This document shows, piece by piece, positions 1-57,990 of a DNA stretch of 57,990 nt. Every line of letters begins with the position of its first letter. Positions within the stretch are counted from its first letter, which is position 1. The position numbers were made by a program, and so were the translations under genes. Source of the stretch: a virus; the IMG/VR virus record IMGVR_UViG_3300032093_000153, positions 1 to 57,990 of that record; one strand, written 5' to 3'. The notes below the pieces were generated by a model, which did not search any database, was not told where the DNA came from, and worked only from the letters and a program-made list of their open reading frames with translations.

Positions 1-250
1 GAACTCAAGGAGCAACAGGTACAGGTACTCAAGGTCTTCAGGGACTTCAAGGAACAACAGGTACAGGTACTCAAGGTACTCAGGGAACTCAAGGTACTCA
101 GGGAACTCAAGGAGCAACAGGTACAGGTACTCAAGGTCTTCAGGGACTTCAAGGAACAACAGGTACAGGTACTCAAGGTACTCAGGGAACTCAAGGTACT
201 CAGGGAACTCAAGGAGCAACAGGTACAGGCACTCAGGGACTTCAAGGATT
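1..250 (+). repeat. Collagen-like short tandem repeat
   Basis: Near-perfect 9-18-bp units (GGTACTCAAGG, GGAACTCAAGG, GGTACAGGTACT) run from the window start to about base 250. They encode Gly-X-Y triplets of the fibre shaft. Such repeats commonly change length by recombination. Confidence 0.9.
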
Positions 251-722
251 ACAAGGTCCTGCTGCCGCAGGAGGTGGTGGTGGTTCATTAACAGTCGTTG
301 ATAATACAACTACAAATGCAACTTGGTATGTTGGAGTTCTCTCTGTTACGGCAGGAACTGCTTCAACTATTCACACATCGTCCACAAAACTTAATTTTAA
401 TCCAAGCACTGGAACTTTATCAGCAACTGTCTTTACATCTCTATCTGACCAAACACAAAAAACAAATGTAAGAAAAATTGAAAATGCTTTAGAGACAGTT
501 AAAAAAATTGAAGGTGTAAAATATGAATGGATAGATAATCACAATCAACCTTCAATTGGTGTAATTGCTCAAGAAATTGAAAAGGTACTTCCAGAAGTAG
601 TTACTACAAATGAGAGGGGACTAAAAACAGTATCTTATGGAAATATTGTTGCTGTATTAATTGAAGCAATTAAGGAGCAGCAAGTACAAATTGAAAGATT
701 GGAAAGAAAAATAAATGCCTAA
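1..722 (+). CDS. Collagen-like fibre protein C-terminus with S74-type chaperone domain (5' partial)
   Basis: The reading frame opens before the window (frame starting at base 3) and ends at TAA 720-722. The first ~85 codons are Gly-X-Y-like repeats ([16 protein letters not shown]), the collagen-like shaft seen in phage fibres. The C-terminus matches the S74 intramolecular chaperone family: an [14 protein letters not shown] stretch corresponding to the usual self-cleavage neighbourhood, then [16 protein letters not shown] and a coiled coil ending [12 protein letters not shown]. In that family the domain trimerises the fibre and then cleaves itself off. The role is inferred from these motifs; the stop overlaps the next start. 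Confidence 0.85.
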
Positions 723-1920
723 TCAATTCTTATCACTAGAAGGAGACTTAGAGAATTATTTTGTAAGTGAGTATTGGTTAATTGACCAGTGGATTGGTGA
801 TGAATTATGGACTTGGGGGTTTAATAATGTAGGACAATTGGGTGACAATACAACAACCCAAAGAAACACTCCATCCACAACATTTGCTGGAGGAACTAAT
901 TGGTCACAAATAAGTGCTGGAAACAATCATTCATTAGCACTCAAAACTGATGGAACTCTATGGACTTGGGGGAATAATGCCAATGGGCAATTGGGAGACA
1001 ATACAATAACTAATAAACTTACTCCAATCACAACATTTGCAGGAGGAACTAACTGGAAACAAGTTTCTTGCGGAAGAGGTCATTCATCAGCAATTAAAAC
1101 TGATGGTACTCTATGGATTTGGGGAAATAATTCTCAAGCACAATTGGGAATTAATGAAGGAGGAACAACGACAAATAGAACTACTCCAGTGACAACATTT
1201 GCTGGAGGAACTAATTGGAAACAAGTTTCTTGTGGAACTTTTTATACTGGAGCAATCAAAACTGATGGTACTTTATGGACTTGGGGTCGCAATGACATTG
1301 GTCAACTTGGAATTAATAGCACATTAAATGCATCTACTCCAGTCACCACATTTGCTGGGGGAACTAATTGGAATGAAGTTTCTTGTGGATATGCTTTTGC
1401 ATCAGCAATTAAAACTGATGGTACTCTATGGATTTGGGGATCAAATCTTAGAGCACATCTTGGAATTAATGATACAATAGATAGACTCACTCCAGTGACA
1501 ACATTTGCTGGAGGGACTAATTGGAAACAAGTTTCTTGTGGTGCTGAATTTCCTGCAGCAATTAAAACTGATGGAACTCTATGGATTTGGGGATATAATT
1601 CTGTTGGGCAATTGGGAATCAATGATTCTGGTGCAGCAGCAAGTAATAGATCTACTCCCGTCACTACATTTGCAGGTGGAACTAACTGGAAACGAGTTAA
1701 TTGTTCATATGGAAGTGTTGTATCGGCAATCAAAACTGATGGTACTTTATGGGTCTGGGGAAACAATGTTGTTGGAATGTTAGGAGTCAACGATACAACC
1801 AATAGACTTACTCCAGTGACAACATCAGCAGGAGGAACTAATTGGAAACAATCTTCCGGTGGATTTCCATTTGTTGCAGCAGTAACTTCAGGAATTCCAG
1901 CAGACCTACCCCTCTCATAA
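715..1920 (+). CDS. RCC1-repeat (beta-propeller) protein, probable virion surface/fibre component
   Basis: 401 aa with about seven RCC1-type repeats of ~50 aa, each with a KTDGTLW(T/I)WGNN core, a GQLG turn and [21 protein letters not shown]1 repeats form a seven-bladed propeller. The N-terminal ~25 residues are unrelated to the repeats. The start ATG overlaps the stop of the fibre gene, so the two are translationally coupled. Two further RCC1 genes follow in the window. A receptor-binding or fibre-tip role is inferred from position; the propeller fold is family knowledge. Confidence 0.85.
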
Positions 1921-1922
1921 AT
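1915..1922 (+). promoter_or_regulatory. Late-promoter-like element CATAAATA
   Basis: CATAAATA at the end of the first RCC1 gene, 14 nt before the next ATG, resembles the T4-type late -10 TATAAATA with one mismatch. Confidence 0.4.
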
Positions 1923-1935
1923 ACTTAAAAAACTT

Positions 1936-2592
1936 ATGATGGAAATTGCATTAATTCATAATAATTCATTAATACTTGGACCGATGGGTTTTAATGTCCG
2001 AATGATTAATTCGGAATTGGAAGACCTTGAATTGGAAGATAGAATAACAACACAGAGTTACACCAACATACCAATTCATTTTTCTGATGAATTAACGCAC
2101 CTTCTTTTAATAGAAAAAGAAATTCCTGGATACGATCCAAATTATTATAATCTTGGAAATTTTAATTGGGAAATTATTGAAGAAGATAATGTCCCAATTA
2201 AAGTCAAACTAACTTATCCATTAGTTGAAAAAACAATAGAAGAAGTTAAATATTCAAGAAAGCAAGAAGTAACTGCAGAAAGAAAACAAAAAGAAAATAA
2301 AATTATTAGTCTTACAATTAATGAAACAGAAATTAAAATTGCAACTTCAAGAGAAGAAAGATTGATATTGGCATCAAAACTTTCAGCATCACCTGGATTA
2401 CATAATTATAAGTTCTCAAATACTTGGTTGGAAATTACAACAGAAAATCTTCAATATATTATTACTGAAATTGATAGAGTTGTTCAATCTGCTTATGATT
2501 GGGAGTTATCAAAACTTCAAGAAATTGATGCTTGCCAAACTCTTGATGAAATTTATAATGTAATCGTTAAAGAAGAAGTAGCAATCGGATGA
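1936..2592 (+). CDS. Tail-fibre assembly/DUF4376-like protein
   Basis: 218 aa, no signal peptide. The C-terminal half is helical and charged (RKQEVTAERKQKENKI, then REERLILASKLSAS and LEITTENLQYIITEI). This layout is like the DUF4376 part of phage tail-fibre assembly chaperones. It lies between two RCC1 genes and ends 7 nt before the next start. A chaperone role is inferred from layout and position; the family match is moderate. Confidence 0.5.
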   Translation: MMEIALIHNNSLILGPMGFNVRMINSELEDLELEDRITTQSYTNIPIHFSDELTHLLLIEKEIPGYDPNYYNLGNFNWEIIEEDNVPIKVKLTYPLVEKTIEEVKYSRKQEVTAERKQKENKIISLTINETEIKIATSREERLILASKLSASPGLHNYKFSNTWLEITTENLQYIITEIDRVVQSAYDWELSKLQEIDACQTLDEIYNVIVKEEVAIG

Positions 2593-2599
2593 AATAAAA

Positions 2600-5500
2600 A
2601 TGTCACTAGAAGTTACTACTAATTTTAGGGATAGTAATGGAGTTGATTTGGGGACAAAATTAGTCACCAAAGACTACTTAATAAGTGTTTATTCTTCTAT
2701 TGCACAGCAAATTGGACTTACTCCAGAATTATGGGTTTGGGGTAATAATAGTGCTGGTCAACTTGGAATTGATAATACTACTGATAAATCCACTCCAGTT
2801 ACAACATCTGTTGGTAGTTCTACTTGGAAACAAATTAGTTGTGGAGGTAGACATACCGCAGCAATCAAAAATGATGGGACACTATGGACTTGGGGTTATG
2901 GTGGAAATGGGAGACTTGGTAATGCTTTTCCATCAAGTTCAAATACCCCAATAACTACATTTGCTGGAGGGACTAATTGGAAACAAGTTTCTTGTGGTTC
3001 TGATTATACAGCAGCAGTTAAAACCGATGGAACTTTATGGACTTGGGGTTATGGTATGACAGGTGGTCTTGGAGTTTTGGAGAATTTATTAACAAGATCA
3101 ATAACACCAATCACGACATTCTCTGGTGGAACTAATTGGTCGGATACTGCAACTGGAGTTGCTGAGGAACTTTATACCATAAGTGGTGGTTATAAAATGA
3201 GTTCGGCAATCAAGACCGATGGAACTTTATGGACTTGGGGTTATCGGTTGACTGGAAATGCTAATGGTGGTACATTTGATACTCCAGTTACCACATTTGC
3301 CGGAGGAACTACATGGAAACAAGTTTCTAGTGGAAATAATCAAGTAGCATCGATTAAAACTGATGGAACTTTATGGATTTGGGGACGTAATACAGGAGGA
3401 GGATTAGGAATATCAGATACACAATCTGTTAGTTTTTTTGCTTCAACTCCGATCACAACAATTTCTGGAGGAACTAATTGGAAACAAGTTTCTTGTGGGT
3501 ATAATTACTCTGCAGCAGTTAAAACTGATGGAACTTTATGGACTTGGGGTAGTAGTGGAACCTTATTGACAAATATTCTTGCTAGAATTTTTGGAACCAG
3601 TATTCTACTGCCTATGATTATAAGTAAAGATTGGGCAGATACTGCAACTGGAGTTGCTGAAGAACTTTACACATTTGCTGGGGGAAAAACTCATAGTGCA
3701 GGAATAAAAACTGATGGAACTTTATGGACTTGGGGAAATAATGCATATGGTATTACTGCTTCTGGGCAATTAGGAATTGGTGCAGGTACAACCGAAAGAT
3801 CAACACCAACCACAACATTTGCTGGAGGGAGCACATGGAAACAAGTGAGTGTTGGTTATTATCATACAGCAGCAATCAAGACTGATGGAACTTTATGGAC
3901 TTGGGGAAATGGGGGTTCGGGAAGACTCGGAAATAATTTTATATCCAATAGATCAACTCCAGTCACCACATTTTCAGGAGGAAATACTTGGAAACAAGTT
4001 TCCTGTGGATCTTTTCATACGGCAGCAATTAAAACTGATGGTTCTTTATGGACTTGGGGACAAGGATCATATGGAGCACTTGGTGACGCAAGTATTATTT
4101 CTAAAAGTAGACCAGTCACAACATTTGCTGGAGGATTTTCTTGGAAGAGCGTTTCTGCTGGTAATAATGCTACGGCAGCAATTAAAACTGATGGAACTTT
4201 ATGGACTTGGGGATCAAATTTAAACGGTGAAGCTGGTATCAATATCTCTGCTGGGAGTACCAGAAGTACTCCAGTCACAACATTTGCTGGAGGAACTAAT
4301 TGGAGTCAAGTAAGTTGTGGTGGTTTATATAAATCAGCAATTAAAACAGATGGAACTTTATGGACTTGGGGCTCTACTCTGAATGGGATACTTGGTAATG
4401 GAATTATAACTGGAAATAGATCTACTCCGGTCACCACATTTGCTGGAGGAACTAATTGGAAACAAGTAATGTCTGGAACTTCTCATACAGTAGCAATCAA
4501 GACTGATGGAACTTTATGGACTTGGGGCAGTGGAAGTAACGGAAGACTTGGAAATAATTCTACCAGTTCTACATCTACTCCGGTTACCACATTTGCCGGT
4601 GGAACAACTTGGAAACAAGTGGCTGCTGGTGATACTCATACCATAGCATTGCGTGATGATGGTACAACTAAAGAGTTATTTTCTTTTGGTAATAATATTA
4701 GAGGGCAACTTGGATCTTCAGTTGCTAATAATGTACCCGGTCAGGTATTTTCATATACAAATAACTGGAAACAAGTTTCTTGTTCTTCATCAGGTAGTCA
4801 TATAGGAGCAATCAAAACTGATGGAACTCTATGGACTTGGGGTAATGGTGCCAATGGACGACTTGGAAATGCAATTATAACTGGAACTATATCTACTCCA
4901 GTCACAACATTTTCTGGAGGAACAACTTGGTCACAAGTTTCTTGTGGAGATGGTCATACAGCAGCAATAAAAACTGATGGCACATTATGGACTTGGGGTC
5001 GTAATACTGTTGTACAATTAGGAAACAACACAGCAACAAATGCATCTACTCCAATTACAACATTTGCTGGGGGGACCAACTGGAAACAAGTTTCTTGTGG
5101 GTATCATACTGCGGCAGTCAAAACTGACGGAACTTTATGGGCATGGGGTGCTAATACCTCTGGGCAACTAGGTATTAACAATCTAAGCAATAGATCAACT
5201 CCAGTTACCACATTTGCTGGAGGAACAACTTGGAAACAAGTTTCCTGTGGACAAGTCCACACATTAGCATTGAGTGATGACACTATTAATAAAAGATTAT
5301 TTGTTTTTGGAAGTAATTCTGACGGGAGACTTGGAACCAGAATATCTATATTTAATCCCGTAACTACATTTGCAGGAGGAACCAACTGGAAACAAGTTTC
5401 TTGTGGGTATCATACTGCGGCAGTCAAAACTGACGGAACTTTATGGGCATGGGGCAATAATACTAATGGGCAAATTGGAATCAATGATACTATTACCATC

Positions 5501-6079
5501 AAAACCACTCCAGTAACAACATTTGCTGGAGGAACAACTTGGAAACAAGTTTCTTGTGGATCTTTTCATACGGCAGCAATCAAAACTGATGGAACTTTAT
5601 GGGTATGGGGCAGTAATTCCGATCGTCAAGTGGGAAACAATTCAATCACCACATCCATATCCGCACCTGTGACTACATTTTCTGGGGGAACTAATTGGAA
5701 ACAAGTTTCCTGTGGACCTAATTTTACTGCAGCAATCAAAACTGATGGGACTTTATGGGCATGGGGAAACAATACTACTCGTCAAATAGGAAATAATTCA
5801 ACAACTACATATATATCTACACCTGTAACTACATTCACAGGAGGAAACAATTGGAAACAAGTTTCTTGTGGAGGTGGCATTAATATTGGAATGGTGGCAG
5901 CAATTAAAACTGATGGAACTTTATGGACTTGGGGCAATAATTATAGAGGAGCATTGGGAATTAATAGCAGTCAAACTACAGCATCTACTCCAGTGACTAC
6001 ATTTGCGGGAGGAGGAAATTGGAAACAAATCTCCGTAGCAGTCCATATGTCAGCAATCAAATCTACAGATATAATATAA
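2600..6079 (+). CDS. Giant RCC1-repeat protein, about 21 repeats
   Basis: 1159 aa, almost entirely RCC1 repeats: I count about 21 KTDGTLWxWG-type blades, enough for about three seven-bladed propellers. Two blades are degenerate (RDDGTTKELFSFG and SDDTINKRLFVFG). The N-terminal ~45 residues (MSLEVTTNFRD..) lack the repeat and may anchor it to the virion. DNA repeats are long and nearly identical between blades, so blade gain or loss by recombination is likely. A surface-exposed adhesin or fibre role is inferred from neighbours. Confidence 0.85.
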   Translation: MSLEVTTNFRDSNGVDLGTKLVTKDYLISVYSSIAQQIGLTPELWVWGNNSAGQLGIDNTTDKSTPVTTSVGSSTWKQISCGGRHTAAIKNDGTLWTWGYGGNGRLGNAFPSSSNTPITTFAGGTNWKQVSCGSDYTAAVKTDGTLWTWGYGMTGGLGVLENLLTRSITPITTFSGGTNWSDTATGVAEELYTISGGYKMSSAIKTDGTLWTWGYRLTGNANGGTFDTPVTTFAGGTTWKQVSSGNNQVASIKTDGTLWIWGRNTGGGLGISDTQSVSFFASTPITTISGGTNWKQVSCGYNYSAAVKTDGTLWTWGSSGTLLTNILARIFGTSILLPMIISKDWADTATGVAEELYTFAGGKTHSAGIKTDGTLWTWGNNAYGITASGQLGIGAGTTERSTPTTTFAGGSTWKQVSVGYYHTAAIKTDGTLWTWGNGGSGRLGNNFISNRSTPVTTFSGGNTWKQVSCGSFHTAAIKTDGSLWTWGQGSYGALGDASIISKSRPVTTFAGGFSWKSVSAGNNATAAIKTDGTLWTWGSNLNGEAGINISAGSTRSTPVTTFAGGTNWSQVSCGGLYKSAIKTDGTLWTWGSTLNGILGNGIITGNRSTPVTTFAGGTNWKQVMSGTSHTVAIKTDGTLWTWGSGSNGRLGNNSTSSTSTPVTTFAGGTTWKQVAAGDTHTIALRDDGTTKELFSFGNNIRGQLGSSVANNVPGQVFSYTNNWKQVSCSSSGSHIGAIKTDGTLWTWGNGANGRLGNAIITGTISTPVTTFSGGTTWSQVSCGDGHTAAIKTDGTLWTWGRNTVVQLGNNTATNASTPITTFAGGTNWKQVSCGYHTAAVKTDGTLWAWGANTSGQLGINNLSNRSTPVTTFAGGTTWKQVSCGQVHTLALSDDTINKRLFVFGSNSDGRLGTRISIFNPVTTFAGGTNWKQVSCGYHTAAVKTDGTLWAWGNNTNGQIGINDTITIKTTPVTTFAGGTTWKQVSCGSFHTAAIKTDGTLWVWGSNSDRQVGNNSITTSISAPVTTFSGGTNWKQVSCGPNFTAAIKTDGTLWAWGNNTTRQIGNNSTTTYISTPVTTFTGGNNWKQVSCGGGINIGMVAAIKTDGTLWTWGNNYRGALGINSSQTTASTPVTTFAGGGNWKQISVAVHMSAIKSTDII
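2740..6050 (+). repeat. Imperfect ~150-bp tandem repeats encoding RCC1 blades
   Basis: Recurring blocks such as AAAACTGATGGAACTTTATGG and TGGAAACAAGTTTCTTGTGG recur about every 150-190 bp and are also present at 780-1860 and 10510-11570. They explain numerous spurious antisense frames in the region. Confidence 0.85.
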
Positions 6080-6082
6080 ATA
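6075..6082 (+). promoter_or_regulatory. Late promoter TATAAATA
   Basis: Exact TATAAATA overlapping the stop of the giant RCC1 gene, 22 nt before the ATG at 6104. It matches the -10-only late promoter type of T4-like phages and would drive the decoration-gene cluster. Confidence 0.6.
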
Positions 6083-6103
6083 TTTTAAATCAATAGACTT
6101 ATA

Positions 6104-7450
6104 ATGAATCCACTTGAATTGGTCGTAAAGACTTTACATTCGTTTGACGAAAAAGAACTTACTAAACAAGTTCTCCAAGCATTTGGCAAGAGAGCAGAAA
6201 CATTCAAACAATATGATGATGTAGCAAAGATTTTTTTTGAAATCAAAGACTTCACAAATGCTATAGTTTATGGAGAAAAGGCATTACAATTAGCACAATC
6301 TTCACAAGAAAAATATATAACATCTAAAAATTTGATTAATGCTTATAATCAAAATAATTATCCCGAAAAAGCAATTACTCAAATTTCAAAAATTAAATCA
6401 CAAAATCCTCAAGATGCCGAATTGCTACTTGAAGAGACTTTTTCGTATTCTGCAATCAATCAAAAAGACAAAGCAGAAAAACTTCTTTCCAATTTAATTA
6501 AATATAAACTCCCAGAAGAAATAGAAAGAAAGGCATATCATAATCTTTCTGGGCATTATTTCCGAAAAGATGATTTGCAGACAGGACTTCAACATTTCCT
6601 TAAGGCAGGAGAAGTAGAGGCATATAAGAACAGACAAGTTCCACCATTTCCAAAATGGAACGGAAAAGTTACTCCTGGTAAAACTATAGTAATTGATAGT
6701 CAGTGTGGTGCTGGTGATGAAATAATTCATGTAAGATTCATGAAGCACATCAAAGAACTTGGAATGAATCCAATCTGGACAACTACAAGAAAACACATTC
6801 AAGATATTTTTAACTATAACGGATTTCAAACAGAATTAGTTTGGGATAAACCAAAATTTCCAGAAGATTCGGAATGGGTTTATGCTCTTGCACTTCCTTA
6901 TTATCTCAATCTTTCTGTAAATGATTTGGGAAAAGAACCTTACCTCAAACCGTTACCAGAAAAAGAAAAAAAATATTCATACTTAAAAAATGATGACAAA
7001 TATAAAATTGGAATCTTTTGGAACTCAGGTTCTGGATTTGAACAAGCACACTTTAGAAGTATGGATTTTTTTGATTTGTGGAATGCTATTTGCAAACCAG
7101 AATATTCACTTTATTCACTTCAAATGAGTGACACTCCAGTTCCTGATTCTTGCAAAAATCACATTAAAGAATTTCATTCCAAAGACAGAGAGTTTTCCGA
7201 TACTTTCTCTATTATAAATCAAATGGACTTGGTGATTACTTCTTGCACCTCTGTAGCACATATTGCTGCGTCTATGGGTAAAGAAGTATGTGTCTTTGTT
7301 CCAATTATGGAATATTATGTTTGGGCAAGTTCTACTGGAAAATCTTGGTGGTATGGTGATAATGTTCATCTCTTTAGGCAAAAGAAACCAAGAACTTGGA
7401 ATGAACCTTTAATTGAATTGAAGGAGTTTCTAAATGATAGAGGAGTATAA
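6104..7450 (+). CDS. TPR protein with GT9/GT41-like glycosyltransferase domain
   Basis: 448 aa. Residues ~1-180 are helical TPR-like pairs. The C-terminal part carries CGAGDEIIHVRFMKHIKELG, KIGIFWNSGSGFEQAH and MDLVITSCTSVAHIAASMGKEVCVFVP, the pattern of heptosyltransferase/O-GlcNAc-transferase-like GT-B enzymes that bind a nucleotide sugar near the last motif. It starts a long run of coupled genes (next ATG overlaps by 17 nt). A glycan- or virion-protein-modifying role is inferred; substrate unknown. Confidence 0.7.
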   Translation: MNPLELVVKTLHSFDEKELTKQVLQAFGKRAETFKQYDDVAKIFFEIKDFTNAIVYGEKALQLAQSSQEKYITSKNLINAYNQNNYPEKAITQISKIKSQNPQDAELLLEETFSYSAINQKDKAEKLLSNLIKYKLPEEIERKAYHNLSGHYFRKDDLQTGLQHFLKAGEVEAYKNRQVPPFPKWNGKVTPGKTIVIDSQCGAGDEIIHVRFMKHIKELGMNPIWTTTRKHIQDIFNYNGFQTELVWDKPKFPEDSEWVYALALPYYLNLSVNDLGKEPYLKPLPEKEKKYSYLKNDDKYKIGIFWNSGSGFEQAHFRSMDFFDLWNAICKPEYSLYSLQMSDTPVPDSCKNHIKEFHSKDREFSDTFSIINQMDLVITSCTSVAHIAASMGKEVCVFVPIMEYYVWASSTGKSWWYGDNVHLFRQKKPRTWNEPLIELKEFLNDRGV

Positions 7451-7916
7451 TTTATCTTATCTTAATCTTGAATACTTAAAAAATACACTTTTACACACAA
7501 AAACAAGTTCGCACGGACTTGTAACGAAAGGTACTTCCACTTATAATCACGGAATGCCAATCCTAATGTATCCAGAACTGACTGGATTGAGAAATATTCT
7601 CAAACAATATGTTAGACTGTATTGCAATAAGTATGATATTTTACCTCTAAAGTTTATTAATAGTTGGTTTAATATTTCACAATCAGGAAATAAACTTAAG
7701 GCACATAAGCATGAAGAAAGTATTATTAGTGGAGCATTTTATATTTCTGGAAAAACTCCATTAATTTTTTCAGATACATCCGTCAAACCTTATTCTGGAT
7801 TGTTAGTCATCTTCTCAAGTGATTTGATTCACTATACGGAAGAAGAAACAGAAGAAAGAATAGTTATCAGTTTCAATACCGATTATGAAGAAAGCACTCG
7901 TTACACTGGACATTAA
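7434..7916 (+). CDS. Putative 2OG-Fe(II) oxygenase-like protein
   Basis: 160 aa with the double-stranded beta-helix pattern common in cyanophages: NSWFNISQSG, KAHKHEE (proximal metal His), FSSDLIHYTEEE (distal His) and ERIVISFN (2-oxoglutarate-binding Arg). This family hydroxylates proteins or small molecules using Fe(II) and 2-oxoglutarate. Its coupling to glycosyltransferase genes suggests hydroxylation before glycosylation, which is inference. Confidence 0.65.
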   Translation: MIEEYNLSYLNLEYLKNTLLHTKTSSHGLVTKGTSTYNHGMPILMYPELTGLRNILKQYVRLYCNKYDILPLKFINSWFNISQSGNKLKAHKHEESIISGAFYISGKTPLIFSDTSVKPYSGLLVIFSSDLIHYTEEETEERIVISFNTDYEESTRYTGH

Positions 7917-8607
7917 TTACAACAAAGACATCACAAATCTTACATATCCTTATATGAGGAAGTATGCTGAGAGAATTGGTGCTGATTTTGTAATTATGAA
8001 TGAGAGAAAATTTCCACATCTCTCAGCAAATATGGAAAAGTTTCAATTATATGAAATTGGAGCAAACTATGATTGGACTATTTTTCTTGATGCGGATGCT
8101 TTAATTCATCCAAATTGTCCAGACATTACTGAAATTTATGATAAGAATTGTGTAATCTTTAACAGACACGATTATTATCCGTTCAGATTCAAACACAATA
8201 ATTATGTAAGAAGGGATGGAAGAAATATTGCTGCTTGTACTTGGTTATGTGTTTTTAGTGACTGGACTCGTCATGCTTGGAAACCACACAAAAATCCAGA
8301 GCAGTTCATAGACCAAATCAATCCTATGGATTTGGAAAAAAACTTTGGATATGAACCTCATCATATTTTAGATGATTACTTGGTGAGTCGTAATATCGCA
8401 AAGTATGGATTAAAAGTTGAAACATTATATCAATTAGTTCCAAAAGATGCTAAGATGAACTATTGGTTCAATCACGACTTTTGCATCACTGAAGATGATA
8501 AAATTAACCTTCTTAAAATGTGGATAGATAAGATTGAAAAAGGTTCTTATCGTGAAGAAAACAAGATTGAAGAAGAACTATGGGGATGGAAAAGAGGTTT
8601 AGTATGA
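7885..8607 (+). CDS. GT-A-type glycosyltransferase
   Basis: 240 aa. MKKALVTLDINYNKD begins a Rossmann-like N-terminus and WTIFLDADALIHP is a DxD-type metal/nucleotide-sugar site around residue 72. The layout resembles GT8/GT34-like galactosyltransferases. The ATG lies inside the preceding gene and the end overlaps the next start by ATGA, so it is translationally coupled. The sugar is unknown. Confidence 0.65.
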   Translation: MKKALVTLDINYNKDITNLTYPYMRKYAERIGADFVIMNERKFPHLSANMEKFQLYEIGANYDWTIFLDADALIHPNCPDITEIYDKNCVIFNRHDYYPFRFKHNNYVRRDGRNIAACTWLCVFSDWTRHAWKPHKNPEQFIDQINPMDLEKNFGYEPHHILDDYLVSRNIAKYGLKVETLYQLVPKDAKMNYWFNHDFCITEDDKINLLKMWIDKIEKGSYREENKIEEELWGWKRGLV

Positions 8608-9392
8608 AGTTTTTATTTTTAGTCGGGTCTGCACTTAAACATTTTCAAGAAGAACATTTTAGTGCATATGATGAGGAGCAAAGGTTTAATCAAACACTAG
8701 ACACAATTGAGTGCATAAGAAATAAAGTTCCAGATTCTTATGTTGTTTTATTTGAGTGTTCGTCTAAACCAATTAATCAAAAACAAAGGGATATACTTGA
8801 AGAAAAATGTGACTTGTTTTTAGAGTTTTATTCGGAACCAGTCATTCAGCAAATTTATGAAAACATTGAAAAAAGACCAGAATTGATTACCTATGGAAAA
8901 TCATTATTGGAAACTAGAGGTTTATTGAATGCACTTTATGAAATTAAAGAGCACAATCTCTTCAATGATAGTCAAAGAGTTTTCAAATTAACTGGAAGAT
9001 ATTTACTAAATGGTGATTTCAATATTGAAGATTATCAAAGTAAATTTTTAGAAGGTCATTATGTAATTAAGAAATATGATTATCTTTCAGAAGAAGAACA
9101 GAATTTGAATGAAAAAAGTCTTGAGAATGTCTATGCATATCTTTATGGTGCTAAAGGTATGATGATTACAGGTTTATGGTCTTTTGATAGAATTTTATTT
9201 AATGAAGCAGTGGAAGCACTTGAGAAAGCATTTTTTTATATGGAAAAAATGATACAATATACTGCTGGTACTGATGTGGAGCATTCACTTTATCGTTTTA
9301 TCAATAAAAAAAATATCATTAGTATTCCCAATCTTGGTCTGACTTTAATCAAAGGAATGAGTGGTGAAAATGGGGGAACATATCATACGTGA
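8604..9392 (+). CDS. Hypothetical protein, possibly glycosyltransferase-like
   Basis: 262 aa from ATG 8604, chosen because ATGA overlaps the previous stop. It begins with a beta strand (MKFLFLVGSAL) followed by alternating helices and strands, and has FKLTGRYLLNGDF, similar in layout to phage proteins annotated as WavE/GT-like. I cannot place it in a family with certainty; context places it in the glycan cluster. Confidence 0.6.
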   Translation: MKFLFLVGSALKHFQEEHFSAYDEEQRFNQTLDTIECIRNKVPDSYVVLFECSSKPINQKQRDILEEKCDLFLEFYSEPVIQQIYENIEKRPELITYGKSLLETRGLLNALYEIKEHNLFNDSQRVFKLTGRYLLNGDFNIEDYQSKFLEGHYVIKKYDYLSEEEQNLNEKSLENVYAYLYGAKGMMITGLWSFDRILFNEAVEALEKAFFYMEKMIQYTAGTDVEHSLYRFINKKNIISIPNLGLTLIKGMSGENGGTYHT

Positions 9393-10069
9393 AAATAGCA
9401 ATTTTTTATCACATAGGACAAACAGGTTTAGGTGCTTTTATCTATCAACAACAGGTTCATAGATTATATGCTTCTGGTCTTATGAATGTGGCAAGTCATA
9501 TTCATTTTGGAGTCAATGGAGACCAAGAGTTGTTTAATGTTTCTGAAAAAGTAAAAGTAACTTACAATCCAAAGGAACATTGGACAACAGAAAAGCAAAC
9601 ACTACTTGACTTAAAAAAATTCTGTAAGGAAAATCAAGACTATAAAGTTCTTTATTTTCATACTAAAGGAGCAACAAAAAATGAACTCTGCGTTCAATCT
9701 TGGAGACTGATGATGGAATATTTTGTGATTGATAAATGGAAGGAATGTGTAAAATATCTTGATCAATATACTTGTGTCGGATGTCATTTAGGGACGATTG
9801 GACCAAGTATTTGTGCAGATGGTTCTTTGATAGAAAATGATAAGACTTATGCATATATGGGGAACTTTTGGTGGGCAAATGCTTCCTATATAAACACAAT
9901 CAAATCAAGATATATGGATTCTGATTGTAGAATGGAAAAAGAAAGATGGATTGGTGATAGTGATACTTGCTATCCAAAAACACTATACAATAATTCAGAA
10001 TTTGATTCCGATCCTTTTAACTTTAATAATTATTCTTACTATTTCAAGGAGGATGATTATGTTTCGTGA
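9389..10069 (+). CDS. Glycosyltransferase-cluster protein with HTKG motif
   Basis: 226 aa with a GTG start overlapping the previous stop (GTGA). Motifs YFHTKGATKNE and MGNFWWANASYI are typical of rhamnan-synthesis/capsular-type domains found beside glycosyltransferases in cyanobacteria and phages. Cysteine-rich stretch CVGCHLGTIGPSIC. A glycan-related role is inferred. Confidence 0.6.
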   Translation: MKIAIFYHIGQTGLGAFIYQQQVHRLYASGLMNVASHIHFGVNGDQELFNVSEKVKVTYNPKEHWTTEKQTLLDLKKFCKENQDYKVLYFHTKGATKNELCVQSWRLMMEYFVIDKWKECVKYLDQYTCVGCHLGTIGPSICADGSLIENDKTYAYMGNFWWANASYINTIKSRYMDSDCRMEKERWIGDSDTCYPKTLYNNSEFDSDPFNFNNYSYYFKEDDYVS

Positions 10070-10415
10070 ATGTGGTGAATGTACTGCTTGCTGTTCTTGG
10101 TTAATTGGTGATGCTTTTGCTTGGGAATTTGGTGCAGGAAAGTCTTGTAAGTTTTTGGAATGTGATGGATGTGGAGTTCATAAGGCACGACCAGAACCTT
10201 GTAGGAACTATCAATGTGCTTGGAGTCAGCATTTACTTCCAGAAGAAATGAGACCAGATAAATGTAATGTATTAGTTTCTGTTGAAAAAAATCAAAATGG
10301 ACAATATCTCCGAATTTTACCAATAAATACTAAAGAATTAAATAATGAAGTTAAGAAATATCTTATAAATTGGAGTGAAAAAATGAACACTCCAATCATT
10401 TTTGTAGAACTTTAG
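10059..10415 (+). CDS. YkgJ-type Cys-cluster (Zn/Fe-chelating) protein
   Basis: 118 aa. The start at 10059 is preceded by AAGGAGG. The N-terminus CGECTACCSW plus later CKFLECDGCGVH and CRNYQC is the YkgJ/UPF0153 cysteine pattern, thought to bind zinc or an iron-sulfur cluster. It overlaps the previous gene by 11 nt. It might serve as a metal donor for the adjacent Fe(II) oxygenases, which is speculation. Confidence 0.7.
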   Translation: MFRECGECTACCSWLIGDAFAWEFGAGKSCKFLECDGCGVHKARPEPCRNYQCAWSQHLLPEEMRPDKCNVLVSVEKNQNGQYLRILPINTKELNNEVKKYLINWSEKMNTPIIFVEL

Positions 10416-10426
10416 CACTCCTAAAA

Positions 10427-11602
10427 ATGCCAACATTTTATAACTTTACAGAAAATGGAGTAGCATATTCTTTTGATGATGTTTTTATTCCTGCTGATTT
10501 TTTTAGGGAAGGAAATTTGTTTGTTTGGGGGTCAAATGCTAATGCTCAACTAGGAACTAATGATATTATCAATAAATCTACTCCAGTTACCACACTTACT
10601 GGAGGAGCAAATTGGAAACAAATAAGTTCTCGAAGTGGAAATACGGCAGCAATAAAAACTGATGGTACTCTATGGATTTGGGGAAATAATGCTACAGCAC
10701 AATTGGGAACTAATAGTACAACAAATGCATCCACTCCAGTCACCACATTTGTAGGAGGAACTGACTGGAAACAAGTAAGTACGGGATATAGTCATTGTGC
10801 GGCAATTAAAACTGATGGGACTTTATGGGTATGGGGAAACAATGCTCTGGTGCAACTCGGGATTAACGCAACAACTAATAGATCTACACCAGTTACAACA
10901 TTTGCTGGTGGAACAAATTGGAAACAAGTTTCTTGTGGCGCTAATTACACTGCAGCAATTAAAACTGATGGAACTTTATGGTCTTGGGGTGCTGCTGATA
11001 ATAGTGGAAGGATTGGAACTAATGATTTGATTAATAAATCCACTCCAGTTACAACATTTGCAGGAGGAACTAACTGGAAACAAGTAAGTGTCCGTGCTAC
11101 TCATACAGCAGCAGTAAAAACTGATGGAACTTTATGGTCTTGGGGATATAATACTTTTGGAAGATTGGGAAATAACACAACAACTCAAAGTCTTACTCCC
11201 GTTACAACATTTGCAGGAGGAACTAACTGGAAACAAGTGGATGTTGGCCATGTATATTGTACAGCAGTTAAAACTGATGGAACTTTATGGGGATGGGGTC
11301 CTAATACTTTTGGAGAATTGGGAAATAACACAACAACTCAAAGTCTTACTCCCGTTACAACATTTGCAGGAGGAACTAACTGGAAACAAGTTGCTTGCGG
11401 TGGTGCTTTTAATGCAGCAATCAAAACTGATGGAACTTTATGGACTTGGGGCAGCAATACCTCGGGGGCACAACTCGGAGTAAATGATACGACTAATAGA
11501 TTAACTCCAGTCACAACATTTGCTGGAGGAACAATCTGGAAAGAGGTATCTTGTGGATATTCAAACACAAGAGCAACAACATACATAGATTCTGTGATAT
11601 AA
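10427..11602 (+). CDS. RCC1-repeat protein, third copy
   Basis: 391 aa with seven blades (KTDGTLWxWG) and a short unrelated head (MPTFYNFTENGVAYS). It is close in DNA to the other two RCC1 genes. A direct repeat of about 70 bp between 11160 and 11370 covers adjacent blades. It sits inside the decoration cluster, which suggests that fibre tip and modifying enzymes travel together. Confidence 0.85.
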   Translation: MPTFYNFTENGVAYSFDDVFIPADFFREGNLFVWGSNANAQLGTNDIINKSTPVTTLTGGANWKQISSRSGNTAAIKTDGTLWIWGNNATAQLGTNSTTNASTPVTTFVGGTDWKQVSTGYSHCAAIKTDGTLWVWGNNALVQLGINATTNRSTPVTTFAGGTNWKQVSCGANYTAAIKTDGTLWSWGAADNSGRIGTNDLINKSTPVTTFAGGTNWKQVSVRATHTAAVKTDGTLWSWGYNTFGRLGNNTTTQSLTPVTTFAGGTNWKQVDVGHVYCTAVKTDGTLWGWGPNTFGELGNNTTTQSLTPVTTFAGGTNWKQVACGGAFNAAIKTDGTLWTWGSNTSGAQLGVNDTTNRLTPVTTFAGGTIWKEVSCGYSNTRATTYIDSVI

Positions 11603-11626
11603 TACATAATAAGAAAGCAATAAACT

Positions 11627-12409
11627 ATGAAGACATTGTATTTTCTTGGAGGACTTCCAAGAAGTGGTTCTACATTACTTGGGTCACTTCTTAATCAACA
11701 TCCAGAGATTTATGTATCTCCCACTTCTCCATTGGGTGATGTAGTTTCTGGTATTGAAAAAATATTCAACGAAGTAGATATTCAATTTACATTTGACCGA
11801 AAAGAAGTATCTTACAATGTTTATTCATCAGTTCTTGCTAACTTTTACAATCATATTCCAAAACCTATTATTTTAGATAAACATAGATTTTGGGGAAAGA
11901 ATCTTGATACGGTTCAAATGTTTCTTTCCAACAAACCTAAAATTATAGCAACATATCGTTCTATTCCAGAAGTTCTCACATCTTACATTTCTCTAATAGA
12001 AAGGTCAAAGCATCATAATAATTTTATTGATGAACATTTAAGAAAAGACAATCTTCCAATCACAAACAATAATCGTGCTGAATATATTTGGAGATATTAT
12101 GTTGCCCCTTCATACGAATCTATGATTTATGGCATCACTAAATATCCAGAGTGGGTTCATTTAGTAGAATATAATAATCTTGTAGAAAATCCAGAAGAAG
12201 AACTTAATAAAGTTTATGAGTTCTTAGAAATTCCATCTCATACAAATACTTTTCATAATATTGAAAATGCTTGTGGAGAACAAAAAGATGAAGAATGGGG
12301 TCTTAAAGGTCTTCACGATATTCGTCCAAATCTTTCTAAAATCTCACAAAATCCTATTGATATAATAGGGAAAGAAAATGTAAAAATTTATTCCAAATTT
12401 GATTTATGA
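11627..12409 (+). CDS. Sulfotransferase family protein
   Basis: 260 aa. The N-terminal GGLPRSGSTLLGSLLNQHP is the PAPS 5'-phosphosulfate-binding loop of sulfotransferases. IIATYRSIPEVLTSYISLIERS corresponds to the 3'-phosphate-binding Arg/Ser region. Family enzymes move sulfate from PAPS to a hydroxyl. It ends in an ATGA overlap with the next gene. A glycan or protein acceptor is inferred from neighbours. Confidence 0.8.
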   Translation: MKTLYFLGGLPRSGSTLLGSLLNQHPEIYVSPTSPLGDVVSGIEKIFNEVDIQFTFDRKEVSYNVYSSVLANFYNHIPKPIILDKHRFWGKNLDTVQMFLSNKPKIIATYRSIPEVLTSYISLIERSKHHNNFIDEHLRKDNLPITNNNRAEYIWRYYVAPSYESMIYGITKYPEWVHLVEYNNLVENPEEELNKVYEFLEIPSHTNTFHNIENACGEQKDEEWGLKGLHDIRPNLSKISQNPIDIIGKENVKIYSKFDL

Positions 12410-13101
12410 AGAAACAAATTGAAGTATTTCTAAGACATTGCTACACATCCAAAGTTAATCTTTCGGGAGAAAATCGTCCAGACTGGTGGGACAAAGAAAA
12501 GGTATTCCAAAACTTTAAGAATACTCTGAATCCAGAAACTACTAATTGTACAATCATCTTTGATGAATGTTATGGAAAGCAAGAAGATACTTTTCTCAAA
12601 GATGAGAGTGTAGTAAAGATTAATTGTGGAAAGGAAAGTTCTAGTTTTTGTAAGACACTAGAGTATATTCTTTCACAAGACTTTGATGATAACACAATCA
12701 TCTATTTTCTTGAGGATGACTATGTACATCGTCCAGAATGGGATATTGCTCTCATAGATGGATTTACTCTTCCTGTTCAGTATGTGACCTTGTATGACCA
12801 CGGAGACAAGTATCAGGAGATGTATATGGACTTTATGACCAAAGTTCTTGCGACGAAATACTCTCATTGGATGCCCACTCCTTCTACTACAAATACCTTT
12901 GCAGTTAAGTTTAAGACTCTCAAAGAAGACAAAGAGATCCATAAACATTTCTCAACTGGTTTTGAACCTTCTGCAGATCACGGTAAATTTTTAGAACTAC
13001 ATAAGAGAGGAAGAAATTTAATCTCAAGTATTCCTGGTTATTCTACACATTGTCATTCTGAATTTTTATCACCTTGTATTGATTGGGAAAATTATCTATG
13101 A
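12406..13101 (+). CDS. GT-A-type glycosyltransferase-like protein
   Basis: 231 aa with IIYFLEDDYVHRPEWD, an acidic (E/D)DD metal site around residue 105 as in GT2-like transferases, and a conserved-looking STTNTFAVKF. It is coupled by ATGA overlaps on both sides. Substrate unknown. Confidence 0.6.
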   Translation: MKKQIEVFLRHCYTSKVNLSGENRPDWWDKEKVFQNFKNTLNPETTNCTIIFDECYGKQEDTFLKDESVVKINCGKESSSFCKTLEYILSQDFDDNTIIYFLEDDYVHRPEWDIALIDGFTLPVQYVTLYDHGDKYQEMYMDFMTKVLATKYSHWMPTPSTTNTFAVKFKTLKEDKEIHKHFSTGFEPSADHGKFLELHKRGRNLISSIPGYSTHCHSEFLSPCIDWENYL

Positions 13102-13670
13102 AAGTGATTCAGATTGGATCAAATAAAGGTGATGATGATTTATCAGATTATCTTAAAAAAAATCATAAGGAATTGGAATTTGGTCTTTTCGTGGAAGCAA
13201 ACCCACTTCATATTGGCAATCTAAAGAATTGTTATTCTCAATATAAAAATGTTATAACAGAAAATATTGCAATCAAAATTCCTTCATATCAAGAGAATAC
13301 ATTAAAACTTTATTATCATCAAAATGATGGTCCCATGTACCATGTTGCCTCTTGTAATAAATCTCATATTGAAATTTACTATCCAACTGAAGGAATTAAA
13401 TATTTTGAAGTTCCTTGTGTAACTTTAGATGATTTATTTGAAAGATATCAAATCAAAGATTTGGATTGGTTATTGTTAGATATTGAAGGAATTGATTCTG
13501 AAATTTTATTAACTACAGAATGGGATAAGTATAATATTCAAAGAATTGAATATGAAAAATTACATTTAGGAAATAATAAAGATGAAATAGAAAGTATATT
13601 TAAAAATCTTGGATATAAAAAAACAAATTCTTTACACAATTATGACGATGCTTGGGAGAAAGTAAAATGA
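13098..13670 (+). CDS. FkbM-family methyltransferase
   Basis: 190 aa from ATG 13098, which overlaps the previous stop. MKVIQIGSNKGDDDL is the SAM-binding glycine loop, FVEANP motif II, and CVTLDDLFERYQIKDLDWLLLDIEG is the FkbM hallmark (IDxEG-like). It probably O-methylates a sugar or similar hydroxyl; the substrate is inferred only from context. Confidence 0.8.
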   Translation: MKVIQIGSNKGDDDLSDYLKKNHKELEFGLFVEANPLHIGNLKNCYSQYKNVITENIAIKIPSYQENTLKLYYHQNDGPMYHVASCNKSHIEIYYPTEGIKYFEVPCVTLDDLFERYQIKDLDWLLLDIEGIDSEILLTTEWDKYNIQRIEYEKLHLGNNKDEIESIFKNLGYKKTNSLHNYDDAWEKVK

Positions 13671-15199
13671 AAGTTACACTATACGCAATTGCAAAGAACG
13701 AAGAAAAAAATGTTTCAAAATTTATTGAAACTTCAAAGAAATTTGATGATGTAGTTGTAGTTGATACTGGAAGCACAGACAATACAATCCAACTACTCAA
13801 AGATGCTGGCATTAAAGTCTATGAGCATCCACAAACAAGAGATGAGTTTGATTTTTCAGTTGCAAGAAATCAAGCATTATCTTATGTGGAAACTGATTGG
13901 GCATTTTCTCTTGACTTCAATGAAGACTTGGATGAATACTTTTCAGAAGGTCTTCATGTAATCTCTGGAGAATTTACATCATTTAAGCATCAAAGATATG
14001 ATAAAGTAGAAGACCAAGAACCAACTTTGGGACAAGTATCTCATGTTAGATTTCATAGAACTAAAAATTATACTTGGACTAATGCTGTTCATGAAACACC
14101 TATGTTTCTCCCAACAGAAGATTTTTTAAATGAGTCAAGTGTAGATACTACAATAAAAATCATAAAAAATATCCAACCAAGTATAGACAAGCAACTTTTT
14201 TATCTTTCAATTTGTGAAAGAGAATATCAAAAAAATCTAGAAAATACTTATTATCTTTGGTTTATTTTTAAGCATTATTTTGAAGTTAAAAATTTCCAAA
14301 AAGCACTAGAACTTGGTCAAGAATATCTTAATATTTCTAAAGCATACTTTGATCCTATGAGGATTGATGTGTTTATTATGACTAGTGTTGCTTTACTTCA
14401 ATTAAAAAATATAACAATGGCATCAAATTATGCATTTCATGCAGTAAGTGAAGCAATGAATATTGGTGGAAATTATATGGGTAAAGCATTTACTCATCTT
14501 CTTGAAATTGGAAACCTTGTAAGAAATCCAAATATTATTGTTTTTGCCTCTGCATTTGCTGAAGAGACAAAATCACTTAAAGAAAGAACTGATGCAATTG
14601 ATAGACTTTTTCTTACTAATCTTGATGACATCCCAGCAACTGCTTGGGCAGGACATAGAAATTTTGCGGAATGGTTGGTGAGATTCTTAAATCCAAAGGT
14701 TGTTGTTGATCTTGGTGTTGATTATGGATATTCCACATTCTCATTTGCACTTCCAAGAATTGGTCATGTTTATGGAATTGATAATTTTGTTGGAGATGAC
14801 TATATTGGAATTGATGACCAAAGATTGAAGTATAATTTTGTTACTATGAAGAGAGAAAAACTCCATCTTCAAGATTATATGACTTTCATTGAAGGAACTT
14901 TTGATGAAATAGCAAAAACTTGGGATAAAAAAATTGATATTCTTCACATTGATGGAAGTCACCATTACGAAGATGTTAAAAATGATTTTGAAACTTGGAG
15001 TAAGTTTGTTTCTGATGATGGAATTATTTTACTTCACGATACTTGTATAGAAAATGCTTTTGGTAATGAATATGGTGTTAAAAAGTTTTTTGATGAAGTA
15101 GACTTACCCAAATTCACATTTACTCATTGTTATGGTCTTGGAGTGGTTTGTAAAAATCCAGTTATCTTAGAACAAATCAAAAATAATTTTTCACTATGA
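13667..15199 (+). CDS. GT2 glycosyltransferase fused to a class I methyltransferase
   Basis: 510 aa from ATG 13667 (ATGA overlap). Residues 1-150 are a GT2 TupA/WaaE-like domain: LYAIAKNEEKNV, VVVDTGSTDNT, DWAFSLDFNEDL. A TPR-like helical middle follows. Residues ~340-505 are a Methyltransf_24/CmcI-like domain with VVVDLGVDYGYSTFSFA, IDILHIDGSHHYEDVKNDF and GIILLHDT. A two-activity fusion acting on one glycan is inferred. Confidence 0.75.
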   Translation: MKVTLYAIAKNEEKNVSKFIETSKKFDDVVVVDTGSTDNTIQLLKDAGIKVYEHPQTRDEFDFSVARNQALSYVETDWAFSLDFNEDLDEYFSEGLHVISGEFTSFKHQRYDKVEDQEPTLGQVSHVRFHRTKNYTWTNAVHETPMFLPTEDFLNESSVDTTIKIIKNIQPSIDKQLFYLSICEREYQKNLENTYYLWFIFKHYFEVKNFQKALELGQEYLNISKAYFDPMRIDVFIMTSVALLQLKNITMASNYAFHAVSEAMNIGGNYMGKAFTHLLEIGNLVRNPNIIVFASAFAEETKSLKERTDAIDRLFLTNLDDIPATAWAGHRNFAEWLVRFLNPKVVVDLGVDYGYSTFSFALPRIGHVYGIDNFVGDDYIGIDDQRLKYNFVTMKREKLHLQDYMTFIEGTFDEIAKTWDKKIDILHIDGSHHYEDVKNDFETWSKFVSDDGIILLHDTCIENAFGNEYGVKKFFDEVDLPKFTFTHCYGLGVVCKNPVILEQIKNNFSL

Positions 15200-15552
15200 A
15201 AATAATGATTCCCGTTTCTGTGGGGGAACTAATTGATAAGATTACTATTCTTGAGATTAAGTCATTATTTACAAATGATAAGTATGTAAGTAAAGAGTTG
15301 AATGAATTGAATCAAATTAAATCAACTCTCACACAATATACTTTAGATTATGAAGTTCAATTAAAAAAAGTAAATGAAAAACTTTGGAAAATTGAAGATA
15401 AGATAAGAGAAAAAGAAAAACTTCAGGAGTTTGATGATGAATTTATTGAACTTGCGAGAGGTGTATATATAAAGAATGATGAACGAGCAAGAATTAAAAG
15501 AGAAATTAATATTCTTTGCAATTCTGATTATCAAGAAGTAAAAATTTATTGA
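15196..15552 (+). CDS. DUF6165-like protein
   Basis: 118 aa beginning MKIMIPVSVGELIDKITILEIK, the signature start of DUF6165 proteins, which occur in bacterial polysaccharide clusters next to TPR/glycosyltransferase genes. The remainder is helical coiled coil. Biochemical role unknown. Confidence 0.65.
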   Translation: MKIMIPVSVGELIDKITILEIKSLFTNDKYVSKELNELNQIKSTLTQYTLDYEVQLKKVNEKLWKIEDKIREKEKLQEFDDEFIELARGVYIKNDERARIKREINILCNSDYQEVKIY

Positions 15553-15557
15553 ATTTT

Positions 15558-16532
15558 ATGAATAACTTTGTTAAACTCGCACTAGAAAATGGTGGGATAA
15601 TAAAACCTTTAATATTTGATTCAAAGGATTTTACTGGTCCTTCTTTAAATAATCCTTCTATTTTAATTTTAAATGAAAAAATAATAGTTAATATTAGAAA
15701 TGTTAATTATACTTTATATCATTCGGAATTGGATAGGTTTGAGCATATCTGGGGTCCCTTAACATATGTTCACCCTGAAGATGATATGCATCTTAGAACT
15801 TGGAATTATATTGCACAACTAGATGATGATTTAAATGTAGAATACTATTCAAAAGTAGATACTTCCAAATTTCCAGATCAAGAACTTTGGGAATTTGTTG
15901 GTCTTGAAGATGGTCGTTTGGTAAATTGGGAAGATAAAATTTACTTATGTGGTGTCAGAAGAGACACAACACCTAATGGTGTTGGGAGAATGGAAATGTG
16001 CGAACTTGAATTTGATGATGAATCTGTAAGGGAGGTATCAAGATACCGAATTCCAGGACCACCACCAGACGATGAATATTGTATGAAAAATTGCACTCCA
16101 ATAGAAGGAAAACCATTTCATTTAATTAAGTGGACGAATCCAACTTGTATTATGAAATTTGACCCAAATGGAGGTGAAACAATAGTCCAAGAAACTACTT
16201 CTTATGTTCCTGGATATAATGATATGAGAGGTGGTTCTCAAGTTATTAAATACAAAGATGGATATTTAACGATAATTCACGAAACTGATTTATATGATTC
16301 GGTTCAAGGTAGGAAGAACGGAACATATAGGCATAGATTTGTATATTGGAATCATGATTTTACAGAACAAAAATTTTCTAAATTATTTTCTTTCTTAAAC
16401 ATGAAAATAGAATTTTGCTGTGGTTTGACAAAATATAAAAATGATTACCTAATTACATTTGGTGCATCAGATAATGCTGCATATATTTTAAAAATTTCTG
16501 AGTCTTTTCTGGAGGATTTTATCAATGAATGA
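15558..16532 (+). CDS. GH130-like five-bladed propeller protein
   Basis: 324 aa from ATG 15558 (a TTG at 15549 overlapping the previous stop is an alternative). Motifs GPSLNNPSILIL, WEFVGLEDGRLVNW, KNCTPIEGKPFHLIKWTNPT and YNDMRGGSQVIKYKDGYL follow the GH130/beta-fructosidase-like propeller pattern used by mannoside phosphorylases. An enzymatic role is uncertain because the catalytic acid could not be placed. Confidence 0.6.
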   Translation: MNNFVKLALENGGIIKPLIFDSKDFTGPSLNNPSILILNEKIIVNIRNVNYTLYHSELDRFEHIWGPLTYVHPEDDMHLRTWNYIAQLDDDLNVEYYSKVDTSKFPDQELWEFVGLEDGRLVNWEDKIYLCGVRRDTTPNGVGRMEMCELEFDDESVREVSRYRIPGPPPDDEYCMKNCTPIEGKPFHLIKWTNPTCIMKFDPNGGETIVQETTSYVPGYNDMRGGSQVIKYKDGYLTIIHETDLYDSVQGRKNGTYRHRFVYWNHDFTEQKFSKLFSFLNMKIEFCCGLTKYKNDYLITFGASDNAAYILKISESFLEDFINE

Positions 16533-18411
16533 ACTAATTGATTTTTGTTTGGATACAGAAAATCCTGAAAAAAATTATAAACTAGCTCAGTGGTATGAGA
16601 AGCAAAATCATACCGCATCAGCACACGTTTATTATTTTAGAGCAGCAGAAAGGACAGAGAATAAAAATTTTGCATATACTTCACTTCTTCGTTCTTCCGT
16701 TTGCTATAAAAGTCAAGGAAAACGAGATGCAACTGAAAAATTATTAATTCATGCTGCTTTATCTTTTCTGACAGAAAGACCAGAGGCATACTATTTTCTT
16801 TCTTTGTTTTATGAAAGAAAAGAAGAATGGGACCAATGTTATTTGTATGCAGACTTTGGATTGAAATGTTATGAAAATGAGGTTGAATCAATAGATTTGC
16901 CAGAATATCAAGGAAAGTACGCACTTATTTACCAAAAAGCACTTGCCTCCTGGTGGTGGGGAAGAGGTGAAGAAAGTAAAAAACTTTTTCAGTTACTTAA
17001 AGATGAATATTGGAATGTGATGAACAGTGATTATAAAAATCTTGTTAATGAAAAATTATTTACTTTTTTTAAGCAAGAAAGTGCAAAATACTCCAAGGAA
17101 GTAATAAACGTTGATAATGCAATTTTAGAAAAATATACTCTTGAAAATAAAGATTTGAAGGTCAGTAATAATGAAGAAGTCGTGGAACCAAATACAATAA
17201 GAAAAAAAATAGGTTTTGATGTTGGAGCATGTGTTGGTGAAACAATCTCTAAATTTGATGGGTTTGATAAAATCTATGCATTTGAACCAGCTCCTCATGT
17301 ATTTAATATTCTTGTTGAAAATCATAAAAATGATCCAAGAATTGAATTTTATGAGATGGCAATATCTGATGAAGATGGAGTAAAATCTCTAAAGTATCAT
17401 GACAATTATGGTTATTCTTCATTTTTAGAAATTGATAAAGAAGGAGAATTTGCAAAAAAATGTCAAGAGTTTGATCCAGGTTTTGATAATATCGTATCAA
17501 TAATTGATGTCCAAACGAAAAGGATTGATACTTTTATGCAAGAAAATTGCATTGAACATATAGATTTTCTCAAAATAGATACACAAGGAAATGATTTAAA
17601 TGTAATTAAATCTCTTGGTAAAATGATTGATAAAGTTGATACTATAGAGTTGGAAGTTCAGATTAAACCTTTGTATAAAAATTCAAGTTCTAAAGAAGAA
17701 ATTGTAGATTTTATGCAAAAGAATAATTTTAATCTCATATCAGAAGAAGCAAATAATTTTTTACTAAAAGATTATGAAGAACGACTAACTTTTAAACAAA
17801 AAAAAGATAAATCTTGTTTTTCTATTAATGAATATAAAAAATCAACTTCTTGGATTGTAGATAATTTTTATAATAACCCTGATGAGATTCGTAAATTTGC
17901 TTTGGAACAAGAATTTGGAGATGAAAGTGTAATTACTGGATTTGTTGGAAGAAGAACATTTAATCAATTTTTATTTCCCGGATTAAAAGAAGCATTTGAA
18001 TCTGTGATGGGTAAAAAAATCACAAAGTGGGAAGAACACGGAATGAATGGAAGATTCCAAATCTGTTGGTCTGGGGAAAGATTAGTCTATCACTGTGATA
18101 GTCAAAGATGGGGAGGTATGATTTATCTCACACCCAATGCTCCATTTCAATGTGGAACTACATTATATGCTGATAAGAAAAATAGAGCAAGAACTTATTA
18201 TGACCAAGGATGGGATGAATATTGGGCTAATACCCCAGGAGATTGTCATTTAGACAGAACACCATTTGAACCTGTAGATGTATTTGGAAATGTATATAAT
18301 CGTCTTGTAATTTTTGATGCAAGTTGTATTCATTCTGCTTCAGAATACTTTGGAACTAATAAGGAAAATGCAAGACTATGGCAAATGTTCTTCTTTGATA
18401 CGGAGGATTGA
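16525..18411 (+). CDS. Three-domain protein: TPR, FkbM methyltransferase and 2OG-oxygenase-like
   Basis: 628 aa. Residues 1-190 are TPR-like (ACKLAQWYEKQN-type helices, YFLSLFYERK). Residues ~225-410 are FkbM-like: KKIGFDVGACVGET, YAFEPAP, KRIDTFMQENCIEHIDFLKIDTQGND. Residues ~425-625 contain VYHCDSQRWGGMIYLTP (H-x-D metal pair), then FDASCIHSASEYFG (second His) and ARLWQMFFF (Arg), the 2OG-Fe(II)/DUF6445-like pattern. One polypeptide may therefore hydroxylate and methylate the same target. RBS GGAGG overlaps the previous gene. Confidence 0.75.
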   Translation: MNELIDFCLDTENPEKNYKLAQWYEKQNHTASAHVYYFRAAERTENKNFAYTSLLRSSVCYKSQGKRDATEKLLIHAALSFLTERPEAYYFLSLFYERKEEWDQCYLYADFGLKCYENEVESIDLPEYQGKYALIYQKALASWWWGRGEESKKLFQLLKDEYWNVMNSDYKNLVNEKLFTFFKQESAKYSKEVINVDNAILEKYTLENKDLKVSNNEEVVEPNTIRKKIGFDVGACVGETISKFDGFDKIYAFEPAPHVFNILVENHKNDPRIEFYEMAISDEDGVKSLKYHDNYGYSSFLEIDKEGEFAKKCQEFDPGFDNIVSIIDVQTKRIDTFMQENCIEHIDFLKIDTQGNDLNVIKSLGKMIDKVDTIELEVQIKPLYKNSSSKEEIVDFMQKNNFNLISEEANNFLLKDYEERLTFKQKKDKSCFSINEYKKSTSWIVDNFYNNPDEIRKFALEQEFGDESVITGFVGRRTFNQFLFPGLKEAFESVMGKKITKWEEHGMNGRFQICWSGERLVYHCDSQRWGGMIYLTPNAPFQCGTTLYADKKNRARTYYDQGWDEYWANTPGDCHLDRTPFEPVDVFGNVYNRLVIFDASCIHSASEYFGTNKENARLWQMFFFDTED

Positions 18412-18413
18412 TA

Positions 18414-19184
18414 ATGAACGAAAAATTAATAAATTTTCCCCCAGTTTATTATATTTCTTTAAGTGATTCTACCGACAGACAACAATCATTTGAAAATCAA
18501 TTTATTTTAAATGGAATTGAAAATGTAAAAATGATTGAAGCATATGATGGTAGGAAAGAAGATTATAGGAATAAACCCGATATTGTTGATGGTCTTCATT
18601 TTGAGTCTATGGATTCTGGTGCAATTGCTGCTACAATTTCCCATTTAAAAGCAATATCAGAGTGGTATTATAATTCAGATTCTGATTATGCAATCTTTTT
18701 TGAAGATGATATGGCAATAGAATCTATAAATTATTGGAATTTCAATTGGCAAGAATTTGCTAAAGAATTACCAAAAGATTGGAATGTAATTCAATTATCA
18801 TTAATTAAATCAGAGATTCAAGAAAGTGATATGAAATTGAATCATAGAAATTGGGATATAAATTGGTCTGCAGGAAGTTATTTAATTAAAAAAACTTATG
18901 CTAAAAAATTAATAGATTTATATTTTAATAATGAAAAATATTTTTTAAAAGTTGAATATAATGAGGAAACAATTCCTTATATAGAAACTATTTTGTTTTC
19001 TCCTGCAGTTAAAAATGCATATACAATTCCCTTATTTTATGAAAATATAAATTTTGCTTCAACTTTTTACCCACATTTTATTCAATCAACTCATAAAGGA
19101 ACTCAAATTGACTCTTCAAATTATGTTCGTTATTGGTGGAAAATAAAAGGGAAAGAATTATCTTTAAATGATTTAAAGTTATAA
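18414..19184 (+). CDS. GT25-family glycosyltransferase
   Basis: 256 aa from ATG 18414 with GGAGG 10 nt upstream. VYYISLSDSTDRQQSFENQ, IEAYDGR, GAIAATISHLKAI and DYAIFFEDDMAI (EDD metal site) are the GT25 (LPS-biosynthesis/procollagen galactosyltransferase) pattern. GT25 enzymes can glycosylate hydroxylated collagen, and a collagen-like fibre plus oxygenase genes lie in the same cluster, an attractive but unproven link. Last gene of the cluster. Confidence 0.75.
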   Translation: MNEKLINFPPVYYISLSDSTDRQQSFENQFILNGIENVKMIEAYDGRKEDYRNKPDIVDGLHFESMDSGAIAATISHLKAISEWYYNSDSDYAIFFEDDMAIESINYWNFNWQEFAKELPKDWNVIQLSLIKSEIQESDMKLNHRNWDINWSAGSYLIKKTYAKKLIDLYFNNEKYFLKVEYNEETIPYIETILFSPAVKNAYTIPLFYENINFASTFYPHFIQSTHKGTQIDSSNYVRYWWKIKGKELSLNDLKL

Positions 19185-19240
19185 TTTATCTTCAAACCTA
19201 ACAGAGTGATTTTAGTTAGATTTTTATGTCTTGTCAACAC

Positions 19241-19269
19241 TTGACACTCAAAAGTTGTTGATGTATGAT
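19241..19269 (+). promoter_or_regulatory. Sigma70 promoter TTGACA-17-TATGAT
   Basis: TTGACA at 19241-19246 and TATGAT at 19264-19269 with a 17-nt spacer, in the 220-bp gap after the decoration cluster. TTGTCAA/TTGACA halves form an inverted repeat around the -35. Confidence 0.7.
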
Positions 19270-19336
19270 AAAAAGGTCTTCGCAACTTTGTATCTTTGAG
19301 TTGCAAGACCCGTCCTGTGGTGGGGACGGATTTCAA

Positions 19337-19380
19337 GGTGGAACAACGGGGGTCTCTGACCCCTTTTTTTCTGTTATGAT
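19337..19380 (+). promoter_or_regulatory. Box-type promoter variant upstream of VWA gene
   Basis: GGTGGAACAAC lies exactly 38 nt before TATGAT (19375-19380), the same spacing as the ACTGGCACAAG promoter module found repeatedly downstream. The terminator stem lies between the two, as in other copies. Confidence 0.45.
19348..19370 (+). terminator. Rho-independent terminator
   Basis: GGGGTC-tct-GACCCC stem followed by seven T residues. It would end transcripts from the upstream promoter or cluster before the VWA gene. Confidence 0.85.
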
Positions 19381-19404
19381 GAACGGAGTTCAAAAGCAAA
19401 CCAG

Positions 19405-21594
19405 ATGCCCGTAAACCTAGAAGTCAAAGGTTCTCTTGCCAAATGTCTGGCAACTGAGAACCTCATTATTGAACATAAGAAAGTTTCTACTGCAATGTTT
19501 GATGTGGACCGTCGTGTCCTAACTCTCCCCACTTGGGATAAAGCATCTGCGACTGTCTATGACCTTCTGGTTGGTCACGAAGTGGGGCACGCATTGTTTA
19601 CAGATAATATTGACTGGACTGTAGAATATCCTGAAGTTCCTAAGGATTTTGTGAACGTTCTTGAGGATGTTCGTGTGGAACGTCTGATGAAGAAAAAGTA
19701 TCCTGGTCTTTCTCGCACCTTTTATAATGGTTATAATGAACTGAATTCTGATGACTTCTTTTCTACCAAGGAAGAGAACCTGGATGAACTAACTTTCATT
19801 GACCGAATCAATCTTTACTTCAAGATTGGTGCATTTCACAACATTGCTTTCTCTGATGAAGAGAATGAGTTTCTGACTCGTGCAATTCAGACCGAAACGT
19901 TTGATGAAGTGCTGCAACTTGCTCGTGAAATCACGGAGTTTGTTCAATACAAACGTCAAAAGGTGGACTCTATGCCTACTCAAGGTGGTGGAGATGAAAT
20001 GTCTGGTCCTGGTGGTGAAGAAGTAGAAACTCCTCAACAAAACTCTTCTTCTGAGGATGGAGAGAATGAGGATGGTCAGAATAAAACTAATCTTCAGCAA
20101 GACTCACAGGGTCAATCTCAAAGTGATGAAGAATCTCTTGGTGATGAGATGAGTAAGTCTATGGAAGCACCAGATGGTGGTGGTCTTGGTCAAGAAGCAA
20201 GTAATGAGCACAATAAAAATAATCAAGATGAACTGAAGTCCAAGACATCTCGTTCTTTTGATGAAAAGTCTCAAGACCTTGTGGACAAATATGCCCAGGA
20301 GACTCATTATGTGGAACTTCCCAAGATGAATCTTGAGACAATGGTAATTCCTAATGAATTCATTCACCGCAAGGCAAAGGAATACTATGAGATGAAAGGA
20401 ACTTACGTTGCAGAATCATTCAAGGTTGCTTGTAATGAATACAATACCTACAAGAAATCAGCAGAAAAAGAAGTTTCTTATCTGGTAAAGGAGTTTGAGT
20501 GCAAGAAGTCTGCTGACCAGTATGCTCGTTCTAGTGTTGCTAGAACTGGTGTTCTTGATACGCAGAAACTTCATACTTACAAGTTTAACGAAGACCTGTT
20601 TAAGAAAGTTTCTGTAGTCCCTGATGGTAAGAATCACGGTCTTATCTTCATTCTTGACTGGTCTGGTTCAATGGGTGAATTCATTCTGGATGCATACAAG
20701 CAACTTCTAAATCTCATTTGGTTCTGCCGTAAGGTGAATATTCCTTTTGAGGTTTATGCTTTTACTCTTGATTGTCATTCTTATGCAGAACTTCAACCAA
20801 ATCATCCTCCTGTCTATGAAAGGGTTGCAAATGTTCTATCACCTGAGAATTCTTTCCGTTTGATGAACTTCTTCACCAGCAAAACAAATAGTCGTGTTCT
20901 TGAAGAACAACTCAAGAATATTTGGGTTGCTTGTTACTTCTTTCAAAAGAAAATGGGTTCTGTTCCTCGTCATCTTGACCTTTCTGGTTCTCCTATTGGT
21001 GAATCTCTGATGGCACTACACTCTTTGATTCCTGATTTCCAGGCAAAGAATAAACTACAGAAGGTAAATGTCATCTTTCTGACTGATGGTGAGGGGTATC
21101 AGAATTCAGTGACAACTGAAAGAAAACTTGGAGATGGTACAACCAGAATTGGTCATACCAAACACTCTCGGACTTCAATTCGTGACCGTAAGACTGGTAG
21201 AATCTATCAACCTTTGAATTACGATAACTTCCCTTTGTATGCCAAAGTTCTTCTTCAGACAGTCAAAGATAAGTTCCCTATGGTGAATGTGATTAACTTC
21301 CGTATCACCCCTAGTCGTGATTTTTCAAACTGTTATCGTTGGTATGGTGGGGGTCAGTCTTCGGAATACGAAAAAATCAAAACTGATTATCGTAAGGAAG
21401 GTTGTGTTCAATTCAAGAACACTGGGTTTGACCAATTCAATGTGATTGCTTCTACTTCTTTGTCTCAAGATGAAGAGTTCTCTGTTCCTGAAGATGCTTC
21501 CAAAGCACAAATCAAAACAGCATTTGTGAAGATGTTGGGTAAGAAAAAGACTAACAAAAAACTTTTGAGTTCTTTTATTGGTCTTATTGCCTGA
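19405..21594 (+). CDS. VWA-domain protein with HExxH motif (CobT/MoxR-partner-like)
   Basis: 729 aa. Residues ~50-70 have LLVGHEVGHALFTDNID, an HExxH zinc-protease-like motif. The middle (190-300) is acidic, Gln/Ser-rich and low complexity, as in CobT. The C-terminal VWA domain has the MIDAS sequence ILDWSGSMGEF at ~residue 415, with LSGSPIGESL and FLTDGEGY as further MIDAS elements. Proteins of this type work with MoxR/CobS AAA ATPases, and such an ATPase is encoded at 22905-24083. Protease activity and target are inference. Confidence 0.8.
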   Translation: MPVNLEVKGSLAKCLATENLIIEHKKVSTAMFDVDRRVLTLPTWDKASATVYDLLVGHEVGHALFTDNIDWTVEYPEVPKDFVNVLEDVRVERLMKKKYPGLSRTFYNGYNELNSDDFFSTKEENLDELTFIDRINLYFKIGAFHNIAFSDEENEFLTRAIQTETFDEVLQLAREITEFVQYKRQKVDSMPTQGGGDEMSGPGGEEVETPQQNSSSEDGENEDGQNKTNLQQDSQGQSQSDEESLGDEMSKSMEAPDGGGLGQEASNEHNKNNQDELKSKTSRSFDEKSQDLVDKYAQETHYVELPKMNLETMVIPNEFIHRKAKEYYEMKGTYVAESFKVACNEYNTYKKSAEKEVSYLVKEFECKKSADQYARSSVARTGVLDTQKLHTYKFNEDLFKKVSVVPDGKNHGLIFILDWSGSMGEFILDAYKQLLNLIWFCRKVNIPFEVYAFTLDCHSYAELQPNHPPVYERVANVLSPENSFRLMNFFTSKTNSRVLEEQLKNIWVACYFFQKKMGSVPRHLDLSGSPIGESLMALHSLIPDFQAKNKLQKVNVIFLTDGEGYQNSVTTERKLGDGTTRIGHTKHSRTSIRDRKTGRIYQPLNYDNFPLYAKVLLQTVKDKFPMVNVINFRITPSRDFSNCYRWYGGGQSSEYEKIKTDYRKEGCVQFKNTGFDQFNVIASTSLSQDEEFSVPEDASKAQIKTAFVKMLGKKKTNKKLLSSFIGLIA

Positions 21595-21601
21595 CCACCT
21601 G

Positions 21602-21627
21602 GGGGAGTATTTATTGCTCCCCTTTTA
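21602..21627 (+). terminator. Rho-independent terminator
   Basis: GGGGAG-loop-CTCCCC followed by TTTTAT immediately after the VWA gene; its T tract runs into a late promoter. Confidence 0.8.
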
Positions 21628-21633
21628 TAAATA
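21626..21633 (+). promoter_or_regulatory. Late promoter TATAAATA
   Basis: Exact TATAAATA 20 nt before the next ATG, followed by AAAAAGGA as ribosome binding site. Essentially the same string (TATAAATAACTAAAAAG) precedes the paralogue at 31221. Confidence 0.75.
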
Positions 21634-21652
21634 ACTAAAAAGGATTCGCAAG

Positions 21653-22096
21653 ATGGACGCACAAGATTTTCGTAGTCTTCAAGAAGCATATTTGGAAGTC
21701 GTTAGTAATAATAATGAGTTGAGTGAAATGTCTTATAAAAAACTTCCTGTCGGCAAAATGATGAGAAAAGTTGAATATAGGGCAGAAAGAGAAGCAGATA
21801 CGAGAGCAGATGCAGAAACAGCAGACACAACTGCTTTTATGAGTCATAATCGGGCATTAAGAGCGCACAAACGCGCAGAAAGAAATAAAGAAAGAAGCAA
21901 TAGAATGATAAATGTTGCTGATACTCATAGTAAGAAAGCAGCAAAGGCAAAATCAAAACTTAAAAAAGAACAAGTAGACATCTACGACATCATCCTCTCA
22001 CACTTACTTGATGAAGGATATGCTGAAACACCAGAAGCAGCAGAACGTATTATGGTTCATATGAGTGAAGAGTGGAGAGAAGGTATTGTTGGTTGA
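21653..22096 (+). CDS. Probable internal head protein with YDIILSHLLDEGYA module
   Basis: 147 aa, highly basic and acidic. The N-terminus MDAQDFRSLQEAYLEV resembles the capsid-targeting helix of T4-like internal proteins, with (L/I)xE sites for the prohead protease. The C-terminus, VDIYDIILSHLLDEGYAET with MVHMSEEWREGIV, is shared with proteins at 31221, 32363 and 34886. A late promoter precedes it. Packaging in the capsid is inferred. Confidence 0.6.
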   Translation: MDAQDFRSLQEAYLEVVSNNNELSEMSYKKLPVGKMMRKVEYRAEREADTRADAETADTTAFMSHNRALRAHKRAERNKERSNRMINVADTHSKKAAKAKSKLKKEQVDIYDIILSHLLDEGYAETPEAAERIMVHMSEEWREGIVG

Positions 22097-22115
22097 ATAA
22101 ATAATGATGCTTATG

Positions 22116-22185
22116 TGTGTCGCAACCATAGCAAAGATTAGGTGCTTTCGGGCACCTTTTCTTTTATAAATACTATTGCGACACA
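22116..22185 (+). promoter_or_regulatory. Homing-endonuclease leader: inverted repeat, terminator and late promoter
   Basis: TGTGTCGCAA (22116-22125) pairs with TTGCGACACA (22176-22185). Inside are the hairpin AGGTGC-tttcg-GCACCT with a T tract and TATAAATA at 22165-22172. A near-identical arrangement precedes the endonuclease at 53024. In T4, the I-TevI gene also has its late promoter inside a hairpin that blocks early translation. Confidence 0.65.
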
Positions 22186-22200
22186 ACATAAAGCAGAACT

Positions 22201-22908
22201 ATGACTTCACAAAGTCCAAGGATTTATACGTATAAAATTACCTTTGAAGAAGTTCCATATTACTATTATGGAGTTCATAAGGAAAAATATTTTAATGAAG
22301 AGTATTGGGGTTCACCGAAAACAAATAAATGGTGTTGGGAACTGTATACTCCAAAGAAACAAATATTAGAGATATTTGAGTTTAGTGATAATGGGTGGAT
22401 AGTGGCAAATTTAGTTGAAGATAGATTAATTAAATTATTTTATAATGCAGATAAATGGTGTCTTAATGAAAGTTGTGGTCCAAGAGTATCTTTAAGAGTA
22501 AACAGAGAAACTGGAAGGAAATCTGGATTAAAGAATAAAAAGAATGGAGTTGGTATACACGGAAGGACAAAGGATAAAATAATTGAGGATGGTAAAAAAG
22601 GTGGAATAAAACTAAGAGAGTTGGGGAAAGGAATACACGGATTAACCGACAAAGAGAAGAGTGAAATTAATAAATTAAATGGGAAAAGAGGTGGAGAGAG
22701 TGTTAAAAGAAATAAACTAGGGATTTTTTCTTTAACAAAAGAAAATCTTAGTGAAAATGGTAAAGTCGGTGGTAAAATGTCTTGCTCACAGAAATGGAAA
22801 TGTATGGAAACGGGATTCATTTCTAATCCAGGAAATTTAACAAAATATCAAAGAGCAAGAGGAATAGATACTTCAAAAAGGATTAGGATATTTGAGGACA
22901 CTCTATGA
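22201..22908 (+). CDS. Putative GIY-YIG-type homing endonuclease with NUMOD-like repeats
   Basis: 235 aa. The N-terminus IYTYKITFEEVPYYYYGVHK with EEYWGSPKTNKW resembles phage GIY-YIG-like nucleases (Seg type). The basic middle, with repeats of NKKNGVGIHG, GKKGGIKLRELG and GKRGG, is like NUMOD DNA-binding motifs. It is inserted between an internal-protein gene and the ATPase gene and overlaps the ATPase start (ATGA). Probably mobile; target unknown. Confidence 0.65.
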   Translation: MTSQSPRIYTYKITFEEVPYYYYGVHKEKYFNEEYWGSPKTNKWCWELYTPKKQILEIFEFSDNGWIVANLVEDRLIKLFYNADKWCLNESCGPRVSLRVNRETGRKSGLKNKKNGVGIHGRTKDKIIEDGKKGGIKLRELGKGIHGLTDKEKSEINKLNGKRGGESVKRNKLGIFSLTKENLSENGKVGGKMSCSQKWKCMETGFISNPGNLTKYQRARGIDTSKRIRIFEDTL

Positions 22909-24083
22909 ACCGTCCACAGACACGAGACGGGAGACCGAAAATGCCCTATACTGTAAGGGTAGTCAAGACAGACCAACTTATTATGGAAACCGCAATCGAA
23001 CTGCTGAAGTCAAAATACGGCACAGAATTTGGAGCAGAAGCAGTTCGTGCTGTTGCTGATGAACTTGAGATCAGTTATGCAACTCTTTCCAAGAAACTTA
23101 CTGACTTTAAAGTTTCTAGGGGGAAGTGGAATCTTGAAATTACTCAAGAAAAAATTGATGAACTTGAAGAAACTTACAAAGCACCATCTGTGAATCCAAT
23201 TTCTACCGTGGAAAGTGTAAAGCAAAACCTTATTCCAGAAAAGGACAATACTTTTGTATCTTTTGGCAACTTTACTGATGTTAAAAAAGTTGTTCAATCT
23301 GGGATTTTTTATCCTGTGTTCATCACTGGTCTCTCTGGTAATGGTAAAACTTTTAGCATTGAGCAATCTTGTGCTCAACTGAAAAGAGAACTCATTCGTG
23401 TTAATATCACGATTGAGACTGACTCTGATGATTTGCTTGGTGGTTTCCGTCTGGTGAATGGAGAAACTGTATGGCATAATGGCCCTGTGGTAGAAGCAAT
23501 GGAACGTGGTGCTATTCTACTCTTGGATGAGATTGACTTGGCATCTAACAAGATTATGTGCCTGCAATCGGTGCTTGAGGGTAAAGGTGTATTCCTTAAG
23601 AAAATTGGTAAGCACGTTTCTCCCAAGGCAGGTTTCAATGTGATTGCAACTGCAAACACTAAAGGTAAGGGTAGTGATGACGGTCGTTTCATTGGCACGA
23701 ATGTTCTTAACGAGGCATTCCTGGAACGATTCCCAATTACCTTTGAGCAAGAGTATCCTACCATTACTATTGAGACTAAAATCTTGACGAAAGTGGCAGA
23801 GTCTCTTAATATTCCTATGATTGGTGAGCACACTGATTTCGTTAAGCACCTTTGCACTTGGTCTGAGATTATTCGTAAGACCTTCAATGATGGTGGTATT
23901 GATGAAGTCATCAGCACTCGTCGTCTGGTTCATATCATCAAGGCATATTCTATCTTCGGTAAGAAAGACAAGGCACTTAAGGTTTGTCTGAATCGTTTTG
24001 ATGATGAAACCAAATCCACTTTTGTAGAACTCTACGACAAAATTGACGCAGAGTTTCAACAAAACAACACAGAAGAGGGATGA
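22905..24083 (+). CDS. cobS: CobS-like MoxR-type AAA+ ATPase
   Basis: 392 aa (an internal ATG at 22941 is an alternative start). Walker A GLSGNGKTF, Walker B AILLLDEIDLA, sensor-1-like FNVIATANT and an arginine-finger region FLERFPITF. The N-terminal 70 residues form a predicted HTH-like helical domain. Cyanophage genomes commonly carry this gene as cobS (cobaltochelatase subunit name), but its partner in phage may be the VWA protein at 19405 rather than a chelatase. Confidence 0.85.
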   Translation: MNRPQTRDGRPKMPYTVRVVKTDQLIMETAIELLKSKYGTEFGAEAVRAVADELEISYATLSKKLTDFKVSRGKWNLEITQEKIDELEETYKAPSVNPISTVESVKQNLIPEKDNTFVSFGNFTDVKKVVQSGIFYPVFITGLSGNGKTFSIEQSCAQLKRELIRVNITIETDSDDLLGGFRLVNGETVWHNGPVVEAMERGAILLLDEIDLASNKIMCLQSVLEGKGVFLKKIGKHVSPKAGFNVIATANTKGKGSDDGRFIGTNVLNEAFLERFPITFEQEYPTITIETKILTKVAESLNIPMIGEHTDFVKHLCTWSEIIRKTFNDGGIDEVISTRRLVHIIKAYSIFGKKDKALKVCLNRFDDETKSTFVELYDKIDAEFQQNNTEEG

Positions 24084-24128
24084 TTCCCTTTTCTGCGATA
24101 TATAGAACAACCTTGCATTTTCTTTCCT

Positions 24129-24263
24129 ATGACCCAACTTTTTCTGGATAAAAACGCAGATATGATCTACGAAGATCTTCAAGAAAGTTATGATGAAGAC
24201 AATCAAGAGGAAGAATATAGAGAAGATAGAATGGACCAAATGATTTCAAAATATGGTTACTGA
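24129..24263 (+). CDS. Small acidic hypothetical protein
   Basis: 44 aa (MTQLFLDKNADMIYEDLQ..), acidic and helical, starting 45 nt after cobS. Not recognised. Confidence 0.5.
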   Translation: MTQLFLDKNADMIYEDLQESYDEDNQEEEYREDRMDQMISKYGY

Positions 24264-24276
24264 TCACAGGAAAAAA

Positions 24277-24417
24277 ATGATGCAAAACACTCAGGAACTC
24301 GTGGATTTTTATAAACGTGAAGACTTGGAAGAATTTGCAAAATACCTTGGGGTTGATTGTGAAGACTACATTGAGTATCTTCATCCAGATGTTGATTTTG
24401 ATGACTGGTCCAGATGA
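24277..24417 (+). CDS. Small acidic hypothetical protein
   Basis: 46 aa from ATGATG at 24277, preceded by CAGG. Helical and acidic (DFYKREDLEEFAKYLG). Its stop overlaps the next ATG by one base (TGATG), which supports it being translated. Confidence 0.5.
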   Translation: MMQNTQELVDFYKREDLEEFAKYLGVDCEDYIEYLHPDVDFDDWSR

Positions 24418-24575
24418 TGAATACTGACGGATACATCAGTGCTGATAGGATGTGGGCAGCAGTTCCGTATGGGAATAGATATATTTCCATATACAATGGT
24501 GAACAGATCTGTATGCACAATACATTAGAAACTGCAAAAAAATTCATTCAAAAAGAAAATCGCAAAAGAAAATGA
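24417..24575 (+). CDS. Small hypothetical protein
   Basis: 52 aa (MNTDGYISADRMWAAVPYGN..), basic C-terminus. It overlaps both neighbours at start and stop, a coupled arrangement. Not recognised. Confidence 0.5.
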   Translation: MNTDGYISADRMWAAVPYGNRYISIYNGEQICMHNTLETAKKFIQKENRKRK

Positions 24576-24835
24576 TTAGTTTAATTGAAACTTTTCAACA
24601 GAACAAAAATTCTGTTTATGTTCGTGCTGTTTTAGAAGATATGGTTCAGGTTTATCCATCCACTCTTTATGATCCACCAGAATATGGTCCTGCTCTTTGC
24701 GAATCATCTTTTATATTTGATGAAGATGAGATTCTTCCTGAGAATGAAGAGGAACTAATTGATTATCTTGATGGACTTGATTTGGATTGGAAAATAGTAG
24801 ACACTAGTGATTGTAGTTTTGGATTTGTAGATTAA
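24572..24835 (+). CDS. Hypothetical acidic protein
   Basis: 87 aa, start overlapping previous stop (ATGA). Strongly acidic C-terminal half (EDEILPENEEELIDYLDGLDL). Not recognised. Confidence 0.6.
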   Translation: MISLIETFQQNKNSVYVRAVLEDMVQVYPSTLYDPPEYGPALCESSFIFDEDEILPENEEELIDYLDGLDLDWKIVDTSDCSFGFVD

Positions 24836-24855
24836 ATACCTATAGAATTAGGAGT

Positions 24856-25062
24856 ATGAATATGGTTGCTCTGGTGCTTTCAACAACCATTATATCTTGT
24901 TCGCAAGCAATTCAATTGGTTAATAATGTAATACAGGTAGTTGGTTTAAATAATCAACAAAAAGTAGAAATTATTGAAGAAATAAAAAAAATTGTTCCAT
25001 CTTGCCCAGTCATTATAAAAGAAAACAAAAATGCCAAACCAATCAAAAAACCAAGCAATTGA
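24856..25062 (+). CDS. Small protein with hydrophobic N-terminus
   Basis: 68 aa; MNMVALVLSTTIISCSQAIQL looks like a membrane/secretion signal with a Ser-Cys that might be a lipobox variant. GGAG precedes the start. Function unknown. Confidence 0.55.
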   Translation: MNMVALVLSTTIISCSQAIQLVNNVIQVVGLNNQQKVEIIEEIKKIVPSCPVIIKENKNAKPIKKPSN

Positions 25063-25192
25063 TTTAATGCTTGAGGACCTTCATACAAAAAATGTTGAAG
25101 TTCGCACAACAGTAAAAAAACTTGGTTGTGAATATGAATTGGAAGAATTGAAGATAAATCTTATAGAGTATCTTTATTCATTAAAGAAATGA
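25031..25192 (+). CDS. Small helical hypothetical protein
   Basis: 53 aa, beginning inside the previous gene's end in another frame and ending in an ATGA-type overlap with the next gene. Charged, helical (LEDLHTKNVEVRTTVKKLG). Not recognised. Confidence 0.5.
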   Translation: MPNQSKNQAIDLMLEDLHTKNVEVRTTVKKLGCEYELEELKINLIEYLYSLKK

Positions 25193-25449
25193 CTTCCTAT
25201 TATTTTTGGTTTGGTATTTTTGTGTTTGTTGCATATTTGATTGTAATAGATAATAGTGTTGCATATGCAATTACATTAATTTCTAAGATACTGAAATTTC
25301 AATACGAAAAACAAAAATGGTGGTTGCTTCACAATCCACGCAATCCAATAGTAAAATGGTTTATGTATAGGAAATCAATGAAACTGGCAGAGGAACTTAT
25401 GAAAGAGTTTGCAGAAAAAGAAACAATTCAGGAATACGAAACCAAATGA
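25189..25449 (+). CDS. Small membrane protein
   Basis: 86 aa with one N-terminal transmembrane segment (FWFGIFVFVAYLIVIDNSVA) and a charged cytoplasmic tail. Coupled to both neighbours by ATGA overlaps. Function unknown. Confidence 0.6.
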   Translation: MTSYYFWFGIFVFVAYLIVIDNSVAYAITLISKILKFQYEKQKWWLLHNPRNPIVKWFMYRKSMKLAEELMKEFAEKETIQEYETK

Positions 25450-25688
25450 AAAAGAAACCAGAAACGATTGAGTTCCCTCACGCACAATTTCCTATTCTTG
25501 TTATACATAAAGATGGAAAGGAATTGAAGGACACTAAAAAGTGTTACTTTCAAAGTATGCATTATGCCGAAAAGTATATTGTTAAATCCAAGTTCAAAAA
25601 AACAGATTATCAACTATTCATTAAACCTGGAACAGATGTGGAGACTATGGTGCAAGGCACTGGGAGAAAAAGTAGGAAAAAACAATAA
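25446..25688 (+). CDS. Small basic hypothetical protein
   Basis: 80 aa, Lys-rich (KFKKTDYQLF, GRKSRKKQ at the C-terminus). Not recognised. Confidence 0.55.
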   Translation: MKKKPETIEFPHAQFPILVIHKDGKELKDTKKCYFQSMHYAEKYIVKSKFKKTDYQLFIKPGTDVETMVQGTGRKSRKKQ

Positions 25689-25842
25689 GGAAGCAGATAA
25701 AGTTGCAATTATTAGAACAATTCTATTTGCAACTTATTTTATTACTAACATATTCATATGTGCCAATGCGATTAGGCATTGGAACGATAATACTACAATT
25801 TATATTCAAATTGATGGAGTTAAAAGTGGGACAACTTTATGA
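25636..25842 (+). CDS. Small membrane protein in overlapping frame
   Basis: 68 aa from an in-frame ATG at 25636, overlapping the previous gene by 53 nt. It has a transmembrane segment (IIRTILFATYFITNIFICANAI). The start is uncertain. Confidence 0.45.
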   Translation: MWRLWCKALGEKVGKNNKEADKVAIIRTILFATYFITNIFICANAIRHWNDNTTIYIQIDGVKSGTTL

Positions 25843-26029
25843 TGATTGCTTTTATGTTCAAGAAAAAAAATATGGACTCTGGTATTCTACCGACAAAGAA
25901 GGCAACGGACTTATCACATCTCTCACTGAAGAGCAATGTGTATCAGCAACCCGTTTTTATCTTAAAGGACGGCAGGAAGGTTTCTCTGAATCCAAATTTT
26001 ATGAAGGGGAAGTAAGTGGAAAACTCTAA
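25814..26029 (+). CDS. Hypothetical protein
   Basis: 71 aa from ATG 25814, inside the end of the previous frame. Strand-rich start (LYDDCFYVQEKKYGLWY). The upstream part of this open frame looks non-coding. Not recognised. Confidence 0.5.
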   Translation: MELKVGQLYDDCFYVQEKKYGLWYSTDKEGNGLITSLTEEQCVSATRFYLKGRQEGFSESKFYEGEVSGKL

Positions 26030-26153
26030 AGATAAATTATATCTTTTATTTTCTTTGGGGTTTATGATTTTTCTTGACCTACTTGTAATTGGTGGGTTAT
26101 TATATAAAGGACAAGCAAATTTTATTGAAGTTTATAAACATTTAAAAATATGA
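26016..26153 (+). CDS. Small single-pass membrane protein
   Basis: 45 aa with GTG start; central hydrophobic helix (LLFSLGFMIFLDLLVIGGLL). Overlaps both neighbours. Confidence 0.4.
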   Translation: MENSKDKLYLLFSLGFMIFLDLLVIGGLLYKGQANFIEVYKHLKI

Positions 26154-26287
26154 CTAAAAGAACTTATACGCAAAAAAATGGAACAATCTGGGAATGGAAC
26201 GAAACTGCAGAACTTTCTAAATTCATTAAACAACTATATACAAAAGAACCAATTCCCCCAACTAGACCCAACAACACCGTGGTTTGA
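26150..26287 (+). CDS. Small hypothetical protein
   Basis: 45 aa from ATGA overlap at 26150 (MTKRTYTQKNGTIWEW..), ending TGA 26287. Competes with an open frame at 26178-26390; both could be translated. Confidence 0.4.
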   Translation: MTKRTYTQKNGTIWEWNETAELSKFIKQLYTKEPIPPTRPNNTVV

Positions 26288-26390
26288 ATACAACAGTTAC
26301 GTTGAATGTTGCAACAGTTTAGGGAGACCAGTAAGACTTGGTGGATTTATGAGATATCAAGCATATCTTAAGGAAATAGGAGTAATCTAA
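26178..26390 (+). CDS. Hypothetical protein, start uncertain
   Basis: Open frame of 70 aa whose C-terminal half (FEYNSYVECCNSLGRP, FMRYQAYLKEIG) looks protein-like. The true start may lie downstream of 26287. It ends one base into the next ATG. Confidence 0.4.
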   Translation: MEQSGNGTKLQNFLNSLNNYIQKNQFPQLDPTTPWFEYNSYVECCNSLGRPVRLGGFMRYQAYLKEIGVI

Positions 26391-26635
26391 TGTTTAGATG
26401 GATTGATGATTTTTTAAAACCTTATCAGATTCCAACAACTGATATGACACTTTTTGATAAAATTATTGATTTGGAAGAAAAGTATAATGCTCTTCTTCTT
26501 GATATCAAAAGATTGGAAGAAGAAAATGTAGAACTCACTAACTGTTTGTATGAAGTTGAAAACAGACTACAAGAAAAGATTGACAATATTCATCCCATAA
26601 CTTACAATCTAAGCAATTATACTCTAGACAAATGA
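26390..26635 (+). CDS. Small coiled-coil protein
   Basis: 81 aa; residues ~30-70 form a coiled coil ([22 protein letters not shown]-type heptads). Overlaps the ferredoxin start by ATGA. Confidence 0.6.
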
Positions 26636-26922
26636 CTTTTAATGTAACTCTCCGTTCTGCTGACGGAACCGAACAAACTATTCAATGCCCCGAAGACCAA
26701 TATATTCTTGATGCTGCTGAATATGCTGGCGTAGATCTTCCTTCCAGTTGCCGTGCTGGTGCTTGCTCTGCCTGCGTTGGTAAAGTTGTGGAAGGTGAAG
26801 TGGATAATTCCGAACAATCCTTCCTTGATGATGACCAAATGAATGAAGGTTTCTCTATGCTTTGTGTTGCATATCCTCTGAGTGATTGTGTGATTGAAAC
26901 AGAGCAAGAGGAGAATCTCTGA
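26632..26922 (+). CDS. petF: Plant-type [2Fe-2S] ferredoxin
   Basis: 96 aa, the usual size of cyanobacterial ferredoxin I. The cluster ligands are visible as [12 protein letters not shown] (C-x4-C-x2-C) plus a fourth Cys in [12 protein letters not shown]. Cyanobacterial petF carries electrons from photosystem I to reductases; phage copies are known in cyanophages and are proposed to redirect reducing power during infection. A codon shift toward G/C-rich third positions relative to the AT-rich neighbours is visible. Confidence 0.95.
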
Positions 26923-27122
26923 TGTACGAAACTCTAACTGAATTCGAAAGAGCACTTGCCCGATTTGGTGATAAGGTTGCTCTAATTGCTGGTCTTGAAA
27001 TTAGTGATAAAATTTCACCAGAGGAAGCATATCAACAGATTAAAGACCTTTATAAAGAACTTAAAACTCTTCGTAAATTTGAAAAGAAATCTTGGGAATC
27101 TGATATTCATATTGATATGTGA
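26922..27122 (+). CDS. Small hypothetical protein
   Basis: 66 aa, helical (LTEFERALARFGDKVALIAGLEI), start overlapping the ferredoxin stop. Not recognised. Confidence 0.6.
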   Translation: MYETLTEFERALARFGDKVALIAGLEISDKISPEEAYQQIKDLYKELKTLRKFEKKSWESDIHIDM

Positions 27123-27280
27123 TGGAAGATACTCTAAAAATCACTCAAAATGAAGATGGGTCTTATACTATGGACTGGGACAAGGAAGACCCCAAATGGT
27201 CTTGGATGAATTCCTTGACTTCAAAGGAGATTCAGGTTATTATGGAACAAGCAATCGAGGACTTTATTAATGGACTTTAA
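27122..27280 (+). CDS. Small acidic hypothetical protein
   Basis: 52 aa (MEDTLKITQNEDGSYTMDWD..), start overlapping the previous stop (TGATG). Its end overlaps the next gene. Not recognised, but the N-terminal beta-hairpin phrase NEDGSYTMDWDKEDPKW is often seen in small cyanophage proteins. Confidence 0.55.
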   Translation: MEDTLKITQNEDGSYTMDWDKEDPKWSWMNSLTSKEIQVIMEQAIEDFINGL

Positions 27281-27728
27281 TTACAAAAAGTACTCACTTG
27301 AACAACTTGAAAACTGGGTACACGATTCTGTAAATGGTGATGCGTCACCACAAGAAATCTATGATGTCATCAAAGGTGTTGTAGATGAGCAATATCATTA
27401 CCATAAACACCATACTGGTCGTTGCTATGAACTTCTTGCACTTCTGAATGGTAATGGTAAGGGTCATATTCAAGCATATGATGATTTTCTAAGCAAAGAT
27501 CGCAATAGCAACTTTCCAGGTGAAAATACAATAAAAGATAAAGTAACCAAGTGGCAACTTCCCATTGAAGTTGATGGTCCAAGTGGTGAATACTTTGTTA
27601 CTTTCCCTGATGATTTGTTGGAAGCAGCAAATCTAAAAGAAGGAGATCGAGTAGAGTGGGTAGATAATGGAGATGGTTCTTATACCATCTGTAAAGTGAC
27701 TAAAGAAATTAAAATGGAGGATTGTTGA
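27270..27728 (+). CDS. Protein with C-terminal AbrB-like domain
   Basis: 152 aa. The C-terminus (~residues 92-145), with KWQLPIEVDGPSGEYFVTFP, DDLLEAANLKEGDRVEWVDN and GSYTICKV, is the swapped-hairpin AbrB/SpoVT-like pattern. The N-terminus is a His-rich helical region (DEQYHYHKHHTGRCYE). AbrB domains usually bind DNA as transition-state regulators; a regulatory role here is inferred. Confidence 0.65.
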   Translation: MDFNYKKYSLEQLENWVHDSVNGDASPQEIYDVIKGVVDEQYHYHKHHTGRCYELLALLNGNGKGHIQAYDDFLSKDRNSNFPGENTIKDKVTKWQLPIEVDGPSGEYFVTFPDDLLEAANLKEGDRVEWVDNGDGSYTICKVTKEIKMEDC

Positions 27729-27952
27729 TGGCATTGTCTGAATCTGTTGAAACTAATCTAAAAGAAGCAGAGGCATCCTTAAGGGCAGCATTAGCATATG
27801 CTGCTCGTCAAGAGCGACCTATGGTTTGTAGTGTAATTGCCGATATTATCAATCGTATTAATTCTCTCCAAAGTACTGATGCACTTCTTGATAAACTAGA
27901 AAATCGTAAACCAGGAAGTAGTGGTTTCTTTGGAACTATCTTTGGTGAATAA
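27728..27952 (+). CDS. Small hypothetical protein
   Basis: 74 aa from ATG 27728 (overlap TGATG), with GGAGG just upstream. Helical Ala-rich (EAEASLRAALAYAARQ) with Gly-rich end. Not recognised. Confidence 0.6.
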   Translation: MALSESVETNLKEAEASLRAALAYAARQERPMVCSVIADIINRINSLQSTDALLDKLENRKPGSSGFFGTIFGE

Positions 27953-28311
27953 TGACTAAACCTAATGAATTTGGCAAAGCAATGCAAGAATGGTGGGATT
28001 CTGATGAATGTAAACAAATTCAAAAAGCAAATGAAGAAGCAAAGCAACGAGCAGTAGGAAAGTATTTTATGCTTTCTGAAGAAGATAAACTTGATATGGT
28101 TCAGGCAATCTGTTACATTATGTGTAAGGCAGAAGAAGAAGGAACCAGTCATCGTGGACTTCAAGATGCACTTGGAATTTATCCTTCTGGTTTCTGGGTT
28201 GACCATTTAATGGATGTTCATAATTCCCTCTATGAATATTATGATAAAATAAGACAAAAAAACGAATTGGATAAAGATATTGAAACTTTACAAAAGTTCA
28301 CAGAAACATAA
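27952..28311 (+). CDS. Hypothetical protein
   Basis: 119 aa, helical and charged, start overlapping the previous stop. Trp-rich N-terminus (GKAMQEWWDSDECKQI). Not recognised. Confidence 0.6.
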   Translation: MTKPNEFGKAMQEWWDSDECKQIQKANEEAKQRAVGKYFMLSEEDKLDMVQAICYIMCKAEEEGTSHRGLQDALGIYPSGFWVDHLMDVHNSLYEYYDKIRQKNELDKDIETLQKFTET

Positions 28312-28347
28312 AGAAATTCTTAAGAAAACTACATATTGATAGATAAT

Positions 28348-28365
28348 GTGTTAGAATACTAACAC
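28348..28365 (+). promoter_or_regulatory. Palindrome over a possible -10, candidate operator
   Basis: GTGTTAG-aata-CTAACAC is a perfect 7-bp inverted repeat that contains TAGAAT. It sits 19 nt upstream of the ATG at 28384 and could be an operator or a hairpin. Confidence 0.4.
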
Positions 28366-28383
28366 AAAAATAAGGAGCATTTA

Positions 28384-28539
28384 ATGAGTTTAAGTAAAGA
28401 AGAATTTGAAGAAATGGATGTTTTGCGTAAGGCAATCTCGCAGAATCCAGCATACGTTCATCCAGAAAAACAAGAACGATTTACTGAACTCTTTGTTAAG
28501 TCTCTTTCTTATGTTGATTCTCCTGCCTTTGATAAATAA
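28384..28539 (+). CDS. Small hypothetical protein
   Basis: 51 aa (MSLSKEEFEEMDVLRKAISQ..), with AAGGAG 8 nt upstream. It is preceded by the palindrome and followed by a GATAAATA late-like element at its stop. Not recognised. Confidence 0.6.
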   Translation: MSLSKEEFEEMDVLRKAISQNPAYVHPEKQERFTELFVKSLSYVDSPAFDK

Positions 28540-28555
28540 TCAAAGGTATTTTTGT

Positions 28556-29401
28556 ATGCAAATGCTTTCTGAAGGTAGAAAAAGAGATGCTGCAGCAAAT
28601 GCAGTTTTGGCATTATCATTTGCTGCAAATGCTGCACAATCACCTCAATCATTAGTAAGATCTGGACACGATGCTGCACCCAGTCTTCCTTTGATGGGAG
28701 AACTAATGAGAAAAAGAAAAGAAGCAAATAGAAATTTAGATAGTGCAAGAGTATCTGAACCAGCACGTAATCGTAAGAAAAAGACTTTTAAAGAGTTTGT
28801 GGAAGAATTCTATATGAGTGAAGAAAGAAGGGACACTGGACTTAAAGGTTTGAAACACGGATTGGGAGATTCAAAATCTGATGCAGTTTCCAAAGGACTG
28901 AGATTTTTTAAAGGGTCTGATGGTAGAACTAGAGAGATTAGAAATTATGGATCACGATCAAAACCAGGTGGAAGAGTAGTTGATTATGAAAATGAAACAA
29001 TAAGAAGAACAAAACGAAAGGCTAGAGTTCACGAAGTAACCCCATCAGAACACCAAGACCATAAATCATTTGCTAAAAAATCACAACAAGCAACTAAAAA
29101 GGGAATGGATGTTCATCATATGACCCCAGTTGCCAAATCTGCAAAATTGAAAGCATCTATGAGTGATGCTGCGTGGCAACAAAGATTAAAAGATGATGCC
29201 GCAAAGGGAATATATCACGGAAATCATCCACGTAATTTAGCACTTGCGAAAAGAATGGGAGAAAAAGGTTCTGGAATATCTCATCATCAAACAATTCATA
29301 CTAGTAGAAGACAAAATTTGACTTGGAAAGAACTGAGTAATCTTGTTAAAAAATCTAGACAAACATCAAGAAAAAGGAAACAACAAAAAGAAACAAGATA
29401 A
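28556..29401 (+). CDS. Probable internal head protein with HNH/HHH-type nuclease motif
   Basis: 281 aa from ATG 28556, chosen because GATAAATA (28531-28538) lies just upstream and the preceding small gene ends at 28539. It has an internal capsid-targeting-like helix KKTFKEFVEEFYMSEE (~residue 80). The C-terminus has GMDVHHMTPVAKSAKL, GNHPRNLALAKR and SGISHHQTIHT, the pattern of HNH/AHH-type nucleases. A late-expressed nuclease packaged with DNA is inferred; activity is unproven. Confidence 0.6.
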   Translation: MQMLSEGRKRDAAANAVLALSFAANAAQSPQSLVRSGHDAAPSLPLMGELMRKRKEANRNLDSARVSEPARNRKKKTFKEFVEEFYMSEERRDTGLKGLKHGLGDSKSDAVSKGLRFFKGSDGRTREIRNYGSRSKPGGRVVDYENETIRRTKRKARVHEVTPSEHQDHKSFAKKSQQATKKGMDVHHMTPVAKSAKLKASMSDAAWQQRLKDDAAKGIYHGNHPRNLALAKRMGEKGSGISHHQTIHTSRRQNLTWKELSNLVKKSRQTSRKRKQQKETR

Positions 29402-29428
29402 ATAAAAATAAAAATAAAAGTTAAAAAA

Positions 29429-29884
29429 ATGAAAACTTTCAGAGAGTTCCTAGAAGAAGCATACCTCGTTGAGATGCGTAAAGAGGATAAAGTAAAGGGA
29501 AAGAAGAAGACTCCTCTTTATGTAACTAAGACACAAAAAACTGTGCAAAAAGCACCAGAAGGTAGTGGTAAAAAGTGGGAAACAAGAACTATTGAGAAAA
29601 AGCAAATCAATCCTGTTGCTGACCTTGGAAGATACAGGCAAGGTAAAGTAGGTGGTGCTCCCGCAATTCAAGCAGGTGGAACCCATGGAGGACCTACAAT
29701 GGGATTTAAACCACACGAGCACGGTGAAGGTGGTTCTGGAAGAGGAGTGAAGAAGGCAAGAGGAGCAAAGACTGCACCAAAACCAGGAACAACTGCAACT
29801 GATAGAGTTCAAGCAAAACGTAATGCAGAAAATTCTTGGAGAGGTAAGTATGGTGGTAGATATTCTATCTGGGGTTCAAAATGA
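29429..29884 (+). CDS. Probable internal head protein (capsid-targeting N-terminus)
   Basis: 151 aa, very basic. It begins MKTFREFLEEAYLVE, like the T4 IPII/IPIII capsid-targeting sequence (MKTYQEF-x-AEA), with LxE-type sites for the prohead protease. The rest is low-complexity Gly/Lys/Ala, as expected of a DNA-associated core protein. AGATAAATA is found 30 nt upstream. Ends ATGA into the next gene. Confidence 0.65.
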   Translation: MKTFREFLEEAYLVEMRKEDKVKGKKKTPLYVTKTQKTVQKAPEGSGKKWETRTIEKKQINPVADLGRYRQGKVGGAPAIQAGGTHGGPTMGFKPHEHGEGGSGRGVKKARGAKTAPKPGTTATDRVQAKRNAENSWRGKYGGRYSIWGSK

Positions 29885-31185
29885 AGACTTATCAAGAATT
29901 TATTTCAGAAGCAAAGAAGTGTTGGCCTGGATATAAGAAGAAAGGCACACAAAAACTCTTTGGAAAGACTTATAATCGTTGTGTGAAAGAAGGTAAAGTA
30001 GAGTGGGATAATCCAAAGAGACCTTTATCGTCTGGATTGACTCCAAGAGAAAAGAACAGAGCAGTAAGAAAAAGATTAGGTATTGAAAACCCTGATACTG
30101 ATAAACCATCATTCTTCAAAGATGGTCCTGGTGAAAAGGAGTATGAAAGATATGGAAAACTAAAAGCAGCACATGATACTGAAAAAGATAAGGATGTCCC
30201 TGAAGATGAAAGACATAAGTTTAAGTCAGTAGCAAAAGGTCGTCTTGGTGGAGAATATAGTGCTGGTAGAATAAGAAGAATGGCTGGGGTCCATTCAGGA
30301 GCACAGACAGGCAAAAATGCTGAAAAAGGAAAAGGTAGATATGCTGTAATGTCTCAAACACAAGGTGCAGAAAAAGTAAGAGAAAAGCATAAAAAAAGAT
30401 ATGGTGATTATGCTGACTTAAATAGGTTGAAAGAACCAAAAGAAGAATTTGAGTATGAACTTGAAGAAAGTTCAATGGGTGAAAGAAGTGGCAGAAGAAC
30501 AAGAGGAAATGTCACACTCGCAAGAGGCAGAGGTGCTGACATGGATAGAAGTGAAAGAACCACTGCTGCTATTGCAAAGAAAGCAGGACTTAAAGGAACT
30601 GGAAAATTTTCAACAAAAGATTTGAGAACAAAGTCCAAAGATTATACAACTTATGATAGTGAAGATGATTCGGATGATTATGGAAGCACCGAGCAAGACC
30701 ACTACATTCGCACTCATTCATCACCAAGAAAAGCAGCAAAAGGTGAAAGATTAATTTCAAAAATGAAACCAGCAGGAAGAACTCCATCTGGAATGACTAA
30801 ACTCAAAACTGCACCTTCAAGTGAAAGTGTAAGAAGAGTGAAAGACTTGAAAAAGCAAATGACAAAGACAGGTGCAAATAAAACAGGAAAAGTTCATACC
30901 GTAGATATTATGCACCGAGATAGTGAAGTTGGAAAAGGTGATAAACATCAACAAATGGAAAGAGGAAGAAACTTTATTCAAGCACTTAAAGATACTCCAA
31001 AACATTTAAAGAGAGCAGGAGCACAGAAAGGTGATACTGTGATTGGAAAACCAACTGCTGTGATGTCTGGTGAAGATAAGAAAACTGGTGCAGAAAAGAG
31101 AGGAAAACTTTATAAGAAAGCATTCGGCAAAAGAAGCACTGAAAGGTCCGCAAAAACTGGATTGATGGTCGGAAAGGCAGACTGA
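29881..31185 (+). CDS. Probable large internal head protein (IP-like targeting sequence)
   Basis: 434 aa, strongly basic, low complexity. The first residues MKTYQEFISEAKK are nearly identical to the T4 internal protein III leader as I recall it. The remainder is rich in RGR/KGK segments and a Ser/Asp-rich patch (SEDDSDDYGSTEQDH). In T4, such proteins enter the prohead, lose the leader to gp21 and are injected with DNA. Role here inferred from the leader, late-type context and composition. Confidence 0.65.
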   Translation: MKTYQEFISEAKKCWPGYKKKGTQKLFGKTYNRCVKEGKVEWDNPKRPLSSGLTPREKNRAVRKRLGIENPDTDKPSFFKDGPGEKEYERYGKLKAAHDTEKDKDVPEDERHKFKSVAKGRLGGEYSAGRIRRMAGVHSGAQTGKNAEKGKGRYAVMSQTQGAEKVREKHKKRYGDYADLNRLKEPKEEFEYELEESSMGERSGRRTRGNVTLARGRGADMDRSERTTAAIAKKAGLKGTGKFSTKDLRTKSKDYTTYDSEDDSDDYGSTEQDHYIRTHSSPRKAAKGERLISKMKPAGRTPSGMTKLKTAPSSESVRRVKDLKKQMTKTGANKTGKVHTVDIMHRDSEVGKGDKHQQMERGRNFIQALKDTPKHLKRAGAQKGDTVIGKPTAVMSGEDKKTGAEKRGKLYKKAFGKRSTERSAKTGLMVGKAD

Positions 31186-31193
31186 CAATATAT

Positions 31194-31201
31194 ATAAATA
31201 A
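31194..31201 (+). promoter_or_regulatory. Late promoter TATAAATA
   Basis: Exact match 20 nt before the ATG at 31221; sequence TATAAATAACTAAAAAG is shared with the element at 21626. Confidence 0.75.
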
Positions 31202-31220
31202 CTAAAAAGTATTTGTAAAA

Positions 31221-31853
31221 ATGGACGCACAAGAACTTCGCAATCTTCAAGAAGCATATTTGGAAGTTTATGATGAAGCATATAAAAAATTTCCTTATAA
31301 GAAAGTAGAAGATAAAATTCACAAAAAGGAAGCAGATAATCCAACTGGTCGTGGAACACCACAATCAGTAAATATGGGTAAAGTATTACGTCATTTTAAG
31401 GGTGAAGTTCGTAGAACTGAAAGAAGAGAAAATAGTCCTAAAATATCAAAAGCAAAAGAAGCAGAAAATAGAGAAAGAGGAACTCAAAAAGAACAAGTAG
31501 ACCTCTACGACATCATCCTCTCATATCTTCTTGATGAAGGTTATGCTGATACTTTTGAAGCAGCAGAAGCAATTATGGTGAATATGAGTGAAGATTGGAG
31601 AGAAGATATTGTTGAAGAAAAGAAATCTCTTCCAGTTGCTAAAATGAAAAGAAAAGAAACAAAACTTCTTGGTAGTGATGAAGAACACCTTGCAGCATTG
31701 AAGACACCTATGGGTTCTCCTGAAAGAAAAAAAGCAATGAAAAACCTTGAAAGATTTGATAATATCAATACAGCAAGAACAAGTATTTCAAAAAGAGGTG
31801 GAAAAGAAACACATGCAATGCCAGAAGTAGGTAGATATAAACCAAAATATTAA
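31221..31853 (+). CDS. Probable internal head protein, paralogue of 21653
   Basis: 210 aa. MDAQELRNLQEAYLEVYDEA matches the start of the 147-aa protein at 21653. The module VDLYDIILSYLLDEGYADT with MVNMSEDWREDIV lies at residues ~93-133 and is followed by an extra basic tail (RKETKLLGSDEEHLAALKTP). Late promoter immediately upstream. Inferred packaged protein. Confidence 0.6.
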   Translation: MDAQELRNLQEAYLEVYDEAYKKFPYKKVEDKIHKKEADNPTGRGTPQSVNMGKVLRHFKGEVRRTERRENSPKISKAKEAENRERGTQKEQVDLYDIILSYLLDEGYADTFEAAEAIMVNMSEDWREDIVEEKKSLPVAKMKRKETKLLGSDEEHLAALKTPMGSPERKKAMKNLERFDNINTARTSISKRGGKETHAMPEVGRYKPKY

Positions 31854-31873
31854 GATTGAAGGACACTTCCCAA

Positions 31874-31917
31874 ACCGTCCCAAGGTGTCCCCGAGGCACC
31901 TTTTTTTGTGCTATACT
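31874..31917 (+). promoter_or_regulatory. Variant box promoter (ACCGTCCCAAG) with TATACT
   Basis: GGACACTT then ACCGTCCCAAGG at 31874, 38 nt upstream of TATACT 31912-31917, with a terminator hairpin between. The layout equals the ACTGGCACAAG modules but the box is diverged. Confidence 0.4.
31883..31907 (+). terminator. Rho-independent terminator
   Basis: AGGTG-loop-CACCT followed by seven T residues, immediately after the internal-protein gene. Confidence 0.75.
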
Positions 31918-31937
31918 ACTTGAAACACAAGACTCTT

Positions 31938-32345
31938 ATGGAACTTACAGTTGTAGCAATCAAACGAGACGACAATCTTTACCACTTCAATCATTCTCAT
32001 AATGATACAGTTGAAGAACTTCTGATGAATGGAACTGAAGAAGCAATTGACGAACATTGCTACTTCAAGACTGGAAAGTATCCGATTGAAGGTGATGAAG
32101 TTGAGATTTCTCTCTTCCTCCAAGAACCTGATGATTATGATACTCTTCTTGTGAAAGAAGTATCTGATGAGGAAGGAACAACTTATACTGATACGACTAT
32201 GTGTGTTCCCGTGTGGTTATGCAACTGGAACCAAGGATACTTTGGTTTTGTGCCCGAAGAAATTTACATTAAAGTTAGGCCAATTAACAAAGGACTTGAA
32301 TCATTTGTGAAAGCAACTGGTATGAGGGGGTTTTTGAATAAATAA
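31938..32345 (+). CDS. Hypothetical protein
   Basis: 135 aa from ATG 31938. Mixed alpha/beta, acidic, with CVPVWLCNWNQGYFGFVPEE. Downstream of the variant box promoter. Not recognised. Confidence 0.65.
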   Translation: MELTVVAIKRDDNLYHFNHSHNDTVEELLMNGTEEAIDEHCYFKTGKYPIEGDEVEISLFLQEPDDYDTLLVKEVSDEEGTTYTDTTMCVPVWLCNWNQGYFGFVPEEIYIKVRPINKGLESFVKATGMRGFLNK

Positions 32346-32362
32346 AAGAAAAAAGTAGTCAG

Positions 32363-32521
32363 ATGAAACCAACACCAAGAGAATTGCAGGAAACCTATAA
32401 GATTCATTCACAACTTATAGAGCATCTCATCTCGGAGGGTTATGCAGATGACAATGAATCTGCAAATAAAATCATTGAGGGTATGAGTGAGACTTGGTTC
32501 ACTACAATTATTAAGGACTGA
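32363..32521 (+). CDS. Small stand-alone copy of the LISEGYADD module
   Basis: 52 aa: LQETYKIHSQLIEHLISEGYADDNESANKIIEGMSETW is the same C-terminal module as in the larger proteins at 21653, 31221 and 34886, here almost alone. It suggests a portable interaction domain of the internal-protein family. Confidence 0.55.
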   Translation: MKPTPRELQETYKIHSQLIEHLISEGYADDNESANKIIEGMSETWFTTIIKD

Positions 32522-32531
32522 CACTTTCCGA

Positions 32532-32574
32532 ACCGTCCACTCCCCTTGCCACGCAGCAGCATCCGTGGTATGAT
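32532..32574 (+). promoter_or_regulatory. Variant box promoter with TATGAT
   Basis: ACCGTCCAC about 37 nt before TATGAT (32569-32574), preceded by GACACTTTCCGA; 25 nt before the next ATG. Resembles the diverged module at 31874. Confidence 0.35.
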
Positions 32575-32598
32575 TACTAGGTAATCAAGGGAAAACCG

Positions 32599-32817
32599 AT
32601 GGAAGTTCTTGAGTTCACTGATTCTTCTGCTATCGCAAAGATTCAGTTTGATTATGCTGAAAATCAGGTAGGTATTGCTTATACTTACAAACCAGAGCAA
32701 GTTTATGTCTTCAAGTGCAATGACTTGACTTTGGTGAAAGAACAGGTTAAAGTTGCTGATAGTGTTGGGAAACTTATTTCTCAATTTCGTAAAGATGGGA
32801 CTTTGATTTCTGTTTGA
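32599..32817 (+). CDS. KTSC-like domain protein
   Basis: 72 aa. Pattern SSAIAKIQFDYAENQVGIAY, YKPEQVYVFKCND and VADSVGKLISQF follows the small KTSC domain found in phage and bacterial proteins of unknown function. Confidence 0.5.
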   Translation: MEVLEFTDSSAIAKIQFDYAENQVGIAYTYKPEQVYVFKCNDLTLVKEQVKVADSVGKLISQFRKDGTLISV

Positions 32818-32851
32818 TTATCCTGCTATTCGTTATTTGCGAATAGCAAAT

Positions 32852-32924
32852 GCTGGTTTAGCAATCTGGCGAATGCAATCGACTCATAATCGATGGGAGG
32901 CGAGTTCGATCCTCGCAACCAGCA
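32852..32924 (+). tRNA. tRNA-Met(CAT) (or Ile2)
   Basis: Acceptor GCTGGTT/AACCAGC with A73, anticodon stem ATCGA/TCGAT, loop CTCATAA, T arm GCGAG-TTCGATC-CTCGC. CAT could also be lysidine-modified for Ile AUA, but an Ile(TAT) gene follows. Confidence 0.9.
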
Positions 32925-32925
32925 C

Positions 32926-32954
32926 TTGACAATCTAAGCACACTCTGCTATGAT
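32926..32954 (+). promoter_or_regulatory. Sigma70 promoter TTGACA-17-TATGAT
   Basis: TTGACA 32926-32931 and TATGAT 32949-32954, 17-nt spacer. GACAATC and GATTGTC form an inverted repeat spanning it. It drives the two tRNAs that follow. Confidence 0.8.
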
Positions 32955-32964
32955 TGTCTTATAA

Positions 32965-33036
32965 GGGACTGTTGCTTATTGGTTAAAGCCCACTGCTTAT
33001 AACGGTGTGAACAGAGTTCAATTCTCTGCAGTCCTA
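32965..33036 (+). tRNA. tRNA-Ile(TAT)
   Basis: Loop CTTATAA, stems CACTG/CGGTG, T arm CAGAG-TTCAATT-CTCTG, A73 followed by an encoded CCA (33037-33039). UAU anticodon reads AUA, rare in high-GC hosts. Confidence 0.85.
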
Positions 33037-33040
33037 CCAA

Positions 33041-33383
33041 GCGAGTATGGTGGAATCGGTAGACACACCAGACTTATGAAAATTGAGCCTCATTTGGGAA
33101 ACCTTATGAGTGTAATTCCTCAAATTCGGTGAAACCTGTAAAATGGCAATACCGAGCGAAGTTGCAAGACAGTTGGAAAGACAACGGCTACCCAATGTGC
33201 TTCTAGAGAGGGTTGGAATTATCTAGAAAATGCAAAACGTGTAGAGACTAGACGGGGAACACCTAAACTGAAAGGTATGGTGAAGGTATAGTCCAGACCA
33301 CAAACCGAAAGGGTAGTGAAAACTATAGTGGTAAGAAAATCTGTTGGGCATTGCCCGTGGGAGTTCAAGTCTCCCTACTCGCA
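33041..33383 (+). tRNA. tRNA-Leu(TAA) interrupted by a group I intron
   Basis: Exon 1 33041-33075 and exon 2 33336-33383 join to acceptor GCGAGTA/TACTCGC, D arm GTGGAATCGGTAGACAC, loop CTT+AAAA and a class II variable arm TGGGCATTGCCCGTG. The splice is between U34 and A35, exactly where cyanobacterial and plastid tRNA-Leu(UAA) introns sit. Confidence 0.93.
33076..33335 (+). mobile_element. Group I intron in tRNA-Leu(UAA), 260 nt
   Basis: Preceded by U and ending in G, as group I introns do. It starts ATGAAAATTGAGCC and contains AATGGCAATACCGAGC (P/Q region) and GACTAGACGGG with GGTATAGTCC (P3/P7/R/S region), the cyanobacterial tRNA-Leu intron pattern. No ORF inside. Self-splicing expected from the core, not shown. 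Confidence 0.9.
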
Positions 33384-33427
33384 CTTGCCCGAAAGGGCAA
33401 ACACACATTATTTCAGTTATTAGTATT

Positions 33428-34012
33428 ATGATTGAACAGTTTATTTCCGATTTGAAAACTATTCCCTCTGAGGAATATAAAAAATTCTTCATTCAAGCAA
33501 ATAAAGTTGCTGCGATGTATCCCCTAAATGAAGGGATTGATTGTTTTGCTAGGGGTGAATCAATTGAATTTGGATTCATTGAAACCTTCTCAAAATATAT
33601 TGATATTAAAGCATCAGAAAAGAAAGAAAAAAATGACCCAGATGGTCTTTATCGCACAAAACATCTTTGGGATGCAAAAACGAAAAAATTTGGTTTGGAA
33701 CCCCAAGAAAAGAAATCTTGGTTGATCAAATCAAAAACTTGGGATTTCAAAAAAACTCAGTCGGGAGTTTCTGAGTTCAAAACTAGGTCCGAATGGTTTG
33801 TTTTGATTGATCCTTGGACTCACCGACTTGCCGTTCTTGACGCAAAACTTCTGTTTTCTAAAAACTTTACTGAAGGTAAATCGAGAATTACTTTCTCAGT
33901 TTCTCAGGAAGATATTACAATGATTTATGATGGCATAAATGATGTAGAAGAAGTTAATGTTGTACCTGAGAGCAAAACTCTGCTAAAATACATTTGGGAA
34001 CAAGCACAATAG
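33428..34012 (+). CDS. Hypothetical protein next to Dam methylase
   Basis: 194 aa from ATG 33428 (the open frame extends upstream into tRNA-Leu, so the upstream Met is rejected). Mixed alpha/beta with SEFKTRSEWFVLIDPWTHRL and AVLDAKLLF. It lies 5 nt before a DNA adenine methylase gene, as a restriction enzyme would, but I see no clear PD-ExK site. Function not assigned. Confidence 0.65.
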   Translation: MIEQFISDLKTIPSEEYKKFFIQANKVAAMYPLNEGIDCFARGESIEFGFIETFSKYIDIKASEKKEKNDPDGLYRTKHLWDAKTKKFGLEPQEKKSWLIKSKTWDFKKTQSGVSEFKTRSEWFVLIDPWTHRLAVLDAKLLFSKNFTEGKSRITFSVSQEDITMIYDGINDVEEVNVVPESKTLLKYIWEQAQ

Positions 34013-34017
34013 ACTAA

Positions 34018-34857
34018 ATGAAACAATTTCCATTAAAGACAATGCTCCGTTATCCTGGAGGAAAGAGTAAAGCACTTAAAACTCTTGCTCCTTGGTTTCC
34101 TAGTGATTTCAAGGAGTTTAGGGAACCATTCTTGGGTGGTGGAAGCATTTCTTTAATGGTTTCACAGAACTATCCAAAAGTTCCTATTTGGGTAAATGAT
34201 AAGTATTTTTATCTTTATAACTTTTGGATTCAACTCCGTGATAATGGACAAGTTCTTAAAGACAAATTAAGAGCAATCAAAGAAGAAGTGAATGGAGATG
34301 ATGAAGCACATAAAGACTTGTTCAATCAGTATCAGAGTGACATTGAAACTCTTGAACCATTAGAACAAGCAGTTGCTTTCTTTATTCTGAATAAGTGTTC
34401 TTATTCTGGTTTGACTGAGAATTCTACTTTCTCAGTTCAAGCATCACGTTCCAACTTCTCTTTGGTTGGAATTGATAAACTTCCAAAGTATTCTTATATT
34501 ATCAAGAACTGGAAGATTACTAATATTGATTATGCCGAGGTAATGAATGACCGTGGTGAGGAAGTATTTGTATTTCTTGACCCACCTTATGATATCAAGG
34601 ATTTCCTTTATGGAACTGGAAGGAAACTTCATTCATCATTCTCACACGAAAGATTTGCTGATGATGTAGATAAGTGCCCTCATCGTTTTATGATTACATA
34701 TAATCTAAATGATTGGTTGCTGAATCGTTATAAAGAGTACAATTTGAATGAATGGAAACTCCGATATTCAATGGTTCATCGTGGGGAAAAAGGAACTCAG
34801 GACAACGTTAAAACAGAATTGTTAGTTACAAACTATGTTCTGGATTCAGTTTTATAA
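34018..34857 (+). CDS. dam: DNA adenine methylase (Dam family)
   Basis: 279 aa. MLRYPGGKSKALKTL is the N-terminal SAM-binding motif of Dam/MboIA methylases, REPFLGGGSIS follows and VFLDPPYDI is the catalytic DPPY. It transfers methyl from SAM to N6 of adenine, probably in a short site such as GATC. In phage it can protect DNA against host restriction; that role is inferred. Confidence 0.9.
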   Translation: MKQFPLKTMLRYPGGKSKALKTLAPWFPSDFKEFREPFLGGGSISLMVSQNYPKVPIWVNDKYFYLYNFWIQLRDNGQVLKDKLRAIKEEVNGDDEAHKDLFNQYQSDIETLEPLEQAVAFFILNKCSYSGLTENSTFSVQASRSNFSLVGIDKLPKYSYIIKNWKITNIDYAEVMNDRGEEVFVFLDPPYDIKDFLYGTGRKLHSSFSHERFADDVDKCPHRFMITYNLNDWLLNRYKEYNLNEWKLRYSMVHRGEKGTQDNVKTELLVTNYVLDSVL

Positions 34858-34860
34858 ATA
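34853..34860 (+). promoter_or_regulatory. Late promoter TATAAATA
   Basis: Overlaps the dam stop, 26 nt before the next ATG. Confidence 0.65.
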
Positions 34861-34885
34861 AATTATATAAAACTATAAAAAACCA

Positions 34886-35500
34886 ATGAACTATAAGGAC
34901 CTTCAGAACATTTCTTATCTTTCGCATCAAATTCTTACAGAAGCTTCTTCTGAGGAGCACAATGTAATGAATCGTTGGCCTTATGCTTCTCCTTATCTTC
35001 AAGAGGAAAGAGCACCTGGTGTAAAACCTTACAAACCTGGTGTACCACCTATGTCTTATTCTAAAGCAAAACCACCTTCAGGTGAAAAGGGAGATGGAAG
35101 TGGATATGGTGCTGACAAGAAATTTACTCAAGATACTGACGCAAAGTCATTTAGACCTGGTGTAGATGTTCCAAAAGTAAAGAAATTTGGTAGAATTTCA
35201 AGAATCATTCCTCACGGTATTGGTGATCACGCAAATAGAACTCAGTCAAGAGTTTCTACAATCGTTGGAAAGGACCCTGGAGCACCAAAATCGGAAAAAA
35301 TGCCACAGGAAAAGAAAAAGCCAAGTCGTGAAATTATCCGTAAAGGTAAGCAAGAAGAAAGTTTTGACCTTTATGACTTAGTTCTCGCACATCTCCTTGA
35401 TGAAGGTTATGCTGATACTCAAGAACAAGCAGAAGCAATTATGGTGAATATGAGTGAAGGATGGGTTGATGCCATCGTTGATTCTTATATTCAAGGATGA
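34886..35500 (+). CDS. Probable internal head prot. with LLDEGYADT module
   Basis: 204 aa. N-terminus MNYKDLQNISYLSHQILTEA is a short amphipathic helix. The middle is Pro/Gly/Lys-rich low complexity. The C-terminus FDLYDLVLAHLLDEGYADT with MVNMSEGWVDAIVDSY is the shared module of 21653 and 31221. Late promoter upstream. Packaging inferred. Confidence 0.6.
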   Translation: MNYKDLQNISYLSHQILTEASSEEHNVMNRWPYASPYLQEERAPGVKPYKPGVPPMSYSKAKPPSGEKGDGSGYGADKKFTQDTDAKSFRPGVDVPKVKKFGRISRIIPHGIGDHANRTQSRVSTIVGKDPGAPKSEKMPQEKKKPSREIIRKGKQEESFDLYDLVLAHLLDEGYADTQEQAEAIMVNMSEGWVDAIVDSYIQG

Positions 35501-35539
35501 TAATTTGACAATTTTAAACTAATAGTTTAAAATTACATA

Positions 35540-35547
35540 TATAAATA
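35540..35547 (+). promoter_or_regulatory. Late promoter TATAAATA
   Basis: Exact TATAAATA 27 nt before the ATG at 35574, in an AT-rich gap. Confidence 0.7.
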
Positions 35548-35573
35548 ATAATTATTTTATTTTTATAACAATT

Positions 35574-35771
35574 ATGTCTGATACTGTAAATCAAATTGCT
35601 TCTGTTTTTGAAACTTGGAAACAAGAAGATGAGAAGTTTGAAACTGGAAATAGTTCTGCTGGAACTAGAGCAAGGAAAGCTCTGCAAGAAATTGCAAAAC
35701 TTGCAAAGACTCGTAGAGCAGAAATCTCCGAAGTAAAGAATGCTAAAAAAGCAGAAAAAGTTGCTTCTTGA
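35574..35771 (+). CDS. Hc1-like small basic (histone-like) protein
   Basis: 65 aa. SSAGTRARKALQEIAKLAKT followed by RRAEISEVKNAKKAEK resembles the histone-H1-like Hc1 family (charged, Ala/Lys-rich, helical). It has its own late promoter, consistent with a DNA-condensing virion protein. Family assignment is from pattern only. Confidence 0.55.
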   Translation: MSDTVNQIASVFETWKQEDEKFETGNSSAGTRARKALQEIAKLAKTRRAEISEVKNAKKAEKVAS

Positions 35772-35774
35772 CCT

Positions 35775-35782
35775 TATAAATA
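35775..35782 (+). promoter_or_regulatory. Late promoter TATAAATA
   Basis: Exact match 5 nt after the Hc1-like gene and 19 nt before a 32-codon open frame. Confidence 0.55.
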
Positions 35783-35800
35783 AAACAACGACTTAAAACA

Positions 35801-35899
35801 ATGACTAACCTTCATACACAACCTAAGAGTGATTATCCGATGAACTGCTGGTTTATTGGAGAGACCCTCTTGGTTGCGAATATGGTAAGTCAAAGTTAA
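35801..35899 (+). CDS. Very small open frame
   Basis: 32 aa (MTNLHTQPKSDYPMNCWFIG..), placed correctly after a late promoter and before a strong terminator, so plausibly translated. No family. Confidence 0.35.
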   Translation: MTNLHTQPKSDYPMNCWFIGETLLVANMVSQS

Positions 35900-35923
35900 A
35901 AGAACAAACCATAAAAGCAATGA

Positions 35924-35957
35924 AGAGGGAGAATCCAAAAGATTCTCCCTCTTTTTT
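35924..35957 (+). terminator. Strong rho-independent terminator
   Basis: 12-bp perfect stem AGAGGGAGAATC/GATTCTCCCTCT with a 5-nt loop and T6. Ends the internal-protein region. Confidence 0.9.
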
Positions 35958-36073
35958 ATGCCTTGTGCCAGTTGAGCAACTGGTCGTATGATTTGCCACC
36001 AGGGTCCAAACTCTGGTATATTACTTGAGTCGGTGGGGGAACGAGACCCCAAATGCCTGGGACCACTTCTGGA

Positions 36074-36117
36074 ACTGGCACAACCCACTTGCCCCGCAAC
36101 GGGTTCTGTGGTATTCT
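36074..36117 (+). promoter_or_regulatory. Box promoter ACTGGCACAA-38-TATTCT
   Basis: ACTGGCACAA at 36074 and TATTCT 36112-36117, spacing 38 nt. The 217-bp gap 35958-36174 otherwise holds several short hairpins (CAGTTGAGCAACTG, CCAG..CTGG, GGTGGTTGAGAGACCACC) and no gene. Confidence 0.5.
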
Positions 36118-36174
36118 TAAAGGGTGGTTGAGAGACCACCAGCACCTTGACAACTGAATAATTACCACATTATT

Positions 36175-36246
36175 GGGACATTAACTCAGCGGAAGAGTAT
36201 CCGGCTTTTAACCGGTTAGTCCTCGGTTCGAATCCGAGATGTCCCA
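36175..36246 (+). tRNA. tRNA-Lys(TTT)
   Basis: Acceptor GGGACAT/ATGTCCC, loop CTTTTAA between CCGG/CCGG, T arm CTCGG-TTCGAAT-CCGAG, A73. Confidence 0.93.
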
Positions 36247-36250
36247 TCGT

Positions 36251-36341
36251 GGGAGAGTGGCTACTGTTGGCAATATGTGTAGCGGAAGTCTGTAAAACTT
36301 TTACATCGGAACCATCGGGGGTTCAATTCCCTCCTCTCTCA
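36251..36341 (+). tRNA. tRNA-Tyr(GTA), class II
   Basis: Acceptor GGGAGAG/CTCTCTC, loop CTGTAAA, D stem GCTAC/GTAGC, long variable arm TACATCGGAACCATCG as in bacterial tRNA-Tyr. Confidence 0.9.
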
Positions 36342-36345
36342 CCTT

Positions 36346-36417
36346 GGCCCTATAGTGAAGTGGTTATCACGCATCTCTGTCCAAGATGTATCACGAGTTC
36401 AAATCTCGTTAGGGTCG
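36346..36417 (+). tRNA. tRNA-Asp(GTC)
   Basis: Acceptor GGCCCTA/TAGGGTC, loop CTGTCCA, G73 as usual for Asp. Confidence 0.93.
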
Positions 36418-36420
36418 CCT

Positions 36421-36492
36421 GGTCTCGTCGTCTAATGGTTAGGACGTTGCTCTTTCACAGCAAAAACGAGGGTTCAAATCCCTTCGAGACTA
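36421..36492 (+). tRNA. tRNA-Glu(TTC)
   Basis: Acceptor GGTCTCG/CGAGACT, loop CTTTCAC between TTGCT/AGCAA, T arm GAGGG-TTCAAAT-CCCTT. Confidence 0.92.
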
Positions 36493-36496
36493 CCTT

Positions 36497-36570
36497 GGGA
36501 ACATAGCTCCAATTGGTAGAGCACAGGATTGAAGATCTTGGTGTTGTCGGTTCAAATCCGACTGTTCCCG
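36497..36570 (+). tRNA. tRNA-Phe(GAA)
   Basis: Acceptor GGGAACA/TGTTCCC, loop TTGAAGA, GGTGTTGTCGG variable/T region like bacterial tRNA-Phe. G73 is atypical for Phe (usually A). Confidence 0.85.
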
Positions 36571-36573
36571 CTT

Positions 36574-36728
36574 GCCCTTGCCGTTGGGACGGTGAAATAG
36601 GGTTCAATTTGACAAAGTAGTTTTAGATAGGTGTGCTGAACCCACACTGATAAGATTCCCCTCGTAAGGGTACTTCTTGTACGAAACCTCAAGTCTATTG
36701 AGAGTGGGATCATTCCCCACCAAGGGCA
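36574..36728 (+). ncRNA. tRNA-like structured RNA of unknown identity
   Basis: GCCCTTG (36574-36580) pairs with CAAGGGC (36721-36727), next to a T-stem-like GTGGG-ATCATTC-CCCAC, giving tRNA geometry and an A73. The interior is ~130 nt with GGGTTCA/TGAACCC, GTAC-ttct-GTAC and CTCAA/TTGAG stems instead of a normal D and anticodon arm. The T loop lacks TTCRA. It may be an intron-bearing or degraded tRNA, or a distinct small RNA. Confidence 0.45.
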
Positions 36729-36733
36729 CATAA

Positions 36734-36805
36734 TGGAATATAACTCAGTGGTAGAGTGCTGTGCTGATAACGCAGAAGTCGTGAGTTCAAATCTCACTAT
36801 TCCAA
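36734..36805 (+). tRNA. tRNA-Ile(GAT)
   Basis: Acceptor TGGAATA/TATTCCA, loop CTGATAA between CTGTG/CGCAG, T arm GTGAG-TTCAAAT-CTCAC, A73. Followed by a TTGTTGCC-ttcg-GGCAACA hairpin at 36806-36824. Confidence 0.9.
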
Positions 36806-36856
36806 TTGTTGCCTTCGGGCAACATAAAACCCTTATGGGTTGCTTCAAGACAACAT

Positions 36857-36944
36857 AGAAAGGTGACCGAGAGGCTTAAGGTAGAAGTTTGCTAAACTTC
36901 CGAGGGAGAATATCCCTCCGAGGGTTCGAATCCCTCCCTTTCTG
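36857..36944 (+). tRNA. tRNA-Ser(GCT), class II
   Basis: Acceptor AGAAAGG/CCTTTCT, loop TTGCTAA, variable arm GAGGGAGAATATCCCTC, G73. Confidence 0.93.
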
Positions 36945-36946
36945 CT

Positions 36947-37018
36947 GGCAGTATAGCTGAGTGGTAAAGCACATCATTCATACCGATGCGACCGTGGGTT
37001 CAATTCCCACTACTGCCT
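36947..37018 (+). tRNA. tRNA-Met(CAT), second copy
   Basis: Acceptor GGCAGTA/TACTGCC, loop TTCATAC, stem CATC/GATG with one A-C mismatch next to the loop, T arm GTGGG-TTCAATT-CCCAC. U73. Confidence 0.85.
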
Positions 37019-37019
37019 T

Positions 37020-37091
37020 GTGTCATTATCCTAGTGGTTAAGGAACCAGTTTGTGAAACTGGGTAGATGAGTTCAAATCTCATATGGCACC
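37020..37091 (+). tRNA. tRNA-His(GTG)
   Basis: Acceptor GTGTCAT/ATGGCAC, loop TTGTGAA, C73 as required by bacterial HisRS; the base before G1 is not G. Confidence 0.88.
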
Positions 37092-37093
37092 CC

Positions 37094-37165
37094 GCCCTTA
37101 TAGCTCAGTGGTAGAGCAACTCACTAGTAATGAGTAGGTCGTTGGTTCAAATCCGACTGAGGGCT
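37094..37165 (+). tRNA. tRNA-Thr(AGT)
   Basis: Acceptor GCCCTTA/TGAGGGC, loop CTAGTAA between ACTCA/TGAGT. A34 anticodon is uncommon in bacteria, where Thr ACU is normally read by GGU or UGU. Confidence 0.88.
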
Positions 37166-37167
37166 CT

Positions 37168-37194
37168 TAACTATCTGGAATTTCCAGATAGTTC
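37168..37194 (+). repeat. Inverted repeat between tRNAs
   Basis: AACTATCTGGA/TCCAGATAGTT, a near-perfect hairpin in the spacer, followed by CAAAT. A processing site or small relic of the hairpin family at 41.6-42.2 kb. Confidence 0.5.
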
Positions 37195-37198
37195 AAAT

Positions 37199-37269
37199 GT
37201 GTCTGTCGCCAAGTGGTAAGGCAGGAGTCTGCAAAACTCTTATCGTCAGTTCGATTCTGACCAGACACT
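37199..37269 (+). tRNA. tRNA-Cys(GCA)
   Basis: Acceptor GTGTCTG/CAGACAC, loop CTGCAAA, T arm GTCAG-TTCGATT-CTGAC, U73 (typical of Cys). Confidence 0.92.
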
Positions 37270-37274
37270 CCTAC

Positions 37275-37346
37275 TCCAGAATCGACTAACAGGCAGGTCA
37301 ACACACTTTGAATGTGTTTGTCTAGGTTCGAATCCTAGTTCTGGAA
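37275..37346 (+). tRNA. tRNA-Gln(TTG)
   Basis: Acceptor TCCAGAA/TTCTGGA, loop CTTTGAA between ACACA/TGTGT, T arm CTAGG-TTCGAAT-CCTAG. Confidence 0.9.
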
Positions 37347-37349
37347 CTT

Positions 37350-37422
37350 GTCCGTGTAGCCCAACGGAAGAGGCACTATCTTGAGGGGGTAGGTGTTGGA
37401 GGTTCAAATCCTCTCACGGACA
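37350..37422 (+). tRNA. tRNA-Leu(GAG) with short variable region
   Basis: Acceptor GTCCGTG/CACGGAC, D arm GCCCAACGGAAGAGGC, loop TTGAGGG. The variable region is only GTGTT, whereas Leu tRNAs normally have a long class II arm. Confidence 0.8.
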
Positions 37423-37425
37423 TAT

Positions 37426-37500
37426 GCTGGTGTAGCCCAATCGGCAGGAGGCAGCAGATTCAAAATCTGAACAGTGTGGGTTCAAATCCCTCCACCAGTA
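37426..37500 (+). tRNA. tRNA-Leu(CAA) with short variable region
   Basis: Acceptor GCTGGTG/CACCAGT, D arm GCCCAATCGGCAGGAGGC, loop TTCAAAA, variable ACAGT. The T stem has one T-T mismatch. Confidence 0.78.
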
Positions 37501-37504
37501 CCAT

Positions 37505-37577
37505 ATCAGAGTAGCTCAATTGGTAGAGCAGTGGTCTCCAAAACTAAAGGTTGCGGGTTCAAGTCCTGTCTCTGATG
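37505..37577 (+). tRNA. tRNA-Trp(CCA)
   Basis: Acceptor ATCAGAG/CTCTGAT, loop CTCCAAA, T arm GCGGG-TTCAAGT-CCTGT, G73 as usual for Trp. Confidence 0.92.
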
Positions 37578-37579
37578 CC

Positions 37580-37672
37580 TTGTCCTCTTAACTCAGTGGA
37601 ATAGAGTAAAGGACGCTTGACATTCAATTGAATGTCATATATACTATTGATAGAGGTTAAGTCCCTGTTATA
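37580..37672 (+). pseudogene. Degraded tRNA-like sequence invaded by a promoter
   Basis: TCCTCTTAACTCAGTGGAATAGAGT looks like a tRNA 5' half (D arm ACTCAGTGGAATAGAGT), and AGAGGTTAAGTCCCTGT like a damaged T arm. The anticodon region is replaced by a palindromic promoter. No acceptor pairing remains. Confidence 0.4.
37617..37645 (+). promoter_or_regulatory. Sigma70 promoter TTGACA-17-TATACT with palindromic spacer
   Basis: TTGACA 37617-37622, TATACT 37640-37645, 17-nt spacer. GACATTC-aatt-GAATGTC spans the -35 and spacer. It drives the small CDS at 37732. Confidence 0.8.
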
Positions 37673-37731
37673 TCCTTATGAGATATATCACACTTAATCC
37701 ATCAAACACACAAACACACAGGAGTAAAAGA

Positions 37732-37935
37732 ATGTCACCTTACGAACTACGATTTGAGATTTTTAAGCAAGCATATGCATTTGCTAACGATAAGTTTAGC
37801 ATTGAGTATGATACTGCCCGTTGTTGGAATGAAAATTCTATGAATACGGTTAAGATGGATTATCCAGATTTTCCTACATATGAGTATATTGAGCAACTTG
37901 CAGAGAAAATCAATAACTTTGTAAGTTCTAAATGA
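37732..37935 (+). CDS. Small hypothetical protein within tRNA array
   Basis: 67 aa from ATG 37732, chosen for GGAG 11 nt upstream. MSPYELRFEIFKQAYAFAND starts a helical protein with an aromatic centre (DYPDFPTYEYIEQLAEKI). This type recurs in T4-like cyanophages as a conserved unknown; function not known. Confidence 0.7.
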   Translation: MSPYELRFEIFKQAYAFANDKFSIEYDTARCWNENSMNTVKMDYPDFPTYEYIEQLAEKINNFVSSK

Positions 37936-37974
37936 TAAAATAGGGTGATAACACCCTTTAAAGATAGATTATAA

Positions 37975-38061
37975 GGAAGGTCAATCCGATTGGTGACGGA
38001 ACCGCTCTTGAAAAGCGTTGAGGTGTTAAAGCCCTTGGGAGTTCGACTCTCCCACCTTCCG
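37975..38061 (+). tRNA. tRNA-Ser(TGA), class II
   Basis: Acceptor GGAAGGT/ACCTTCC, loop CTTGAAA between CCGCT/AGCGT, long variable arm GGTGTTAAAGCCC, G73. Confidence 0.92.
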
Positions 38062-38082
38062 TTGCTTCTTATGAAGCATAAT

Positions 38083-38154
38083 GCCCTTGTAGCTCAGTGG
38101 TAGAGCAATGGTTTTGTAAACCATTGGTCGCAAGTTCAAATCTTGTCGGGGGCT
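38083..38154 (+). tRNA. tRNA-Thr(TGT)
   Basis: Acceptor GCCCTTG/CGGGGGC, loop TTTGTAA between ATGGT/ACCAT, T arm GCAAG-TTCAAAT-CTTGT. Confidence 0.92.
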
Positions 38155-38182
38155 TGACAGAATTTCGATTCTGTCTTACAAT
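38154..38182 (+). promoter_or_regulatory. Sigma70 promoter TTGACA-17-TACAAT with palindromic spacer
   Basis: TTGACA 38154-38159, TACAAT 38177-38182. GACAGAAT-ttcg-ATTCTGTC forms an 8-bp hairpin over the -35 and spacer, as at 37617. Confidence 0.75.
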
Positions 38183-38190
38183 CAAATAAT

Positions 38191-38262
38191 GCGAAATTAA
38201 TTCAGCGGTAGAATGTCTGCCTTCCAAGCAGAACGTCAGGAGTTCGAATCTCCTATTTCGCT
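38191..38262 (+). tRNA. tRNA-Gly(TCC)
   Basis: Acceptor GCGAAAT/ATTTCGC, loop CTTCCAA between CTGC/GCAG, T arm AGGAG-TTCGAAT-CTCCT, U73 (usual for Gly). Confidence 0.92.
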
Positions 38263-38265
38263 CCA

Positions 38266-38337
38266 GGGTGATTAACTCAGTGGTAGAGTTTCTCGTTTAC
38301 ACCGAGACAGTCGGGGGTTCGAATCCCTCATCACCCA
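38266..38337 (+). tRNA. tRNA-Val(TAC)
   Basis: Acceptor GGGTGAT/ATCACCC, loop TTTACAC between TCTCG/CGAGA, A73 with encoded CCA (38338-38340). Confidence 0.93.
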
Positions 38338-38340
38338 CCA

Positions 38341-38414
38341 CGGGATGTAGCTCAACTTGGTAGAGTGCTTGATTTGGGTTCAAGATGTTGCAGGTTCAAA
38401 TCCTGTCATCCCGA
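38341..38414 (+). tRNA. tRNA-Pro(TGG)
   Basis: Acceptor CGGGATG/CATCCCG with the C1-G72 pair typical of bacterial Pro, loop TTTGGGT, T arm GCAGG-TTCAAAT-CCTGT. Confidence 0.92.
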
Positions 38415-38454
38415 CTTGGAGAATCTAAATACCTCCAAACACTACAAAATCATT

Positions 38455-38610
38455 ATGTCACTGATTTCACAAAAAGACAGAACGATTGCCATTGAGGCAC
38501 TAGACTTTTATCTATTCAATAAGAAATTTGATCTTACTGAAGAAAAAAGAATGGAACTTAATGCACTTCTGAATTGGATTAAAATCGAATACAATAAACA
38601 TGAAAATTAA
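38455..38610 (+). CDS. Small helical protein
   Basis: 51 aa from ATG 38455 (upstream frame lies in tRNA-Pro and is rejected). Helical, charged (QKDRTIAIEALDFYLFNKKF). Not recognised. Confidence 0.5.
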   Translation: MSLISQKDRTIAIEALDFYLFNKKFDLTEEKRMELNALLNWIKIEYNKHEN

Positions 38611-38761
38611 TCTTTGGCACTGTAAAGAAATGAATCAATGGAGATGGACTTTATGTGAAGATTCTCGTCCAATTGTTAAACAAGAATCAGGTCAAAGAGA
38701 AAATTTACGAGATGCTATGAATGACGTAGTAAATACAGTTGAGTATTTAATGAATACTTGA
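38600..38761 (+). CDS. Small hypothetical protein
   Basis: 53 aa starting inside the end of the previous gene (ATGAAAATTAA overlap). Trp-rich start (LWHCKEMNQWRWTL). Not recognised. Confidence 0.5.
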   Translation: MKINLWHCKEMNQWRWTLCEDSRPIVKQESGQRENLRDAMNDVVNTVEYLMNT

Positions 38762-38770
38762 CATTCTTAT

Positions 38771-38843
38771 TCCAGATGACCGAGCAAGCGAACGGGCCCG
38801 ACTGTTAATCGGAGATTGGTAGGGGCAGTACCTACATCTGGAG
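38771..38843 (+). tRNA. tRNA-Asn(GTT) with atypical T loop
   Basis: Acceptor TCCAGAT/ATCTGGA with G73, loop CTGTTAA between CCCGA/TCGGA. The T arm is GTAGG-GGCAGTA-CCTAC, so the normal TTCRANN loop is missing. Confidence 0.8.
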
Positions 38844-38862
38844 TTTCTAACCTCTAAAATAT

Positions 38863-38870
38863 TATAAATA
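38863..38870 (+). promoter_or_regulatory. Late promoter TATAAATA
   Basis: Exact match 21 nt before ATG 38892, with TTGGAGG in between as ribosome binding site. Confidence 0.65.
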
Positions 38871-38891
38871 ATAATAAAGTTGGAGGTTAGA

Positions 38892-39437
38892 ATGTCTGGT
38901 AAATCAGTTGTTGAATTTCGTCAAAGAAGAAAAAGATGGGCAGTTGAAGCATTTGGTGGAAAATGTGGTATTTGTGGTTATGATAAGTGTGTTGAAGCAT
39001 TAGATTTTCACCACATAGACCCAAATGAAAAAGATTTTTCTATAACTGCATCTGTAGCAAACAGACAAGTATTTGTTGAAGAACTTAAAAAGTGTGTTTG
39101 TTTATGTTCTAACTGCCATCGTGAAGTTCATTCTGGAATTACAAAAATCCCAGATAATGTTCTAAAATTTGATGAAAGTTTTTCCAATAAACCTGTTCCA
39201 GAAAAACCAAAGCACCCTTGTAAAGAGTGTGGGAAACTAACAATCATTACTCAAACTTTTTGTTCAGTAAAATGTTCTCATAAAAGCAGAGAAGTTGTTG
39301 ATTGGCCAACTAATCAAGAATTACAAAAATTAGTTCTTGAGAATGGTTATCGTTCTACTGGAAGAATGTTTGGAGTTAGTGATAATGCTGTTAGAAAAAG
39401 GTTAAATAAATTATCCAAATATCGTGGGGAAGTGTAA
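38892..39437 (+). CDS. HNH homing-type endonuclease with C-terminal HTH
   Basis: 181 aa from ATG 38892. CGICGYDKC with LDFHHIDPNEKDF and CLCSNCHREVH is a zinc-ribbon HNH nuclease. A second zinc ribbon follows (CKECGKL..FCSVKCSH), and the C-terminal ENGYRSTGRMFGVSDNAVRKRLN is a helix-turn-helix. It sits between two tRNA genes and its last codons lie inside tRNA-iMet, typical of a homing nuclease that targets a tRNA locus. Confidence 0.8.
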   Translation: MSGKSVVEFRQRRKRWAVEAFGGKCGICGYDKCVEALDFHHIDPNEKDFSITASVANRQVFVEELKKCVCLCSNCHREVHSGITKIPDNVLKFDESFSNKPVPEKPKHPCKECGKLTIITQTFCSVKCSHKSREVVDWPTNQELQKLVLENGYRSTGRMFGVSDNAVRKRLNKLSKYRGEV

Positions 39438-39494
39438 AGGTTGCACAGAAGTCTCATAAGCTTCAGGTTGGTGGTTCGATTCCACCCCCCGCCA
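39423..39494 (+). tRNA. Initiator-like tRNA-Met(CAT)
   Basis: Acceptor CGTGGGG/CCCCGCC leaves C1-C72 unpaired, the initiator hallmark being a mismatch at 1-72. Loop CTCATAA, T arm GGTGG-TTCGATT-CCACC, ACCA encoded (to 39497). It overlaps the end of the HNH gene by 15 nt. Confidence 0.85.
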
Positions 39495-39500
39495 CCAAAT

Positions 39501-39574
39501 GCCCATATACTCCAACTGGCAGAGAGGGTGGACTTAGAATCCATACAGTGTAGGTTCGACTCCTATTATGGGCA
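39501..39574 (+). tRNA. tRNA-Leu(TAG) with short variable region
   Basis: Acceptor GCCCATA/TATGGGC, loop CTTAGAA between GTGGA/TCCAT, variable ACAGT as in the Leu(CAA) gene. Confidence 0.82.
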
Positions 39575-39578
39575 CCTA

Positions 39579-39651
39579 GGGGTCTTAGCTCAATTGGTAG
39601 AGCATTTGCTTTGCAAGCAAGAGGTTAGGGGTTCGAGTCCCCTAGATTCCA
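39579..39651 (+). tRNA. tRNA-Ala(TGC)
   Basis: Acceptor GGGGTCT/AGATTCC with the G3-U70 Ala identity pair, loop TTTGCAA, T arm TAGGG-TTCGAGT-CCCCT. Confidence 0.93.
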
Positions 39652-39872
39652 TTGTCCAAGAGGATAAGAAGTCTGATGTTTCGGACGGGGTTTCGATTAC
39701 CCCCATCTCCATTACTTGGGGGTGCCAGGTTTCGACGGGGCATAAAGGTCTTATCTGTTGACGGGACAAGAAAACAAACGCAAACAAAATTGTTGCTTTC
39801 TCTCGTCAAACCGCATTGGTTTGAACTAAACGAGTGAGGGGGTTATAAGTTTCCTTCTTACCCAAAACTTAC
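39652..39872 (+). ncRNA. ssrA: Circularly permuted (two-piece) tmRNA
   Basis: The 3' (acceptor) piece comes first: T arm GGGGT-TTCGATT-ACCCC (39687-39703), CATCTCC and A73 at 39711. After the 6-nt spacer TTACTT comes the 5' end GGGGGTG (39718-39724), which pairs 7/7 with CATCTCC, then the conserved CCAGGTTTCGACGGGG. Helix 2 forms between GATAAGA (39663-39669) and TCTTATC (39749-39755). The resume codon GCA at 39780 starts ANKIVAFSRQTALV, ending TGA 39822-39824. Permutation is the arrangement known from Prochlorococcus/Synechococcus. It rescues stalled ribosomes by tagging proteins. Exact 5' and 3' ends are approximate. Confidence 0.9.
39780..39824 (+). other. tmRNA tag reading frame, ANKIVAFSRQTALV
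   Basis: 15 codons including TGA. The tag begins like picocyanobacterial tags (ANKIVSFSRQ.. as I recall them) but ends Ala-Leu-Val instead of the usual Ala-Ala terminus recognised by ClpXP. Confidence 0.8.
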
Positions 39873-39873
39873 A

Positions 39874-39898
39874 AGGAGGTGTAATGCCTCCTATTTTT
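39874..39898 (+). terminator. Terminator after tmRNA
   Basis: AGGAGG-tgtaatg-CCTCCT followed by ATTTTT ends the tmRNA transcript. Confidence 0.8.
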
Positions 39899-39919
39899 GT
39901 GCCTTGTGCCAATATAAGG

Positions 39920-39963
39920 ACTGGCACAAGGCACTTGACATTCCGTCAAAACTTTGTTATGAT
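39920..39963 (+). promoter_or_regulatory. Box promoter ACTGGCACAAG plus TTGACA-17-TATGAT
   Basis: ACTGGCACAAG at 39920, TTGACA 39935-39940, TATGAT 39958-39963; box to -10 spacing 38 nt. Here the module has a full consensus -35. The box forms an inverted repeat with GTGCCTTGTGCCA upstream (39899-39911). It drives the VWA gene 40112 through a ~140-nt leader. Confidence 0.8.
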
Positions 39964-40111
39964 GAATAAGTACTCGATAAAAGATCAGGCAGCAATACAA
40001 TACATTTTCCTTTCAAGAAAACCCATAAAAACTGATCTTGTATTAAAGTTAATTCAGCAACACAACTTTGAATCTGTAAACTCAAAACAACATTAACTTG
40101 GAGAAAAAATT

Positions 40112-41578
40112 ATGACTTTCCTGACCGCACTTGAAACTGAACTGAACACCACTGAAACTCTCAATGGTGCCAAAGCATATAAATCTACTCTCAACAAATG
40201 TGTAGACCTGTTCGGTAAAATCTCTGCCTGTCGTAATGACATTCCACAGGCACGGAAACTATTTGCTCACGCATATATGGAAGACCCTGAGACTGCGACT
40301 CGTATTCTCTTCAATGCCCGTGATATTCGTGGTGGGCAAGGAGAACGTGAAGTCTTCCGTAATCTATTCAAAGACCTTGTGAATGGGAATAGTGAAATTG
40401 CAACTAAACTTATTGAACTCATTCCTGTCTATGGTCGTTGGGATGACCTTCTAATTCTTGAAGGCACTGCTATCTGGGATAATGTTGTGGATGTTATCAT
40501 CACGCAACTTGGTAAAGATGATGTTGCTCTGACCGCAGGGGAGAATGTTTCTCTGCTTGGTAAGTGGATGCCTTCTATCAATGCTTCTAGTGCTGATAGC
40601 AAACGTCTTGGTCGTGTGTTCGCAAAACGTCTTGAACTGAACGAACGTCAGTATCGTAAGTTCCTGACTGCTCTTCGTTTTCAAATTAAAATTGTGGAAC
40701 AGAAGATGTGTTCCAAAGAATGGTCTGAGATTGACTACGAACATCTTCCTTCTCGTGCTGGATTTATGTATCGTAAGGCATTCGCAAAGCAGGATGCTAC
40801 TCGTTACGCAGAATATTTGAGTGCCGTGGAGAAAGGTGATAAGAAAATCAATGCTGGAACCATCTATCCTTATGAGATTGTAGATAAGTATCTCTACAAA
40901 GGTGGCAGTCAAGATAAGACTATTGACCTGATGTGGGAGGCACTGCCTAACTATATGGAAGGTCAAGAACTCAATGGTCTTGTGGTTGCCGATGTTTCTG
41001 GTAGTATGATGGGAACTCCAATGGCAGTTTCTATCTCTCTTGCGATGTATATTGCCGAACGCAATACTGGTATTTGGAAAGATAAGTTCATCACTTTCTC
41101 TGAATCTCCTGAACTTCAATCCATCGTCGGTAATACTATCGGTGACCGTATTCGCAATCTTGCCAGTTCTTCTTGGGGATTCAATACTGACCTCAAAGCA
41201 GTATTTGAAAGTGTTCTGAATGCAGGAATCAAGAATAATGTTCCTGACGCAGAAATGCCTAAGAAACTTATCATTGTTTCTGATATGCAGTTTGACCAAG
41301 CGTGTAGTTCTAACAAACGCACCAACTTTGAGCAAATTCAGAAGATGTATCATAAGGCAGGATATGAGATGCCTGAACTTGTTTTCTGGAATGTGAATGC
41401 GATTGGGGGCAATGTTCCTATAACTATCCACGATACTGGAACTTGTCTGGTTTCAGGATGTTCTCCTTCCATTCTGAAAAGTGTTCTGGGTGGTAAAACT
41501 ATCACTCCTGTTGACGTGATGAAGGATGCGGTGTATGATGAACGTTATGCTCCTATCGGTGAGGCATTCAGTTCCTGA
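40112..41578 (+). CDS. VWA-domain protein (DUF2828/TROVE-like)
   Basis: 488 aa. The N-terminal helical region has ATRILFNARDIRGGQGEREVF and PVYGRWDDLL, the DUF2828/TROVE-like pattern. The VWA MIDAS reads VVADVSGSMMGTPMAVS (~residue 293), with a later IIVSDMQFD. TROVE relatives (Ro60) bind structured RNAs; this gene lies between the tmRNA and the interrupted tRNAs, so an RNA-related role is possible but unproven. Codon choice is less AT-rich than in the decoration cluster. Confidence 0.75.
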   Translation: MTFLTALETELNTTETLNGAKAYKSTLNKCVDLFGKISACRNDIPQARKLFAHAYMEDPETATRILFNARDIRGGQGEREVFRNLFKDLVNGNSEIATKLIELIPVYGRWDDLLILEGTAIWDNVVDVIITQLGKDDVALTAGENVSLLGKWMPSINASSADSKRLGRVFAKRLELNERQYRKFLTALRFQIKIVEQKMCSKEWSEIDYEHLPSRAGFMYRKAFAKQDATRYAEYLSAVEKGDKKINAGTIYPYEIVDKYLYKGGSQDKTIDLMWEALPNYMEGQELNGLVVADVSGSMMGTPMAVSISLAMYIAERNTGIWKDKFITFSESPELQSIVGNTIGDRIRNLASSSWGFNTDLKAVFESVLNAGIKNNVPDAEMPKKLIIVSDMQFDQACSSNKRTNFEQIQKMYHKAGYEMPELVFWNVNAIGGNVPITIHDTGTCLVSGCSPSILKSVLGGKTITPVDVMKDAVYDERYAPIGEAFSS

Positions 41579-41588
41579 ACTGACACAA

Positions 41589-41598
41589 GGGGGGGGGG
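41589..41598 (+). repeat. Homopolymer of 10 G
   Basis: G10 just upstream of a promoter -35 (41602). Such tracts can slip and vary in length. Confidence 0.8.
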
Positions 41599-41601
41599 AG
41601 G

Positions 41602-41631
41602 TTGACAAAACTCCCCAACCTGTAATATAAT
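41602..41631 (+). promoter_or_regulatory. Sigma70 promoter TTGACA-18-TATAAT
   Basis: TTGACA 41602-41607 and TATAAT 41626-41631. It starts the transcript of the hairpins and the four interrupted tRNAs. Confidence 0.8.
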
Positions 41632-41639
41632 AATTTTAT

Positions 41640-41685
41640 AGATGGTTCAGCAATTTTACCCATTTTATAGGAAAAACAACCATCT
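41640..41685 (+). repeat. CAGCAA hairpin element H1
   Basis: AGATGGTT/AACCATCT stem; the 5' strand is followed at once by CAGCAATTTTACC, a small ACC/GG(T) inner stem and AAAAACA. Nearly identical to H3 at 42067. Confidence 0.75.
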
Positions 41686-41693
41686 AGCAAACA

Positions 41694-41762
41694 AAGGTCT
41701 CTCAGCATTTCAATTTTCTCCAAACTCAAATCTGAGACTCTGAAAAACCTCAGTGAGACCTT
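41694..41762 (+). repeat. CAGCA hairpin element H5
   Basis: AAGGTCTC/GAGACCTT outer stem followed by TCAGCATTTC; the interior has CTGAGACTC and further short pairings. Same plan as H1-H3 with a different stem. Confidence 0.55.
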
Positions 41763-41773
41763 GAAAAAACAAA

Positions 41774-41893
41774 GGGAACGTGGTGTAACGGTAGCATTAA
41801 CAAAATCGGTAATCTTGTATAAGATTCGGACAGCAATTTCTATTACTTTTTCTGTAAAAAAAAAAGGTTCAGGTTCGAGTCCTGACGTTTCCA
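41774..41893 (+). tRNA. tRNA with anticodon-arm insert, possibly Tyr(GTA)
   Basis: Acceptor GGGAACG/CGTTTCC, D arm GTGTAACGGTAGCAT and T arm TCAGG-TTCGAGT-CCTGA are intact. A ~48-nt insert (about 41799-41846) lies after the D arm: hairpin AATCTT-gtat-AAGATT then CGGACAGCAATTT. Removing it leaves TTTTT-CTGTAAA-AAAAA, an anticodon arm reading GTA. The short variable region is odd for Tyr, so identity is uncertain. Confidence 0.65.
41799..41846 (+). mobile_element. Intron-like insert in tRNA
   Basis: Contains the ATCTTG..AAGAT hairpin and ACAGCAATTT shared with the other three inserts. Boundaries approximate. Confidence 0.55.
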
Positions 41894-41895
41894 TT

Positions 41896-41941
41896 AGATG
41901 ATTCAGCAATTTACTGCTTGGTTATGCAAACAAAATCATCT
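41896..41941 (+). repeat. CAGCAA hairpin element H2
   Basis: AGATGATT/AATCATCT stem, CAGCAATTTAC after the 5' strand, inner TGC/GCA stem and AACAAA. Covaries with H1/H3: the stem sequence differs but pairing is kept. Confidence 0.75.
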
Positions 41942-41948
41942 AGTTTAA

Positions 41949-42061
41949 AGGAAGGTAGCTCAGTTGGTAGAGCAACGTAAAATATATCTTGCCAAAGATA
42001 TTCACAGCAATTAAACTGCATTGGGGGCCGTTGGTCGCAAGTTCGAATCTTGCCCTTCCTA
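41949..42061 (+). tRNA. tRNA with 40-nt anticodon-stem insert, spliced anticodon TGG (Pro?)
   Basis: Acceptor AGGAAGG/CCTTCCT, D arm GCTCAGTTGGTAGAGC, T arm GCAAG-TTCGAAT-CTTGC. Joining ACG (27-29) to GC (30-31) restores the perfect stem ACGGC/GCCGT around loop ATTGGGG. The insert falls between positions 29 and 30. Pro identity is doubtful because C1-G72 is absent and a normal Pro(TGG) gene exists at 38341. Confidence 0.75.
41978..42017 (+). mobile_element. Intron-like insert, 40 nt
   Basis: TAAAATATATCTTG...CACAGCAATTAAACT; hairpin ATATCTT/AAGATAT then TCACAGCAATTAAA. About 90% identical to the 41-nt insert in the next tRNA. Confidence 0.75.
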
Positions 42062-42066
42062 CTTAT

Positions 42067-42111
42067 AGATAGTTCAGCAATTTACCCATTTTATAGGAAA
42101 AACAACTATCT
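42067..42111 (+). repeat. CAGCAA hairpin element H3
   Basis: AGATAGTT/AACTATCT stem enclosing CAGCAATTTACCCATTTTAT and AGGAAAAAC; differs from H1 mainly by compensated stem changes. Confidence 0.75.
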
Positions 42112-42122
42112 AGAACAAATAA

Positions 42123-42201
42123 GAGATTATTCAGCAACTCCAAAGGATAACGGTTTATCAATAGGTAAACTTAGAGAGAATCGAATCTCTCAAATAATCT
42201 C
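42123..42201 (+). repeat. CAGCAA hairpin element H4 (extended)
   Basis: GAGATTATT/AATAATCTC outer stem, TTCAGCAACTCC after the 5' strand, and an inner hairpin AGAGA-gaatcgaa-TCTCT. Confidence 0.6.
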
Positions 42202-42209
42202 GAAAATAC

Positions 42210-42323
42210 GGGGATGTAGCTCAGTTGGTAGAGCAACGTAAAATATATCTTGTCAAAGGATATTCACAGCAATTAAATCGCATTCTAAGCCGTAAGTTAC
42301 AGGTTCAAGTCCTGTCATCCCCT
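42210..42323 (+). tRNA. tRNA-Arg(TCT) with 41-nt anticodon-stem insert
   Basis: Acceptor GGGGATG/CATCCCC, D arm GCTCAGTTGGTAGAGC, T arm ACAGG-TTCAAGT-CCTGT. Joining ACG to GC gives ACGGC-ATTCTAA-GCCGT, closely like bacterial tRNA-Arg(UCU) (GCAACG..TTCTAA..CGT). The insert lies between 29 and 30. No other Arg tRNA was found in the window, so the gene is probably needed. Confidence 0.82.
42239..42279 (+). mobile_element. Intron-like insert, 41 nt
   Basis: TAAAATATATCTTG...CACAGCAATTAAATC; imperfect hairpin ATATC/GATAT. The boundary is unambiguous because position 30 must be G and only the 3' side supplies it. Confidence 0.78.
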
Positions 42324-42325
42324 TC

Positions 42326-42443
42326 GAGAATGTAGCCCAAATGGCAGAGGCACCGTTTATAAAAAAGTCATCTTGTTGTTAAGATGCGTCAGCATTAAAT
42401 AAAAAGGCACGATCCAGTGTAGGTTCGAATCCTACCATTCTCA
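42326..42443 (+). tRNA. tRNA with ~45-nt insert, Leu-like D arm, anticodon unresolved
   Basis: Acceptor GAGAATG/CATTCTC, D arm GCCCAAATGGCAGAGGC and variable CCAGT as in the Leu genes at 37426 and 39501, T arm GTAGG-TTCGAAT-CCTAC. The insert has CATCTT-gttgtt-AAGATG then CGTCAGCATTAAAT. Exon ends ACCGT and ACGAT pair with one mismatch, so the exact splice and anticodon cannot be fixed. Confidence 0.6.
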
Positions 42444-42464
42444 TACACAAAGACCAGTTTTTAA

Positions 42465-42508
42465 ACTGGTACATAATACTTCCAATGCTCCTTCAGACCT
42501 GCTATAAT
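42465..42508 (+). promoter_or_regulatory. Box promoter ACTGGTACA-38-TATAAT
   Basis: ACTGGTACA at 42465 and TATAAT 42503-42508. ACCAGTTT/AAACTGGT forms an inverted repeat including the box. It drives the RNA-ligase operon. Confidence 0.65.
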
Positions 42509-42531
42509 ACACAGGTAATCAACGAAATCCA

Positions 42532-42711
42532 ATGAAACTTGTCGGTCTTGCTTTTGGTGTAATTGTCCTTGCTGTTGCTGGACTATTCTTTGAGGCATGG
42601 TTGCTTGGAGTGATTCTGTCTTGGTTTGGTGTGACACTGACATTCTGGCAGAACTTTGCCATTATCTTCCTTGCTAATGCTATTTTCAAATCTAACGTAT
42701 CTTCCAAGTGA
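42532..42711 (+). CDS. Small membrane protein
   Basis: 59 aa with two hydrophobic helices (LVGLAFGVIVLAVAGLFF and FWQNFAIIFLANAIF). First gene after the box promoter; ends GTGA into the next start. Confidence 0.65.
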   Translation: MKLVGLAFGVIVLAVAGLFFEAWLLGVILSWFGVTLTFWQNFAIIFLANAIFKSNVSSK

Positions 42712-43013
42712 AACCTATTCTTGCTATTGTTGGTGGTGTTGCTCTTCTTTGGGGTATTGCCTACCACCAACTTATCTTCACTGCATTCTTCGGTCCTAAG
42801 TTTGAGAATGTTCGTAGGAATACCTTTGAGCAATCAAAGTCCTTCCGAACTGGTGCTGTTCAAGAACTGCAAAATATGCAGTTTGAATACATTAAAGCAT
42901 CTCCTGAACACAAGAAAGCACTCGCAGATATTATTCGGCACCGTGCTGTAGAAGTTCCTGCTGATGCCATGCCTACCGACCTCCAATCATTCATCTCCAA
43001 TCTTCCTAACTGA
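42708..43013 (+). CDS. Membrane-anchored hypothetical protein
   Basis: 101 aa with GTG start overlapping the previous stop. N-terminal transmembrane segment (ILAIVGGVALLWGIAYHQLIF) followed by a soluble helical domain (FEQSKSFRTGAVQELQNMQF). Resembles small cyanophage membrane proteins; unknown role. Confidence 0.65.
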   Translation: MKPILAIVGGVALLWGIAYHQLIFTAFFGPKFENVRRNTFEQSKSFRTGAVQELQNMQFEYIKASPEHKKALADIIRHRAVEVPADAMPTDLQSFISNLPN

Positions 43014-43018
43014 TTATA

Positions 43019-43558
43019 ATGACCGAAAACTACCCCGAGTTCGTTCCTTTTCCTAAGATTCCCCGTCTTCATAAAGAATGTGTAGTTACTGAAAAGATTG
43101 ATGGAACTAATGGTATTATCTACATCACTGACGATGGAGATATGTTTATCGGAAGTCGCAATCGTTGGTTGAGTGCAGAGTCTGACAATTTTGGGTTTCA
43201 TCGTTGGGCATCTGAAAATCAAGATGAACTGATGAAACTTGGTGCTGGTCGTCATCACGGAGAATGGTGGGGTAGTGGTATTCAACGAGGTTATAATCTA
43301 CCCAAAGGTGAGAAAAGGTTCTCCTTGTTTAATGTGAGTATCTGGAATTATGAAAACAAACCAGAGTGTTGCTATGTTGTTCCTACTCTTTATACTGGAG
43401 AGTTTAGCACTAATGAACTTGATGATGCGATGGATAAACTTTGGGATTATGGTTCTGTTGCCTCTCCAGGGTTTATGAATCCAGAAGGTGTGATGATTTT
43501 CCATTCTGCTGCGAATCATTATTTCAAGGCACCTTTTGATAAAAATCATAAGGGTTGA
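43019..43558 (+). CDS. ATP-dependent RNA ligase (Rnl2/Rnl5-like)
   Basis: 179 aa. VVTEKIDGTNGIIY contains the KxDG nucleotidyl-transfer motif (Lys at ~residue 24). Then SRNRW (motif III-like), HHGEWWGSGIQRGY (motif IIIa/IV) and NPEGVMIFHSAANHYFKA (motif V, ending in the usual Lys). The family seals 3'-OH/5'-phosphate RNA nicks through enzyme- and RNA-adenylate. It lies <600 nt after the interrupted tRNAs, so exon joining or repair of cleaved tRNA is a plausible, unproven job. Confidence 0.82.
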   Translation: MTENYPEFVPFPKIPRLHKECVVTEKIDGTNGIIYITDDGDMFIGSRNRWLSAESDNFGFHRWASENQDELMKLGAGRHHGEWWGSGIQRGYNLPKGEKRFSLFNVSIWNYENKPECCYVVPTLYTGEFSTNELDDAMDKLWDYGSVASPGFMNPEGVMIFHSAANHYFKAPFDKNHKG

Positions 43559-43571
43559 GGACACCTGACGA

Positions 43572-43616
43572 ACTGGCACAAAGGCACTTCCCCAGTGCCC
43601 TGTGATGCCCTATAAT
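43572..43616 (+). promoter_or_regulatory. Box promoter ACTGGCACAA-39-TATAAT
   Basis: GGACACCTGACGAACTGGCAC begins at 43559; TATAAT at 43611-43616; followed by GACTTCATACACA as at 48213. Confidence 0.75.
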
Positions 43617-43641
43617 GACTTCATACACAACCAAATCCCTG

Positions 43642-43941
43642 ATGAACTACACTCCCGAACAAATCGCAGAAATCGTCCTTAAAGTTCTTAAGGAAGTAAA
43701 TGAACCTGATGTTCTCACACTTTCTTTTGATGAAAAATATAAACTAGCAAAAAATCCAAACACACCTGTAGAAACTCTAAAGGTTCTTGCGACCGATAAG
43801 GATTGTAGTGTTCGTTGGGTGGTTGGACAAAATCCAAACTATAAGACTCAAACTCTTGAACTGACTCAAGTTCAATATGATGCTCTTAAGGTTCTTCTGA
43901 AATCAAGTCAAGATGAGACTCTTAAGACCCTGACACTCTGA
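43642..43941 (+). CDS. Leucine-rich-repeat-variant-like protein
   Basis: 99 aa from ATG 43642 (the upstream ATG at 43615 lies in the -10). YKLAKNPNTPVETLKVLATD and CSVRWVVGQNPN match the alpha-helical LRV repeat (xNPNTPxxxLxxLA). The C-terminus is helical. Binding role only. Confidence 0.6.
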   Translation: MNYTPEQIAEIVLKVLKEVNEPDVLTLSFDEKYKLAKNPNTPVETLKVLATDKDCSVRWVVGQNPNYKTQTLELTQVQYDALKVLLKSSQDETLKTLTL

Positions 43942-43943
43942 CA

Positions 43944-43987
43944 ACTGGCACAAGACCCCTCCCATTCCCCTCAATCCCTGCTATAAT
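43944..43987 (+). promoter_or_regulatory. Box promoter ACTGGCACAAG-38-TATAAT
   Basis: ACTGGCACAAG at 43944, TATAAT at 43982-43987, 22 nt before the next ATG. Confidence 0.75.
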
Positions 43988-44008
43988 TACAAAGTAATCA
44001 ACAAAACC

Positions 44009-44494
44009 ATGAAACCTTTTATTGCTCTTGCTTCAATCGCACTTCTGAGTGTAACTCTTGTTGGTTGTGAAGAATATGGAGATTCTGATGATAAGCAACG
44101 TGCTCAACAAGAACGTATTCTGAAAGAAGGTACGGCACAAACTGGTATGCCTGCCATCAAGAACTTCCGTGAACGTAAATTGCTGAAGCAGATTATTGAA
44201 ATGCGTGACCAGGATGGTCTGGTGACTTATACTTACACTGTTCCTGAAACTACTGGTCGTCCAGTGTTTCTGTGTAACTCTATTGGTTATGCCATTCCTG
44301 CTGCCACACAATATACCAATCCTGAGAAGTATGAATACACTGGCACAACTCTTCCACAGGCAGAACCGAATGGTCTGTACTCTCCTTCCAGTGCCGAAGG
44401 ATCTTGGGTGATGTGTACTGACCCCAATGGTTCTGGAAAGACCGGACCTATGTACATTGAACCTCGTGTGATTGTATCCCTATTCAAACTGTGA
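44009..44494 (+). CDS. Putative lipoprotein
   Basis: 161 aa. FIALASIALLSVTLVGC is a signal peptide ending in a lipobox (LVGC), with acidic residues after the Cys. The mature part has RKLLKQIIEMRDQDGLVTYT and several Pro/Gly loops. Membrane-anchored phage lipoproteins often act in superinfection exclusion; role here is unknown. Confidence 0.75.
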   Translation: MKPFIALASIALLSVTLVGCEEYGDSDDKQRAQQERILKEGTAQTGMPAIKNFRERKLLKQIIEMRDQDGLVTYTYTVPETTGRPVFLCNSIGYAIPAATQYTNPEKYEYTGTTLPQAEPNGLYSPSSAEGSWVMCTDPNGSGKTGPMYIEPRVIVSLFKL

Positions 44495-44688
44495 TGAACT
44501 CCAAAGGATTTACTCTTATTGAGTTGCTGATTGTTGTTGCTATTGCTGGTATTGGATGTGCTGCTTTGTTTAGTATTGCCACAGGCAACTCTATTGTTCC
44601 ATCCAAACAATCCTGTATTGCTGCTGGAGGCAAATGGTCTGAAGGCATTCAATACGGTCGTATCACTCAACTCTGTACTTATAACTGA
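44494..44688 (+). CDS. Prepilin/pseudopilin-like small protein
   Basis: 64 aa from ATG 44494. The N-terminus GFTLIELLIVVAIAGIGCAA is a canonical type IV prepilin signal (Gly before Phe, Glu at +5) followed by a short periplasmic part with two Cys (SCIAAGG..LCTYN). Bacterial prepilin peptidase PilD cleaves after the Gly. The phage may use it to interfere with host pili or secretion; this is inference. Confidence 0.8.
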   Translation: MNSKGFTLIELLIVVAIAGIGCAALFSIATGNSIVPSKQSCIAAGGKWSEGIQYGRITQLCTYN

Positions 44689-44690
44689 TT

Positions 44691-45122
44691 ATGACTAAAG
44701 TAGTATATAACGCCAATTTTGGTGGGTTCAATCTGTCCCGTGAAGCATGTAATCGTTACTGGGAACTTCAAGGCAAAGAAGTTTGGATTGAACAAGACAA
44801 ACAATTCAAATCTTTTGACATGTTCACTGTTTGGTTAGTTCCACCTGAAGAACGTGCTGTAAAACCAGAACCCTGGTATTCTGTACCAATTGAAGAACGA
44901 ATTGCTTACAACAAAAAGCATTCCGAACAAACTTGGTATTATGGAAATGTTGACCGTCACGATCCTATTCTGGTTCAGGTTGTAGAAGAACTGGGTGACA
45001 AAGCAAACGGAATGTGTGCTAAACTTGCTATTGATGAGGTCTCTGGTCCTTATCGTATTGATGAATATGATGGGTATGAGACTGTTAAAGAACCTGATGG
45101 TTATGATTGGATTACTCCCTGA
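44691..45122 (+). CDS. Hypothetical protein
   Basis: 143 aa, soluble, mixed alpha/beta: MTKVVYNANFGGFNLSREAC, GKEVWIEQDK, RIAYNKKHSEQTWYYG, DRHDPILVQVVEELG. The compact pattern ISREACNRYWE..DRHDP recurs in large-phage proteins of unknown function, as far as I recall. Confidence 0.6.
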   Translation: MTKVVYNANFGGFNLSREACNRYWELQGKEVWIEQDKQFKSFDMFTVWLVPPEERAVKPEPWYSVPIEERIAYNKKHSEQTWYYGNVDRHDPILVQVVEELGDKANGMCAKLAIDEVSGPYRIDEYDGYETVKEPDGYDWITP

Positions 45123-45141
45123 ACTTTATTTGAGGTAAATT

Positions 45142-45549
45142 ATGACTCGTTACGATGATCCCAACACTCCTGTTGCTATTGTTTTTGGTGTTGGGTTTGT
45201 AGTTGTTATTGCTCTGCTGTTTATTGGTGGACCAATGTATAATGTGTGGCAACAATCTCTTGCTGGTAAAGCAGAACTGCAAAAGGCAGAATACACTCGT
45301 CAGGTTGCGGTTCTGGAAGCACAAGCAAAGAAAGATAGTGCTCAACAACTTGCTGATGCTGAAATCATCCGTGCTTCTGGTGTTGCCAAGGCAAACCAAA
45401 TCATCGGTGATAGTCTGAAGGACAATCGTGAGTATCTTCAGTATCTTTATATCACTGGTATCGAAGATGGCAGTAAGAATGGTAATGTAACCATCTATGT
45501 GCCTACTGAAGGTGGTATGCCTGTTCCTACTCTCCAAATGAATAAGTGA
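45142..45549 (+). CDS. Membrane protein with SPFH/prohibitin-like coiled coil
   Basis: 135 aa. One transmembrane segment (VAIVFGVGFVVVIALLFIGG), then KAELQKAEYTRQVAVLEAQA, ADAEIIRASGVAKANQIIGD and LKDNREYLQYLYI, like the tail half of SPFH/prohibitin proteins lacking the SPFH domain. A scaffold role is speculative. Confidence 0.6.
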   Translation: MTRYDDPNTPVAIVFGVGFVVVIALLFIGGPMYNVWQQSLAGKAELQKAEYTRQVAVLEAQAKKDSAQQLADAEIIRASGVAKANQIIGDSLKDNREYLQYLYITGIEDGSKNGNVTIYVPTEGGMPVPTLQMNK

Positions 45550-45551
45550 TT

Positions 45552-45758
45552 ATGGCAACTGCAACTAAACGTAAATTTGTTTGTGTAGAACCTGTGTCAA
45601 ATCTGGCAAAAGTCAGGTTTGATGTAGAGATGGATAATCTACATAGTTGCTATGTAGATGATGAAAAAGATGGAACTATGTTCCTGACATCAGTGAATGG
45701 AAAATACAAATTCACTCTAAACAAAGCACAAGATTTTAACTGGCAAATTGTTAAATGA
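45552..45758 (+). CDS. Small hypothetical protein
   Basis: 68 aa from ATG 45552; beta-rich, no signal. Ends overlapping the next start. Not recognised. Confidence 0.55.
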   Translation: MATATKRKFVCVEPVSNLAKVRFDVEMDNLHSCYVDDEKDGTMFLTSVNGKYKFTLNKAQDFNWQIVK

Positions 45759-46120
45759 TTATGAAAAGCATTCTTCTTCTTTCTTCTCTTTTTCTGACTT
45801 CTCCTGTATTTGCACAAGAACAGAAAACTCATCGATCGTTTACCTACGAAACTTCGTGTGCAGTAGAAACACCGACCCAATTTATAACAGATGTATGTAA
45901 AGTAGTTGAAACTCGTGAGAAAGGTGGAGCACTTCGCACACGCAACATTTACTCAAATCGTTTTAGTTTGACAATTAAATCACGATTTGATAAAGAAAAA
46001 GGATTCGTAACTTGGGATAGTCATAATAAGTACGAGTATAAATGGGATTACAAACCTTCTAGCACTGGTTTGACTTATGTGATGCCAGGTTTCCTTGTTC
46101 AAAACGTTTCTTGGGATTGA
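45755..46120 (+). CDS. Secreted hypothetical protein
   Basis: 121 aa (ATG 45761 also possible). MKSILLLSSLFLTSPVFAQE is a signal peptide with an AxA-type cleavage site. The mature part is beta-rich with two Cys (CAVETP..DVCKVVE) that could form a disulfide. Not recognised. Confidence 0.65.
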   Translation: MIMKSILLLSSLFLTSPVFAQEQKTHRSFTYETSCAVETPTQFITDVCKVVETREKGGALRTRNIYSNRFSLTIKSRFDKEKGFVTWDSHNKYEYKWDYKPSSTGLTYVMPGFLVQNVSWD

Positions 46121-46124
46121 AATT

Positions 46125-46358
46125 ATGTTTATTAAATCTATCATTGCTTATCCAGTTCTGATTCTAACTGCAATTGCTGGATTTGCTATTGGTGGTGCAA
46201 CTTCTGTAAATACAATTACTAATAATGCACTTAAAATGTGTAATCAGAAACCACTTGAATGTAAGTTCAAGTATGATATTCTGATGTATAATGAAACTGG
46301 TAGAATCCCTTATACTCAACCAAAACCTCAAACTGAAGAAAAGAAAAATAAAAAATGA
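46125..46358 (+). CDS. Small membrane protein
   Basis: 77 aa from ATG 46125, one transmembrane segment (YPVLILTAIAGFAIGGATSV), Lys/Pro-rich tail. Similar plan to 50241-50441 (TM then CN/EKP-LECK/ECKI-type segment). Confidence 0.55.
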   Translation: MFIKSIIAYPVLILTAIAGFAIGGATSVNTITNNALKMCNQKPLECKFKYDILMYNETGRIPYTQPKPQTEEKKNKK

Positions 46359-46552
46359 ATGAAAGAGCAAAAGAGTTTATGAGTGCTGTGTGGGAGCAGA
46401 GAACTAATCAAGGTGCTGATACTGAAGAAAAGTTAGTTGCTGCTATTCTTTCACTTGCTAGTAACTATGTGATATCTTATACGGCACAAAACGATTTGAT
46501 TGTTCTAGATAAGAACGATATGTTGCAACTTGCTGAGGAACTGAAACAATGA
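46355..46552 (+). CDS. Small protein of the M(N/T)ERAK family
   Basis: 65 aa: MNERAKEFMSAVWEQ.. KLVAAILSLAS.. MLQLAEELKQ. Same layout as the proteins at 49086, 49274 and 49620. Function unknown. Confidence 0.6.
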   Translation: MNERAKEFMSAVWEQRTNQGADTEEKLVAAILSLASNYVISYTAQNDLIVLDKNDMLQLAEELKQ

Positions 46553-46830
46553 AATTTTTTCAAGTTGCTAAATGGTCTCATCGTGAAGACTTTGGGCACG
46601 AATGGTACGTTCAATTCCTCTTTACAGACCGTTGGACACTTCTTCAAACATCTGTAAGTTGGAATGATTTTCCTTCTTGGCCCTACATTCAAATCACTTC
46701 TGGTAGTAATGGTCTGCTGAGTATTTTGTTCTGGATATATAAGTTCGGATTTGATATTGGATTTATTGAACGCACTTGGAATTGGGAACGACTGGAGAAA
46801 TTAAATGAAGACGAAACTGAATTGGTTTGA
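46549..46830 (+). CDS. Hypothetical aromatic-rich protein
   Basis: 93 aa, Trp/Phe-rich (FLFTDRWTLLQTSVSWNDFPSW) with a hydrophobic stretch GLLSILFWIYKFGF. Overlaps both neighbours. Not recognised. Confidence 0.55.
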   Translation: MKFFQVAKWSHREDFGHEWYVQFLFTDRWTLLQTSVSWNDFPSWPYIQITSGSNGLLSILFWIYKFGFDIGFIERTWNWERLEKLNEDETELV

Positions 46831-47167
46831 ATATTACTTCGGTCATTGTTTCCAGACTGGTTGGAGAGAAATCTGGAACAACTTCAAGATGTGGAGAGAC
46901 CTTATCAGTGGAAACTATGACAACTATGCTCTTCTGAAAACTGATGACCCCTATCAAGAATGTTATGATTGGTTCTGGACTTCTATCAATCTTGATGAAA
47001 CATATCCCAAAGAGTTTCTTGAATACCTGATGGAAATGTGTGATAGAATTGATAGAGGTGAAGAGAAACTGATTCCATTCACCAAAGAAATGTTTGATGA
47101 CCTTGATGACCTTGTAGGTAATTTGATTGATGATTTGAAACTTGATGAGGAGTTGGACGAAGAATGA
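46805..47167 (+). CDS. Hypothetical acidic protein
   Basis: 120 aa, acidic C-terminus (DDLDDLVGNLIDDLKLDEELDEE). Starts 26 nt inside the preceding gene. Not recognised. Confidence 0.55.
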   Translation: MKTKLNWFEYYFGHCFQTGWREIWNNFKMWRDLISGNYDNYALLKTDDPYQECYDWFWTSINLDETYPKEFLEYLMEMCDRIDRGEEKLIPFTKEMFDDLDDLVGNLIDDLKLDEELDEE

Positions 47168-47475
47168 TTGGATTGATTGCTGGACTGACTTGTGGAATTG
47201 CAACTTACTATGGAGTAGGTGATGGTTTTGATGGTCAGAGAACTGCATCAGGAAAAAGATTTGATGCTTATGCCCATACCGTAGCCCATCCTTATCTTAA
47301 GTTTGGAACACGACTTCGGATTACAAATCAAGACAATAGGAAACAAGTTTATGTGACCGTGACTGATAGAGGTCCATATTCTCACGCTGATATGGATATG
47401 AGTTATGGAGCATTTCGTAAGATTGCAAATGTTAATAATGGAAATGCAACTGTTTGTTGGAGAGTAGTTGGATGA
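47164..47475 (+). CDS. RlpA-like double-psi beta-barrel protein
   Basis: 103 aa. ATYYGVGDGFDGQRTASGKRFD, TVAHPYLKFGTRLRITN and VYVTVTDRGPYSHADMDMS are the RlpA pattern, with the catalytic-type Asp in VTDRGPY and His before PYLKFGT. RlpA proteins bind or cleave peptidoglycan glycan strands. The N-terminus is a weak hydrophobic leader (LIAGLTCGIA). A role in lysis or wall access is inferred. Confidence 0.8.
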   Translation: MIGLIAGLTCGIATYYGVGDGFDGQRTASGKRFDAYAHTVAHPYLKFGTRLRITNQDNRKQVYVTVTDRGPYSHADMDMSYGAFRKIANVNNGNATVCWRVVG

Positions 47476-47630
47476 TGAAGAAACTACCTGATAAAAAAGA
47501 ACTTGATATAATTTGGACTGTTGCCACCAGTTCCGCAATTGAAAGTGGCACAAGGCCCCACCTAATTTTTGCCCGACTGCTGTATGATGAGTTGTCGGAC
47601 GAAGAGTTCCCTTACAAACTTGCTGACTAA
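47472..47630 (+). CDS. Small hypothetical protein
   Basis: 52 aa from ATGATG at 47472, helical. The coding region contains the GTGGCACAAGG-39-TATGAT promoter-like module. Similar in plan to short ARLLYDELSDEEFP-type proteins; unknown. Confidence 0.5.
   Translation: MMKKLPDKKELDIIWTVATSSAIESGTRPHLIFARLLYDELSDEEFPYKLAD
47544..47588 (+). promoter_or_regulatory. Box promoter variant AGTGGCACAAGG-39-TATGAT (intragenic)
   Basis: Box at 47544 and TATGAT at 47583-47588, inside a small gene, ~45 nt before the next ATG. Confidence 0.5.
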
Positions 47631-47632
47631 TT

Positions 47633-47914
47633 ATGAGCTTTTCTAAAACAATTTCAGTCTTTGCTGCTCTTGCAAGTATCTTTGCTGCTGGTGCCACTGG
47701 TTGGAAACTGGCAGATTCACAAAAAGAAGTTCCTTTGACTCCATTGGACCAAAAGGTAATGGAACTGGAAAAGAAACTTGACCAAGCACAACAACCACAA
47801 GTTGCTCCAGAACCAGTCAAACTTCCACCACCTACAGTTCAAACAGTAGCACCACAACCTGCTATACTGCCACCACCTCCACCACCAGTAACTACTACTG
47901 AGGTAACACAATGA
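47633..47914 (+). CDS. Membrane-anchored Pro-rich protein
   Basis: 93 aa; N-terminal hydrophobic helix (ISVFAALASIFAAGATGW), short coiled coil, then a Pro-rich tail (PAILPPPPPPVTTTE) suited to span periplasm. Function unknown. Confidence 0.6.
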   Translation: MSFSKTISVFAALASIFAAGATGWKLADSQKEVPLTPLDQKVMELEKKLDQAQQPQVAPEPVKLPPPTVQTVAPQPAILPPPPPPVTTTEVTQ

Positions 47915-48171
47915 AAACTGAAATGAATAAGGACGAATACTACAACTGGATTGCCGAAAATGATTCATATCCAGAACATTCTCATAAGTGGATAGTGGGA
48001 CTTTATAACAAATATGAAGGTGTAGAAGCACTTCACCGATACTTTGGAGTTTTTGAAACTCAAAATGAAGCACGAATTTTTGCTTCAAACTATAAGGACA
48101 AATATACAAAACCAGGATTTATTTCCAAAACCAAAATCTTCCCACTCTGTGAGGTAGTAAAGGACACTTGA
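47911..48171 (+). CDS. Hypothetical protein
   Basis: 86 aa, soluble. GVFETQNEARIFASNYKDKY suggests a small alpha/beta fold. Ends in GACACTTGA, which is also the first part of the next promoter module. Confidence 0.55.
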   Translation: MKTEMNKDEYYNWIAENDSYPEHSHKWIVGLYNKYEGVEALHRYFGVFETQNEARIFASNYKDKYTKPGFISKTKIFPLCEVVKDT

Positions 48172-48174
48172 AGA

Positions 48175-48218
48175 ACTGGCACAGGGCATCTCCACAGGTG
48201 CCCTTTTTGGTCTATAAT
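48175..48218 (+). promoter_or_regulatory. Box promoter ACTGGCACAG-38-TATAAT with built-in terminator
   Basis: Box at 48175, TATAAT at 48213-48218, and a terminator stem between them. Confidence 0.8.
48184..48208 (+). terminator. Rho-independent terminator within the promoter module
   Basis: GGGCA-tctccacagg-TGCCC followed by TTTTT. Confidence 0.75.
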
Positions 48219-48241
48219 GACTTCATACACATAGAAACCTT

Positions 48242-48613
48242 ATGATTGACTTTACAAAACTTACAGACGAAGAGTTACTTCAACATCGAAATGATATTAA
48301 TGATTATATTCAAAATATAAAAATAAAAGAACCCAATTTTCATCTACACAAATCAATTCAAATTGAACATACTTCCTGTGTAAATTCGGATACTCTTATT
48401 CCAAATCTTGAGTTTAAGATTTCTGTAAATAAAGAAGATGTGGAACACTTTAGACATTTGTGGGAAGAATATTACAATAAACAAAATCAATTTTATAGAT
48501 ATCATCGTTCACTTCCACCAGAAAAACAAGTAACAGTTGATATTAAACACGAAATAGAAAGACAATTTGTGGATTATCTCGATTCCTTATTTCCTGTTGT
48601 TCATTATGGGTGA
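48242..48613 (+). CDS. Hypothetical protein
   Basis: 123 aa, helical N-terminus (FTKLTDEELLQHRNDINDYI) like that of 57038, then a beta-rich middle and helical tail. Not recognised. Confidence 0.6.
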   Translation: MIDFTKLTDEELLQHRNDINDYIQNIKIKEPNFHLHKSIQIEHTSCVNSDTLIPNLEFKISVNKEDVEHFRHLWEEYYNKQNQFYRYHRSLPPEKQVTVDIKHEIERQFVDYLDSLFPVVHYG

Positions 48614-48626
48614 TGACACTTGACGA

Positions 48627-48670
48627 ACTGGTACAAGACCCCACCAATCCCCCTGTGGATGCCTTATAAT
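48627..48670 (+). promoter_or_regulatory. Box promoter ACTGGTACAAG-38-TATAAT
   Basis: Box at 48627, TATAAT 48665-48670, then ACTCTCATACACACAAAGG leading to the next ATG. Confidence 0.75.
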
Positions 48671-48693
48671 ACTCTCATACACACAAAGGACTG

Positions 48694-48834
48694 ATGACTG
48701 AATTTATTTTTGGATTTGAAAACTTTTTGATTTCTGTGGAAAACTGGAGTCTTATTCTAAAAACTTCTGTTCATCCCAATCATTTTTGGAATGTGCTAAA
48801 TTTGGGGTGGAAAGATATGTATGACCTACTTTGA
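48694..48834 (+). CDS. Small hypothetical protein
   Basis: 46 aa (MTEFIFGFENFLISVENW..), aromatic, helical. Flanked by two copies of the same ~40-bp promoter/leader. Not recognised. Confidence 0.45.
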   Translation: MTEFIFGFENFLISVENWSLILKTSVHPNHFWNVLNLGWKDMYDLL

Positions 48835-48870
48835 TTTCTTATAATACTCTCATACACACAAAGGACTGAT
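48832..48870 (+). promoter_or_regulatory. Duplicated -10/leader segment
   Basis: TTATAATACTCTCATACACA and the following CAAAGGACTGATGACTGA repeat the sequence at 48664-48700, but the upstream ACTGGCACA box is not repeated. Confidence 0.6.
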
Positions 48871-49084
48871 GACTGACCAACGACTAATGGAACTCTGGGG
48901 AGATGGAACTGAGTTTGGTATGTCTCCTGATATGATTGCTACTACCAATAACGAATTTATTACTATCCGTGATGTTGCTATGAGGTTTGCTGCTAAGGTT
49001 ATGGAAATTGAGTATCGAGAAGGTTATGATGATGGTTGGAAGGATGGTGTTGATAGTGTATTGACTGGTGCTATTGGAGGTTGA
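48869..49084 (+). CDS. Small protein of the MELWGDGTEFGM family
   Basis: 71 aa: MTDQRLMELWGDGTEFGMS.. REGYDDGWKDGVDSV. Paralogue of 51273-51488. The pattern VMEIEYREGYDDGW suggests a helix with a conserved acidic/aromatic face. Function unknown. Confidence 0.65.
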   Translation: MTDQRLMELWGDGTEFGMSPDMIATTNNEFITIRDVAMRFAAKVMEIEYREGYDDGWKDGVDSVLTGAIGG

Positions 49085-49085
49085 A

Positions 49086-49277
49086 ATGACTGAAAGAGCA
49101 AAAAGGATTATGAAAGCATATCAAAGAGCAAAAGAAAAATCTGTTTACTATGATGAAGAATGTGTTTCTGCTGCTATTCGTGAGATTGCTAATTGTTTTG
49201 AATGGGATAGTTATGGTCTTGCCGAATTGAATGCTGACGATTTTATTGAACTTGCTGATGAATTGGAGGCACTATGA
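49086..49277 (+). CDS. Small protein of the MTERAK family
   Basis: 63 aa: MTERAKRIMKAYQRAKEK.. VSAAIREIANCF.. FIELADELEAL. Paralogous to 46355, 49274 and 49620. Confidence 0.65.
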   Translation: MTERAKRIMKAYQRAKEKSVYYDEECVSAAIREIANCFEWDSYGLAELNADDFIELADELEAL

Positions 49278-49480
49278 CTGAACGAGCACAAAGGATTAGG
49301 GAAGCATTTTATCTCACTTTCGCAGATAAAAGACAAGATTTTATTATTGAAAAACTTAATGATGATGCGATTGCTAATGTTCTCCGTGAAGTCATCAACC
49401 AACTCCAACAAAGTCCTGGTGTGATTATGTGTGCTGATGTGTTAGAATTGTGTGAAGAACTTGAAGAGAAACTGAAATGA
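49274..49480 (+). CDS. Small protein of the MTERAQ family
   Basis: 68 aa: MTERAQRIREAFYLTF.. VLREVINQLQQ.. VLELCEELEEKLK. ATGA overlap with the previous paralogue. Confidence 0.65.
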   Translation: MTERAQRIREAFYLTFADKRQDFIIEKLNDDAIANVLREVINQLQQSPGVIMCADVLELCEELEEKLK

Positions 49481-49623
49481 CGTATAAAGGTAATGATGAA
49501 TATTCTAAGTATTTGATTTGTGTAGAACCTATACCTTTGCGTGAGGAAATTAATCTAAAATCTACAGTAATTAAATTACTCAAAAAGTGTTGGAATGTAA
49601 TTAGTAGGAGCAAACTGAAATGA
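49477..49623 (+). CDS. Small basic hypothetical protein
   Basis: 48 aa (MTYKGNDEYSKYLICVEPIP..), Lys-rich end. Inserted between paralogues with ATGA overlaps on both sides. Confidence 0.5.
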   Translation: MTYKGNDEYSKYLICVEPIPLREEINLKSTVIKLLKKCWNVISRSKLK

Positions 49624-49835
49624 CTACCAGAGCACAAAAAATCGTAGATGCTACGATGGAACTTACACTACGACCACAACAAGGAGACAGAGCAAAAGTG
49701 ATTGCTGCTGCTATTCGTGAGATTGTGAATGAACATCAATACTATCAGTTTTGTGACGAATCGGGTGTAGAAGATATGGTAGTTGATGCTCGGTTGCTTT
49801 ATGAACTTGCTGATGAACTGGAGGCACTCAAATGA
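49620..49835 (+). CDS. Small protein of the MTxRAQ family
   Basis: 71 aa: MTTRAQKIVDATMELT.. VIAAAIREIVNEHQ.. LLYELADELEALK. Fourth paralogue. Confidence 0.65.
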   Translation: MTTRAQKIVDATMELTLRPQQGDRAKVIAAAIREIVNEHQYYQFCDESGVEDMVVDARLLYELADELEALK

Positions 49836-50017
49836 TTTTAAATGAAGAAATCATCAAACTTGCTAACACCTATGGGTTTGATAGACACATAAGTAAAGCA
49901 ACAAACGACATTTACTGGGAATGTGATGAAGAAGACCTTCTGAAGTTTGCTCTAATAATTCACGAAATGGGTTATAATGAAGGTAGTTATGATACTTCAA
50001 TCGTAATGGGAGATTAA
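49832..50017 (+). CDS. Small acidic hypothetical protein
   Basis: 61 aa, acidic, with MGYNEGSYDTS near its end, reminiscent of the GY.DGW endings of the MELWGDG family. Overlaps previous stop. Confidence 0.55.
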   Translation: MILNEEIIKLANTYGFDRHISKATNDIYWECDEEDLLKFALIIHEMGYNEGSYDTSIVMGD

Positions 50018-50022
50018 AATGT

Positions 50023-50244
50023 ATGAAAAACTTTGAAGAAATTGATTGGGCAGTTTTGTCTGTATTCTTTATTATAATCGTTGCTGCTACTTCTATCACT
50101 TATAGTGAGCAACAACAACGAGCACTCTTTCAACAAACATACAATAAGAACTTGGAGTGTCGTCAAGCACTCAAAGACCAAACAGTGGGACGAATTACTG
50201 ATATTTGTGGAACTGTTCCCGTCATTGGTGATTTTGTGAAATGA
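50023..50244 (+). CDS. Small membrane protein
   Basis: 73 aa; one transmembrane segment (WAVLSVFFIIIVAATSITYS), then a segment with two Cys. Function unknown. Confidence 0.55.
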   Translation: MKNFEEIDWAVLSVFFIIIVAATSITYSEQQQRALFQQTYNKNLECRQALKDQTVGRITDICGTVPVIGDFVK

Positions 50245-50441
50245 ACGATGATTTTCCTATTGGAGCATTATGTTTTGGTATTCTCGCAACCGTTGCTGTT
50301 GTATTTCTTTTAGGTTCTCGGTTTGGTTTTGATGATGGTATGGTGAAAGGAAAGAACGAAGGTATTGTGTATTGCGTAGAGAAACCCAAAGAGTGTAAGA
50401 TTTCTTATGAATACATAAAATTACAGGAGAACCAGAAATGA
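50241..50441 (+). CDS. Small membrane protein
   Basis: 66 aa; transmembrane helix (GALCFGILATVAVVFLLGS), then CVEKPKECKISYEYI, like the tail of 46125-46358 (CNQKPLECKFKYDIL). Confidence 0.6.
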   Translation: MNDDFPIGALCFGILATVAVVFLLGSRFGFDDGMVKGKNEGIVYCVEKPKECKISYEYIKLQENQK

Positions 50442-50587
50442 TTGAAAACAAACAACTCACAGAATATCTCAAAGAAGTTCTCAATCCTCCTGATAATGTA
50501 GAACTCTCTGTTTATGATGAAGATAATAATGAAAAGGATTTGTCTAATGGTATTGTGAATGTATGGATAGAGGAGAACCACAAATGA
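50438..50587 (+). CDS. Small acidic hypothetical protein
   Basis: 49 aa (MIENKQLTEYLKEVLNPPDN..), ATGA-coupled on both sides. Not recognised. Confidence 0.5.
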   Translation: MIENKQLTEYLKEVLNPPDNVELSVYDEDNNEKDLSNGIVNVWIEENHK

Positions 50588-50883
50588 AACTCAAAATTGA
50601 AAGAAAAAGATTTGAAAGTGGTTCGCATTACTACTTGATTTATGAATGGTTCTGGTTCCACTGGGTTCGTCGTAGCGGACTTTTTGATACTCTGGACGAA
50701 GCAGAGAAAAATGCTGTAAGTATTCTGGAAGACGAAAGAGAGCAAAGAAAAATCAAAAAAGAAAACCCCGTGTATTATCAACTGGATGGTGATAAAATTA
50801 CATATAAGAAGGGTGATGGAAATGAAAGAGTTCTTATGGGAGAACCACCACTCAAATTAAAAAAAACGGAGAACCAAAAATGA
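50584..50883 (+). CDS. Hypothetical protein
   Basis: 99 aa from ATG 50584. Aromatic/basic start (SHYYLIYEWFWFHWVRRSG) then a helix and basic tail. Not recognised. Confidence 0.55.
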   Translation: MKLKIERKRFESGSHYYLIYEWFWFHWVRRSGLFDTLDEAEKNAVSILEDEREQRKIKKENPVYYQLDGDKITYKKGDGNERVLMGEPPLKLKKTENQK

Positions 50884-51041
50884 AATACCCCGACAAAGAA
50901 GAACGACGTAGAATTTATGAAAGTATGAAAAAAGAAATGGAGCAACCATGCAAATATAGTTGGATTCTTATTGATTTTAATGATAACTGGATTAAACATT
51001 ATAAAAAATTAAAAGAAGAATTTGGAGAATATTATGATTGA
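50880..51041 (+). CDS. Small hypothetical protein
   Basis: 53 aa (MKYPDKEERRRIYESMKK..), charged, helical. ATGA-coupled. Not recognised. Confidence 0.5.
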   Translation: MKYPDKEERRRIYESMKKEMEQPCKYSWILIDFNDNWIKHYKKLKEEFGEYYD

Positions 51042-51201
51042 AATGAGAGTTGTTGATAATGGACCGATGTGCCGTCCAGAAATCCAGTATCGTTTTATGT
51101 TGTTTTCTATTGGTCAGGGTGGTTATTTGTGCCCACCAAATGAGGATATGAAATGGTCTGAATGGAGAACTGCACCTTATGTAAAAGCAGAGGACACTTG
51201 A
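51034..51201 (+). CDS. Small hypothetical protein
   Basis: 55 aa (MIEMRVVDNGPMCRPEIQYR..). Its last codons GAGGACACTTGA form the start of the following promoter module. Not recognised. Confidence 0.5.
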   Translation: MIEMRVVDNGPMCRPEIQYRFMLFSIGQGGYLCPPNEDMKWSEWRTAPYVKAEDT

Positions 51202-51204
51202 AGA

Positions 51205-51248
51205 ACTGGCACAGTAGGCATCCAGAGTGGTCTGTGATGCCTTATAAT
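51205..51248 (+). promoter_or_regulatory. Box promoter ACTGGCACAG-38-TATAAT
   Basis: Box at 51205, TATAAT 51243-51248, 25 nt before the next ATG. Confidence 0.75.
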
Positions 51249-51272
51249 AGTAGGACAAACAAAGGAACTCCA

Positions 51273-51488
51273 ATGACTGAACAAGAACTAATGGAACTCT
51301 GGGGAGATGGAACAGAGTTTGGGATGAGTACTCTTGGTGCTGGTGTAATGACTGGTGCTATGAATAATGCCTTTCGTGAGGTTGCTGTAAAGTTTGCTCA
51401 ACGAGTTGCTGAAATTGAATATGAAAGAGGTTATACTGATGGTTGGGATAGAGAAAAATATTCTGGACTTGTAGGAGACCCACAATGA
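51273..51488 (+). CDS. Small protein of the MELWGDGTEFGM family
   Basis: 71 aa from ATG 51273. MTEQELMELWGDGTEFGMS.. VAEIEYERGYTDGWD; paralogue of 48869, in the same position directly after a box promoter. Confidence 0.65.
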   Translation: MTEQELMELWGDGTEFGMSTLGAGVMTGAMNNAFREVAVKFAQRVAEIEYERGYTDGWDREKYSGLVGDPQ

Positions 51489-51718
51489 CCCTTGTATCAA
51501 TTCATTATCATCATTCTTACAATCTTCCTATTACTTTTATTTCAAGCAAAGAAAGTTTTATCCGTGTTTGTGAAAAACTTCCAACTGACTGGGCACACCT
51601 TATAAATCAAGAAACTGGAGAAATCCTACACACTTGGAGGAAAGATACTCTTACTGTTTCTCAACCAACCTCCACTAAAATCTCACACAAACAATCTATC
51701 AACCGAGTAGAACGATGA
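51485..51718 (+). CDS. Small hypothetical protein
   Basis: 77 aa, His-rich start (SIHYHHSYNLPITFISS), basic tail. ATGA overlap. Not recognised. Confidence 0.5.
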   Translation: MTLVSIHYHHSYNLPITFISSKESFIRVCEKLPTDWAHLINQETGEILHTWRKDTLTVSQPTSTKISHKQSINRVER

Positions 51719-51942
51719 CTGAACAACGCAAACTATGCAAAGATTGTCTTTACTATGAGAAAAGTTGGTTAGGACATCTTTTTAGGGACAACTCATTTGA
51801 TAGGTGTTACAATCCAATCATAACTGGTGATTTGGTGACTGGAGAAAAAACAAGTATAAGTTGTAAATTTGCCAGAAATATTACGATGTATTGTGGTAGA
51901 GATGGTAAGCATTTTGAGCAACTGTGGGGGGATAAAAAATGA
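51715..51942 (+). CDS. Small Cys-rich (zinc-binding-like) protein
   Basis: 75 aa with CKDCLYYEK, CYNP, CKFARN and C in MYCGRDG, a spacing suggesting a zinc-binding fold. Function unknown. Confidence 0.55.
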   Translation: MTEQRKLCKDCLYYEKSWLGHLFRDNSFDRCYNPIITGDLVTGEKTSISCKFARNITMYCGRDGKHFEQLWGDKK

Positions 51943-52115
51943 CTGCCAATTACAAACAACTTGCTGAAGAACTTTACGATGTTCTAAAAAGATTGAAAAA
52001 TTTGATGGATGATGCAAATGGTAGTCCTATCAATAGATATGGAGTTAGTATTTCTCTTGCTGATAAAGTCATTCAAAAATACGAACAAGAAACAACCAGA
52101 GGAGACAGAAAATGA
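51939..52115 (+). CDS. Small helical protein
   Basis: 58 aa (MTANYKQLAEELYDVLKRLK..), ATGA-coupled on both sides. Not recognised. Confidence 0.5.
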   Translation: MTANYKQLAEELYDVLKRLKNLMDDANGSPINRYGVSISLADKVIQKYEQETTRGDRK

Positions 52116-52288
52116 CTAAACTATCATATGATGAATGGGAAAAATGGTATAAGGACACCAAATGCATAGTCACAGAAGAAGAGATTGAAAGTTGGAAAAC
52201 TCAATATTATGGTGGTCTGAATACTTATGAAGAATTTAAATCAATATTGAAGGATGAATATAAACGTTATTGTGAGGTAGAGGAATGA
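52112..52288 (+). CDS. Small acidic hypothetical protein
   Basis: 58 aa (MTKLSYDEWEKWYKDTKC..). A following ATG at 52285 opens a frame of only 15 codons, so 52289-52402 holds no convincing gene (possibly gene remains). Confidence 0.5.
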   Translation: MTKLSYDEWEKWYKDTKCIVTEEEIESWKTQYYGGLNTYEEFKSILKDEYKRYCEVEE

Positions 52289-52402
52289 CTGAAAGAAGAA
52301 ATTCAAGGATGGTGATGATGCTGGTCAAATAATAAATGAAATGATAATTCTACAAGTTCTAAAAGATATTTTTGATAAAGACAAAACGAGGACACTTGGA
52401 GA

Positions 52403-52447
52403 ACTGGCATAGGTGCCCTTGAAATCTGGTGCCCTTTGTCGTATAAT
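52403..52447 (+). promoter_or_regulatory. Box promoter ACTGGCATAGG-39-TATAAT
   Basis: Box at 52403, TATAAT 52442-52447, preceded by GGACACTTGGAGA. Confidence 0.7.
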
Positions 52448-52468
52448 AATCTTACAAACATAAAACGA

Positions 52469-52630
52469 ATGAACCACGCACTTATTCTGCTTCTTGCTGA
52501 TCTAACTTCTGTTGCCTGTGTGATTGGAGGAATCATTCTTGCTCTTCACGGGATTGCTGGTTGGGGATGGTTTCTCTTTATGTCTGGTTTGCTTTATACT
52601 TCTTATAGTTCTTCTAAAACTACTGATTGA
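52469..52630 (+). CDS. Small membrane protein
   Basis: 53 aa from ATG 52469 with two hydrophobic helices (ALILLLADLTSVACVIGGII and GWGWFLFMSGLLYTSY). Confidence 0.6.
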   Translation: MNHALILLLADLTSVACVIGGIILALHGIAGWGWFLFMSGLLYTSYSSSKTTD

Positions 52631-52632
52631 TT

Positions 52633-52848
52633 ATGACTGAACCACCAGATTGTTTGGGTGTTGTTGGTAAATGCACCGATTGTGAAAATCCTGTGTTAGA
52701 ATACCTGTGTAATCAATCTCTTTTGGAAGTGCGACCAGAAAGTAAAAACTTTGACTATTGGTTTTCTTGTAGTAATATTCTATGTAAAAATCATAGTGGT
52801 GGAGGTTCTTATGGATATTATTATGATGATTGGGTGGATGTGAAATGA
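52633..52848 (+). CDS. Small Cys-rich protein
   Basis: 71 aa from ATG 52633. CTDCENPVLEYLC and CSNILCKNH look like a zinc ribbon. Function unknown. Confidence 0.55.
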   Translation: MTEPPDCLGVVGKCTDCENPVLEYLCNQSLLEVRPESKNFDYWFSCSNILCKNHSGGGSYGYYYDDWVDVK

Positions 52849-52925
52849 AAAAACCTTATTTACTAATTGCGGGAGACAACCTGTATCCTTCTGCTTATAC
52901 TGATGAACAAAAGGTGAATAAATAA
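52845..52925 (+). CDS. Short open frame, possibly truncated by endonuclease insertion
   Basis: 26 aa (MKKPYLLIAGDNLYPSAYTD..) beginning with an ATGA overlap as in the other genes. The N-terminus looks like a normal protein start, but it stops just before the homing-endonuclease cassette. Confidence 0.4.
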   Translation: MKKPYLLIAGDNLYPSAYTDEQKVNK

Positions 52926-52938
52926 GAATGTCTATAAG

Positions 52939-53009
52939 AACCGCAATTCTCTACAGACAGATTAGGTGCTCTTTAGGGCACCTTTTCTATTATAAATACT
53001 AATGCGGTT
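52939..53009 (+). promoter_or_regulatory. Homing-endonuclease leader: inverted repeat, terminator, late promoter
   Basis: AACCGCA (52939-52945) pairs with TGCGGTT (53003-53009). Between them are GATTAGGTGC-tcttta-GGGCACCTTTTCT and TATAAATA (52991-52998). About 40 nt are nearly identical to 22135-22178. Confidence 0.7.
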
Positions 53010-53023
53010 TTTGTAGAATAGAA

Positions 53024-53875
53024 ATGGTAAATCCTAACAGGTTTTATACCTATGCATATTTGCGTAAGGACAGAACTCCTTATTACATAGGTAAAGGTCA
53101 AAAAATAAGAGCATATCAAGGTAGTGGAAAACCTTGTAGAGTTCCAAAAGATAAATCAAGAATAATCTTCCTCAAACAAAATCTAACAGAAGAGGAAGCA
53201 TTTAGACACGAAATCTATATGATTGCCGTGTTTGGTAGAAAGGATAATGGAACTGGTATTCTTCGTAATAAAACTAATGGTGGAGAAGGTCCTTCAGGTC
53301 TTATTCATAGTGATGAAACTAAAAGAAAATTGAGAGAAATTAATATAGGAAGAACTTTTTCTGAGGAACATATCAAAAAAATATCTGAAGGTTGTAAAGG
53401 GAAAAATAAAGGACCCAGAAAACCTCTTTCAGAAGAACATAAACTAAAAATAAGTAAATTATGTAAAGGTAAAAAACATACAAATGAAGCAAAACTAAAA
53501 ATAAGTCAAAGTAATAAAAATAGAATAGTTTCGGAAGAAACTAGAGAAAAAATGAGAGAAGCAAAGAAAAATATAACAGAAGAAACTAGAAGAAAACTAA
53601 GTGAAGCAAGGAGAAACATAACAGAAGAAACTAGAAGAAAAATGAGTGAAGCAAAGAAGGGTAAAAGTCGTTCTCAGGAAATTGTGAAAAAAATATCTGA
53701 AAAAAACAAAGGTAAAAAGCATTCAGAAGAAACTAAAAGAAAACAGAGTGAAGCAAAAAAAGGTAAAAACAAAGATAAAAAATGGTGGAATGATGGTTGT
53801 GGAAATACTAAATTTTGTTTTGAATGTCCTGGACCAAATTGGATTTCTGGTCGTGGAAAAATAAAAAAAGCATAA
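53024..53875 (+). CDS. GIY-YIG homing endonuclease with NUMOD3 repeats
   Basis: 283 aa. The GIY-YIG N-terminus is visible as FYTYAYLRKDRTPYYIGKGQ, with Arg in KIRAYQ and Glu in FRHEIYMIAVFG. From ~residue 85 on are NUMOD3-type repeats (SDETKRKLREINIG, SEEHIKKISEGCKGK, SEETKRKQSEAKKGK). Very AT- and Lys-rich relative to its neighbours, as expected of a mobile gene. Confidence 0.88.
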   Translation: MVNPNRFYTYAYLRKDRTPYYIGKGQKIRAYQGSGKPCRVPKDKSRIIFLKQNLTEEEAFRHEIYMIAVFGRKDNGTGILRNKTNGGEGPSGLIHSDETKRKLREINIGRTFSEEHIKKISEGCKGKNKGPRKPLSEEHKLKISKLCKGKKHTNEAKLKISQSNKNRIVSEETREKMREAKKNITEETRRKLSEARRNITEETRRKMSEAKKGKSRSQEIVKKISEKNKGKKHSEETKRKQSEAKKGKNKDKKWWNDGCGNTKFCFECPGPNWISGRGKIKKA

Positions 53876-53888
53876 AGACACTTTTCAA

Positions 53889-53933
53889 ACTGGCACATAC
53901 CTACTTTACTCAACTCTTTATTTGGTGTATAAT
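53889..53933 (+). promoter_or_regulatory. Box promoter ACTGGCACATA-39-TATAAT
   Basis: Box at 53889, TATAAT 53928-53933, directly after the endonuclease gene. Confidence 0.7.
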
Positions 53934-53955
53934 AAGAGCAAATATAAGACAATTA

Positions 53956-54234
53956 ATGATGGGGCACAAAAAATTCAACATTAACGAAACTGTCAAGATT
54001 CGTCTCACGAAGTTTGGCAAAGAACTTCATAAGAAACAGTGGGAAGATTTTTGGAACTCTCACGGTAAATTAGATAAGTTTCCTTATGAACCACCTAAAG
54101 AAGATGAAAATGGATACTGTGAGTTTATAATGTGGGACTTGATGAATAAGTTTGGTTCTTATTGTGTATTGGGATGTGAGTTGCCTTTTGAGACTGTGAT
54201 TCTTATTGAAGATAAGGATTTGAAGGATGCCTGA
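53956..54234 (+). CDS. Hypothetical protein
   Basis: 92 aa from ATG 53956. FNINETVKIRLTKFGKELHKKQWEDFWNSH-type start (beta hairpin then helix), later CVLGCELPFETVILIED. Small conserved-looking cyanophage type; function unknown. Confidence 0.65.
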   Translation: MMGHKKFNINETVKIRLTKFGKELHKKQWEDFWNSHGKLDKFPYEPPKEDENGYCEFIMWDLMNKFGSYCVLGCELPFETVILIEDKDLKDA

Positions 54235-54319
54235 GTTTCTTATGATTGTTTTGATTGTTTATATGGGAGGTTCTATGTTTTTGGGACTACTTGAATACTT
54301 TATGGATAGAAAGAAATGA
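54227..54319 (+). CDS. Very small membrane protein
   Basis: 30 aa, single hydrophobic helix (FLMIVLIVYMGGSMFLGLLE), overlapping both neighbours in the ATGA style. Confidence 0.4.
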   Translation: MPEFLMIVLIVYMGGSMFLGLLEYFMDRKK

Positions 54320-54507
54320 CTGAACCAGACTACAAAATTGAAGAACTGTACGACGTAGAAGAACTCAAAGTTTATTTTGTGGTTTATAGTATGAAACCAT
54401 TAGTATTTGAGGTAAAAAGGAGATTTGATACTCTCGGAGAAGCAAGGCAAGTTGTTAGAATGTTGAGAAAATATAAGGAGAGGATTTTTCATTATGTAGA
54501 GGATTGA
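54316..54507 (+). CDS. Small hypothetical protein
   Basis: 63 aa (MTEPDYKIEELYDVEELKVY..), alpha/beta; RFDTLGEARQVVRMLRKYKE resembles other short phage helix-turn units. Not recognised. Confidence 0.55.
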   Translation: MTEPDYKIEELYDVEELKVYFVVYSMKPLVFEVKRRFDTLGEARQVVRMLRKYKERIFHYVED

Positions 54508-54509
54508 AA

Positions 54510-54959
54510 ATGAAATGTAAATACAATGATTGTGGTTGGTGTTATGCTCCTGATGATGTAAAACCTTCAACTTCGGCAACACCTCATAAACAATGTCTAA
54601 ACCCAGATTGTTGCCTTAATCTAAAATCACAAATGACTGAAAAACAATCAAAAGAAAATACAACTTATATTACAACTGGATCTGGGCACCCAATTGATGA
54701 TGATGTTGTAATTATCAATGGTGTGGAATATAGGAAAACTGTAAAACCTGATATCAAACCAAAAGTCAGAACTCTTTATGATATTTGTGTTGAGTGGAAC
54801 GATGATGATTATGACCCACCAGTTTCTGCTTTAATTTTTAAGATTGAAAAAGAATGGACCCCTCTAAATCTCAATCAAAAAGAAAAGAGGGGATATACTG
54901 ATGGTTATTCTATGGGGTTTGATGATGCTCTTGATTTGGTGAGGAAAACACTAAAATGA
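54510..54959 (+). CDS. Cys-rich N-terminus protein
   Basis: 149 aa from ATG 54510. CKYNDCGWCYAP and QCLNPDCCLN suggest a zinc- or disulfide-bearing knot. The middle is beta (IDDDVVIINGVEYRKTV) and the end has RGYTDGYSMGFDDALDLVRK, echoing the GYTDGW motif of the MELWGDG family. Confidence 0.6.
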   Translation: MKCKYNDCGWCYAPDDVKPSTSATPHKQCLNPDCCLNLKSQMTEKQSKENTTYITTGSGHPIDDDVVIINGVEYRKTVKPDIKPKVRTLYDICVEWNDDDYDPPVSALIFKIEKEWTPLNLNQKEKRGYTDGYSMGFDDALDLVRKTLK

Positions 54960-55096
54960 CTGACTACACTCTAATGGAACTGGAACTTATCTGTGAGGAA
55001 GTCGCAAAACTTCCAAGAACCACAGACACTTCCTATGTGCCCCCCGATGTGTTAGAATTGGTGGAACAACGGATTTGGGATTATTGCTACAAATGA
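54956..55096 (+). CDS. Small acidic hypothetical protein
   Basis: 46 aa (MTDYTLMELELICEEVAKLP..), ATGA-coupled on both sides. Confidence 0.5.
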   Translation: MTDYTLMELELICEEVAKLPRTTDTSYVPPDVLELVEQRIWDYCYK

Positions 55097-55296
55097 CTGA
55101 ACTCCTTAAAACTCCAATAAAATATGTGGTAGATATTCAAAATAAAAAGATTTCTCTTCATCAAGAAGAGGACTTTGAAGTATTATCTTTCAATACTATT
55201 GATGAGTTTATGTATGCTCTAACAGATATTCGCAAAACAAACAACATTATCTGGTATGTAATTCCACCAGGATTGATTGAGGGTCCTCACAAATGA
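55093..55296 (+). CDS. Small hypothetical protein
   Basis: 67 aa from ATG 55093; beta-rich (PIKYVVDIQNKKISLHQEED). ATGA-coupled. Not recognised. Confidence 0.55.
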   Translation: MTELLKTPIKYVVDIQNKKISLHQEEDFEVLSFNTIDEFMYALTDIRKTNNIIWYVIPPGLIEGPHK

Positions 55297-55583
55297 ACTC
55301 CAAACTCAAAGAAAACCTAACACTCATTCAAGATGTTGCGAATAAAGCACTTGAACTTCATAAGAACTCCACAAAAAAATTTAATGGTGTAAATTATGCT
55401 GACTTGCGAGTGGTTGATGTATGGGTGAAGTATAGTATTCACGAAGAAGATTTAGAGTATGGTGTGCTGATTGAAGAAGCATCACCAACTGCTTATGATT
55501 TGCAGGATTATATGCTAGAATACCTGAAAGATAATCTGACCAATAATTTGGGGTGGAGCATTTATGTTGAATGTGAATGGTAA
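55293..55583 (+). CDS. Hypothetical protein
   Basis: 96 aa, alpha/beta with VVDVWVKYSIHEEDLEYGVL. Not recognised. Confidence 0.55.
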   Translation: MNSKLKENLTLIQDVANKALELHKNSTKKFNGVNYADLRVVDVWVKYSIHEEDLEYGVLIEEASPTAYDLQDYMLEYLKDNLTNNLGWSIYVECEW

Positions 55584-55589
55584 AGAAAA

Positions 55590-55784
55590 ATGACTGAAAG
55601 ACCTGAACCAAAAAAGTGGAGTGAGACTTACGATAAAGAACTCACACTTGAAGAACTATTTCAACTGATTGGTGATGTTGAGTGGAACTTAAAGGATTAT
55701 ATTTGGGAACTCAAACAAGAAGTTGAAGAACTAAAAAAAATAGCACACTTTCACGACATTATTGAAAGAGAAAAAAATGACTGA
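55590..55784 (+). CDS. Small coiled-coil protein
   Basis: 64 aa; C-terminal coiled coil (ELKQEVEELKKIAHF). Overlaps the next start. Confidence 0.55.
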   Translation: MTERPEPKKWSETYDKELTLEELFQLIGDVEWNLKDYIWELKQEVEELKKIAHFHDIIEREKND

Positions 55785-56310
55785 AAAAATAGGATACAAA
55801 CTTAATCCAAAGAAACTCAAAAAAGCACCACAATATATTACTCCTTATTTGTTTCTTGGTGCCTTTTATTACACCGAAGATTATGAGTATTTTGATGTAA
55901 TTAAACCTTATCTTGATATTCCAGAGAAACCTAAAACTCTGGAAGAAATCTCACAAGAACTTGATGAGAAGATTGATGATTTGATTGAGAGAACAAAGAA
56001 TAGTTTTTATAAGTCAAAGTATATTGCTGAAACTTTGTATGATACAAAGTTCAATAGAATTATTGAGAACTTTGAGTATGCGAAGGAACACGGACAATTT
56101 CCATCTAAACTTACATATTCTAACCTTATTGCGACTGGTAGTAATATTACTTCCAGTCTTGTAATCAAATCAGGTGGTAAAGAAGTCGGTTATTATACAT
56201 TCGGTAATGGGTATTTGAAGTATTATATGAATAAGAAACCGACTGCGATTGTTCGGTTCTTTATGAAAAATTGTCTTTCTATTAGATGGGTGGATGAGAA
56301 AAATGACTAA
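55777..56310 (+). CDS. Hypothetical protein
   Basis: 177 aa from ATG 55777, the largest protein of this stretch. Helical middle (LEEISQELDEKIDDLIERTK) and a beta-rich C-terminus (SLVIKSGGKEVGYYTFGNGY). Not recognised. Confidence 0.6.
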   Translation: MTEKIGYKLNPKKLKKAPQYITPYLFLGAFYYTEDYEYFDVIKPYLDIPEKPKTLEEISQELDEKIDDLIERTKNSFYKSKYIAETLYDTKFNRIIENFEYAKEHGQFPSKLTYSNLIATGSNITSSLVIKSGGKEVGYYTFGNGYLKYYMNKKPTAIVRFFMKNCLSIRWVDEKND

Positions 56311-56440
56311 ACCAACAGACGAAGAACTTGATAGTTTTATTCAAGGTTATTTGTGTGATGGTGAAGATTGGTGGTATGATGAAGAAATCGTAAGAGGACT
56401 TGCCCGTGCTTTGCTTGAATGCTTTGGAGATGAGAAATGA
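56303..56440 (+). CDS. Small acidic hypothetical protein
   Basis: 45 aa (MTKPTDEELDSFIQGYLCDG..), helical; overlapped on both sides. Confidence 0.5.
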   Translation: MTKPTDEELDSFIQGYLCDGEDWWYDEEIVRGLARALLECFGDEK

Positions 56441-56640
56441 CTAAACTATCGGCAGCAGACCTTATGGTAATCCATAATACTCTTTATAAAAGTTTGAGTG
56501 TCGTTGGAAATAGTATTTGGACACAAGAAACCAGAGAAAGAGTTATGGATAAGGTGTCTATTATTATGGAGAATATGAACGCAGAAGTTGTCTGTGGTGA
56601 TGTAGAACCTATTGTTGTAAGTGGAGATTTGGGTGGATGA
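56437..56640 (+). CDS. Small hypothetical protein
   Basis: 67 aa, helical N-terminus (SAADLMVIHNTLYKSLSVVG). ATGA overlaps. Not recognised. Confidence 0.55.
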   Translation: MTKLSAADLMVIHNTLYKSLSVVGNSIWTQETRERVMDKVSIIMENMNAEVVCGDVEPIVVSGDLGG

Positions 56641-56744
56641 CTTACCCATCGTATTGTTGCCCTAAATGTGGAGCACAGATAGGATATATTGGAAGGTTTT
56701 TTCAGTTTCTTCGTATTCCATTACATCGGTGTAAGGACACTTGA
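56637..56744 (+). CDS. Very small zinc-ribbon-like protein
   Basis: 35 aa with CCPKCGAQIG and a C-terminal HRC. Its stop is part of the next promoter module (AAGGACACTTGA). Confidence 0.45.
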   Translation: MTYPSYCCPKCGAQIGYIGRFFQFLRIPLHRCKDT

Positions 56745-56747
56745 AGA

Positions 56748-56791
56748 ACTGGCACAAGAGCATCCCACAGGTGCTCCTTTTGCCTTATAAT
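56748..56791 (+). promoter_or_regulatory. Box promoter ACTGGCACAAG-38-TATAAT with terminator
   Basis: Box at 56748, TATAAT 56786-56791; hairpin GAGCA/TGCTC with CTTTT lies between (56758-56780). Confidence 0.8.
56758..56780 (+). terminator. Short rho-independent terminator in promoter module
   Basis: GAGCA-tcccacagg-TGCTC followed by CTTTT; same layout as at 48184. Confidence 0.55.
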
Positions 56792-56817
56792 ACTTTCATA
56801 CCAAACGAGGTTTCCCA

Positions 56818-57036
56818 ATGACTATTGAAATCACCAATCAAGTTCGTATTCAAGAACATTCTGACTATTGGTACACTGCCGAAGACATTCATCTTGATGT
56901 TGGATGTGAGGGTTTTACTGTTTCTTATTGGGAGTTTAATAAAGAAAAAGGAGATAAACGAATCCAACATATTTGTATGAATAAGGAAGAAGCACTTGCT
57001 ATTGCTGATGCCATCTACAAACTCTTTAAGAACTGA
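56818..57036 (+). CDS. Small hypothetical protein
   Basis: 72 aa, beta-rich with a C-terminal helix (KEEALAIADAIYKLFKN). First gene after the box promoter. Not recognised. Confidence 0.6.
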   Translation: MTIEITNQVRIQEHSDYWYTAEDIHLDVGCEGFTVSYWEFNKEKGDKRIQHICMNKEEALAIADAIYKLFKN

Positions 57037-57037
57037 A

Positions 57038-57367
57038 ATGATTGACCTTACACAACTGACCGAAGAACAACTCAACGAACTTGAACTTCAAATTCAAAAG
57101 CATAAGGAACAACAGAAGGTAAAGGATGCTTTGGAAAACCTAAAAGGTTATAAAGTAACTTTTTATATTAGGTTTGACCCTGAAAAGCATAAGGATCACG
57201 ATATGCTTACAAATAAAGGGAAACTTGACCCAGAAATTTTTGCTGATTATCTGTGCGATAATCTTGTTACAGACCTGATTAGAAATTTTGAATTGTATGG
57301 TTATGAGGATGTAAATTATCCTACTGTGGAAGTAGCAACAAAACAAGAAATTGAAGAGAAATTTTGA
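57038..57367 (+). CDS. Hypothetical protein
   Basis: 109 aa from ATG 57038. Coiled-coil start (LTEEQLNELELQIQKHKEQQ) then alpha/beta. Not recognised. Confidence 0.6.
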   Translation: MIDLTQLTEEQLNELELQIQKHKEQQKVKDALENLKGYKVTFYIRFDPEKHKDHDMLTNKGKLDPEIFADYLCDNLVTDLIRNFELYGYEDVNYPTVEVATKQEIEEKF

Positions 57368-57377
57368 GGAAACTGAA

Positions 57378-57437
57378 ATGACTGAACGCATTTATGAACT
57401 TGAGTGTGGAATCAGAAAACTCAACGGAGAATATTGA
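57378..57437 (+). CDS. Minimal open frame
   Basis: 19 aa (MTERIYELECGIRKLNGEY) with the standard AAATGACTGA start context, ending just before the next ATG. May be a leader peptide or relic. Confidence 0.3.
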   Translation: MTERIYELECGIRKLNGEY

Positions 57438-57438
57438 A

Positions 57439-57648
57439 ATGAACCAAGCAAACAAGAACTCATTTTTCTTTTATGTCCTCAAAGAAGGTGGTGGAAAAAT
57501 TGACCCAAGAAATATAGAGTTTATGATTGAAGCACTCAAAGAATGGTTGCCTAATACTATTGGATATCCAGACACCGACTATTCTATGAATGCTTATAAG
57601 TTGGGGCAAAGAGAATACAAAGAATTCATTATGAGGAACCTCAAATGA
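57439..57648 (+). CDS. Small hypothetical protein
   Basis: 69 aa from ATG 57439. FFFYVLKEGGGKIDPRNIEF, then helical. Not recognised. Confidence 0.55.
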   Translation: MNQANKNSFFFYVLKEGGGKIDPRNIEFMIEALKEWLPNTIGYPDTDYSMNAYKLGQREYKEFIMRNLK

Positions 57649-57812
57649 CTGAAAACATTCAAAAGTATCCAAATGTAAATCGTGTTGAAGTAATTTCAAA
57701 TGATGATGGAGACCTTTTTTGGGATGAATGGGATGAGTGTTCTAAAGTTCAGGTAAGTTTTCATAATGATGGGAAGACACTCAAAGTATTTCTCACGGGG
57801 AACATAAAATGA
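57645..57812 (+). CDS. Small acidic hypothetical protein
   Basis: 55 aa (MTENIQKYPNVNRVEVISND..), beta-rich. ATGA-coupled. Confidence 0.5.
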   Translation: MTENIQKYPNVNRVEVISNDDGDLFWDEWDECSKVQVSFHNDGKTLKVFLTGNIK

Positions 57813-57958
57813 CTAAACACGAGATTGGAGCAACAATTGGATTTTATATTGTTGTGGGATTGATGGGTTGGGCACTTGTGTCTTTCTTTCCTCTTACTTG
57901 GGGACAGGCACTCATAATCTCTTGGATGTTTAACAAACTTATTGATGTATTAGAATGA
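57809..57958 (+). CDS. Small membrane protein
   Basis: 49 aa with two hydrophobic helices (IGATIGFYIVVGLMGWALV and GQALIISWMFNKLIDVL). Confidence 0.55.
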   Translation: MTKHEIGATIGFYIVVGLMGWALVSFFPLTWGQALIISWMFNKLIDVLE

Positions 57959-57990
57959 CTATCAAACGCATCAAAGTCAAAGAAACTCAA
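57955..57990 (+). CDS. Start of a further gene (3' partial)
   Basis: ATGACTATCAAACGC.. opens at 57955 with an ATGA overlap and runs off the window end (MTIKRIKVKETQ). Confidence 0.4.
   Translation, partial: MTIKRIKVKETQ

Follow-up and report, generated by a model that had tools for sequence, protein, structure and literature searches.

The window analysed here is the whole stretch of 57,990 bases of the virus record IMGVR_UViG_3300032093_000153. Its virus likely has a cyanobacterial host, because the stretch carries a tmRNA of cyanobacterial type and a DUF2828 protein near that of Synechococcus phage B23 (67% identity between the two counterparts). The tmRNA gene (39622-39915) overlaps the 3' end of a tRNA-Ala gene and fits the cyanobacterial as well as the permuted tmRNA model. 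Elsewhere in the window, an Rfam group I intron match (33066-33317) lies right behind a tRNA-Ile(tat) gene. The DUF2828 gene (40112-41578, + strand) encodes a putative Ro60-like protein with DUF2828 and DUF7788 vWA domains (PHROG 850, 'RNA-binding protein') and is followed on the same strand by a cluster of RNA genes, including four tRNA genes interrupted in the anticodon arm, and by an RNA ligase gene (43019-43558, + strand; Pfam RNA_ligase, PHROG 548). The ligase is an inconstant neighbour, missing from several DUF2828 phage records, and was rejected as a constant partner because of its patchy distribution.

Seven stand-alone stem-loops with a CAGCAA-type element, absent from the preliminary description of this DNA, were found on the + strand between about 39983 and 42201. 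Two of them precede the Ro-like gene, namely GATCAG/CTGATC (39983-40037), with CAGCAA behind the 5' strand and TTG behind the 3' strand, and AGTTAAT/ATTAACT with CAGCAA (40047-40098), which ends just ahead of the Ro-like open reading frame. The others are AGATGGTT/AACCATCT (41640-41685), AGATGATT/AATCATCT (41896-41941) and AGATAGTT/AACTATCT (42067-42111), each with CAGCAATT, GGTCTC/GAGACC (41696-41760) with CAGCAT and a TTG behind the stem, and GAGATTATT/AATAATCTC (42123-42201) with CAGCAA and an inner hairpin. Consensus matching gave a putative sigma-70-like promoter, TTGACA-17-TATGAT (39935-39963, + strand; 11/12), upstream of the leader of the Ro-like gene and a promoter-like TTGACA-18-TATAAT (41602-41631, + strand; 12/12) upstream of the RNA cluster. 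The presence of two CAGCAA stem-loops (39983-40098) inside the leader suggests that the Ro-like gene may be autoregulated.

The four interrupted tRNA genes, all on the + strand, gave Rfam tRNA matches of 113-120 nt at 41774-41893 (37 bits), 41949-42061 (52 bits), 42210-42323 (53 bits) and 42326-42443 (36 bits). None of them was called by ARAGORN on the window, and a strict regular-expression tRNA finder gave no useful output. The gene at 41949 (TGG) carries a 40-nt insert (41978-42017) and the gene at 42210 (TCT) a 41-nt insert (42239-42279), both at 29/30. Removal leaves ACGGC-ATTGGGG-GCCGT and ACGGC-ATTCTAA-GCCGT, respectively, each with a perfect stem, so that the positions and the restored ACGGC/GCCGT stem with a 7-nt loop given in the preliminary description are exact. 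These two genes score 108.6 and 111 bits against the R1 model, which includes their L017 homologues. Related inserts had also been claimed for the other two genes; the relationship and the tRNA-model matches hold, but the architecture is less clean. In the gene at 41774 (GTA; R1 model 57 bits) the insert is best placed at 41799-41846, at 26/27, and its removal leaves the anticodon arm TTTTT-CTGTAAA-AAAAA, a looser fit than in 41949 and 42210. The gene at 42326 (R1 model 48.6 bits) has a type B (loop-type) insert and no clear decoding loop, and no placement of the insert yields a clean anticodon arm. The inserts had been judged too small for group I or II introns, which were rejected here too, as no Rfam covariance-model match to a group I or II intron core was present at the insert-tRNA loci and the inserts measure 38-57 nt. 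Rfam matches to Dicty class I RNA, snoRNA and miRNA were dismissed as chance.

The common hairpin followed by CAGCA(A)TT, proposed earlier as the mark of a homologous family, proved to be widespread. DNA similarity and pattern scans recovered >100 distinct insert-tRNA genes from phages (among them B23, BUCT-ZZ01, KVP40, Aeh1, GAP32 and huge phages) and from some bacterial contigs. Their hallmark is an insert hairpin that covaries and is followed by C(A/U/C)GCAA. Decay of the inserts in related phages had been named beforehand as evidence against the preliminary interpretation; the inserts are conserved there. Members include the annotated pseudo-tRNAs of 113-124 nt in KVP40 (179304-181841 of the record, L183) and the 122-nt tRNA-Val of Aeh1 (96387-96637, L181), and each of these phages has one unannotated neighbour gene that also belongs to the family. 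Restoration of the anticodon arm on insert removal is not chance: 51 of 86 insert genes yielded a perfect stem of 5 bp together with U33 and a purine at 37, whereas shuffling of the middles gave 0.4 such genes on average. In an alignment chosen by the letters of the D-stem and CHGCAA, not by covarying pairs, the split anticodon stem is paired in each of its halves in 38/38 genes, with substitutions in either strand, and every pair of the insert hairpin covaries (7/7). The acceptor, T, split anticodon and insert stems all covary strongly, with 308 both-sides-changed cells vs 79 after shuffling.

Among the type A genes of the first set (n = 56), some 30 distinct anticodon stems occur with a wide range of anticodons, and the rule for bases 36/37 is obeyed in 56/56 (T-A 40, G-G 10, A-A 5, C-A 1). 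The first-set U33 figure is partly built in, because the parser ranks placements and counts U33 in favour; the pairing and the 37 rule are unaffected. In a larger set, U33 is retained in 88 of 97 genes, 84 of which also follow the 36/37 rule. Insert removal gives a canonical decoding loop in type A and not in the loop-type (type B) genes, and an interpretation of type B as 33/34 introns was rejected, as U33 and the 36/37 rule fail in most. No symmetric structure of the bulge-helix-bulge type is apparent in the family consensus.

In DUF2828 phages that have no insert-tRNAs, the adjoining non-coding stretch mostly holds the same element. Tandem stem-loops with one strand followed by CAGCAA lie by DUF2828 in phages of Listeria, Staphylococcus, Campylobacter, Bacillus, Fusobacterium and Rhizobium, and circularly permuted tRNAs wrapped by the same stem lie by DUF2828 in Mycobacterium phage Faith1 (GTT) and Enterococcus phage TJE1 (GAA). 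Permuted tRNA-like genes adjoin the Ro-like gene at L182:8951-9320 and L188:1771-2450 (mycobacteriophage and enterococcal phage). The permuted RNAs of TJE1 match the YrlA model (RF02553) with 47.9 and 34.4 bits (E 8e-8 and 6e-4); the Rfam gathering score of 69 bits is reached by no YrlA match, the best values being 47.9 in TJE1 and 25 in the window. By its sequence, one element appears to occur in three topologies, embedded in a tRNA, as a free stem-loop and around a permuted tRNA. Felixounavirus JH2 has DUF2828 and no clear element. A long conserved, structured-looking RNA with CTGCAGCAAATTT is also seen behind DUF2828 in three virus contigs (from L038:5234, L040:2825 and L043:1102 onwards).

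The AlphaFold model of the DUF2828 protein (mean pLDDT 81) has its best PDB matches in Ro60 (9nf8/9nfa) and Rsr (2nvo), with E-values of 3e-5 to 1.5e-4 and a probability of 1.00 in Foldseek and modest TM-scores of 0.34-0.48. The window protein has Pfam matches to DUF2828 and DUF7788 and none to TROVE, and a MIDAS-like DxSxS is invariant in DUF2828 proteins. DUF2828 is thus predicted from the model to be a Ro60-fold protein. It is encoded by 37 of the 44 virus contigs chosen by RNA pattern alone vs 0 of 31 controls, a contrast that is somewhat inflated because the controls, contigs matched by the RNA pattern by chance, are mostly shorter than the test contigs. Most of the seven insert contigs without DUF2828 are fragments. 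The distance from insert gene to DUF2828, where both are on the retrieved stretch, has a median of 362 bp, which is unaffected by the length bias, and is at most 1 kb in 75 of 88 cases. DUF2828 was also present in 9 of the 10 records first chosen by RNA match; its overall frequency is 680 in 50,697 phage records. All these association counts include related sequences and are uncorrected for kinship.

A similar arrangement was detected in chromosomes of Nostoc, Pseudanabaena, Phormidium and Leptolyngbyaceae, where insert-tRNAs lie beside a gene with TROVE and Ro60 vWA domains. At 18 cyanobacterial loci, including L387:5139-6110 and L365:5913-6417, tRNA-like genes that carry a structured insert of ~50 nt stand in tandem directly upstream of Ro60, and the Ro60 gene is on the retrieved stretch in 14/18 cyanobacterial insert-tRNA loci. 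ARAGORN left the insert-tRNAs uncalled in the five loci tested. These loci were found after the motif had hinted at a link to Ro and were then checked. The cyanobacterial insert sequence is unrelated to that of the phages, and the loci appear to be an independent parallel of the insert-tRNA and Ro60 plan.

On sequence-based evidence, we interpret the inserts, with a probability of about 0.72, as ligand elements of the neighbouring Ro60-fold DUF2828 protein, and the RNAs as un-permuted, tRNA-embedded Y RNAs. The occurrence of the same element in tRNAs, free, or wrapping a permuted tRNA as in YrlA argues for such RNAs. The element would be a short helix, A-rich on one side and with C(A/U/C)GCAA(U) on the other, which in the window forms part of the anticodon arm in RNAs with the shape of a tRNA. 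The insert helix is expected to be bound by the Ro-like ring, docking on it and presenting the tRNA-shaped module. With the insert kept, the anticodon stem-loop could remain native-like, the insert forming the third arm of a three-way junction, and the insert-tRNAs would probably undergo no splicing. Counting against the Y RNA reading, the protein matches DUF2828/DUF7788 and lacks a TROVE match, the TM-scores are modest, and a mimic need not preserve so many different correct anticodons. The YrlA matches below the gathering score, Felixounavirus JH2 and the seven insert contigs without DUF2828 weigh in the same direction.

A rival reading is that of true tRNA introns, in which a phage or host activity cuts the insert and an Rnl2-type ligase or RtcB joins the halves into functional tRNAs; pre-tRNAs of the permuted genes would then be circular, as they are in red algae and some archaea. 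In its favour, dozens of genes, with about 30 different stems among them, regain a perfect 5-bp stem and a 7-nt loop of canonical form when the insert is removed, L079 and L081 are distinguished by a compensatory base-pair change at the edge of the insert, an RNA ligase gene is present at 43019, split RtcB-like genes occur near DUF2828 in Listeria phage LMTA-148, and the permuted tRNAs of Faith1 and TJE1 have correct anticodon loops. However, the restored loop alone is no proof of excision, because a native-like arm could also form with the insert in place. Acceptor identity is relaxed in the insert-tRNAs while the decoding loop is kept: base 73 is canonical in 40/72 (56%) vs 447/471 uninterrupted tRNAs of the retrieved viral loci (95%; p 4e-17), and CCA is encoded in 7/79 (9%) vs 403/936 (43%; p 1e-10), p-values that serve only as guides because the sequences are related. 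The same element is found with no tRNA, loop-type inserts give no decoding loop, boundary analysis revealed no conserved splice-site sequence, and in some cases an intact tRNA with that anticodon is encoded by the same phage as well (Asn in KVP40 and Aeh1; in the window, a Pro tRNA called by ARAGORN at 38341). RNA_ligase and RtcB are not in every DUF2828 phage, and TJE1 has neither. The tRNA-free and permuted occurrences together with the relaxed acceptor ends make a tRNA-shaped Ro ligand a better fit than a spliced tRNA, and leave the new splicing or excision system of the preliminary description unsupported. Splicing is therefore disfavoured and unlikely, and the Y RNA reading is preferred. 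Slightly less likely again is that the inserts are small tRNA introns of a new class whose removal is aided by the Ro60-like ring and an RNA ligase, and that permuted copies in phages and bacteria mature via circular pre-tRNAs.

The preliminary description had also suggested tRNA-targeting mini-elements, considered here as mobile elements that enter phage tRNA genes at the anticodon arm, and related inserts do occur in several anticodons, tRNA bodies and phage groups. Yet they are confined to the neighbourhood of the Ro-like gene, are placed within 1-3 nt and covary with the host stem, no empty and filled allele pairs were seen, and the element also occurs without a tRNA beside the Ro60-like gene, all of which makes this proposal unsupported and very improbable. 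The least probable explanation is that the genes are pseudo-tRNAs in decay, in keeping with their 'pseudo' annotation in KVP40, Citrobacter phage Ci1 and Ahp1. The annotation and the relaxed acceptor identity agree with decay, but strong covariation contradicts it, and this covariation, with a near-invariant U33 and 36/37 rule in very diverse phages, points to selection.

If the RNAs are Y RNAs, they may, rather tentatively, serve as a bait or a competitor for anticodon nucleases or other enzymes that act on tRNAs. Hughes (2020; PMC7790460) has discussed the tRNA-like domain of YrlA as a proposed competitive inhibitor of an anticodon nuclease, and the complete anticodon arms seen here would suit such inhibition better than YrlA's. 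If true, the Y RNA reading explains the 110-125-nt 'pseudo' or undetermined tRNAs of KVP40, B23, Ahp1 and Citrobacter phage Ci1 as well as the 122-nt tRNA-Val of Aeh1, ties the uncharacterised DUF2828 family to Ro60, and enlarges the Y RNAs, so far one permuted mimic of tRNA, by a large set of un-permuted members whose anticodon arms are complete. The kept anticodon loops and relaxed acceptor ends would allow a test of why Y RNAs imitate tRNAs, one candidate role being anticodon-nuclease bait in phage-host conflict.

Chen reportedly described Y RNAs of bacteria and phages that lie near Ro60 in 2014, and because of such earlier reports the un-permuted, tRNA-embedded RNAs are of a known kind. 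The un-permuted form with complete anticodon arms and a DUF2828 partner is apparently new, as we could not find it described; neither a function of DUF2828 nor insert-tRNAs were found in the literature searched, and overlap with the main Y RNA papers (Chen 2014, Sim and Wolin) was judged with the help of PMC8394870 and PMC7790460.

Archaeal and eukaryotic tRNA introns and permuted tRNA genes share with the present RNAs the insert in the anticodon arm and, in Faith1 and TJE1, the permuted order, but here the insert resembles a conserved protein-ligand element, and neither a splicing endonuclease nor processing is indicated. The DUF2828 model resembles Ro60/Rsr (TROVE + vWA) in its repeat ring, vWA fold and MIDAS-like DxSxS, whereas the sequence family of the window protein is DUF2828/DUF7788, without a Pfam TROVE match. 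The Salmonella rsr-yrl-rtcBA RNA repair operon (PMC7790460) likewise combines a Ro-like protein, a tRNA-mimic RNA and, as sometimes here, a nearby RNA ligase; the phages differ in having many insert-tRNAs instead of one or two YrlA RNAs, and inconstant ligases. Like YrlA (RF02553), the window RNAs combine tRNA-like D, T and acceptor parts with a stem, presumed here to bind Ro, that is attached at the anticodon stem, and they are encoded near the gene of a Ro60-type protein, in the window DUF2828. The window RNAs differ from YrlA in being un-permuted, with open acceptor ends, the stem carried as an insert, a complete anticodon arm with decoding loop, and a best match of 25 bits vs the cut-off of 69. 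The permuted order and closed acceptor hairpin of YrlA are found only in the Faith1 and TJE1 relatives, and the permuted RNAs of TJE1 match its model (E 8e-8).
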